Of a DNA stretch of 38,063 bases, positions 1 to 38,063 are shown in pieces (the stretch's first letter is position 1; each line of letters begins with the position of its first letter). The position numbers and the translations under genes were made by a program. The notes beneath the pieces were generated by a model. That model worked only from the letters and a program-made list of their open reading frames with translations, was not told the origin of the DNA and did not search any database. Source of the stretch: an uncultured Pelagibacteraceae bacterium (GTDB taxonomy: Bacteria; Pseudomonadota; Alphaproteobacteria; Pelagibacterales; AG-422-B15); NCBI GenBank assembly GCA_902619105.1, contig CACNCV010000005.1, positions 1 through 38,063 of the forward strand, written 5' to 3'.

Positions 1-1
1 G

Positions 2-1063
2 GTTAAGAATCCATGGAAATCTGTAAATTCTGATAATGAGCTTGTTCCAGGAGGATCATCTGGAGGGTCAGCAGCGGCAGTTTCAGGTGATCTTTGTGTA
101 GCCTCTCTTGGAACAGATACTGGAGGCTCGATTAGACAGCCAGCTTCTTTTACAGGTACTGTTGGTTTGAAACCTTCATATGGAAGAGTATCCAGATGGG
201 GAATAGTTGCATTCGCATCTTCATTAGATCAAGCGGGACCAATTACAAAAACTGTTGAAGACGCTGCAATCTTATTAGACATTATATCGGGTCATGATGA
301 AAAGGATTCAACTTCTTCGGTTAATCCAAAAGAAAATTATTATGAAAATTTAAATTCAGACATAAAAGGGATGAAAATTGGAATACCAAAGGAATTTAGA
401 AGTGACAAGCTTCCAGCTAGTACTCAAAAAAGCTGGGATGAGTGTGCAAATTTACTAAAAACTAATGGAGCAGAAATAGTAGATATTAGTTTACCTCATA
501 CAATGAGCGCTTTGCCCGCTTACTATATTATCGCACCTGCAGAAGCTTCATCAAATTTAGCTCGCTATGATGGAGTAAGATATGGACTAAGAGTCAAAGG
601 AAATGATCTCATTGATATGTACGAAAAAACGAGATCAGAGGGATTTGGTGATGAAGTAAAGAGAAGAATATTAATTGGCACATACGTGCTATCATCTGGA
701 TATTATGATGCTTATTATATTAAGGCACAAAAGATTAGATCATTAATAAAAAGTGACTACGTTGAAGCCTTTAAAAAAGTTGATGCGATTCTCACTCCCT
801 CAACACCCTCAACGGCTTTTGAGATTGCAAATGAGCCTTCTGATCCAGTACAAAACTATCTAAATGACATTTTTACTGTTCCTGTAAATCTAGCGGGTTT
901 ACCAGGTATATCTATTCCATATGCAAATGATGAGAATAATTTACCAATTGGCTTACAACTGATAACAAATTCATTTGAAGAACAAAAATTACTCAATGTT
1001 GCTAAAAATATTGAGGAAACTATAAATTATTCAGAAACTCCAGAAAAATGGTGGCTCAAATGA
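2..1063 (+). CDS. gatA: Glutamyl/aspartyl-tRNA amidotransferase subunit A, 5' partial
   Basis: GatA is the glutaminase/amidase subunit of GatCAB. It releases ammonia from glutamine, which is used to turn misacylated Glu-tRNA(Gln) or Asp-tRNA(Asn) into the correct amide. The reading frame is open from base 2, so the gene begins upstream of the window. The 353 visible residues start within the amidase signature: [10 protein letters not shown] at visible residues 17-26 holds the cis-serine, and DTGGSIRQP at 39-47 holds the nucleophilic serine (visible residue 43). Against a usual length near 485, roughly 130 N-terminal residues are missing, including the catalytic lysine. The TTG at 167 (within VGLKPSYGR) is internal and is not a start. 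The stop overlaps the gatB start in ATGA. gatC probably lies just upstream (inference). Confidence 0.96.
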
Positions 1064-2490
1064 TAGAGGGTTGGAATTTAGTTATTGGAATAGAGATTCA
1101 TGCTCAAGTTAATTCAAAATCTAAACTATTTTCATCATCACCAACCGATTTTGGATCTAAACCCAATAGTCAAGTAAGTTTAATTGATGCAGCAATGCCA
1201 GGTATGCTGCCTGTAATTAATAAATTTTGTATTGAGCAAGCCGTTAAGTCAGGGATTGGATTAAATGCAAAAATAAATAAAAAATCTATTTTTGATCGTA
1301 AGAATTATTTTTATCAAGACTTACCACAAGGCTACCAGATATCTCAGTATAAGGACCCAATAGTGGGAGAAGGATTTGTTGAGATAGAAACTGAAAACGG
1401 TCAAAAGAAAATAGGAGTTGAGAGACTTCATTTAGAACAAGATGCAGGTAAAAGTTTGCATGATCAGGATCCAAACTTCACCTTTGTTGACTTGAATCGT
1501 TCAGGAATTGCTCTAATGGAAATTGTATCTAAACCTGATATGAGCTCACCAGAGGAGGCCGTTGAATATGTTCGAAAAGTACGAAGTATTCTAAGATATC
1601 TTGGTACATGTGATGGAAATATGGAACAAGGATCTCTAAGAGCCGATGTAAATGTTTCTGTAAACAAGCCAGGAAACGAATTAGGTACAAGGTGCGAAAT
1701 CAAAAACTTAAACTCATTTAAATTTATTCATGCAGCTATTGTTTATGAAGCAAAAAGACAAATAAAACTTATTGAGCAAGGAGAAAGTGTTAATCAAGAA
1801 ACAAGATTATTTAATACGCAGTCTGGTGAAACGAGATCAATGAGGTCAAAAGAAGATGCTCATGATTATCGATATTTTCCTGATCCAGACCTTTTGCCAC
1901 TCACTTTGGATGATGACTGGATTAGAGGTTTACAAGACTCAATACCAGAATTGCCAGATCAAATAAAAGAGAGATTTATTAATGAATATTATCTTAGTTC
2001 TTATGATGCAAATATTATTGTTTCAGACAAAGCAACAAGTGAATATTTCGAAGACGTTGTAAAGAACAGGAATCCAAAACTTGTAACAACATGGGTTACT
2101 GGAGAATTATTTTCAATACTAAATAAAAAAAATCTGATTATTGAGAATAGTCCTATTACTTCAAAACAACTTGGTGAACTGGTTGATAACATCGAAAATG
2201 GTAAGATTTCAAACCGTCAAGCAAAGGAAGTGTTGGAGGAAATGTGTGAAAGTGGCAAAGGTGCGTTAGAGATTATTGATGAAAAAGGTTTATCCCAAAT
2301 TAGTGATGAAAATGAAATAGAAAGCCTAGTTGATAATGTATTAAATTCAAATCCAGAAAACGTTAAAAAATATAAAAATGGAAAAGATAAACTTTTTGGT
2401 TTTTTTGTTGGTGAGGCCATGAAACTTTCTAAAGGTAAAGCTAATCCAAAAATAGTTAATGAACTCATCAAGAAAAAGTTATCACAATAA
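1060..2490 (+). CDS. gatB: Glutamyl/aspartyl-tRNA amidotransferase subunit B
   Basis: GatB is the kinase/transamidation and tRNA-binding subunit of GatCAB. It phosphorylates the misacylated tRNA end and accepts ammonia from GatA. Seen: the family's N-terminal GIEIHAQ at residues 10-16, [18 protein letters not shown] around 79-96, and the GatB/E signature [10 protein letters not shown] near 269-278. The last ~150 residues look like the helical YqeY-type tail. I chose the ATG at 1060, because it forms a 4-base ATGA overlap with the gatA stop and leaves 476 residues, the normal size. The in-frame ATG at 1048 would add only MVAQ. No clear Shine-Dalgarno precedes either, so translational coupling to gatA is likely. 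Confidence 0.96.
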
Positions 2491-2538
2491 AGTAATTTCT
2501 TTTAATCAATATAAATTTGATATATTAAAACAATGTGT

Positions 2539-2632
2539 GGAGAGATGGGTGAGTGGTTGAAACCGGCTCCCTGCTAAGGAGTTGTGCGGGCTTATACTCG
2601 TACCGAGGGTTCGAATCCCTCTCTCTCCGCCA
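2539..2632 (+). tRNA. tRNA-Ser(GCU)
   Basis: The acceptor stem pairs GGAGAGA (2539-2545) with TCTCTCC (2622-2628), followed by G and an encoded CCA (2630-2632). The anticodon stem CTCC/GGAG carries the loop CTGCTAA (2571-2577), so the anticodon is GCT (2573-2575), reading AGC/AGU serine codons. The T arm contains GGTTCGAATCC, and a long variable arm typical of class II serine tRNAs lies between the anticodon and T arms. Outside the gene, GTGT (2535-2538) and ACAC (2632-2635) are complementary and could extend the acceptor helix in the precursor. The 3' end is 11 bases from the stop of the convergent lytic transglycosylase gene. Confidence 0.97.
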
Positions 2633-2643
2633 CACTAATTTTA

Positions 2644-4758
2644 TTACGATTCTTTTTTCTTACTTGGTTTAATTAAGGTTTTTCCACCAACATAAGCACG
2701 ATTAAGATTATTCGTTAAAGTGTACTCAATTGGTTTCAATCCATTCTCAATAAATTCATATACTTGAATATTTTCCATTACTCTTTGAACATAGTTTCTT
2801 GTTTCTTTGAAAGGTATCAACTCTATCCAATTTTCACTTGTTATGTCATCTTTTCTTGGGTCCCCATATTTTTTTATCCATCTTGAAACTCGTGATTCAC
2901 CCGCATTATAAGCCGCAAGAGACAAAATGTATGAGCCATTGTAGTTTGAGAGTAATTTATCTAAATAAGCGCTTCCTAAAATTACATTATACTTTGGATC
3001 TTCAGTTAATTTACTCTTTGCATATTCAAGCTTTAAACCCTTTGAGACCCTTTTTGCAGTATACGGCATAAGTTGCATTAATCCTTTAGCTCCTGCATAA
3101 CTTCCAGCTTTAGGATCAAACTGACTCTCTTGTCTTGTTACAGAATGTATTAGACTTTGTTCTGGAAAAATAATTTTTCCAAATTCAGGTCTTTCAATTT
3201 GAGGAAAGCTTAGAGGGTCAAGAATTGTGTGGTTATAATATAAAATTTTACCTGCTTGAACTGCAAAATCATGTCTGCCAATGTCATTTGCAGTTTTGAC
3301 AGAATTTACAGAAGTACTAAGATTGTTACGATCAGCAAGATCCCAAATAAATTTTTTAACCAATTTAGGTCTATCAAATTCATTTAATAAAGAGATTGAT
3401 AAATAAACTGGTCGATTTTCTTTATAATCAGTGTTGTTAGCATCGGAATACTTTACAAGCAATGGATTAAATAATTTCTTTTCTGATAATTTGCTCGCCG
3501 CGAGCTGACCATAAAAGGTAAGACTGTACAAAGAAGCCTTTTCATACCAGCTTTGCGATTTTGTAGAACTACCAACTTCCTCTAACGCATTTCCCATCCA
3601 ATAGGCGGCTCTTGCTTTTGAGATTGGTCTTGATGAAACATTCCAAATTTCTTGAAAATGAAGATAGGCTGATTCTGGATTAGCTAAAAAAGTAAGAGCT
3701 ATCCAACCAGCTAACCACTCAGCCTCAGCAATATCTTTACTTTCATTCAAACCATGATTTATGGCAAGCGCGTATGCAGTTTCATATTCATGACGGTCAA
3801 TTAAACGCCTAATAAGAAAACTTTTTTTATTCCAAAATTTGTCTGGGCGAACTAACTCACTTGAATTTGATTTATTGATATCTAATAATAATTCAAGCGC
3901 AGTATCATATTTTCTTTTTTTTATACGCCAATTGATTCTATCATAAACAAGCCCAGGATCATTTTTCAATTCATCGGGAACTAGTTTAATTAGATTATCT
4001 ACACCACCTGCAAATGAAATTAATCCTATCCTGGCTTCAAATAGTTTTTGATAATCATTATCAACATATTTTATCAATCTGGCTGCAGTCCTATATTTTC
4101 CGTTCCACAGTAATTTATTTATTCTTCTTAGGTGATGTTCTTTATTTAAAATACTTTTATAAGTTTTTATGATTTGAGATTGTTCTTTTCTTGTGAAACT
4201 ACCATCAATATAACCGTCAATAATAAGTCTCTTTCCTTCTTCAGATTTGCCGCTATTTAAAAGTGCATTACCTAGATAAATTTGACCCCAGCCTGTTTCT
4301 GGAGGATTATTGCGAAAGTAATTTATTAAATCATCGTAATTATCTCTAAATGTGATTTTTGTTTCAGCTTTAAGTTTTATTTTTTCTATTTCAGGCCAAT
4401 TTGAATTTTTCTTAATATATGTTTTGTAATCAGAAAATGTTAAATTACTTGCGCCATTATAATATCTAAGCCAGTTTAATGTTTCTTTTGCCGTTTCATT
4501 ATTAATATTTTCGCTTATTCCAACTACACGATCCCATTTATATTCATCTGCCTTGTCGAGCGCTAACTCAAATAACTCATAGTCTTTATTGCTCAACAAT
4601 TGAGAGAGTGCAGGCTGCACAGGTTTTTTTATTGGGATCGAGAACCCAGGTCCCGGTAATTCAACGTATAGACTTCTCTTTATAGGCGTTATTTCTCCAA
4701 AAGAAGATATTCCTGAAATAAAAAATAGACTTACTACAAAAATGATTAATTTTTTCAC
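2644..4758 (-). CDS. slt: Soluble lytic murein transglycosylase (Slt70-like)
   Basis: A periplasmic peptidoglycan-cleaving enzyme that cuts the MurNAc-GlcNAc bond non-hydrolytically to give 1,6-anhydro muropeptides. The 704-residue protein starts with a basic/hydrophobic signal peptide (MKKLIIFVVSLFFISG). A long alpha-helical superhelical region follows, and the C-terminal SLT domain begins near residue 535. The catalytic glutamate is E544 in TRQESQFDP. It is followed by GAKGLMQLMP and by AAYNAGESRV near residues 615-624, both family motifs. The start codon is GTG. The gene is divergent from dapA, with 80 bases between starts, and convergent with tRNA-Ser. The DNA product is a little longer than E. 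coli Slt70 (645 aa). Family assignment is firm; the exact paralogue name is less so. Confidence 0.9.
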   Translation of the reverse strand: MKKLIIFVVSLFFISGISSFGEITPIKRSLYVELPGPGFSIPIKKPVQPALSQLLSNKDYELFELALDKADEYKWDRVVGISENINNETAKETLNWLRYYNGASNLTFSDYKTYIKKNSNWPEIEKIKLKAETKITFRDNYDDLINYFRNNPPETGWGQIYLGNALLNSGKSEEGKRLIIDGYIDGSFTRKEQSQIIKTYKSILNKEHHLRRINKLLWNGKYRTAARLIKYVDNDYQKLFEARIGLISFAGGVDNLIKLVPDELKNDPGLVYDRINWRIKKRKYDTALELLLDINKSNSSELVRPDKFWNKKSFLIRRLIDRHEYETAYALAINHGLNESKDIAEAEWLAGWIALTFLANPESAYLHFQEIWNVSSRPISKARAAYWMGNALEEVGSSTKSQSWYEKASLYSLTFYGQLAASKLSEKKLFNPLLVKYSDANNTDYKENRPVYLSISLLNEFDRPKLVKKFIWDLADRNNLSTSVNSVKTANDIGRHDFAVQAGKILYYNHTILDPLSFPQIERPEFGKIIFPEQSLIHSVTRQESQFDPKAGSYAGAKGLMQLMPYTAKRVSKGLKLEYAKSKLTEDPKYNVILGSAYLDKLLSNYNGSYILSLAAYNAGESRVSRWIKKYGDPRKDDITSENWIELIPFKETRNYVQRVMENIQVYEFIENGLKPIEYTLTNNLNRAYVGGKTLIKPSKKKES

Positions 4759-4838
4759 GAAATAGTTATTTGTTTGATTTGCACAAGTATATTTATGATT
4801 AAGGTTTTTTTAAATAATTAAAAGTGCTATTGTAAACA

Positions 4839-5711
4839 ATGTTTAAAGGATCTCATACAGCATTAATTACGCCTTTTGACGGTAAATCTATTGATGAAAA
4901 ATCATTTAGGTCTCTGATAGATTTTCAAATATCAGAAGGTATACATGGACTGGTTCCTGTAGGCACAACAGGCGAGTCTCCAACTCTAAGCCATGAAGAA
5001 CACAAGTTAGCAGTTGAGATATGTGTTGAAGAAACAGCAAAACGTGTACCAGTAATTGCAGGAACAGGATCAAACAACACCGAAGAAGCCATCGATCTTA
5101 CCATACACGCTGAAAAAGCAGGTGCTGATGGAGCTTTAGTGGTAACACCATATTATAATAAACCTACACAACATGGTTTATTCTCACACTTCGAGGCAAT
5201 TAGTAAGGCCACTACACTTCCAATTATTATTTATAATATTCCTGGAAGATCAATTGTTGATATGAATACAAAAACAATGAGGGATTTGTTTAAAATTAAA
5301 AACATTGTTGGAGTAAAGGATGCTACTTCAGATATACCAAGAGTTTATGAAACGAAAAAAACAATAGGAGAAGATTTTAATCAATTAACAGGAGATGATG
5401 CAACTACTTTAGCTTTTATGGTTTACGGTGGTCACGGATCTATCTCAGTGACGTCTAACATTGCCCCAAAATTATGTTCTGAATTTATGAAATATTGTTT
5501 AGATCAAAATTTTGCTAAAGCTTCTGAGATAAATGACAAACTGATGCCGTTGCATCATGCTTTATTTGTTGAGTCCAGTCCTGCCCCAGTAAAATATGCA
5601 GCTTCTAAGCTTGGTTTATGTAAGGATGACATAAGACTGCCGCTCATAAGTATATCAGATGAAACTAAGCAATTAGTTGATAAAGCTATGAAGCACGCAT
5701 CATTAATATAG
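4839..5711 (+). CDS. dapA: 4-hydroxy-tetrahydrodipicolinate synthase
   Basis: DapA condenses pyruvate with aspartate semialdehyde, the first committed step towards diaminopimelate and lysine. At 290 residues it has the normal TIM-barrel length. Seen: VGTTGESPT at 41-49 with the paired threonines 43/44; YYNKPTQHG from 105; IYNIPGRS at 131-138 with the catalytic tyrosine (Y132); and GVKDAT with the Schiff-base lysine K160. The ATG at 4839 fits the usual family N-terminus ([13 protein letters not shown]). No strong Shine-Dalgarno is visible upstream. The stop is 2 bases before the smpB start, so dapA, smpB and folK look like one transcript. Its product links to the peptidoglycan theme of the divergent lytic transglycosylase. 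Confidence 0.97.
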
Positions 5712-5713
5712 TC

Positions 5714-6151
5714 TTGCAAATAGCAGTTCAAAACAGAAAAGCAAAGTATAATTATACATTTGTTGAATTATTTGAGGCAGGAATTGAACTACAAGGTAGT
5801 GAGATAAAATCGCTTCGAAATGGAAGAGTTGAGATAGCCGAGTCATATGCAAGGGAAGATAATAGTGAAATATTTTTAATAAACTCACATTTCTCGAAAT
5901 ATTCTAATGCCTCATATCTAAATCATGTTGAAAACCGTCCACGAAAATTACTTTTACATAAAAAGGAAATAAGAAAAATCATTGGAAAATTAAATAAAGA
6001 ATCACTAACTCTGATCCCAACAAAAATATACTTCAATAAAAAAGGTAAGGCAAAGTTGGAAATTGCTCTTGCTAAAGGAAAAAAAATACATGATAAAAGA
6101 GATGCTAAAAAAAGAAAAGATTGGGTTAGGGAGAAAAAAAAGTACGGATGA
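5714..6151 (+). CDS. smpB: SsrA-binding protein
   Basis: SmpB binds the tRNA-like part of tmRNA and brings it to stalled ribosomes for trans-translation. The 145-residue product has the family core: [10 protein letters not shown] at 7-16, [18 protein letters not shown] at about 20-37, and a very basic C-terminal tail ending [10 protein letters not shown], which folds into the decoding site. The only plausible initiation codon is TTG at 5714: between the in-frame stop at 5681 and this codon there is no ATG or GTG. It sits 2 bases after the dapA stop with no Shine-Dalgarno, so expression probably depends on coupling to dapA (inference). The 3' end overlaps folK by 4 bases (ATGA). Confidence 0.95.
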
Positions 6152-6666
6152 TTTACGCTTTAGGAATTGGTACAAATTCTAATTCAAGATTTGGTAATAA
6201 ATTAAATACACTTAAATTTGTTTTAAAAGAGTTGGAGCGTAACAATATCAAAGTAATAAAAAAGTCCAAATTATATTCATCGCCACCTAAATATTTTAAA
6301 ACTGCTGCCGAAACTTTTTTAAATGCTGCTTTAGTTGTTGAAACAAAATTAAAACCTAAAAATTTACTAATAATTTTAAAAAAAATTGAAAGAATCACTG
6401 GAAGATACGCCTACCGTAAAAATACTTCTCGAACTTGTGATTTGGATATTCTTTTGCTTAGTAAGTCCAGCAGAATATTGATTAATGAGAAAAAAAATTC
6501 TATTGAAATTCCACATCCTAGACTTCATGAGAGAAATTTTGTATTAAGGCCTTTAATGGACATTTGTCCTGGATGGCTCCACTCTGAAAAAAAATCATCA
6601 ATTATGAGGCTTCATAAAAGCTTGCATATTGAAGATAAATTATACAAAGTCTCTAATACTTTATAA
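6148..6666 (+). CDS. folK: 2-amino-4-hydroxy-6-hydroxymethyldihydropteridine pyrophosphokinase
   Basis: HPPK transfers pyrophosphate from ATP to the hydroxymethyl-pterin, the step before dihydropteroate synthase in folate synthesis. The 172-residue protein shows the expected N-terminal LGIGTN (5-10). RTCDLDIL (95-102) carries the two Mg-binding aspartates D98 and D100. The downstream motif [16 protein letters not shown] lies at 121-136. The start forms an ATGA overlap with smpB. No folP or folB is next to it here. A 55-base gap with a probable promoter separates it from rsh. Confidence 0.93.
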
Positions 6667-6679
6667 GTAGTCAATTATT

Positions 6680-6709
6680 TTGGGCTTCACTTAGTAAATA
6701 ATGTATGGT
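6680..6709 (+). promoter_or_regulatory. Possible promoter for rsh
   Basis: In the 55-base gap between folK and rsh, TTGGGC (6680-6685) and TATGGT (6704-6709) are spaced by 18 bases, each 4-5 of 6 to the sigma-70 consensus. A second -10-like TATAGT lies at 6711-6716. The rsh ATG follows at 6722, so any leader would be very short. This is a pattern match only. Confidence 0.35.
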
Positions 6710-6721
6710 TTATAGTGCATT

Positions 6722-8851
6722 ATGGCACAATCAACAGTCTATAAACCTGCAAAACCGATTGATAAAAGTCTTGATTCTAAATTAATAGAAAAAGCTTATA
6801 CTTTTGCAGTAGAGTGTCATAAGTCACAAAAAAGACATTCAGGAGATCCTTATATATCTCACCCAGTTGCAGTTGCAGATATTCTATTAAACTTAAAGTT
6901 AGATACTTCCACAATTATAACAGGCCTATTACATGACACACTTGAGGATACTCTTGCTACAGAAAATGATATTGAAGAAAAATTTGGAAATGAAGTTCTT
7001 CAATTAGTAAACGGCGTTACAAAACTTTCAAAAATTGAAACGTATACTGAAAATAAATTCCAGGCTGAAAATTTCAGAAAATTAATTTTAGCAATGTCGA
7101 AGGATATCAGAGTTTTGTTAGTTAAGTTAGCTGACCGTTTACACAACATGAGAACGATTCAATTTATTCCACAGGAAAAAAGACGACAACGTATTGCATC
7201 GGAAACACTAGAAATCTATGCCCCTCTTGCTGGAAGATTGGGGATGCATGAATTCAAAGATGAGTTGGAAGATTTATCCTTTCAAATTTTAAATCCATCT
7301 GCATATTCCTCATTGATGACAAGAATTGAGTATTTAAAGAAAGATAAATCTAATTTAACTGATAAAATAAAGACAAGGATCTTTAGTCTTTTAGAAAAAA
7401 ATGAAATTGATTGTCAAATAATAGGACGTGAAAAAAAAATCTTCTCTGTATGGAATAAAATGCAGAATAAGCAAATTGCCTTTAGACAATTGTCGGATAT
7501 TTTTGCTTATAGGATTATCACTAATAGCATTGAAGATTGTTATAGTATATTGGGTATCATTCATAACCGGTGGTCAGCTGTACCTGGCTCATTTAAGGAT
7601 TATGTATCGACACCAAAAATTAATAATTATCAGTCAATTCATACAACGATTGTCGGCCCTGAAAGACAGAGAGTTGAACTTCAAATTCGAACGAATGAAA
7701 TGAACACTATAGCAGATAAGGGTATAGCGGCACACTGGAGCTATAAAGAGAATTATAATTTAGTTGATAACTCTTCTTCAGATCCAGTTAATGTTACTTG
7801 GTTGAGAGATTTAGTAGAAATATTGGACAGTGGTGGAAGCTCTGAGGACTTACTTGAAGCTACAAAATTAGAAATGTTTCAGGATCAGGTGTTTTGTTTT
7901 ACACCGAAAGGTGACTTAATTCATTTGCCTGCAAATTCTAACTCAATTGATTTTGCATATGCCCTTCATTCTGAAATTGGAAATCGTTGTGTTGGATGTA
8001 AGATTAATGGAAAACCTAGACCCTTATTTACAAAACTTCAAAATGGAGATGAGATTGAAGTACTAACATCAAAAAAACCATCTCCATCTGAAACTTGGGA
8101 AAATATTGTTACAACTGCAAAGGCGCAGTCATCAATAAAAAGATTTTTTAAAAAGCAAGAAAAAGATGAATTTACAAGTCTAGGGTTAAAAATATTACAC
8201 AAAGTCACTGGTAGAAATGAAGATATTTCAAACACAGAAATTAGTAATTTTGCAAAAAGTTTTAATAGGAAAAGTCCTGAGGAGTTTCTTGTTGCAATTG
8301 GTAAAGGAAGCATAAAGCCACATCAACTATCAAAGCTTAAGCCCCGTTCAACTTTATCATTTTTTTCTCGATACAGAAGAAGAGACACAAACGATAAGAT
8401 GCCTTTAGAGATAAGTAACTTCCAACCTGGAATTGCAATTCATTATGCAGAATGTTGTTTCCCTTTACCCAATGAAAATATTTTGGGACTTACATCAGAA
8501 GATTCAGGTGTAATCATTCACTCCAGTTTATGTAAGGAGCTAGATAAAGAAACAAAAAAAGAAGATTGGATCACTGCTACGTGGAAAGATGTAGATCCAA
8601 AGCAGTATTTTTCGTCAAGAATAAAAGTTTCAGTTAAAAATGAACCCGGATCTTTAGGTAAATTAGCAACCATTGTTGGAAGTGCAGGCGGCAATATAAC
8701 TAACCTTAACATATCTGAAAAAGGTGATGATTATTTTGATATGATTTTTATTATTGACGTTCATAATCTTGATCATCTGGATAAGATTATAGAAACTCTC
8801 TCAGAGGTGGATATTGTAAGTTCTGTGAGTAGGCTATTGATAAATTTATGA
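6722..8851 (+). CDS. rsh: Bifunctional (p)ppGpp synthetase/hydrolase, RelA/SpoT family
   Basis: Makes and degrades the alarmone (p)ppGpp in response to starvation. The 709 residues have the full long-RSH layout. The N-terminal HD hydrolase shows ISHP around H47, LLHDTLEDT with H71/D72, and LADRLHNMRT at 137-146. The synthetase domain has DIFAYRII with D259, FKDYVSTPKINNYQSIH at 291-307 and VELQIRT with E319. Next come a TGS domain at about 390-450 and a C-terminal ACT domain from about 632. Both sets of catalytic residues are present, so the enzyme is probably bifunctional, as is usual where one RSH serves an alphaproteobacterium. It overlaps pyrE by ATGA and heads the long rsh-to-parC run. 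Confidence 0.95.
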   Translation: MAQSTVYKPAKPIDKSLDSKLIEKAYTFAVECHKSQKRHSGDPYISHPVAVADILLNLKLDTSTIITGLLHDTLEDTLATENDIEEKFGNEVLQLVNGVTKLSKIETYTENKFQAENFRKLILAMSKDIRVLLVKLADRLHNMRTIQFIPQEKRRQRIASETLEIYAPLAGRLGMHEFKDELEDLSFQILNPSAYSSLMTRIEYLKKDKSNLTDKIKTRIFSLLEKNEIDCQIIGREKKIFSVWNKMQNKQIAFRQLSDIFAYRIITNSIEDCYSILGIIHNRWSAVPGSFKDYVSTPKINNYQSIHTTIVGPERQRVELQIRTNEMNTIADKGIAAHWSYKENYNLVDNSSSDPVNVTWLRDLVEILDSGGSSEDLLEATKLEMFQDQVFCFTPKGDLIHLPANSNSIDFAYALHSEIGNRCVGCKINGKPRPLFTKLQNGDEIEVLTSKKPSPSETWENIVTTAKAQSSIKRFFKKQEKDEFTSLGLKILHKVTGRNEDISNTEISNFAKSFNRKSPEEFLVAIGKGSIKPHQLSKLKPRSTLSFFSRYRRRDTNDKMPLEISNFQPGIAIHYAECCFPLPNENILGLTSEDSGVIIHSSLCKELDKETKKEDWITATWKDVDPKQYFSSRIKVSVKNEPGSLGKLATIVGSAGGNITNLNISEKGDDYFDMIFIIDVHNLDHLDKIIETLSEVDIVSSVSRLLINL

Positions 8852-9432
8852 AGACTGAAAAAGAAATGAAAGAATTTTTTGAAAAAGTAGAAGCTATTCA
8901 GAATGGACATTTTATACTTTCATCGGGAAAACGATCCAAAATCTACTGTCAGTGTTCAAAGTTATTTGAAGACCCTCGAAATGGAGAGATGGTCTGCGAA
9001 GAGTTAAAGCACAGGGTGCAAGAAAATATTGGTGATGAGATTGATTATGTGATTTCTCCTGCTTTAGGAGGTCTTCTCGTAGGGTATGAGCTCGCAAGAT
9101 CTTTAGGATCTAAATTTATATTCTATGAGAGAGTCGATAACGAGTTTGAATTGAGGAGAGGCTTTAATATTAAGGAAAATGTAAACGTCTTATTCGTTGA
9201 GGATGTAATTACAACAGGGAAATCAACAAATGAATGTTTAGAAAAACTAAAACCCCTAAATGTTAATTTATTAGGCATCGCAGCAATCGTTGATCGTTCA
9301 AATCATAAATTATTTAAAGATCACAATATAATATCAGTCTTAAAACTAGATATTCCAATTTATGATCCCAACAACCTTCCAGACGATCTTAATAAAATAC
9401 CTGCAACAAAACCTGGTAGCAGAGTAATATAA
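8848..9432 (+). CDS. pyrE: Orotate phosphoribosyltransferase
   Basis: Converts orotate and PRPP to orotidine 5'-phosphate in pyrimidine synthesis. At 194 residues it belongs to the short PyrE group common in alphaproteobacteria. Seen: the PRPP-binding loop VLFVEDVITTGKS near 114-126 with the acidic pair E118/D119, HFILSSGKRSKIY at 21-33, and ERVDNEFELRRGF near 94-106. It starts inside the rsh stop (ATGA), and its TAA is followed directly by the pdxJ ATG with no spacer. Confidence 0.94.
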   Translation: MKTEKEMKEFFEKVEAIQNGHFILSSGKRSKIYCQCSKLFEDPRNGEMVCEELKHRVQENIGDEIDYVISPALGGLLVGYELARSLGSKFIFYERVDNEFELRRGFNIKENVNVLFVEDVITTGKSTNECLEKLKPLNVNLLGIAAIVDRSNHKLFKDHNIISVLKLDIPIYDPNNLPDDLNKIPATKPGSRVI

Positions 9433-10173
9433 ATGACCCTACCTCGTCTTGGTGTAAATATTGATCACGTAGCAACTCTTAGAAATGCCAGAGGAGAAAA
9501 CTATCCAAGCCCATTAAGAGCTGCTCTTTTGTGCCAAGAATATGGAGCAGATGGCATAACTACGCATCTAAGAGAAGATAGGCGTCATATAAGAGACGAT
9601 GATATTAATGAAATTATTGAGAACATTTCCATTCCATTAAATTTTGAAATGGCACCAACCGATGAAATGGTTGACATAGCAGTAAATGCAGGTCCGAATG
9701 CATGTTGTATTGTTCCAGAAAAAAGAGAAGAAATAACCACTGAAGGCGGAATAGATGTAAGAAGTAATCATAATATACTCGTACCAAAAATTGAAAAGAT
9801 AAAAAAAAATAACATAAGGGTCTCCTTGTTCATAGACGCTTCAATGGACCAAATCAAAATGGCGAAAGAGATTGGCGCTGACATTGTAGAGCTTCATACG
9901 GGAGAATTTTGCCGTAAAATAAATTATAAGGAAGATGCTTCATCAGAACTTGAACGAATTAAAGAAGCAGCAGATTTTAGTAATAGCATTGGACTTGAAT
10001 TACATTTTGGTCACGGAATAACATTCGATTCTGTAGGGGAACTATCTAAGATAAAGGAAGTAAAAGAGTTTAACATTGGACATTTTATCATTTCTGAGTC
10101 AGTTTTTCTTGGACTAGAAAAATCAATAAGTAAATTTAGAGAACTGATTAAAAAAGGAAGGGAAATTAAGTGA
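9433..10173 (+). CDS. pdxJ: Pyridoxine 5'-phosphate synthase
   Basis: Condenses 1-deoxyxylulose 5-phosphate with 3-amino-2-oxopropyl phosphate to form pyridoxine 5'-phosphate in the DXP-dependent vitamin B6 route. The 246-residue protein begins LGVNIDHVATLRNAR (6-20), the diagnostic family motif, and contains ADGITTHLREDRRHI near 35-49 and a conserved GLELHFGHGI segment near 189-198. It starts directly after the pyrE stop and overlaps acpS by 4 bases (GTGA). The pdxJ-acpS-lepB-rnc-era order is typical of proteobacteria. Confidence 0.97.
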   Translation: MTLPRLGVNIDHVATLRNARGENYPSPLRAALLCQEYGADGITTHLREDRRHIRDDDINEIIENISIPLNFEMAPTDEMVDIAVNAGPNACCIVPEKREEITTEGGIDVRSNHNILVPKIEKIKKNNIRVSLFIDASMDQIKMAKEIGADIVELHTGEFCRKINYKEDASSELERIKEAADFSNSIGLELHFGHGITFDSVGELSKIKEVKEFNIGHFIISESVFLGLEKSISKFRELIKKGREIK

Positions 10174-10550
10174 TAGGCCTAGGATCAGATTTAATTGATA
10201 TACGCAGAATAGAAAATACTCTTTCAAAGTTTGGAGACAGGTTTAAAAAAAGAATTTTTACTGAAAATGAGATAAAAAAATGTGAAAGAAAAAAAGAGAG
10301 AGCAGCTTGTTATGCTAAAAGGTTTGCAGCTAAGGAAGCGGCGGCAAAGGCTCTTGGTACAGGTTTTAGAAATGGAGTATTTTGGAGAGATTTAGAAGTT
10401 ACCAATCTACCCTCAGGAAAACCTACGATTACTTTTCATGGAAATTCTCAACTTCAACTCAAAAAAATTGTGAACGATAAGGAGCCAGACATAAGTTTAA
10501 CAATTACTGATGAGTTTCCTTACGCTCAAGCAATTGTAACAATTAATTAA
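10170..10550 (+). CDS. acpS: Holo-[acyl-carrier-protein] synthase
   Basis: Transfers the 4'-phosphopantetheine arm of coenzyme A to apo-acyl carrier protein, activating it for fatty acid synthesis. The 126-residue size is standard. GLGSDLIDIRRIE at 3-15 carries the Mg-binding aspartate, and RFAAKEAAAKALGTG near 51-65 carries the second acidic ligand and the catalytic region. The start codon is GTG at 10170, in a GTGA overlap with pdxJ. lepB follows after 4 bases. Confidence 0.95.
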   Translation: MIGLGSDLIDIRRIENTLSKFGDRFKKRIFTENEIKKCERKKERAACYAKRFAAKEAAAKALGTGFRNGVFWRDLEVTNLPSGKPTITFHGNSQLQLKKIVNDKEPDISLTITDEFPYAQAIVTIN

Positions 10551-10554
10551 TTTA

Positions 10555-11289
10555 ATGACCGATAAATTTCTTAGTAAATCGTGGTTTAAATCAAATTTGT
10601 TAACATTGATTTATGCATTGTTAATAGCTTTATTGATCAGAACTTTTTTATTCCAACCATTTTTTATTCCCTCTTCCTCGATGGAGCCAAACTTACTTAT
10701 TGGTGATCGGTTATTTGCTTCAAAGTATGATTATGGTTACAGTAAACATTCATTTCCATTTAGTCTTGGGCCAATATCAGATCGAGTTTTATCAACAAAT
10801 CCGGAAAGAGGAGATGTTATAATATTTAAACCGCCTCATACTAATTTGGACTATATTAAAAGATTAGTAGGTATGCCGGGTGATATCATTAAAGTTGAGG
10901 ATGGTAAATTAATCATTAATGGTGAAATCGCTAAATATAAAAAATTAAGAGAGGATACGAAAATTTTAAAAAATGGACGCGTAGTAAAAGTAAGAGTTCT
11001 CATCGAAACTTTGCCAAATGGAAAATCATATGAAATTTATAATTATGTAGACGGATCTCCTGGCGATAATACTAATGAAATAATTGTTCCTAACGACAGT
11101 TATTTTTTCCTAGGTGATAATAGAGATAATTCAAATGATAGCCGATTTTGGGGCTCTGTAAAATTTGACAGATTAGTAGGTAAGGCACAAATTATATTTT
11201 TTTCAACTGAAGGTGGTTCAAAATTTTATGAAATTTGGAAGTGGCCTTTTGATATACAATTTAAAAGGTTGCTTAAGCTAATAAGTTAA
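10555..11289 (+). CDS. lepB: Signal peptidase I
   Basis: A membrane-bound serine/lysine protease that removes signal peptides from exported preproteins. One N-terminal membrane segment (about 14-30) leads into the periplasmic catalytic domain. The nucleophile is Ser42 in PSSSMEPN, and the general base Lys102 lies in YIKRLVGMPGD. The third signature, FFLGDNRDNSNDSRFWG, lies at about residues 183-199. At 244 residues it has a single N-terminal anchor rather than the two of the E. coli enzyme. Its TAA overlaps the rnc ATG by 1 base (TAATG). Confidence 0.95.
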   Translation: MTDKFLSKSWFKSNLLTLIYALLIALLIRTFLFQPFFIPSSSMEPNLLIGDRLFASKYDYGYSKHSFPFSLGPISDRVLSTNPERGDVIIFKPPHTNLDYIKRLVGMPGDIIKVEDGKLIINGEIAKYKKLREDTKILKNGRVVKVRVLIETLPNGKSYEIYNYVDGSPGDNTNEIIVPNDSYFFLGDNRDNSNDSRFWGSVKFDRLVGKAQIIFFSTEGGSKFYEIWKWPFDIQFKRLLKLIS

Positions 11290-11969
11290 TGGCAAAAAAT
11301 TTATCAATTTTAGAAAAAAAAATTTCCTACAAATTTAAAGACAAAACCCTATTAAAACGGGCAGTCACACATAAGAGTTTCAAAAAACTAGAAAGTAATG
11401 AAAATTTAGAATTTCTCGGTGATAGGGTGTTAGGATTAGTAATTTCAGAAAAACTTTTAATAGATAAACCAGGTAAACAAGAGGGTTCTCTCGACAAAAT
11501 GCTAAGTAGTCTGGTAGACAGTAATGCCTGCCATGAAATAGCAAAAAAAATATCCCTTGGAGATTTTATTCTTTTAGGACAAACTGAGAAGTCATCACGC
11601 GGTAATAATAAAAAAAGCATTCTATCTGATGCATGTGAAGCATTGTTGGGGGCAATATATTTAGACTCTAGTTTTACTCAAGTAAGAAAAGTTATATTAG
11701 CATTATGGAAAACAAAGTTTGATAATATTGCAGAAGATATTATTGATGCAAAATCAAGGCTACAAGAGTGGACTCTAAAAAAATATAAAACTCTTCCTAA
11801 GTATAAAACAATCAGTAAAACTGGTCCTGATCATAATCCTAAATTTAAAATTCAAGTTGAATTTATGAATTATAAAAAAGCTATAGGAACTTCTTCATCA
11901 ATAAAAGAGTCTGAAAAAAATGCTGCACTTGCTTTCATAGAGAAAAATAAGATAAATTCTATTAAATGA
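11289..11969 (+). CDS. rnc: Ribonuclease III
   Basis: Double-strand-specific endoribonuclease that processes rRNA precursors and structured mRNAs. The 226 residues split into an N-terminal endonuclease domain and a C-terminal dsRNA-binding domain (about 155-225). The signature ENLEFLGDRVLGL gives E41 and D45, and SDACEALLGAIYLD gives D114 and E117, so all four metal-binding acids are present. It overlaps lepB by 1 base and era by 4 bases. The rnc-era-recO order is widely conserved. Confidence 0.97.
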   Translation: MAKNLSILEKKISYKFKDKTLLKRAVTHKSFKKLESNENLEFLGDRVLGLVISEKLLIDKPGKQEGSLDKMLSSLVDSNACHEIAKKISLGDFILLGQTEKSSRGNNKKSILSDACEALLGAIYLDSSFTQVRKVILALWKTKFDNIAEDIIDAKSRLQEWTLKKYKTLPKYKTISKTGPDHNPKFKIQVEFMNYKKAIGTSSSIKESEKNAALAFIEKNKINSIK

Positions 11970-12814
11970 AGAGTGGAAATATTGTATTAATTGGACCAAC
12001 AAATTCTGGAAAGTCATCTCTTGTTAATAAAATCATGGGACAGCGGGTATCACTTGTTTCAAGGAAAAAACAATCAACTACATTTAATCAAAAGGTCTAT
12101 AAGAAATTCTCTGAAAACGAATTTATTATTCAAGATACTCCAGGCTTTTTTTCGACTAGAAAAAAAATTAATAATAATATCATTTCATCTCCTTTTGCAG
12201 AAATTGAGACTTCAGATTTAATTTACGTTGTCGTAGATATTTCGTTAAGAATTAATAATGAATATAAAAAAATTATTAACTCTCTGGAAAATAAAATTGA
12301 AAAACAGCATGTATTTCTAATACTAAATAAAATAGACAAAGTTAAGAAAGATAAAGTACTTAGCGCAATTAAATTTTATTCAAAAGAAAAAATATTTAAT
12401 GAAATATTTCCAATCTCAAGTCTCACAGGTGAAGGAGTTGCAAATCTCATAAAATTTTCAAAGAAATTTACTATTAAAACTTCAATAAAAAGCAAGCCTT
12501 CTAGTAGTATACAGATTAAGAAGAAGCTATTTTACTCAGAAGTAACACGAGAAAAAATACTAGATAAAATACATAGAGAGATACCTTATCAGTGTGATGT
12601 CGTAACTGAAAAGATTACTAAGGCTGCAAATCAAATCAAAATATACCAATCGATTATAGTTAAAAGACAATCACATAAGAATATACTTGTTGGAAAGAAA
12701 GGTTTAATGTTGAAAGAAATTGGTCAAGCTTCAAGAAAAGAAATTGCAAGATTTGAAAATAAAAAGATTCACCTATTTTTATTTGTAAAGCTGGCTAAAG
12801 AAAAGAAAATATGA
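11966..12814 (+). CDS. era: GTPase Era
   Basis: Essential GTPase that binds the 3' end of 16S rRNA and acts in 30S maturation. At 282 residues it is slightly short. Seen: G1 loop GPTNSGKSS at 10-18, DTPG (G3), LNKIDKV (G4) and SSLTGEG (G5), then a C-terminal KH domain with ILVGKKGLMLKEIG. The G1 loop differs from the usual GxPNVGKST form (Thr and Ser replace Pro and Val), but the GKS core is intact. The ATGA overlaps at both ends tie it to rnc and recO. Confidence 0.94.
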   Translation: MKSGNIVLIGPTNSGKSSLVNKIMGQRVSLVSRKKQSTTFNQKVYKKFSENEFIIQDTPGFFSTRKKINNNIISSPFAEIETSDLIYVVVDISLRINNEYKKIINSLENKIEKQHVFLILNKIDKVKKDKVLSAIKFYSKEKIFNEIFPISSLTGEGVANLIKFSKKFTIKTSIKSKPSSSIQIKKKLFYSEVTREKILDKIHREIPYQCDVVTEKITKAANQIKIYQSIIVKRQSHKNILVGKKGLMLKEIGQASRKEIARFENKKIHLFLFVKLAKEKKI

Positions 12815-13533
12815 GGTGGTCTGGAACAGGATTTGTATTAGGATTTAAAAAATATAATGAGTCATCCTATATTTTAGATGCGTTTACAGAAGACCATGGA
12901 AGGCATAAGGGATTAATTAGAGGTATACATTCAAAAAACTTACGTGCAGTAATAGAGCCAGGAAATGAAGTAATGTTAAATTGGTCTGGACGTTTAGAAA
13001 GTCACTTGGGTAATTATACTGTTGAACCTATTAAATTGTGGTCATCTCATATACTGAATCGTAAAGTAAATTTGCATGGCATAAATTCTATATGTTCAAT
13101 AATTATATCTACTATGGCAGAGAAACAGCAAAATGTGTTTATGTATGAAAAGTCACTAAGTCTAATAAAAGATATATGTAAAAATAAAAAAGATTGGATC
13201 AAAAGTTATATTTTTTGGGAAATTGATTTACTGTCAGATATCGGTTACGGCCTAGATTTAACTGAATGTGCAGTAACATCTGAGAAAGAAAATTTAAAGT
13301 TTGTTTCGCCAAGCAGTGGAAGGGCTGTAACCATAGAAGGAGCAGGATCTTATAAAGATAAACTATTTAAACTACCCAACTTTTTAATCAACAGATCGTC
13401 TGAATATAATAATGAAGATTTAGAGAATGCACTGAGTCTGACAGAGCATTTTTTTCGTAAGAGATTTTATGAGCCAAATAATCTTAATTTCCCAAAAAGC
13501 AGGAATCATCTAAAAATTTCAATTATAAAATGA
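12811..13533 (+). CDS. recO: DNA repair protein RecO
   Basis: RecO anneals complementary DNA and, with RecR, helps load RecA on SSB-coated gaps. The 240-residue protein starts with an OB-fold region ([27 protein letters not shown]) and continues into the helical RecO_C domain ([18 protein letters not shown] near 144-161). I see no four-cysteine zinc cluster, which is common outside the deeply zinc-bearing RecO types. It overlaps era and parC by 4 bases each. Identity rests on the N-terminal pattern and on position after era. Confidence 0.9.
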
Positions 13534-15734
13534 AAATCAAAAACATTAACTTCACTGACGCGTTAGAAGAAAAGTATCTAGCATACGCACTTTCAACAAT
13601 TACTCATCGAGCGCTACCAGATATTCGTGATGGGCTAAAGCCGGTTCATAGAAGGCTATTGTTTGCAATGTTTCAATTAAGGTTAAACTCAAGTTCTGGT
13701 TTTAAGAAATCAGCAAGAATAGTTGGCGATGTAATTGGTAAATTTCACCCACACGGGGATCAGTCTGTTTATGAAGCACTCGTGAGATTAGCTCAGAATT
13801 TTTCAACAAGGTATCCGTTAGTTGATGGCCAAGGAAATTTTGGCAACATTGATGGAGATAATGCAGCTGCAATGAGATATACAGAGGCAAGATTGACTGC
13901 GTTAGCAGAGTTAATGCTAAAAGATATATCAGAGGATACCATTGATTATATTAATACATATGATGGCATCGATCACGAGCCAATAGTTCTTCCATCAGCG
14001 TTTCCAAATTTGCTAGCTAATGGAAGTTCAGGAATTGCAGTTGGAATGGCGACAAATATTCCTCCCCATAACATCAATGAATTGTTTAAGGCTTTATCAA
14101 AATTATTAAAAAATCCAAATTATACTAACTCACAATTATTAAAGCTTATTCCAGGACCAGATTTTCCAACAGGAGGAGAAATCATTGATAGTGATGATGC
14201 ATTGAAAGAAGCCTATGTCAAAGGAAAGGGAACAATAAGGCTTCGGGCAAGATGGAAAAAAGAAGACCTTGGAAGAGGTCAATATCAAATTATCGTCTAT
14301 GAAATTCCCTATCAAGTGAATAAAGCCAGAATTATAGAAAAAATATCTGATCTTATTGATAATAAGAAAGCAAATTACCTAGAGGCAATTCAAGATGAGT
14401 CTGCAGAAGACATCAGAATAGTTCTCATTCCAAAAAATAGAAGTTTTAAAGCTGAAGTAATTTTTGAGGACTTATGTAGAAATTCAGATTTAGAAATTAG
14501 ATACGCCATCAATTTTAATGCAATCAATCACAAACTCGAGCCAAAATTATTCTCACTTAAAGAGAGCTTAAAATCATTTATTGACCATAGGTTTAATGTT
14601 TTAAAAAGAAGAACAAAGTATCGATTAATTCAAACTGAGAATAGGCTTGAAATACTCAAAGGTTTTTTAATAGTTTATAAAAATTTAAACAAAGTCATTA
14701 AAATTATTAGAACAGAAGCAGATCCTGAGAAAAAGTTGATTAGTATATTTAGAATAAATAAGAGGCAAGCCGAAGCAATATTGGCAATGAGACTAAGGCA
14801 ATTAAAAAAATTAGAAGAAAAAGAAATTAAAAAAGAAAATGAAGATTTGAATACATACAAGAAAGAATTAAACAAACTACTAAAATCAAAAAAAGAGCAA
14901 ATAAAGGAATTAAATTCAGAATTTATAAAAAGTTTAGAAATATTTTCAAAAGATGAAAATGCTACAAATAGAAAAACTGTTGTTAATACAGAATATAAAG
15001 AAATTGACTACTCGACTGAAGAATTTGAAAGTAAAGAACCCGTAACAGTGATAATCTCAAAAAATGAATGGATTAAAACTATAAAAGGACATCAGGATGA
15101 TTATACAAACGTGAAGTATAAAGAAGGAGATGCTGAGAAATTTATTATAAAATTAAAAAATAATAGTAAACTTCTGCTTTTTTCTACTCTAGGTAAATTT
15201 TATACAATTAATTGTAACAAAATTTCTGCAGGAAGAGGATTTGGCGATCCTGTCAGTCTATTGATAGATAAAAATGATAACGAAGAAATTTTATTTGCAA
15301 CTACTTATGAGCAAGATAAGGAATATCTAATTACTAGTAGTGCTGGCAAGGGATTTTTTGTAAATACCTCAGATTTAATGGCGTCTACTAAATCGGGAAA
15401 AAGGGTTATGAATTTAAAAGGTAATGAAAAAGCCATCTCCTGTTTTCAAAAAAAAGGAAACTTAATAGCTGTTTTTAGTGGTGAAAAGAAAGCGGTAAAA
15501 CTTCTAATTTTTGATCATTCAGAAATACCTTTAATGCAAAAAGGAAGAGGGGTGACATTACAGAAATTCAAAAGTGGAAAAACTTTGAGCGGTATTTGCT
15601 TTGACTCTAAGGAAGGTATTTTAAATGAAAATAATGGTAAAACTCTTTTGGCGGCCAATGAAATAAAAAAATGGTTGGGTAAAAGAGCTCATGCTGGTAA
15701 AATCGAACCTAAAAGTTTACATTCCAAAATTTAA
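13530..15734 (+). CDS. parC: DNA topoisomerase IV subunit A
   Basis: The strand-cutting subunit of topoisomerase IV, which decatenates daughter chromosomes together with ParE. The 734 residues contain [20 protein letters not shown] at about 25-44, [17 protein letters not shown] at 73-89, and [16 protein letters not shown] with the catalytic tyrosine Y117. A coiled-coil-rich arm lies near 415-480, and a beta-propeller-like C-terminal domain follows. The position equivalent to E. coli ParC Ser80 is Gln78. ParC rather than GyrA is favoured by the length, the recO neighbour and the short C-terminal domain. It overlaps recO by ATGA. Confidence 0.93.
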
Positions 15735-15752
15735 TATCTATCTTAGTTTTAT

Positions 15753-17042
15753 ATGGAAAACTATCCAGACAGTTACTATGCACAAAATATAGAGAAACTA
15801 AAGAAACCTTATGATCAACTAATTGATAATCATGAGTGTGACATCTGTGTAGTTGGCGGAGGCTTTTCAGGACTATCAACAGCTATTGAGGCTGCAAAAA
15901 AAGGACTAAAGGTAATTGTTATTGAGCAAAATTTATTTGGATGGGGCGCTTCGGGCAGAAATGGAGGCCAAATCTGGAATGACGTATCATGGGGTATAGA
16001 CGTAATTGAGAAGAAATATGGAATTAAACTTGCAAGGCAAATCTGGGATATATCTCAAGCTTCTGTAGATTTAATTGATGACAGAATAAGGGAATTTGGC
16101 ATTGAATGTGATAAAAAAAATGGGGGAATTAGTGCCGCTACTAGCGCGGCCAAACTTAGAGAGTATGAAGAAAATAGAGAGTATAAAATAAAAACATACA
16201 ACTATAATAATTTAGAACTCCTTGACAAAAATAGTATCGATAAAGAAATTGGTTCATCACTTTACTACGGGGGTGTCCTTGATAAAGGGGCGGGGCATTT
16301 ACATCCAATTAAATATGCATTGGGTTTGGTAAAAGCGGCAGAAAAATTAAATGTAAAACTCTATGAAAGATCTGTGGTTACTAAGATTAATCAAACAAGT
16401 CATGCGGTTGAGGTTCTTACAGATAGAGGAATGGTAAAAGCTAAAAAAATAGCAGTATGTTGTAACGCCTATATAAAAGGTCTTAATTTAGGTATTGAAA
16501 ATAGAATAATGCCATGTGCTACTTATATTGTTTGTACTGAGCCATTAAGTCAAAATTTACAGAGAGAAATATTGCCAAACGATTATTGTGTAAGTGATAC
16601 AAATTTTGATTTAAATTATTATAGATTATCCGAAAGCAAGAGAATGATATTTGGTGGTGCAGTAGGCTATTCACTAAAGATTGTTGAGGGATTAAAAAAA
16701 AGAACCAAGAGGCAATTAAATAAAGTGTATCCAAATTTAAGTGAATTAAAAATTGACTATATCTGGGGTGGATTAATAGCGTTAACAATGAATAGAGTGC
16801 CTGACATTGGGATGGTGAATGATAAAATTTATTATGCTCAAGGCTTCTCAGGACATGGAGTTGCATTAACTGGGATTGCTGGAAAGATTTTAGCAGAAAA
16901 TATGGTAAGTGAAAAAACAAAAGAGCTCGAGGCATTTGAAAAGATTAAACACAAAAATTTTCCTGGAGGAAGATTATTTAGGATGCCTTTGCTTGTAACC
17001 ATAAGCTCTATGCAAAGAATGATGGATATTTTCAATGTATAA
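15753..17042 (+). CDS. FAD-dependent oxidoreductase, DAO/PuuB-like
   Basis: A glycine-oxidase/D-amino-acid-oxidase fold (DAO family) flavoenzyme of 429 residues. Seen: an N-terminal Rossmann ADP-binding motif VVGGGFSG at 33-40 with the ribose-binding E58; GWGASGRNGGQIW at 63-75, typical of gamma-glutamylputrescine oxidase (PuuB)-type enzymes; and a C-terminal flavin-domain pattern GFSGHGVALTGIAGK around residues 364-378. It probably oxidises an amine or N-substituted amino acid, but the substrate cannot be read from sequence. It starts 18 bases after parC and overlaps the next gene by 8 bases, so the two oxidoreductases are probably made together. Confidence 0.82.
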   Translation: MENYPDSYYAQNIEKLKKPYDQLIDNHECDICVVGGGFSGLSTAIEAAKKGLKVIVIEQNLFGWGASGRNGGQIWNDVSWGIDVIEKKYGIKLARQIWDISQASVDLIDDRIREFGIECDKKNGGISAATSAAKLREYEENREYKIKTYNYNNLELLDKNSIDKEIGSSLYYGGVLDKGAGHLHPIKYALGLVKAAEKLNVKLYERSVVTKINQTSHAVEVLTDRGMVKAKKIAVCCNAYIKGLNLGIENRIMPCATYIVCTEPLSQNLQREILPNDYCVSDTNFDLNYYRLSESKRMIFGGAVGYSLKIVEGLKKRTKRQLNKVYPNLSELKIDYIWGGLIALTMNRVPDIGMVNDKIYYAQGFSGHGVALTGIAGKILAENMVSEKTKELEAFEKIKHKNFPGGRLFRMPLLVTISSMQRMMDIFNV

Positions 17043-17898
17043 CATTCTTTTTATAGGGATTGGGAAAATGGGCTCTCCAATGGCTGGCTACCTATCAAAA
17101 AAACATGATGTTTCTATTTATAATCGTACAAAAAGTAAATGTGATAACTGGATCAAAAATTATAAAGGGAAAGTTATTGATAAATTATCAGAAACTAATC
17201 AAAAATATGATTTTATTATTTCATGTGTAGGCAACGATGAAGATTTAAAAGAAATAACCTCAATAGATAAAGGGTGCTTAAACTCTCTTAAAGAAAAGTC
17301 AATATTCATTGATCATTCGACTGTATCACCAAGAATTGTAAGAGAAGTAGAAAAAAACTTAGAAAATTTAGGTGTTAGTTTCCTTGATGCCCCAATATCA
17401 GGTGGACAAGCGGGAGCGGAAAAAGGCCAATTAAGTATAATGATTGGAGGTTCAGAGAAGGCATATGAAAGAAGTATTGAAATATTAGGATCATATGGAA
17501 AAAAAATAAAATATATGGGTACTTCAGGATCTGGTCAGCTAACAAAAATTATTAATCAAATTTGTATTGCAGGACTAGTTCAAGGCTTATCAGAGTCTAT
17601 TTATTTTATGAAGCAGACCGATTTAAACCCTGATGATGTATTAGAAGTAATTTCATCAGGCGCAGCACAATCATGGCAAATGGATAATCGTTTTAAATCA
17701 ATGGTAGCGGGAGAATTCGACTTTGGTTTTGCAGTTGATTTAATGAGAAAAGATCTTTCAATTGCATTTGCAGAAGCAGATACACATGGCATTAATTTAG
17801 AGGTGACTAAAATTGTCGATAAATTCTATAGCGATATTCAAGATTTAGGCGGAAATAAACTTGATACATCAAGTTTAATAAAACGTTTAATCAATTAG
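17035..17898 (+). CDS. NAD(P)-dependent beta-hydroxyacid dehydrogenase family protein
   Basis: A 287-residue member of the 3-hydroxyisobutyrate/tartronate-semialdehyde/6-phosphogluconate dehydrogenase-like family. Seen: the Rossmann motif GIGKMG at 8-13, the family's substrate loop DAPISGGQAGAEKGQL at 118-133, and the catalytic lysine K171 in SGQLTKIINQ. The C-terminal helical domain is present. Possible substrates include 3-hydroxyisobutyrate, glyoxylate/succinic semialdehyde and other short hydroxyacids or imines; sequence alone does not decide. It overlaps the FAD oxidoreductase by 8 bases, and its 3' end overlaps the convergent hemB by 12 bases. Confidence 0.85.
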   Translation: MYNILFIGIGKMGSPMAGYLSKKHDVSIYNRTKSKCDNWIKNYKGKVIDKLSETNQKYDFIISCVGNDEDLKEITSIDKGCLNSLKEKSIFIDHSTVSPRIVREVEKNLENLGVSFLDAPISGGQAGAEKGQLSIMIGGSEKAYERSIEILGSYGKKIKYMGTSGSGQLTKIINQICIAGLVQGLSESIYFMKQTDLNPDDVLEVISSGAAQSWQMDNRFKSMVAGEFDFGFAVDLMRKDLSIAFAEADTHGINLEVTKIVDKFYSDIQDLGGNKLDTSSLIKRLIN

Positions 17899-18894
17899 TT
17901 TTAAAAATTTTGAAACTTCAGGCGCATAATAAGTAATTATTGCATCTGCTCCAGCTCTTTTGAATGAAGACAATTGCTCCATAACCATAGTTTCTTCGTT
18001 AATTATACCTTGTTGTGATCCAAATTTAATGAGTGAGTACTCACCTGAAACTTGGTAGGCAAATGTGGGATACTTAAGTTCATTCTTAATTCTGTATATG
18101 ATGTCCAAATAGCTAATTCCAGGCTTTACCATTATCATATCGGCCCCTTCAGCTATGTCCATTGATGCCTCCCTGATTGCTTCATCAGAATTCAATATAT
18201 TCATCTGGTAAGTTTTTTTATCTGTCTTTAAATTCTTAGAAGAGCCAACAGCATCTCTAAATGGCGCATACATGCTTGATGAATATTTTGCTGCATAAGA
18301 TAATATGAGAGTATCCACAAATTTATTTTTTTCTAATTCGTCTCTAATCATGCCAATCCTACCATCCATCATATCTGAAGGGGCAATTACATCTGCACCA
18401 TGTTCAGCAAGCAGGATAGATTGTTTAACTAAAACACCATTAGTTTCGTCGTTTAGAATCTTACCTTCATCGCTTAATAATCCATCATGGCCATGATCTG
18501 TATATGGATCTAATGCAACATCGCACATAATACCAAAGTCAGACTTATGACTTTTAAGCTTTTCAAGAGACCTACAAACTAAATTATTTGGATTTAGTGC
18601 TTCATCTCCATATTTTGTTTTTAGCTCCTGAGGCGTGAACGGAAATACAGCTATAAGATTTATTTTATGCTCACTAGCAATATCATAGACCTCATTTAAA
18701 TTGTCTATCGAATACCTATAAACATTAGGCATAGACTGAATTTCATCTTTGATATTGTTTCCTTCACATACAAAAACTGGCCATACTAAATCGTTTGAAC
18801 TAAGCATACTTTCTTGAGTAAGGTTTCTAATCCATTTAGCTTGACGAGTTCGTCGCAACCTATTTTTTGGATATTTAAGTTCTGATACACTCAT
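17887..18894 (-). CDS. hemB: Delta-aminolevulinic acid dehydratase (porphobilinogen synthase)
   Basis: Condenses two 5-aminolevulinate molecules to porphobilinogen in heme synthesis. The 335 residues carry both Schiff-base lysines: K203 in SYAAKYSSSMYAPFRD and K257 in MIMVKPGISYLD. The metal-site segment reads MCDVALDPYTDHGHDG (123-138), with aspartates where zinc-type enzymes have three cysteines, so this is the Mg-dependent, cysteine-free type seen in many alphaproteobacteria and Pseudomonas. Its start overlaps the stop of the DUF1295 gene (ATGA). The 3' end runs 12 bases into the convergent dehydrogenase gene. Confidence 0.97.
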   Translation of the reverse strand: MSVSELKYPKNRLRRTRQAKWIRNLTQESMLSSNDLVWPVFVCEGNNIKDEIQSMPNVYRYSIDNLNEVYDIASEHKINLIAVFPFTPQELKTKYGDEALNPNNLVCRSLEKLKSHKSDFGIMCDVALDPYTDHGHDGLLSDEGKILNDETNGVLVKQSILLAEHGADVIAPSDMMDGRIGMIRDELEKNKFVDTLILSYAAKYSSSMYAPFRDAVGSSKNLKTDKKTYQMNILNSDEAIREASMDIAEGADMIMVKPGISYLDIIYRIKNELKYPTFAYQVSGEYSLIKFGSQQGIINEETMVMEQLSSFKRAGADAIITYYAPEVSKFLKLID

Positions 18895-19658
18895 TTAGAT
18901 TTTTTCTTTGGCAATATTATAAAAGAGCTAGTAGAGTTTATATACTCAGTATAACCATCCTTCTTTTTTGATAATCTATTTTCTAACATAGTCACACCAG
19001 AAACCCTAAGTAATAAGTAAGTCATTATTATTGGAGCAATAAAAATTAATAAATTGTTGGATAATGCAAAACAGTAAATTGTAATACCCCACCAAAATAG
19101 ACTATCCCCGAAATAATTAGGGTGTCTTGAATAATACCAAAGCCCTTTATCCATAACTTTATTAATATTATTTTGATCTAATTTAAATTTGGATAATTGT
19201 ATATCAGCTATCGTTTCAATAAGAATTCCTGAAAGTGCTATCAATATACCTACCCAATGGACAAAACTTAGATCAATACTAGTGTCTAAAATGCTGATTA
19301 GGGGCAATGATATAATTGGAATTAAAATTATTTGGATTAGGTAAGCTGTTAAATAAAGACCAAAATCTCCTCTAGCTTCTCTAATTTTAACATATCTAAT
19401 ATCCTCAGTCTTATTAACATTTCTAATTAAAAGATAGATACCAAGTCTAAAACCCCATATTGTTATTAGAAATAAGCATACTATTTCACTAACAGAAAAT
19501 GAATTATTCATAACCAGAGCCAATAGAAATGAAAAAAAGAAACTAGGACCCCAGTAAATATCAATAAAATCTGCTCTTCTAGTTTTAAGGGATGATATCC
19601 ACAAAATAGTGATGACGATAAAATTGAAGCCTAATATAGTTATAAAATTAAGTAACAT
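18891..19658 (-). CDS. DUF1295 / steroid 5-alpha-reductase-like membrane protein
   Basis: A 255-residue integral membrane protein with about six or seven hydrophobic segments. Near residues 172-188 it carries YYSRHPNYFGDSLFWWG, the C-terminal signature of the DUF1295 family, which is related to steroid 5-alpha-reductases and isoprenylcysteine methyltransferases. The actual reaction in bacteria is not established. It overlaps hemB by ATGA, so it is first in a two-gene minus-strand transcript. Its start codon is only 14 bases from that of the divergent glycerophosphodiesterase. Confidence 0.82.
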   Translation of the reverse strand: MLLNFITILGFNFIVITILWISSLKTRRADFIDIYWGPSFFFSFLLALVMNNSFSVSEIVCLFLITIWGFRLGIYLLIRNVNKTEDIRYVKIREARGDFGLYLTAYLIQIILIPIISLPLISILDTSIDLSFVHWVGILIALSGILIETIADIQLSKFKLDQNNINKVMDKGLWYYSRHPNYFGDSLFWWGITIYCFALSNNLLIFIAPIIMTYLLLRVSGVTMLENRLSKKKDGYTEYINSTSSFIILPKKKSK

Positions 19659-19672
19659 AATTCAGTATATAT

Positions 19673-20422
19673 ATGTCTTTTAAATTTTTAGACAATTATA
19701 ATTTTATTCCATTCGCACATCGTGGCGGTTCCTATGATTTTTGTGAAAATACTTTAGATGCATTCAATAATTCAATTAATTTAGGATATCGGCACATCGA
19801 AACAGATGTGAGGCATACAAAAGATAATAAGCTAATAATATTTCATGATCCAGATTTAAAAAGAATTCTTGGCCTTGATGCAAAAATAGAAAATTTAAAT
19901 TATGAAGAGTTAAAAAATATAAAAATTTTTGAGACACATACAATCCCATTACTTGACGAGGCCTTATCTTCTTGGCCTGAGATAAATTTTAATATTGAAC
20001 CCAAAAGTTTAGAGTCTGCATACTTATTGAAAGATAAATTAAAATCTATGAAAAATATTGATAGGATATGTATTGGTTCATTTAGTAATACTAAGATAGA
20101 TATTTTGAGAAATGAGTTTAAAGATAATCTATGTTCATCCATGACTAAGAGTGAGACCATATTATTTTTTCTTAATAGATTTTTTTCTATCTATGATAAC
20201 AGTATACCATGTCTTCAAATACCTATGACATATATGGGCTTTAGAATTGTTACTAGCGATCTAGTCGAGCATGTTCATAGTCTTGGAAAAAAAATACATG
20301 TCTGGACAATCAATGATGAAAACCAGATGATAGATCTAATAAATATAAATGTTGACGGTATAATGACAGATAAACCGACAACTTTAAAAAAAGTCTTACA
20401 AAAAAAGTCTCTTTGGAATTAA
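19673..20422 (+). CDS. Glycerophosphodiester phosphodiesterase
   Basis: Hydrolyses glycerophosphodiesters to glycerol 3-phosphate and an alcohol, recycling phospholipid headgroups. The 249-residue TIM-barrel enzyme shows FAHRGG at 14-19 with the catalytic H16/R17, the metal ligands E43 and D45 in HIETDVRHTKD, and the second histidine H58 in IIFHDPDLKR. The C-terminal VHVWTIND-like strand appears as IHVWTINDENQM, and the family's final VDGIMTDKPT is present. There is no signal peptide, so it is cytoplasmic (UgpQ-like rather than GlpQ-like). It is divergent from DUF1295/hemB and precedes rpiB by 55 bases. Confidence 0.92.
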   Translation: MSFKFLDNYNFIPFAHRGGSYDFCENTLDAFNNSINLGYRHIETDVRHTKDNKLIIFHDPDLKRILGLDAKIENLNYEELKNIKIFETHTIPLLDEALSSWPEINFNIEPKSLESAYLLKDKLKSMKNIDRICIGSFSNTKIDILRNEFKDNLCSSMTKSETILFFLNRFFSIYDNSIPCLQIPMTYMGFRIVTSDLVEHVHSLGKKIHVWTINDENQMIDLININVDGIMTDKPTTLKKVLQKKSLWN

Positions 20423-20452
20423 TTATTGTATTTTTTTATATACAAGATTTAG

Positions 20453-20458
20453 TATAAT
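20453..20458 (+). promoter_or_regulatory. Probable -10 element for the rpiB-glyA-nrdR-rib operon
   Basis: A perfect TATAAT lies at 20453-20458, 20 bases before the rpiB ATG, in the only gap (55 bases) upstream of eight tightly packed genes. The -35 match is poor: TTGTAT at 20426-20431 is 21 bases away. A start site near 20465 would give a leader of about 13 bases. Confidence 0.4.
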
Positions 20459-20477
20459 TAGTTTAATAATATCCTAT

Positions 20478-20915
20478 ATGAGTGAACAAACTAAAGTATC
20501 TATTGCTTCAGACCACGCAGGTTTTGATCTAAAAGATCAAATAATTAAACGCCTTTTAGCTTGTGGAGTTGATGTTATTGATAGAGGACCAGATAAAAAA
20601 GATCCAGTAGATTATCCTGACTACGCTTCAAAAGTTACAAATGATATTTTAAATGAAAAAGCTCATAAGGGCGTATTAGTTTGTGGGACTGGCCAAGGGA
20701 TGGCAATGGCAGCAAATAAAAAACCTGGGATTAGAGCTGCTCTTTGTTATAGCAGTGAGGTTACAAAATTAGCTAGGGAACATAATGATGCAAATATTTT
20801 GACTTTAGGCGCCCGTGTTATAGATGAAGCTACAGCCTTAAGTCTAGTTGAAACATTCTTAAATACGGACTTTGAAGGTAGCCGACACACTGTTAGAATA
20901 AATAAAATAGGATAA
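20478..20915 (+). CDS. rpiB: Ribose-5-phosphate isomerase B
   Basis: Interconverts ribose 5-phosphate and ribulose 5-phosphate. The 145-residue RpiB/LacAB-fold protein shows [10 protein letters not shown] at 11-20, [17 protein letters not shown] with the catalytic cysteine C69, and [16 protein letters not shown] near 100-115 with H102. It leads the glyA-nrdR-rib operon and ends 4 bases before glyA. Its product ribulose 5-phosphate is the substrate of the RibB domain encoded downstream, so the linkage makes metabolic sense (inference). Confidence 0.94.
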
Positions 20916-20919
20916 TTAT

Positions 20920-22182
20920 ATGACTTTTTTTTCATCTCCACTTCAAGAAATCGATAACGAAATTCATGAAGCAATAAACAAAGAACTTTCAAGACAACAA
21001 AATCAGATTGAGTTAATTGCATCAGAAAATATAGTTTCAAAAGCCGTATTAGAAGCTCAAGGATCTGTATTAACAAATAAATATGCAGAAGGGTATACGG
21101 CTGCCCGTTATTATGGAGGCTGTGAATTTGTTGATATTGCTGAGGACCTTGCAATTCAGAGACTAAAAAAACTCTATAAATGCGAATATGCTAATGTGCA
21201 GCCTCATTCAGGAGCGCAGGCTAATGGCGCGGTTATGTTAGCTCTAATAAAACCAGGAGATACAATTTTAGGTATGAGCTTGGATGCTGGTGGACATTTA
21301 ACTCATGGGTCAGCACCATCCATGTCAGGAAAATGGTTTAATGCAGTTCAGTATGGATTGGATGATGAAGGGTTGATAAATTATGATGAAGTTGAGTTGC
21401 TCGCAAAAGAACATAAACCTAAAATAATAATTGCAGGAGGAAGTGCTTACTCGAGAATTATAGACTTCAAAAGATTTCGTGAAATTTGTGACATGGTAGG
21501 AGCATATCTGCATGTAGATATGGCTCACTTTTCAGGATTAGTTGCGGCTGAAGAGTATCCTAATCCTATAAAATTTGCAGATGTTGTTACTTCGACAACT
21601 CACAAAACTATAAGAGGTGCTAGAGGTGGCATGATTCTGTCTAATAATAAAGACTTAGGCAAAAAATTTAATTCAGCTGTATTCCCGGGGTATCAAGGTG
21701 GACCTCTAATGCATGTAATAGCAGGTAAAGCTGTTGCCTTTGGTGAAGCTCTAAAACCAGAATTTAAAGAATATATAAAACAAGTTATTAAAAATGCTCA
21801 AACTCTTAGTCAAACACTAGTAGATGGTGGTCTCAAAATTGTTTCTGGAGGTACAGACACGCATCTAATATTAGTTGATTTAACCCCAATGGACCTGACA
21901 GGCGATGCAGCTTCAACAAGTCTTGAGGAAGCTCACATTACATGTAATAAAAACGGAATACCAAAAGACCCGAAACCCCCAAAAATAACTTCTGGAATCA
22001 GATTGGGAACTCCTGCTGCTACAACAAGAGGTTTTAAAGAAAAGGAATTTGAAACTGTTGGAAATTTAATACTTGAAACGTTATCAGGATTAAAACAAAA
22101 CCCAAATGACAATAGTAAAGTTGAAAAAATAGTAAAAGATAAAGTGATAAATCTCTGTAATCAATTTCCAATTTATAATTAG
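20920..22182 (+). CDS. glyA: Serine hydroxymethyltransferase
   Basis: PLP enzyme that converts serine and tetrahydrofolate to glycine and methylene-tetrahydrofolate, the main one-carbon source. At 420 residues it has the normal bacterial length. The PLP lysine is K229 in [13 protein letters not shown]. Other motifs are [13 protein letters not shown] near 31-43, [16 protein letters not shown] at about 52-67, and [13 protein letters not shown] around 198-210. An AGGATA Shine-Dalgarno-like stretch precedes the ATG. No glycine riboswitch can fit, since only 4 bases separate it from rpiB. nrdR follows after 8 bases, in the common alphaproteobacterial glyA-nrdR-ribD order. Confidence 0.98.
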
Positions 22183-22190
22183 GTGACAAT

Positions 22191-22649
22191 ATGAAGTGTC
22201 CATTTTGTGGAAATAATGATACCCAAGTCAAGGACTCTCGTGCAACGGAGGATAATTCTGCCATAAGAAGAAGAAGGTTTTGCTCTGCATGCGGTGCACG
22301 CTTTACAACATTTGAACGTATACAATTGAGGGAACTGACTGTTCTTAAAAAATCAGGTAAGAAAGTCCCATTTGATCGTGATAAACTAGAAAGATCAGTG
22401 CAAATAGCTCTAAGAAAAAGACCAGTTGACAATGAAAGAGTTGATAGGATGATTAGTGGTATAGTTAGAAGAGTTGAGAGTCTAGGTGAAACAGAAGTTT
22501 CATCAGATGTGATAGGTGAAATTGTTATGGAAGGATTGCAAAGTATTGACTCTGTTGCATATGTTCGTTTTGCATCAGTCTATAAAAATTTTCGTGAGGC
22601 AAAAGATTTTGAAGAGTTTTTAGGTGTAATTTCTTCGACTGAAGATTAG
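22191..22649 (+). CDS. nrdR: Transcriptional repressor NrdR
   Basis: Nucleotide-sensing repressor of ribonucleotide reductase genes. The 152-residue protein has an N-terminal zinc ribbon with Cys3, Cys6, Cys31 and Cys34 ([27 protein letters not shown]). An ATP-cone domain follows from about residue 48 ([18 protein letters not shown]). A clear Shine-Dalgarno (AGGTGA) lies 5-6 bases before the ATG, one of the better ones in the window. No nrdA/nrdB genes or obvious NrdR boxes are in the window, so its targets lie elsewhere. Confidence 0.97.
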
Positions 22650-22657
22650 GTTAGCAT

Positions 22658-23743
22658 TTGAGTGAAAAAAATTACTTTAGAATCGCTGAAAGAATGGCAC
22701 TTAGGGCTATTGGTACAACGTATCCAAACCCTCCGGTAGGAGCAGTAATTGTTAAGAATGGTATAATTTTGTCAAGAGGTTGGACACAGCCAAAAGGTGT
22801 TCCTCACGCTGAAATTCATGCAATAAACCAAATTAAAAATAAAAAAGATATTAAAGGTGCTAGTTTGTATTGCACTCTAGAACCATGTTCGCATCAAGGC
22901 AAAACCCCTCCTTGTGTTGATAAAATTATAGAACTTAAATTCGCAAAAGTGATCATCTCTCAGGTTGATAAAAATCCCCTAGTTAATAATAATTCAGTAA
23001 AAAAGTTAAGATCAGCTGGTATAAACGTTATTATTAAAAATTTTGGAGATAAAGTTGAAGAATTAAATAATATTTTTTTTAATTCAATAAAAGATCGTAA
23101 GCCATTCATAACACTTAAAATTGCATCTACAGCTGATGGTAAGATTGCGACAAATTTATACGAAAGTAAATGGATCACTAATTCAACTTCTCGAATGTTT
23201 GGCCATAAATTAAGATCGTTGAACGAATGTTTGATTGTAGGAACTGGCACAATAAAAAAAGATAACCCCATATTAGATTGTAGGCTTGAAGGATTAAGTG
23301 AGAGGTCTCCTGATGTATTTGTTTTAGATAGAAGACTAGATTTAAAGCGTAATTTAAAAATTTTTAGCAATAAATACCGTCAAATATATATTCTTCATTC
23401 TGATAAAATGAAGAAAAAAATTTTAAATTCAAAGAATATAAAGTATATAAAAATCAAAGAAGTAAATAACGTGTTAGATATCAATGCTGTCATAAGAAAA
23501 ATATCTGATTTAGGGTATATGAGAGTATTGGTCGAAGGAGGCTCAAAATTATCAGCCTCTTTATTGAATGAAAATCTAATTGACGAAATAGCTTGGTTTA
23601 GGGCGAGTAAAATAATGGGAAATAAAGGTATTAATGCTATTTCAAATTTAGATATTGATAGTATTGAAAATTTAAAAAAATTTAAGTTAACTAGTGTTAA
23701 ATCAATTGATAATGACCAATTATCTATTTACAGGAAAAAATAA
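22658..23743 (+). CDS. ribD: Bifunctional diaminohydroxyphosphoribosylaminopyrimidine deaminase / 5-amino-6-(5-phosphoribosylamino)uracil reductase
   Basis: Carries out the second and third steps of riboflavin synthesis. The 361-residue protein starts with a zinc-dependent cytidine-deaminase-like domain: H50 and E52 in VPHAEIHAINQ, then CTLEPCSHQGKTPPC with C77 and C86 as zinc ligands. A C-terminal reductase domain starts near residue 145 (KPFITLKIASTADGKIA). The start codon is TTG at 22658 (MSEKNYFRIAERMA) with GGTTAG upstream; the next in-frame ATG (residue 13) would cut the conserved first helix. It is 8 bases after nrdR and 3 bases before ribE. Confidence 0.96.
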   Translation: MSEKNYFRIAERMALRAIGTTYPNPPVGAVIVKNGIILSRGWTQPKGVPHAEIHAINQIKNKKDIKGASLYCTLEPCSHQGKTPPCVDKIIELKFAKVIISQVDKNPLVNNNSVKKLRSAGINVIIKNFGDKVEELNNIFFNSIKDRKPFITLKIASTADGKIATNLYESKWITNSTSRMFGHKLRSLNECLIVGTGTIKKDNPILDCRLEGLSERSPDVFVLDRRLDLKRNLKIFSNKYRQIYILHSDKMKKKILNSKNIKYIKIKEVNNVLDINAVIRKISDLGYMRVLVEGGSKLSASLLNENLIDEIAWFRASKIMGNKGINAISNLDIDSIENLKKFKLTSVKSIDNDQLSIYRKK

Positions 23744-23746
23744 TCC

Positions 23747-24337
23747 ATGTTTTCGGGAATAATAGAAAATATAGGCACTGTTAAAGAGTATAAAAAACTA
23801 AAAGACTATCGGCTTGTACTTGATACCAATCTTAACTTTAAAGATGTAAAAAAAGGAAGCTCAGTTTGCTGTAATGGAGTATGTTTAACTGTTATATATA
23901 AAAAAAAATTATCTAAAAAAACAAGACTTAGCTTTGATGTTTCAAAAGAGACAGTAAATTGTACAAACTTTAACCATTTAAAAATAGGCGATCTAGTAAA
24001 TATTGAGAAATCTCTTAGAGTTGGAGATGAAATTAGCGGGCATTTTGTTTTTGGACATGTAGATGATACTGCTTCATTAGTATCATCAATAAAAATTGGA
24101 GACTCTTACGAGTTAAAATTCAAAATTTCTAAAAAACTAAGTAGGTTTATCGCAAAAAAAGGGTCTGTTGCTATTAATGGTATTTCTCTCACTATCAATA
24201 ATTTTAAAAAAGGTGAAATTTATCTTAATATTATTCCTTACACATGGAAAAAAACAAATCTTAATAAATTAAAAGTAGGCGATAGAATAAATCTTGAAGT
24301 AGATATGCTTGCAAGATATGTTACGCAAAACCTTTGA
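23747..24337 (+). CDS. ribE: Riboflavin synthase, alpha subunit
   Basis: Dismutates two 6,7-dimethyl-8-ribityllumazine molecules into riboflavin and the pyrimidinedione. The 196-residue protein consists of two lumazine-binding repeats. It starts with the diagnostic MFSGIIENIGTV, has SSVCCNGVCLTV around 37-48, and repeats the pattern as GSVAINGISLTI near 138-149. HFVFGHVDDT links the halves. It lies between ribD and ribBX with 3- and 12-base gaps. Some nomenclatures call this gene ribC. Confidence 0.96.
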   Translation: MFSGIIENIGTVKEYKKLKDYRLVLDTNLNFKDVKKGSSVCCNGVCLTVIYKKKLSKKTRLSFDVSKETVNCTNFNHLKIGDLVNIEKSLRVGDEISGHFVFGHVDDTASLVSSIKIGDSYELKFKISKKLSRFIAKKGSVAINGISLTINNFKKGEIYLNIIPYTWKKTNLNKLKVGDRINLEVDMLARYVTQNL

Positions 24338-24349
24338 CCTATATTTCTT

Positions 24350-25471
24350 ATGAATAATAAATTTATATCATCTATTGAAGAAATTATTGAAGACCAAAAA
24401 ATTGGTAAAATGGTAATTATGGTCGATGATGAAGACCGTGAAAATGAGGGTGATTTGATCATTCCTGCGGCAAAAGTTGACGATAAAGCAATAAACTTTA
24501 TGGCAACTCATGGCAGGGGTTTGATTTGTTTATCGCTAACAGAGGATAGAGTAAAGGAACTTGATTTACCTTTAATGTCACAAAATAATGATTCACGCGA
24601 CTCCACTGCATTCACTATATCCATAGAAGCAAAAGAGGGTGTTACTACTGGTATTTCTGCGCAAGACCGAGCTGTAACAATCCAAACTGCAATTGATCAA
24701 AATAAATCTAAAAAAGACATTATGAGTCCAGGTCATGTATTTCCATTGGTTGCCAGAGACGGAGGAGTATTGATGCGAGCTGGTCACACTGAAGCATCAG
24801 TTGATTTAGCTAGGCTCAGCGGGTATACGCCAGCGGGAGTTATTTGCGAAATAATGAACGATGATGGTACTATGGCTCGAATACCCGACCTCATAGAATT
24901 TTCAAAAAAGCATGGCATCAAAATAGGAAGGATAGTGGATTTAATTTCACATAGAAGAAATAAAGACAAGTTTATTAAAAAATCTTATGACTCAGAGATA
25001 AATTTAGACTCAGGTGGTAAATTTAATATCAAAATATATGAATCCCTCTTTGATGGGACTGAGCAAATTGTACTAACAAAAGGAGATGTAAGTGATGGAA
25101 ATCCGATTATGGTCAGAGTGCATGTTACAGATTATTTTGATAACTTATTTGGTAACTACGGAAGTGATGATGCTTCATTGCACAAAGCTATTAAGATTAT
25201 TGAGAAGGAAAATAGAGGAGTAATTATTTTAATCAGAGATACTGGTAAATCTATAATCAATAATTTAATTACAAACCAATCAAATTTAGGAAATCAAATA
25301 CAAACTACAAGCGACGAACTTAGAATTTATGGCATGGGAGCGCAAATCCTATCAGAAATTGGAGTAAAAAAAATGATACTTCTTACGAATACTGAATGGA
25401 AATTCATTGGCTTGGATGCTTTTGATATAGAAATTATTCAGACAAAATTTTTAAGTACTTTAAATGAATAA
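24350..25471 (+). CDS. ribB: 3,4-dihydroxy-2-butanone-4-phosphate synthase with degenerate GTP cyclohydrolase II-like domain (RibBX type)
   Basis: The N-terminal half (about 1-205) is a complete DHBP synthase, which makes the four-carbon unit of riboflavin from ribulose 5-phosphate. It shows DDEDRENEGDLI at 26-37, FMATHGRGLICLSL at 50-63, and GHTEASVDLARLSG from 145 with H146. The C-terminal half (about 206-373) aligns by eye to GTP cyclohydrolase II (PIMVRVH, LLTNTEWK), but the last cysteine in the protein is C166. The three zinc-binding cysteines are therefore absent: the region reads VTDYFDNLFGNYGSDD where active enzymes have the Cys-rich loop. The usual RQEGRGIGL motif is RDTGKSI. I infer this half cannot hydrolyse GTP. 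It overlaps ribH by 8 bases. Confidence 0.93.
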   Translation: MNNKFISSIEEIIEDQKIGKMVIMVDDEDRENEGDLIIPAAKVDDKAINFMATHGRGLICLSLTEDRVKELDLPLMSQNNDSRDSTAFTISIEAKEGVTTGISAQDRAVTIQTAIDQNKSKKDIMSPGHVFPLVARDGGVLMRAGHTEASVDLARLSGYTPAGVICEIMNDDGTMARIPDLIEFSKKHGIKIGRIVDLISHRRNKDKFIKKSYDSEINLDSGGKFNIKIYESLFDGTEQIVLTKGDVSDGNPIMVRVHVTDYFDNLFGNYGSDDASLHKAIKIIEKENRGVIILIRDTGKSIINNLITNQSNLGNQIQTTSDELRIYGMGAQILSEIGVKKMILLTNTEWKFIGLDAFDIEIIQTKFLSTLNE

Positions 25472-25877
25472 AAAATATAAATTCTTAATAGTAGCCTCAA
25501 CCTTTTATCCTAAAATAACAGAAGGTTTATTAAATGGTGCTGTTACTGAATTGAAAAGACTAAATTTTAAATATGATCTATTTAGGGTAAACGGATCACT
25601 AGAAATCCCGGTTCAAATTTCGATACTTCTTAAGAGAAAAAAATACGATGCAGTTATTGCAGTGGGCTGTATTATTAAAGGCCAAACAGATCACTATGAG
25701 TTTATTGCAAATGCAATTACAAATTCACTGATTTCAATTTCTGTTGAAAATAGAATTCCAATTTCAAATACTGTTCTTACTTGTTCAAGTGTTAAACAAG
25801 CAACTGAGCGATCTTCAAAAAAACTCAATAGAGCAAGAGAAGCAGTTTTGGCAGCTATATCAGTTTTAAAAAATTAA
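25464..25877 (+). CDS. ribH: 6,7-dimethyl-8-ribityllumazine synthase
   Basis: Condenses the RibD-pathway pyrimidine with dihydroxybutanone phosphate to form lumazine, the substrate of RibE. The 137-residue protein shows ASTFYPKIT at 11-19, VNGSLEIPVQI at about 42-52, GCIIKGQTDHYEFIAN with the catalytic H77, and RAREAVLAAI at the C-terminus. It is slightly shorter than E. coli RibE/RibH (156 aa). It starts 8 bases inside ribBX and is followed by nusB after 4 bases, in the common ribH-nusB arrangement. Confidence 0.95.
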   Translation: MNKKYKFLIVASTFYPKITEGLLNGAVTELKRLNFKYDLFRVNGSLEIPVQISILLKRKKYDAVIAVGCIIKGQTDHYEFIANAITNSLISISVENRIPISNTVLTCSSVKQATERSSKKLNRAREAVLAAISVLKN

Positions 25878-25881
25878 TTTG

Positions 25882-26304
25882 ATGTCTGACATAAAATCAT
25901 ATCAGAGGCTATTAGCTGTTCAGGCTCTCTACGAGTCTACGATTAATAAAAAAGGGGTGAACGATTCCTTTGATGAATTGATACTTCATATTGTCAAAAA
26001 TAGTGATTTTAAAAATAAGATAAATAGTTCCAAACTATTACTTACTAAAGAAATTTTTCAAGGTGTATTTTCTAATTTGAAAGAAATAGACTTAATATTG
26101 AGAAGTTCGCTTAATAATAAAAGTAAAGCCCAATCATTTGATAAATTACTATTATCAATCTTTAGATGTGCGATATATGAGATTGAAGTAAAAAAACAAA
26201 TTTCAAAGAAAATTGTAATTTCAGAGTATTTATTGATATCAAATCATTTTTTTGGTATTAAAGAGGCTACGCTTTTAAATGGGGTACTTGATAACCTTAG
26301 GTAA
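25882..26304 (+). CDS. nusB: Transcription antitermination factor NusB
   Basis: NusB binds boxA RNA with NusE (S10) for rRNA antitermination. The 140-residue all-helical protein begins SYQRLLAVQALYES and ends with ISEYLLISNHFFGIKEATLLNGVLD (two pieces of the conserved C-terminal pattern). The ATG at 25882 is preferred to the TTG one codon upstream. Position directly after ribH supports the call. The core is more divergent than its neighbours, but the N- and C-terminal signatures are clear. Confidence 0.9.
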   Translation: MSDIKSYQRLLAVQALYESTINKKGVNDSFDELILHIVKNSDFKNKINSSKLLLTKEIFQGVFSNLKEIDLILRSSLNNKSKAQSFDKLLLSIFRCAIYEIEVKKQISKKIVISEYLLISNHFFGIKEATLLNGVLDNLR

Positions 26305-26373
26305 AATTATACTAAAATAAAAGTTGCATATTTACGTAATTTTTGGCATTTTCACCACCAGCAATAAACAATT

Positions 26374-26378
26374 AAGGA
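26374..26378 (+). promoter_or_regulatory. Shine-Dalgarno deciding the hppA start
   Basis: AAGGA at 26374-26378 lies 8 bases before the ATG at 26387. It supports that start over the in-frame TTG at 26324, which would add 21 residues not expected in this family. The rest of the 82-base gap (26305-26386) holds a TATACT at 26308-26313 as a weak -10 candidate and nothing else I recognise. Confidence 0.6.
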
Positions 26379-26386
26379 CAATAGAC

Positions 26387-28459
26387 ATGAGCATATTAAA
26401 CCTAATTATTTTCTCAGGAATACTATCAATTATTTATGGTTTTTGGGCTGGAAATTCAGTTTTAAAATCAAACCCTGGTAGTGAAAAGATGCAAGAAATT
26501 TCATCAGCAATTCAAATTGGTGCCCAAGCTTATCTAAATAGACAGTATACAACTATTGCTATTGTAGGTGCAGTTATCTGTGTTCTTTTATATTTGTTTT
26601 TTAGAGATTTTTGGGTTGTTGGTGGTTATTTAATCGGTGCAATACTATCAGGTGCGGCGGGCTATATAGGAATGATAATTTCTGTTAGAGCTAATGTTAG
26701 AACAGCTCAGGCGGCTAGTGAGAGTTTAGGCAAAGGTCTAAATGTTGCTTTCAAAGCAGGTGCTGTAACTGGAATGCTTGTTGCTGGATTGGCATTATTA
26801 TCTATATCAGTTTACTACGCCATTTTAGATTCTTATTCTGTATCTGAGGAAACACTCAAGCATGCGCTTGTTGCCCTAGGGTTTGGTGCATCACTTATTT
26901 CAATATTTGCAAGACTTGGCGGTGGAATTTTTACTAAAGGGGCAGATGTTGGAGCTGATTTAGTTGGCAAAGTTGAAGCGGGTATTCCTGAAGATGATCC
27001 TAGAAACCCTGCAGTTATAGCCGATAATGTTGGCGATAATGTTGGAGATTGCGCAGGTATGGCCGCTGATTTATTTGAGACTTATGCTGTAACAATTGTA
27101 GCAACTATGGTTTTAGCAACAATATTCTTTTCTGGTGAAATAGCCCATATGATGACTATTTATCCTATGGCGATAGGTGGAAGCTGTTTGGTGGCATCCA
27201 TTATAGGTACTTTTTTTGTAAGACTAGGGTCCTCTCAAAGCATTATGGGGGCGTTATACAAAGGTTTTATAGCTTCAGCAATACTCTCATTGATTTTTAT
27301 TTATCCAGTAACTCAAATAGTATTAGGCGACATGTCAAAAGAATTTACTTTTGGTGATACTACGTTTTCTGGAACTTCTCTCTATATTTGTTCAATAATT
27401 GGAATTGTAATTACAGGACTTCTTATTTGGATAACTGAATATTATACAGGAACAAATTATAGACCCGTTCAAAGTGTTGCAAAAGCATCTACAACTGGTC
27501 ATGGAACAAATGTAATTCAAGGACTAGCGGTTTCTATGGAGGCAACAGCACTTCCGGCATTAGTTATTGTAATTGGTATCGTAATGACATTTCAGTTGGC
27601 TGGTTTGTTTGGAATAGCAATTGCCGTGACCGCAATGCTTGCACTAGCTGGAATGGTCGTTGCGCTTGATGCATATGGTCCTGTTACAGATAATGCAGGC
27701 GGTATAGCAGAAATGTCAAATTTAGATGAAAATGTAAGAAAAACTACAGATGCGCTTGATGCAGTTGGAAATACTACAAAAGCAGTTACAAAGGGCTATG
27801 CAATTGGTTCAGCAGGGTTAGGTGCGCTTGTTTTGTTTGCAGCGTATGTGGAAGATTTAAAATTAGTTGAATACTTAACACCTGATTTTAGCCTGGAAAA
27901 TCCATATGTCGTCGTCGGATTATTAATTGGTGGGCTATTACCATATTTGTTTGCATCAATGGGAATGATGGCTGTCGGTAGAGCAGGTGGCGCAGTAGTT
28001 GAAGAAGTTAGAAAGCAATTTGCTGATAATCCTGGTATCATGACGGGTGACTCAAAGCCTGATTATTCTCGATCAGTTGACATGCTTACTCGCTCAGCAA
28101 TTAAAGAGATGATAATTCCGTCTATGTTACCTGTATTGTCACCAATAATACTATTTTTTATTGTTTCAATTGTTGCTGATCAGAATGCAGCTGTTTCAGC
28201 AGTAGGCGCAATGTTGCTCGGTGTAATTGTTACAGGTATTTTTGTCGCAATCTCAATGACTGCTGGCGGTGGCGCTTGGGACAATGCTAAGAAATATGTT
28301 GAGGATGGAAATTTTGGCGGAAAAGGCTCAGACGCCCATAAAGCTGCAGTAACTGGCGACACAGTTGGAGACCCTTATAAGGATACTGCTGGCCCAGCAG
28401 TAAATCCAATGATTAAGATTACTAACATAGTTGCACTATTGTTACTTGCCGCTTTGTAG
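26387..28459 (+). CDS. hppA: Membrane-bound proton-translocating pyrophosphatase, K+-independent type
   Basis: Uses pyrophosphate hydrolysis to pump protons across the membrane. The 690-residue product (from the ATG at 26387) has about 16 hydrophobic segments. The substrate-site motifs are [34 protein letters not shown] and [18 protein letters not shown]. In the motif [17 protein letters not shown], the residue that sets potassium dependence is lysine (K465), which in this family marks K+-independent H+-pumps; K+-dependent ones have alanine there. The gene ends 3 bases from the convergent bamE. Such pumps are common in energy-limited marine alphaproteobacteria. Confidence 0.95.
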
Positions 28460-28462
28460 TAT

Positions 28463-28897
28463 TTATTGTCCTCTAGTAAAAGCTTCGTAAAGTTGGTCGG
28501 TAATGCCATACGCGTCCCTTTTTACTCTTGTTTGGTCTGATGAAAATGCTATTTGATTGAAATCATCTTGAGATAAAATCGTTTTATCAACCAATGTTCC
28601 ACCCGAATCAAAAGAAAATCTATATATATTTAGAAATAGCATCCGATCATCTTCTAATACATTGGTTTCTTTCAGTGAAATTAAATATATCCAAACATCA
28701 TTAACATCAATAATTTCTATTGAAGGCGACCCCATTGCTTCATATATTTCATTTCTAGTTGTATTATTAACTGTAAATTTTGATATCTTATCAGATGATG
28801 AGAGTAAATCATCGATGAGGTAACCGTGCTGTTTACTGATAGGAGAGCAGCTAAGTAATAAAAAAAAAGCAATTGAAAACTTAAAATATTTAATCAT
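28463..28897 (-). CDS. bamE: Outer membrane assembly lipoprotein, BamE/SmpA family
   Basis: BamE is a small lipoprotein subunit of the BAM complex that inserts beta-barrel proteins in the outer membrane. The 144-residue protein has a signal peptide ending in the lipobox LLSC, with the lipidated cysteine at C17. A BamE-like domain follows, containing NNTTRNEIYEAMGSPS and a VWIYLIS strand. It is longer and weakly conserved at the C-terminus, as in other alphaproteobacterial versions. Location beside the bc1 chaperone and plsX matches the usual alphaproteobacterial order. Only 5 bases separate its start codon from that of the divergent chaperone gene. Confidence 0.8.
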   Translation of the reverse strand: MIKYFKFSIAFFLLLSCSPISKQHGYLIDDLLSSSDKISKFTVNNTTRNEIYEAMGSPSIEIIDVNDVWIYLISLKETNVLEDDRMLFLNIYRFSFDSGGTLVDKTILSQDDFNQIAFSSDQTRVKRDAYGITDQLYEAFTRGQ

Positions 28898-28902
28898 TAA
28901 TT

Positions 28903-29433
28903 ATGATATTTCAAAAAAAAAATAATTACGTAGAAAAAATTTATCAGAATATTGTAAAAATATCGAGATCAAAATTCTTTTATATCGAATTAGATTTAGA
29001 GGATAGTTTTGAAACTAGATTTGATCTTATAATTTTCCATTCCTTCATAATATTCTACTTTTTTAAATCAAATAAAAATTCAAAATCTGAAATTTCTCAA
29101 AAGCTCTTTGATGTTATGTTCAGTGATTTTGAGAACAATCTACGTGAAATGGGATTTGGTGATATAGCAGTTAACAAGAAAATGAAATTATTTGTTAGAG
29201 CTTTTTACGGAAGATTGGCGCAATATAGTAAAAGTATTGAATTGATATTCGATAAAGAAGATAAAACGTTGCTTCATGAAACGATTTTAAATAATATTTA
29301 CAGAGGTAACACAACTAGTGAAGATAAAGTTAAGTGGTTTGTTGATTATATGTATAAAAATATCGTGAGATTTCAAAGTATTTCCGAAGATGAAAACTTA
29401 CGTAATAATTTTGAATTTACTAATATAAATTAA
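28903..29433 (+). CDS. Ubiquinol-cytochrome c chaperone family protein (CBP3/UQCC1-like)
   Basis: A 176-residue homologue of the mitochondrial bc1-complex assembly chaperone CBP3/UQCC1. Seen: LDLEDSFETRFDLIIFHSF around 46-64, FDVMFSDFENNLREMGFGD around 84-102, and MKLFVRAFYGRLAQY near 108-122, where the family reads FYGRxxxY. In alphaproteobacteria this gene sits between bamE and yceD/plsX. Here plsX follows after 6 bases, and no yceD (DUF177) gene lies between them. It probably helps cytochrome b maturation (family inference). Confidence 0.82.
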   Translation: MIFQKKNNYVEKIYQNIVKISRSKFFYIELDLEDSFETRFDLIIFHSFIIFYFFKSNKNSKSEISQKLFDVMFSDFENNLREMGFGDIAVNKKMKLFVRAFYGRLAQYSKSIELIFDKEDKTLLHETILNNIYRGNTTSEDKVKWFVDYMYKNIVRFQSISEDENLRNNFEFTNIN

Positions 29434-29439
29434 TCTATT

Positions 29440-30474
29440 TTGGATAAAATTTTTACATTATCTGTTGATATGTTAGGTAGTGAAACAAGTACCTTTGAAA
29501 TCCTAAAAGGACTAAACAATTCTCTTTTGAGAAATATAAATTTAAAGTTTTTATTATTTGGAAATAAAAAAACAATAACTGGGAATATAAGTAAATTTAA
29601 ATTATTGCAGGAATCAAGTGAAATTATAGATTGCGATACTTTTATTTCAATGGAAGATAAACCATCTGATGTTTTGAAATCAAAAGAGTCCTCAAGTATG
29701 TTTCGTGCAATCCAGTCTGTAAAAAATGGAATATCAGATTCTTTGATCTCATTTGGCAATACTGGCGCGTTAATGTCACTTTCTTTGTTAAATATAAAAA
29801 CATTACCCAAAATCAAGAGACCAGCAATTGCCTCTATCTGGCCGAACTTAAAAGGTGAGTCTATTGTTCTAGACTTGGGAGCAAATACTAAATCTAGCTC
29901 TCAATATTTGATTGATAATGCTATTTTAGGATCAAGTTTAGCATCTATTTTGTTTAAAATAGATAACCCGTCTATTGGTATTCTTAACTTAGGCAAAGAA
30001 GACATTAAAGGTAGCGACGATATAAAAGCAGCTTCAGACTATCTCAAGAAATTAACTCTTAATAATGTTTTAAATTATTTTGGCTATATTGAAGGTAATG
30101 ATATATCAATTGGCAAAACGAATGTTGTCGTTACTGACGGATTCACTGGAAACATTGCCTTAAAAACAGCCGAGGGAACCGCTAAATTATTTCAAAGTCA
30201 TCTTAAAGACGCATTCAAAAGCTCACTAATTTCAAAACTAGGATATTTTTTGGCCTCTATTCCACTAAAGTCTGTTAAAGAGAGACTTGACCCAAGAGTG
30301 CACAATTGCGGCATTTTTATGGGATTGAATTCACTTGTAATTAAATGTCATGGTCAATCTGAATATAGAGGTGTTTCTTATGCTACAGATATCATTTATT
30401 CATTATTAGTTAATGATGTTAATCAAAAAATTGAGAAATTTCTTGATAAAATTCATGAGAAAATAACAATTTGA
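29440..30474 (+). CDS. plsX: Phosphate acyltransferase PlsX
   Basis: Makes acyl-phosphate from acyl-ACP for PlsY in phospholipid synthesis. The 344 residues carry clear family blocks: FGNTGALMSLS at about 105-115, PAIASIWPN, IVLDLGANTKSS, ILNLGKEDIKGSDD, and VVVTDGFTGNIALKTAEG. The N-terminal motif is altered: the usual IAVDAMGGD appears as LSVDMLGSE. The start codon is TTG at 29440, 6 bases after the chaperone gene, with no Shine-Dalgarno. No ATG lies nearby in frame. The gene is followed directly by ihfA; fabH, the common next gene, is missing here. Confidence 0.93.
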   Translation: MDKIFTLSVDMLGSETSTFEILKGLNNSLLRNINLKFLLFGNKKTITGNISKFKLLQESSEIIDCDTFISMEDKPSDVLKSKESSSMFRAIQSVKNGISDSLISFGNTGALMSLSLLNIKTLPKIKRPAIASIWPNLKGESIVLDLGANTKSSSQYLIDNAILGSSLASILFKIDNPSIGILNLGKEDIKGSDDIKAASDYLKKLTLNNVLNYFGYIEGNDISIGKTNVVVTDGFTGNIALKTAEGTAKLFQSHLKDAFKSSLISKLGYFLASIPLKSVKERLDPRVHNCGIFMGLNSLVIKCHGQSEYRGVSYATDIIYSLLVNDVNQKIEKFLDKIHEKITI

Positions 30475-30498
30475 ATACTAAAAAAAATAATTAATTTA

Positions 30499-30526
30499 TT
30501 GTTATAACTAATTAATTTTATATAAT
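30499..30526 (+). promoter_or_regulatory. Probable promoter of ihfA
   Basis: TTGTTA (30499-30504) and a perfect TATAAT (30521-30526) are separated by 16 bases in the 61-base plsX-ihfA gap. Transcription would start near 30533, only about 3 bases before the ATG at 30536. No Shine-Dalgarno is visible, so the message may be leaderless. Confidence 0.5.
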
Positions 30527-30535
30527 TTTTTTAAT

Positions 30536-30853
30536 ATGGAAAAAACCACTACTAGATCTACACTAAGCGAAGCTGTGTTTAAAAATGTGGGACTATCTAG
30601 AAATGAGTCGGCAACACTAGTTGACTCGGTATTTGGAGAAATATTGAAAAGTCTCATAAATGGTGACGATGTGAAGATCTCATCATTTGGAACTTTCGTT
30701 GTCAGACAAAAAAAAGAAAGAATTGGAAGAAACCCGAAGACTGGACAAGAGGTACCAATCACAGCCAGAAGCGTTGTAACTTTCAGAGCCTCGAATGTGT
30801 TAAAATCAAAAGTTAATACAAAAAATAGAATGAAAGTTGGAGAATTAAGTTAA
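30536..30853 (+). CDS. ihfA: Integration host factor subunit alpha
   Basis: A DNA-bending HU/IHF-family protein. The 105 residues give [20 protein letters not shown] at the N-terminus, then [20 protein letters not shown] around 43-62 and [19 protein letters not shown] from 63. The beta-arm proline (in EVPITA) intercalates into DNA. The alpha subunit is inferred from the location next to plsX and merR, where alphaproteobacterial ihfA sits, and from the N-terminal pattern. It shares 1 base with merR (TAATG). Confidence 0.93.
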
Positions 30854-31281
30854 TGAATGTAAAATCACCTGAAGCATTTAGAACAATTAGTGAAGTTTCA
30901 AGAGATTTGTCCTTACCACAACATGTGTTGAGATTTTGGGAAACTAAATTCGCTCAGATAAAGCCAATCAAGAGAGGTGGGGGTAGAAGATATTATAGGC
31001 CTGAAGATGTAAAACTATTAAGAGGAATTAAGAGCTTATTGTATAATGATGGATATACAATACGTGGTGTCCAAAAAGTTATCAAAGAAAATGGCACAAG
31101 ACAGTTGTTAGATATAAATCAAAAAAATAAAGTCTTTACAGAAAATGAAAATAATAATAGTGAGTCTTTGAATCATAATAAAATTAATCACTATAGTTTA
31201 AGCGATACTAAAAGAAAAAAACTTATAAACGTTTTAGATGATTTAGTTCAGCTAAAAAGAAAATTGGATACAGATAAATAA
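30853..31281 (+). CDS. MerR-family transcriptional regulator
   Basis: A 142-residue regulator with a winged-helix MerR DNA-binding domain at about 9-80 ([49 protein letters not shown]). A short, asparagine-rich linker and a C-terminal helix follow ([19 protein letters not shown]), with no recognisable effector domain or metal-binding cysteines. The FWE motif and the position after ihfA identify the conserved but little-studied alphaproteobacterial ihfA-linked regulator. It shares 1 base with ihfA; rpmG follows after 3 bases. Confidence 0.88.
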
Positions 31282-31284
31282 ATA

Positions 31285-31476
31285 ATGGCAAAAAAATCAA
31301 CAGTTAAGGTTCGGCTTGTTCCAGAAGATAAAACTGATAGTAAATTTTATTACTATGCTAAAAAACCAACTGCAGGCCTTAAAGCCAAAGATAAATTAAG
31401 AATGAAGAAATATAATCCTGCAACTAAAAAGCACGAGTGGTTTGTTGAAAAAAAATTGCCACCACACAGTAAATAG
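31285..31476 (+). CDS. rpmG: 50S ribosomal protein L33
   Basis: A small basic protein of the large ribosomal subunit near the E site. The 63-residue sequence has KKSTVKVRLVPED at the N-terminus, then FYYYAKKP, LRMKKYNPATKKHEWFVEKK and a basic tail. No cysteines are present, so it is the zinc-independent (C-minus) type. It ends exactly where the convergent chorismate mutase ends, with no base between the two stop codons. Confidence 0.93.
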   Translation: MAKKSTVKVRLVPEDKTDSKFYYYAKKPTAGLKAKDKLRMKKYNPATKKHEWFVEKKLPPHSK

Positions 31477-31770
31477 CTACTTCTTAAAATTTTTCTTCTC
31501 AAAATTTATAAAATTTTGAATTATTGACATCCAAATATCACTAATAAGCTTTGGATTGGCCCCAAGCTTTTTTGAGTGGCTTGCAACTTTTTTTTTAATT
31601 TGATTTATTCTTTTTCTATCAATAATTTCTGATTTTCTAGTTTTCAGATCAAGAGCCTTACTTACCAACCTAGATCTTTTAATCATTAGAGGTAGTATTT
31701 TAGAGTCAACTTTATCAATCTGTTTTCTAATTTCTCTCATTTTTAATGAGTTATTTTTTCTTTTTATCAT
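31477..31770 (-). CDS. Chorismate mutase (AroQ type)
   Basis: Rearranges chorismate to prephenate in phenylalanine/tyrosine synthesis. The 97-residue all-helical protein has the AroQ pattern: MREIRKQIDKVDSKILPLM around 11-29, an arginine-containing KRSRLVSKALDLK helix, DRKRINQIKKK around 52-62, and a final helix with the glutamine of SIIQNFINFEKK. It is a stand-alone domain with no prephenate dehydratase fused. It starts within the stop of the upstream DUF2842 gene (ATGA), so the two are probably co-transcribed. Confidence 0.85.
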   Translation of the reverse strand: MIKRKNNSLKMREIRKQIDKVDSKILPLMIKRSRLVSKALDLKTRKSEIIDRKRINQIKKKVASHSKKLGANPKLISDIWMSIIQNFINFEKKNFKK

Positions 31771-31961
31771 CTTTTTTTAAAGGGTCTTAAAATATACATA
31801 GAAGGAAAAACCCATATAATACCTAATACAAAATAAATGATAAATTCTAATAGCCAATTATTAAAGTTGATTTTAACTAAAAAAGCCATAACTAATAAAC
31901 AGTATAAAAACATCATTAATATAAATAAAACAATACTGAGTAATTTTTTTGTTTTTAACAT
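31767..31961 (-). CDS. DUF2842 family small membrane protein
   Basis: A 64-residue protein with two hydrophobic segments (about 8-28 and 35-53) ending GIIWVFPSMYILRPFKKR. The tryptophan-proline signature before the basic end matches DUF2842, a family found in alphaproteobacteria with no known function. Overlap with the chorismate mutase gene (ATGA) and a start codon 18 bases from the divergent ctaA are the only context clues. Assignment is by pattern recognition. Confidence 0.7.
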   Translation of the reverse strand: MLKTKKLLSIVLFILMMFLYCLLVMAFLVKINFNNWLLEFIIYFVLGIIWVFPSMYILRPFKKR

Positions 31962-31979
31962 ATTAAATATTTAATAATT

Positions 31980-33035
31980 ATGACAATGAAAATCAATATA
32001 TTTTCGATTTGGTTATTATCTCTAACATTATCTATTTGTGTGATAATACTTATTGGTGGATATACTAGAATATCTGACTCGGGTCTATCAATTACGGAAT
32101 GGCTGCCAATTTCTGGAGTAATGTATCCTCTCAATGAAATACAATGGCAAATAGAGTTTAGTAAATATCAGAAAATTGACGAATTCATGCTTGTAAATAG
32201 TACAATGACACTAAATGAATTTAAATTTATATATTTTTGGGAATGGTTTCATAGATTCTTTGCGCGATTAATAGGGCTATTATACTTAGCTCCGTTAATA
32301 TATTTACTTATAAAGAAAAAAATCCAAAATTATTATTTTATAAGAATATTTTTAATCGGTTTTTTATTAGGCGTTCAGGCTGTAATTGGTTGGTATATGG
32401 TACAAAGTGGTCTGATCGGAAGAGTTGATGTAAGTCAATATCGTTTAGCGATGCATCTAACCATGGCTTTTATTATTTTAGGAATTACATTTCAAACACT
32501 TTTAGAAGTTAACATAAAACATATTAATTATAAGACAGACTCTTATAAAACTTATAATGAGTACTTATTCCTAATATTATTATTATTTATTTTTCTGCAA
32601 ATTGCCTATGGCGCTTTTGTCTCTGGTACACATTCAGGACTATTGTTTAATACTTGGCCTACCTATAATGGCGATATTTTTCCTCTAATCGAAAATAATA
32701 GTATTAGAGGAATTATTAATTTTTTTGAAAAAGGAGAATACATAATATTTATCCACCGAACTTTTGCTTTATTTATTTTACTGTTTGTTATTTACATCAA
32801 TTATGATTTTTATAAAAAAAATAATGATATTAAAAAAAATTATTTATTATTAATATTTAATTTTACTTTTATCTTACAGATTTTGCTTGGCGTACTAATG
32901 ACTTTTCAGAATATTCCTTGGTATCTAGCACTTGCTCACCAAGGGAATGCTATTATTTTGTTTCTTGTGACAATATCGATGTGGATGTTAAGCAAAAAGT
33001 CTCCTCAAAGCAACTATGCCCGAAGAGACTATTAA
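31980..33035 (+). CDS. ctaA: Heme A synthase (COX15/CtaA)
   Basis: Converts heme O to heme A for cytochrome aa3-type oxidase. The 351-residue protein has about eight membrane helices and the signature GGYTRISDSGLSITEWLPI at 26-44. Conserved heme-binding histidines are visible: H91 (EWFHRFFARL), H159 (LAMHLTMA), H259 (FIHRTFALF) and H320 (LALAHQGNA). This is the type-2 form with no disulfide cysteine pair in the first loop. The gene is convergent with metY with 7 bases between stops. It points to an aerobic organism with a heme-A oxidase. Confidence 0.96.
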   Translation: MTMKINIFSIWLLSLTLSICVIILIGGYTRISDSGLSITEWLPISGVMYPLNEIQWQIEFSKYQKIDEFMLVNSTMTLNEFKFIYFWEWFHRFFARLIGLLYLAPLIYLLIKKKIQNYYFIRIFLIGFLLGVQAVIGWYMVQSGLIGRVDVSQYRLAMHLTMAFIILGITFQTLLEVNIKHINYKTDSYKTYNEYLFLILLLFIFLQIAYGAFVSGTHSGLLFNTWPTYNGDIFPLIENNSIRGIINFFEKGEYIIFIHRTFALFILLFVIYINYDFYKKNNDIKKNYLLLIFNFTFILQILLGVLMTFQNIPWYLALAHQGNAIILFLVTISMWMLSKKSPQSNYARRDY

Positions 33036-33042
33036 ATAAAAT

Positions 33043-34356
33043 CTATGCTGCATCAAGAGCATTTTTGAGGTCTTCGATAATGTCATCAATATGTTCTATG
33101 CCTATTGACAACCTCACATAACTTGGATTTACACCAGCTGACTCCATATCTTCATCTGATAATTGGGAGTGAGTTGTGGAAGCTGGATGTATCGCCAAAC
33201 TTCTTGCATCACCAATGTTGGCAACATGATAAAACATATTCAGGTTATTTATGAACTTTTCACCACTCGCCTTACCTCCTTTGAGTTCTATGCCACATAG
33301 TGCGCCGTGACCTCCTTTGAGATATTTGTTAGCTCTTTCGCCTGCTTCTCCCTCATCAAGACCGGCATATATAACTCGTGAAACCTTATTATGGCTTGAG
33401 AGATACTCCGCAACCTTTGCAGCATTGGAACAGTGTTTTTCCATCCTTAAAGATACAGTTTCTAAACCTTGAATTATTTGAAAGGCACTTTGAGGAGGAA
33501 GAGCGGGACCTAAGTCTCTTAGCCCAACAAATCTGGCTCTTACAATATAAGCAATAGGACCAACAGCTTTAGCAAATTCAGTCCATATCATACCGTGATA
33601 ACTTGGATCAGGATTATTAAGCATAGGTTGTCTCTTAGGGTCTTTTGCCCAATCAAATTTACCACTATCAACAATGATTCCACCAATTGTTGTACCATGA
33701 CCACCTATGAATTTTGTAAGTGAATGCACAACAATAGTTGCGCCATGTTCAATTGGCTTACAAATAACTGGCGCTGCAGTATTATCGACAATGAGAGGAA
33801 TATTATATTCATCCCCAATATCCGCAACTTCTCTAATTGGAAAGACTTTTAGTTTAGGATTAGGTAAAGTTTCAGCATAATAAGCACGAGTATTATCATC
33901 TGTCATTTTTCTAAAACTTTCAGGATCTGTTGGGTCTGCAAATCTGACTTCTATTCCTAAATCCTTCATCGTATTGGCAAATAAATTCCATGTTCCACCA
34001 TATAAATCTGTAGAACTCACTATATTATCTCCCGACTTTACCAAGTTTTGAATACTCAGCATTGAAGCTGATTGACCAGAGCTTACACATAGAGCACCCA
34101 CGCCACCTTCCATTGCAGCGACTCTTTTTTCGAGAACATCAACTGTAGGGTTCATTATTCTTGTATAAATATTACCAAAATCTTTAGCTCCAAATAAGTT
34201 AGCTGCATGTTCAGTGTTATGAAACTGATATGAAGTTGTTTGATAAATTGGAACAGCTACTGACGTTGTAGAAGGGTCACTTCTGTAATCACCTCCATGT
34301 AATGCAATTGTTTCAGGGTTTACAGAATCTGCTGGATTAAATTTATTTTTTGCCAT
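33043..34356 (-). CDS. metY: O-acetylhomoserine sulfhydrylase
   Basis: PLP enzyme that makes homocysteine from O-acetylhomoserine and sulfide, the direct-sulfhydrylation route to methionine. The 437-residue length (over 420) and the sequence pattern favour MetY over MetB/MetZ. Seen: RIMNPTVDVLEKRVAAMEGG at about 66-85, the PLP lysine K215 in VVHSLTKFIGGHG, and SSGQSASML near 92-100. AGAGG (34364-34368, minus strand) is a good Shine-Dalgarno, 7 bases before the ATG. The gene has the window's only long leader, with an apparent SAM-type switch and a terminator, so it is probably repressed by the end product of its pathway. hom, 2.4 kb away, supplies the homoserine branch. Confidence 0.94.
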   Translation of the reverse strand: MAKNKFNPADSVNPETIALHGGDYRSDPSTTSVAVPIYQTTSYQFHNTEHAANLFGAKDFGNIYTRIMNPTVDVLEKRVAAMEGGVGALCVSSGQSASMLSIQNLVKSGDNIVSSTDLYGGTWNLFANTMKDLGIEVRFADPTDPESFRKMTDDNTRAYYAETLPNPKLKVFPIREVADIGDEYNIPLIVDNTAAPVICKPIEHGATIVVHSLTKFIGGHGTTIGGIIVDSGKFDWAKDPKRQPMLNNPDPSYHGMIWTEFAKAVGPIAYIVRARFVGLRDLGPALPPQSAFQIIQGLETVSLRMEKHCSNAAKVAEYLSSHNKVSRVIYAGLDEGEAGERANKYLKGGHGALCGIELKGGKASGEKFINNLNMFYHVANIGDARSLAIHPASTTHSQLSDEDMESAGVNPSYVRLSIGIEHIDDIIEDLKNALDAA

Positions 34357-34381
34357 TTTTTTACCTCTATTTATATTTTCT

Positions 34382-34480
34382 TCGAGTTTTACAGCAAATA
34401 AAAAAACCGCATCATAATACTATGTGCGGCTGATGGCTTAGCTGTATAAGTCCGCAAGCTGTATTAAACTCGACAATATA
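34382..34480 (-). ncRNA. Candidate SAM-responsive riboswitch in the metY leader (SAM-II/SAM-V-like, divergent)
   Basis: Read on the minus strand, the leader has a core GUUUAAUACAGCUUGC (34469-34454), a short GGAC, then UUAUACAGCUAAG (34448-34436). The UUUAA, UUGC and GCUAA blocks occur in the same order and with similar spacing as in the SAM-II aptamer and its SAM-V relative, where the first loop forms a pseudoknot with the GCUAA strand. UUGC and GC of GCUAA can pair here. The outer P1 helix is weak (about GUC/GAC), so class membership is uncertain. A terminator and a competing antiterminator follow. An additional 14-bp stem (34382-34395 with 34458-34473) encloses the switch. Ligand is inferred from metY and from the core pattern. 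Confidence 0.55.
34400..34429 (-). terminator. Intrinsic terminator in the metY leader
   Basis: On the minus strand CCGCA-CAUA-guau-UAUG-a-UGCGG forms a 9-bp hairpin with one bulged A (forward 34407-34429), followed by seven U residues (forward 34400-34406). The same CCGCA (34425-34429) can instead pair with UGCGG at 34452-34456, giving an antiterminator. Position between promoter and start codon makes it an attenuator. Confidence 0.8.
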
Positions 34481-34527
34481 TTGAATAACACTCTATGACT
34501 TATGTAAAGCGTAATAATTATAAATGT

Positions 34528-34556
34528 ATTATAATACCATTAGTTAAATATATGAA
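34528..34556 (-). promoter_or_regulatory. Probable metY promoter
   Basis: On the minus strand TTCATA (forward 34551-34556) and a perfect TATAAT (forward 34528-34533) are 17 bases apart. A start near 34521 would give a leader of about 165 bases containing the whole switch. The -10 lies in the palindrome ATTATAAT (34528-34535), which also reads TATAAT forward, but no forward -35 is visible. Confidence 0.5.
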
Positions 34557-34578
34557 TTTATTATATAAATATATGTTG

Positions 34579-34607
34579 TTGACATATTTTACTGTATTCT
34601 TTAATAA
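34579..34607 (+). promoter_or_regulatory. Probable promoter of rplM-rpsI
   Basis: A perfect TTGACA (34579-34584) is followed after 17 bases by TAATAA (34602-34607). The predicted start, about 34613-34616, falls on or within 3 bases of the rplM ATG (34616), and no Shine-Dalgarno is present. The remainder of the 259-base metY-rplM interval is AT-rich with nothing else recognised. Confidence 0.55.
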
Positions 34608-34615
34608 ACATCAGC

Positions 34616-35080
34616 ATGACTACATCCAAGATACTAAAGCAAACTGCGTCTTTAAGAAAAGAGGACATAAAGAAAGACTGGCTATTAATCGATGCAAAAG
34701 ACATAGTCTTGGGCAGATTAGCTACAAATGTCTCAAATATTTTAAGAGGTAAGCATAAACCAACATACACTCCACATGTGGATTGTGGAGATAATGTAGT
34801 TATTATTAATGCTGAAAAAATTAAGCTCACAGGCAAAAAACTCGACGACAAAAATTATTATAGGCACACTGGATATCCTGGGGGAATTAAAAGTATCAAT
34901 GCTAGAAAAATATTAGAAGGAAAATTCCCAGACCGATTAGTTAGACTGGCCGTTAAACGAATGATCCCTAAAGGACCACTTGGAAGAAAGCAACTGTCAA
35001 ATATGAAGGTATACATAGGTGACAAACATCCGCACGAGGCTCAAAATCCTAAAACATATAACATAAAGGATGTAGTTTAA
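34616..35080 (+). CDS. rplM: 50S ribosomal protein L13
   Basis: An early-assembly protein of the large ribosomal subunit. The 154 residues show [20 protein letters not shown] near 32-51, [30 protein letters not shown] and [13 protein letters not shown], all family blocks. The N-terminus carries about seven more residues than usual alphaproteobacterial L13, but no later start fits. The stop is followed directly by the rpsI ATG. The strong promoter ends almost at the start codon, so the message is probably leaderless. Confidence 0.97.
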
Positions 35081-35527
35081 ATGAATGAAACGATGAATAA
35101 TAATTCTGAGGAAAATTCAGCAAAACCAGTATTGGATAATCTAGGAAGATCGTATGCTACCGGAAAAAGAAAGAATGCTGTCGCAAGAGTCTGGATAAAA
35201 GATGGTTCTGGAAAAATATTAATCAATGGTAAGGATGTTGATAAATACTTTTTAAGACCTGTACTAAATATGCTAGTTAATCAGCCACTTGAATTAACAA
35301 ATAAAAAAATGAATGTTGACACAACAGTTACAGTTAGTGGTGGTGGAATGTCTGGTCAGGCTGGTGCTGTCAGACATGGAATTTCAAAAGCTCTAACTTT
35401 GCTAGATCCAAACTTAAGACCAATCCTTAAAACTGAAGGATTACTTACGAGAGACTCTCGAATTGTTGAAAGAAAAAAATATGGTAGACGTAAAGCACGT
35501 AGACGTTTCCAATTCTCAAAAAGATAA
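35081..35527 (+). CDS. rpsI: 30S ribosomal protein S9
   Basis: A small-subunit ribosomal protein whose C-terminal tail reaches the P-site tRNA. The 148-residue sequence has an acidic/asparagine-rich N-terminal extension of about 20 residues ([15 protein letters not shown]), then [38 protein letters not shown] and [18 protein letters not shown], ending FQFSKR, the conserved tail. It starts directly after the rplM stop; the L13-S9 pair is universal. A 38-base gap without a recognisable terminator separates it from argC. Confidence 0.98.
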
Positions 35528-35565
35528 TTTTTTTCAAACTTCTATTTTAAACTTAAAAATTAATT

Positions 35566-36576
35566 ATGAAAAACGTAGCTATATTAGGTGCTAGTGGTTT
35601 TGTTGGACAAGAAATAATCAAAATTTGCTTCAACCATCCCTATGTTAGGATACTTGCTTTATCTGCAAACAAGTCAGCAGGTGAGATAGTTCAAATCCAT
35701 GACTCTGCCGGTATACAAACACCACTCAAATACAAAAGCTATGAAGACATAAATTTTAGCAGCATTGATTATGTATTTAATTGCTTGCCAAATGAAAATC
35801 TTCACAAAAGAAGTGATCTATTGAAATCAGATGTCAGTATAATTGACCTTTCAATTGATTTTAGACTTGATGATAAAAATGAGTATGAGAACTGGTATGG
35901 CTTTAAACACGGCAACTTTGAGGTAAACGATGAATTCCAATATGGATTAACAGAGTTTAATAGAAATAAGATAAAAAAATGTAAGCATATTGCAAACCCT
36001 GGCTGCTACGCAACTAGCATTTTAATCCCACTTATTGAATTGATAAAACAAAATGCAATTAAAACCGACGATATCGTTATTGATTCAAAATCAGGTTACT
36101 CAGGTGCAGGTAAAACAAAGGGAAAAAAAGAGTTAATTAAGGAAGTAAATGAAAATATCAGAACCTATGGTATTGGTGATCATAAACACATAGCTGAAAT
36201 AAACCAAGAACTAAGTAAAATTAAAAATATTCAAACTGAAGTTTTCTTTGCGGCTAATATTTTACCTGTTGAAAGAGGTATTTTGAGTAACATTTATATT
36301 GACACAAATGAGGTATCTCAAAATGATATTTACGATATATTACAAAAAAGATTTAATGATGAGCATTTTATACAATTGCTACCAATGGATGAAATTCCTT
36401 CTTCAAGGGACGTAGTTGGTACCAATAACTTAGTAATAGGATTAAAAAAAGGATATAAAAAAAATAAATTATGTATTGTTAGTGTTTTAGATAATTTGGT
36501 AAAAGGAGCTGCTGGACAAGCTGTTCAAAATTTTAATCTTATGAATGATTATGATGAGAGGTTAGGACTAGAATGA
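35566..36576 (+). CDS. argC: N-acetyl-gamma-glutamyl-phosphate reductase
   Basis: Reduces N-acetylglutamyl phosphate to the semialdehyde in arginine synthesis. The 336-residue protein shows the Rossmann motif LGASGFVGQE at 7-16, the active-site cysteine C147 in ANPGCYATS, and KSGYSGAGK (about 177-185). The C-terminal VKGAAGQAVQNFNLM, typical of this family, is present. Its position after rplM-rpsI is common in alphaproteobacteria. It overlaps the small lipoprotein gene by ATGA. Confidence 0.96.
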   Translation: MKNVAILGASGFVGQEIIKICFNHPYVRILALSANKSAGEIVQIHDSAGIQTPLKYKSYEDINFSSIDYVFNCLPNENLHKRSDLLKSDVSIIDLSIDFRLDDKNEYENWYGFKHGNFEVNDEFQYGLTEFNRNKIKKCKHIANPGCYATSILIPLIELIKQNAIKTDDIVIDSKSGYSGAGKTKGKKELIKEVNENIRTYGIGDHKHIAEINQELSKIKNIQTEVFFAANILPVERGILSNIYIDTNEVSQNDIYDILQKRFNDEHFIQLLPMDEIPSSRDVVGTNNLVIGLKKGYKKNKLCIVSVLDNLVKGAAGQAVQNFNLMNDYDERLGLE

Positions 36577-36770
36577 GAAAAAGAATAATAATAATTTTTA
36601 ATTTATTTTTATTTTTATTTACTTTCAATGCCTGCTCGTCTGCAAAAAATTTTTCTTTTTATGAGTTTTTTATTAACCCAAATGCTGCAGAATTGATTTT
36701 AGATGATCAAGAAAATGCTCAGAAACCAGATCTAGAGAGCGTACCAGAAAAGGTTGAAATTGATGAGTAA
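36573..36770 (+). CDS. Small putative lipoprotein of unknown function
   Basis: A 65-residue protein with a hydrophobic signal sequence (IIIIFNLFLFLFTF) and a lipobox FNAC, cysteine at residue 21. The mature part is only about 45 residues and strongly acidic (PDLESVPEKVEIDE at the end). It lacks the CGLKGP motif of LptM/YifL. ATGA overlap with argC and 8-base overlap with hom place it in an amino-acid biosynthesis operon, which is an odd place for a lipoprotein. The phase and close coupling argue that it is translated. I do not recognise its family. Confidence 0.65.
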   Translation: MRKRIIIIFNLFLFLFTFNACSSAKNFSFYEFFINPNAAELILDDQENAQKPDLESVPEKVEIDE

Positions 36771-38052
36771 AACTTATGGTGTTGGAATCGCAGGACTAGG
36801 AATAGTTGGATCGGGATTTCTCAAACAATTAAAAAATTTTAAAACACCCTCTCAAAAAACTGCAAATATTAGTGTAATTAAAATTGCTGTTAAGAACTTA
36901 AGAAAAAAAAGAAGTTTATCAGTCAAGTCTCTACCGTTAACAACTGATACAATGTCATTAGCAACAAATGACAATGTAGATATTTTAATTGAGCTTATTG
37001 GTGGCTCAAAGGGAATAGCATATAAAGTTGTTAAAAAAGCACTCCAAAATAACAAGCATGTAATTACCGCTAATAAAGCTTTACTTGCAGTACATGGAAA
37101 TGAGTTATCTAAAATTGCTGAGCAAAATAATGTTTGTCTCAATTATGAAGCAGCTATTGCTGGTGGTATACCAATTGTAAAAGCTGTAAGAGAAAATTTG
37201 CGACTTAATAAAATAAATAAAATTTATGGTATTTTGAATGGTACTTGTAACTACATTTTAACAAAGATGGAAAATAATGCAGGAGATTTTAAAAACGTAT
37301 TAAATGATGCTCAAAAAAAAGGTTTTGCTGAGTTAGATCCAACGTTTGATATCCAAGGTATTGATGCAGCTCATAAGATCACATTGTTATCAAGTATTGC
37401 TTTTGACATTCCTGTAAACTTTAAAGCTACTTTTATAGAAGGTATTACTAAGATTGATAAATATGATTTTGTTTTTGCAAAAGAATTAGGATACTCAATA
37501 AAATTGTTATCAGTTGCTTCTCAAAAGTTAAGTAAGATCGAACAAAGAGTTCATCCATGTTTTGTTAAACTAAAATCAGATATTGCAAAAGTGAGTAACG
37601 AGATTAATGCTATTGTAGTAAATGACTCAGTAATTGGAAAAAATATTTTTGAAGGCCCTGGTGCTGGAGCTGGACCAACAGGGGCCTCTGTTATGTCAGA
37701 CCTTATGGACATTATAAGAGGTACTTATAATTATCCATTGGGCGTATCAATAAATAAGAAAAAGAAGTTAAAAATTCAGAAAATTGATGATTTGTCGTTC
37801 CCATATTATTTGAGAATTACAGCCAAAGATAAAGCCGGGGTAATGGCAAAAATTTCAAAAGCTCTATCAAAAAGAAAAATTTCGATTGAAAGTATAATTC
37901 AAAAGCCATCGAAAAGGTCAAATTTTGCTGAAATTATTTTGATAACGCACACGGTGAAAGAATCTTCGCTTTTATCATCTATTAAACAGATAAAAAGATT
38001 ACCAGAAGTAAGCTCATCTGTTAAATTTATCAGAATTGAAGATTCGTTATGA
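36763..38052 (+). CDS. hom: Homoserine dehydrogenase
   Basis: Reduces aspartate semialdehyde to homoserine, feeding threonine and methionine. The 429-residue protein has the NAD(P)-binding motif GLGIVGSGF from residue 11, the catalytic lysine K105 in TANKALLAVHG, NGTCNYIL at 159-166, and FDIQGIDAAHKITLLSS near 195-211 with K205. A C-terminal ACT domain (about 346-425) suggests allosteric control by an amino acid, typically threonine. The ATG at 36763 (MSKTYGVGIAG) is preferred over the TTG at 36754; AAAAGG lies 10 bases upstream. It overlaps the lipoprotein gene by 8 bases. It is functionally tied to metY. Confidence 0.97.
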   Translation: MSKTYGVGIAGLGIVGSGFLKQLKNFKTPSQKTANISVIKIAVKNLRKKRSLSVKSLPLTTDTMSLATNDNVDILIELIGGSKGIAYKVVKKALQNNKHVITANKALLAVHGNELSKIAEQNNVCLNYEAAIAGGIPIVKAVRENLRLNKINKIYGILNGTCNYILTKMENNAGDFKNVLNDAQKKGFAELDPTFDIQGIDAAHKITLLSSIAFDIPVNFKATFIEGITKIDKYDFVFAKELGYSIKLLSVASQKLSKIEQRVHPCFVKLKSDIAKVSNEINAIVVNDSVIGKNIFEGPGAGAGPTGASVMSDLMDIIRGTYNYPLGVSINKKKKLKIQKIDDLSFPYYLRITAKDKAGVMAKISKALSKRKISIESIIQKPSKRSNFAEIILITHTVKESSLLSSIKQIKRLPEVSSSVKFIRIEDSL

Positions 38053-38063
38053 CCGTAATATCA
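38049..38063 (+). CDS. Start of the next gene, cut by the window edge
   Basis: An ATG at 38049 overlaps the hom stop (ATGA) and opens a frame reading MTVIS to the end of the window. Five codons do not allow identification. In many alphaproteobacteria glpX (fructose-1,6-bisphosphatase II) follows hom, so that is a reasonable but untested guess. Confidence 0.35.

Follow-up and report, generated by a model that had tools for sequence, protein, structure and literature searches.

The leader of metY in the stretch of DNA analysed here (38,063 nucleotides, an entire contig of a 1.24-Mb genome; below, the window) is best read as a SAM-II-type riboswitch with a short P1 helix that would switch metY off by transcription termination, with SAM as the predicted ligand. 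We assign this reading a probability of about 0.8. The computations support the similarity to SAM-II, two-sided changes in P1, a conserved core, a terminator and, in leaders of the window's type (group A), an outer helix formed with a strand past the terminator; SAM as the ligand, the direction of the switch and the role of the outer helix are what we infer. An undescribed class is not needed to explain the leader. That the standard model overlooks a short-P1 SAM-II of this kind suggests that SAM control is under-counted in the host's group, which we take to be SAR11. SAR11 bacteria, which rank with the most abundant cells of the ocean, depend on reduced sulfur compounds. MetY can finish the step taking reduced sulfur into methionine, according to the available text of PMC5069961.

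The gene was identified by its protein, which scores 602 bits against TIGR01326 (O-acetylhomoserine aminocarboxypropyltransferase/cysteine synthase; cut-off 495). The features of the locus, in the direction of transcription, are listed below.

34480..34508, minus strand: probable metY promoter, TTTACA (34508-34503), 17 nt, TTCAAT (34485-34480), found by eye
34472..34474, minus strand: P1 5' strand GUC, pairing with GAC at 34452-34450
34458..34473, minus strand: outer helix 5' strand UCGAGUUU-aa-UACAGC, overlapping P1, L1 and P2
34464..34468, minus strand: L1 block UUUAA, from the sequence and relatives
34454..34459, minus strand: P2 5' strand GCUUGC (includes UUGC), invariant in 25 distinct leaders of the family
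34452..34456, minus strand: antiterminator strand UGCGG, pairing with 34429-34425
34450..34452, minus strand: P1 3' strand GAC, from the motif count among relatives
34436..34442, minus strand: P2 3' strand GCUAAGC with bulged U at 34440, six pairs with GCUUGC
34407..34429, minus strand: intrinsic terminator hairpin CCGCACAUA-GUAU-UAUGAUGCGG, from the fold
34400..34406, minus strand: U-tract of seven U, from the sequence
34382..34395, minus strand: outer helix 3' strand GCUGUAAAACUCGA, just past the terminator and present only in read-through RNA
34364..34367, minus strand: Shine-Dalgarno-like GAGG, from reading the sequence
33043..34356, minus strand: metY, O-acetylhomoserine sulfhydrylase (NCBIfam TIGR01326)

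Judging by the promoter found by eye, metY transcription probably starts near 34474-34476, and a CTTTAC box resembling that of this promoter recurs in the leaders of relatives. The position is uncertain because the consensus promoter scan names a different promoter: TTTACA-17-TTCAAT was not listed, and TTCATA-17-TATAAT at 34556-34528 was proposed instead. Between metY and rplM there is also a near-dyad, GGTATTATAATACA (34538-34525), each strand of which contains TATAAT; it might serve as a promoter in both directions. Relatives, including some without the riboswitch, carry comparable dyads upstream of metY.

An earlier sequence-only reading had proposed a divergent SAM-type riboswitch here, with the blocks UUUAA, UUGC and GCUAA in the order of SAM-II and SAM-V. 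All three are present in this order at 34468-34464, 34457-34454 and 34442-34438. The list of blocks conserved in SAM-II is in part that of the same reading, and we presume that UUGC pairs with GCUAA in P2 of the window as it does in SAM-II.

Among the 41 complete metY copies of the family, 27 have leaders carrying the core and a terminator with CCGC/GCGG arms; the proposed arrangement of a divergent SAM-II-type aptamer and a terminator before metY thus recurs in homologues. Twenty of these leaders belong to group A (L001-L020), five to genus g2 (L041, L047-L050) and two to genus g3 (L042, L043). The other leaders comprise nine with a hairpin only (group B: L022, L024-L030, L051), four with neither element nor hairpin (L021, L023, L044, L045), and one cut by a contig end (L046). 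The 25 distinct sequences of the 27 leaders differ in spacers and loops but not in GCUUGCGGAC, CAGCUAAGC, CCGC or UGCGG; UUU, UUGC, GCUAA, CCGC and UGCGG are thus identical across three genera. The AA of UUUAA is variable (UUUGA in g2, UUUUU in g3, and UUUGA in the metX elements detected by Rfam). Group A has one extra G (34469) ahead of UUU, giving GAGUUU versus GAUUU in the other sequences of the motif count described below.

Searches with the Rfam covariance models for SAM-II and SAM-V, the check attached to the sequence-only reading, gave no match in the leader at gathering scores. Relaxing the limit to E 10 brought up neither model in the leader or in ten related loci, where the Rfam scans gave weak unrelated matches only; the SAM-II (RF00521) cut-off of 36 bits was thus not reached. 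Among the matches listed, RF00521 gave 14.9 and 14.8 bits on two recognizable metY elements of the sister family; such weak matches are uninformative alone, because at E <= 10 such a match also turns up in 13 of 14 control genomes. The window's genome contains one SAM-II above the Rfam cut-off (44.7 bits; C1:162628-162704, minus strand), before a gene that we call metX from reading its protein rather than from a family search.

We rely on two covariance models whose E-values, as the tool itself states, are rough. R1 was built from seven distinct metX-type leader sequences above Rfam's SAM-II cut-off, and R2 from these seven and nine metY leaders of the sister family; neither includes a metY leader of the window's family. 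Within the window the leader comes out on top both with R1, filters off (19.0 bits, E 8.5e-4; runner-up 11.6 bits, E 0.16), and with R2 (21.7 bits, E 2.6e-4; runner-up 10.2 bits, E 0.46). Over the whole genome the support is modest: R2 gives the leader E 0.0084, and it is outscored by a partial match of 25 nt, due to chance, inside coding sequence (22.2 bits). Over 52 loci at E up to 10, R1 marks 24 of the 27 element-carrying metY leaders (E 0.004 to 1.5), missing L011, L042 and L043, and none of the nine hairpin-only loci; its chance matches start near E 0.15, and the weaker single leader matches mean little. R2, run on the family's 53 genomes with E up to 1, recovers 25 of these leaders, all but L011 and L042, and again none of the nine. 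The leader fails the Rfam threshold for RF00521 and passes models made from SAM-II elements of the same order, and we have lowered the claim of formal membership to that extent. As to class, the SAM-II side of the original proposal is supported by models blind to the family's metY leaders, but SAM-V does not fit.

The window's P1 consists of three base pairs, GUC:GAC; metY leaders of the sister family have GCC:GGC, and the element before mmuM in one genome has ACC:GGU. P1 was counted by motif because the MAFFT alignment of the three genera, left unused for these counts, is out of register by one column at P1. The search covered 105 loci and retained 99 hits, 29 of them distinct. It lost L014 (GUCAAG lies outside the pattern), the bhmT element of L036, and L196; L052 and L053 were outside the search, and L164-L193 are the 30 best R2 hits, a biased sample. 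Since the filter kept hits with at least two of the three pairs, except L011, the paired share is no test, and two-sided changes alone count. At pair 1, 27 sequences have G-C and one (before mmuM) A-U, and in one (L011) the pair is broken; pair 2 occurs as C-G (18 sequences) or U-A (11); at pair 3, 27 sequences have C-G and one U-G, L011 again being broken. The changes are thus two-sided at pairs 1 and 2, and few in evolutionary terms: one clade change and one single case. P1 is lost in one of the 18 distinct group A rows (L011). P1 had been described as poorly formed; it is a helix of three base pairs that differs on both sides from that of the sister-family leaders.

P2, the antiterminator and the terminator are invariant in group A and show no covariation there. 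The UUGC/GCUAA pairs of P2 are present and identical in all 18 distinct rows, and the eight scored terminator pairs are present in all 18 without variation. The 3' strand of P2 is aligned to GCUAA by the SAM-II-trained models and is invariant in the 25 distinct leaders.

As had been observed from the sequence, UGCGG at 34456-34452 and a second UGCGG at 34411-34407 can both pair with CCGCA at 34429-34425. The terminator hairpin folds with -9.6 kcal/mol. A simple terminator scan of the window did not report it, in our reading because the bulged A in the stem breaks the scan's pattern. The antiterminator shares bases with P2, so the two are mutually exclusive, and in the window it is extended by UAAUAC (34466-34461) pairing with GUAUUA (34420-34415). 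When the window RNA ends before the 3' arm of the terminator, the UGCGG:CCGCA pairing has a probability of 0.97; when the arm is included, the terminator is the predicted fold (RNAfold models neither the pseudoknot nor bound ligand). In six other leaders folded, the probability of UGCGG:CCGC is 0.03 or less. In L011, L012, L042 and L043, UGC(A/G)GCU pairs with AGCCGC(A), overlapping P2, with a mismatch in L011 and L012; in L043 this antiterminator-like pairing persists as the predicted fold even with the 3' arm of the terminator. L041 and L047 have other nascent folds, not holding the terminator arm as proposed for the window; in L047 the P2 pairs themselves are part of the nascent fold. The OFF-switch logic suggested earlier is hence clear for the window sequence and plausible in four relatives, but folding does not show it in two.

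The switch would work as follows. With SAM, L1 and the pseudoknot P2 (GCUUGC:GCUAAGC) would form; P2 would take UUGC and release CCGCA, and the terminator would form. Without SAM, the 5' half of the aptamer would pair with the 5' arm of the terminator (UGCGG:CCGCA and, in the window, UAAUAC:GUAUUA), and RNA polymerase would continue. In the read-through RNA the strand following the U-tract would then pair with the 5' half of the aptamer over 14 bp. With this outer helix in place, the aptamer of the finished mRNA would be unable to refold, and the 5' end of the mRNA would be closed.

The outer helix, absent from the sequence-only reading, joins 34473-34458 with 34395-34382 in 14 base pairs, two A being bulged. 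Folding the whole leader to minimum energy gives this helix and not P1 (z -2.2; 7 of 200 shuffles are as stable). The energy of the duplex is -16.8 kcal/mol in the window and ranges from -10.5 to -16.8 kcal/mol in the 20 group A leaders, with a shuffled mean of -6.2. Each of the 18 distinct group A rows keeps 10-14 of the 14 pairs; alignment pair 21-95 is A-U in 11, G-U in three, G-C in two and unpaired in two (L003 and L007, which use another register).

Clade-specific co-evolution of the two strands was tested and rejected, as g2 and g3 strands do not prefer their own partners. The 5' strands of group A have a mean of -14.7 kcal/mol with their own 3' strands, -9.6 with those of g2 and -11.5 with those of g3; for g2 the values are -9.8 (own) and -9.8 and -10.8 (foreign), and for g3, -8.7 (own) and -12.1 and -13.2 (foreign). 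The fraction of shuffled 3' strands (single-base shuffles) reaching the mean of the set is 0.00125 for group A, 0.099 for g2 and 0.26 for g3. Support for the outer helix is confined to the window's genus, and it is weak in g2 and g3. In group B the same place, starting with GUCGAU in eight of nine leaders, folds as a hairpin without the terminator and most of the core. Two-sided changes occur at four of its 23 predicted pairs, one of them (columns 10-52) through the divergent L025 only, and the hairpin fold of L029 has z -3.9. By its position and first bases, this hairpin would be the same helix as the outer helix.

The outer helix should not affect the termination decision, because its 3' strand lies after the U-tract. 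Less surely, it could act on the read-through RNA by competing with P1, L1 and P2. The promoter guess suggests that the helix may also protect the mRNA 5' end, although the consensus scan names another promoter. We tentatively propose, with rather more doubt than confidence, that the post-terminator strand is a functional part of the switch: it would capture the 5' half of the aptamer after read-through, make the ON decision irreversible in the mRNA and close its 5' end, and part of the genus would later have lost the sensor and terminator and kept the helix. If so, such a strand is a simple means to make a riboswitch decision irreversible.

Translational effects were looked at separately. In the read-through leader with the first 36 nt of metY, forcing the aptamer unpaired lowers the mean accessibility of GAGG in the window from 0.40 to 0.24; in ten group A leaders accessibility falls by 0.07 to 0.28 in seven, stays about the same in L014 and rises in L003 and L007. 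These shifts are too weak to claim a translational effect. In g2 leaders L047-L050, a UUCGAUU that follows the terminator is complementary to GAUCGAA around AAAGGAG, and their pairing can hide the Shine-Dalgarno sequence, whose accessibility in these leaders is 0.17-0.21; this masking pairing competes with the outer helix.

One of the closest known systems is transcriptional SAM-II (RF00521, SAM_alpha), exemplified by metZ of Sinorhizobium meliloti in the available text of PMC9373788: block order, pseudoknot, a terminator after the aptamer and a sulfhydrylase-type target are shared. The window leader differs in its 3-bp P1, in the GC:GC pairs of P2 stacked directly on UUGC:GCUAA, in being missed by the Rfam model and in the extra post-terminator strand. 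As far as the available texts go, other alphaproteobacteria are known to have SAM-II with predicted terminators ahead of genes of the metY or metZ type (PMC4239095, PMC9373788), in Rhizobiales and Rhodobacterales the core target of SAM_alpha is metY (PMC4239095), and one survey places SAM_alpha in these two orders only (PMC4239095, PMC9373788). The metX SAM-II of the window's own genome shares CAGCUUGCGG, CAGCUAA and a terminator with CCGC/GCGG arms; side by side, the metX leader reads GCGCCGAUUUGAGCACAGCUUGCGGGCGC...GCAGCUAA and the window leader GUCGAGUUUAAUACAGCUUGCGGAC...ACAGCUAA. Unlike the window, it has a P1 of 6-7 bp, a longer spacer to GCAGCUAA, and a start codon about 10 nt past the U-tract, which leaves no room for an outer strand. 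In the Pelagibacter tandems of SAM-II and SAM-V, as covered by portions of PMC9481103, PMC2704228 and PMC11508383, the SAM-II element likewise comes first, and P1 is equally short in the metY leaders of the sister family; the window, however, has a terminator after the aptamer and no SAM-V match. There are 149 such tandems, and in the original 120 SAM-II always lies ahead of a terminator stem (PMC9481103, in part). For Ca. P. ubique, the parts available give SAM-II at bhmT and metX and SAM-V at bhmT, mmuM and metY (PMC5069961), and tables mark the metY and mmuM regions as SAM-V (PMC2704228). The outer helix would be what is new in the metY leader, its role being predicted.

Several other explanations have to be weighed against a short-P1 SAM-II switch. 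The leader could be chiefly a 5'-terminal mRNA hairpin, the outer helix, protecting or timing the metY mRNA, with the SAM-II blocks a relic. The nine genus relatives with a hairpin here, 4 of whose 23 predicted pairs show two-sided changes, the fold of L029, and the window's minimum-energy fold with the outer helix instead of P1 would agree with this; but the core is invariant in the 27 terminator-bearing leaders while the spacers change, which is not expected of a relic, and we consider the explanation unlikely. It is quite unlikely, too, that a SAM-II-like fold of a new class senses another ligand (SAH or methionine) or none. The extra L1 nucleotide, the 3-bp P1 and the contiguous P2 could be taken in this sense: the leader falls below Rfam detection, GAGUUU is confined to group A, and P2 has no internal loop ahead of its GC:GC pairs. 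However, g2 and g3 share this core and terminator and have GAUUU spacing, and the sister-family metY leaders form a bridge to the metX elements.

A SAM-V riboswitch (RF01826) would share the block order, and SAM-V does precede metY in the sister family. The two are related SAM-binding pseudoknots whose cores are closely superposable (available text of PMC6061858). Yet the window leader has no RF01826 match, and in the search of 97 genomes none was found at E <= 0.001 in the 43 of the window's genus, many of them incomplete. SAM-V typically lies within ten nucleotides of the start codon (PMC2704228, in part); here GCUAA ends at 34438 and the start codon begins at 34356, about 80 nt away with the terminator between, so the aptamer is not at the ribosome-binding site. 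With the metX SAM-II models fitting as well, SAM-V is very improbable. Chance resemblance, with an ordinary terminator or attenuator before metY, is hardly credible, even though, across the genome, the leader does not outscore the best chance match. The match is full-length and lies in the leader of the expected gene, and P1 has two-sided changes; a core invariant over three genera, variable spacers and the first rank given by blind models all argue for a resemblance to SAM-II beyond chance.

The same kind of short-P1 SAM-II also precedes known SAM-V at metY and mmuM in genome G058: a SAM-II-like element stands directly before SAM-V at metY (L194, G058:C1:1005600-1006000; SAM-V 52.1 bits) and at mmuM (L195, G058:C1:732700-733050; 44.1 bits). 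The 30 best R2 hits, a biased sample, include 28 sister-family loci, and all but one of these (27) have a SAM-V motif within 90 nt. Between the two elements no clear terminator hairpin was seen by eye, but in L194 and L040 AGG is followed by six consecutive U. Another SAM-II-like element (L196, G046:C1:87500-88000; 36.6 bits with R2) looks translational, as its UCC could pair with a GGAGG immediately ahead of the start of the gene that follows. In most of the metX-type leaders L054-L083 the terminator loop CUUAGUUG could pair with CAGCUAAAG of the aptamer. In L076-L083 the terminator arms are CCACC/GGUGG and the CCGC:GCGG pairing is lost; these leaders may use another antiterminator.
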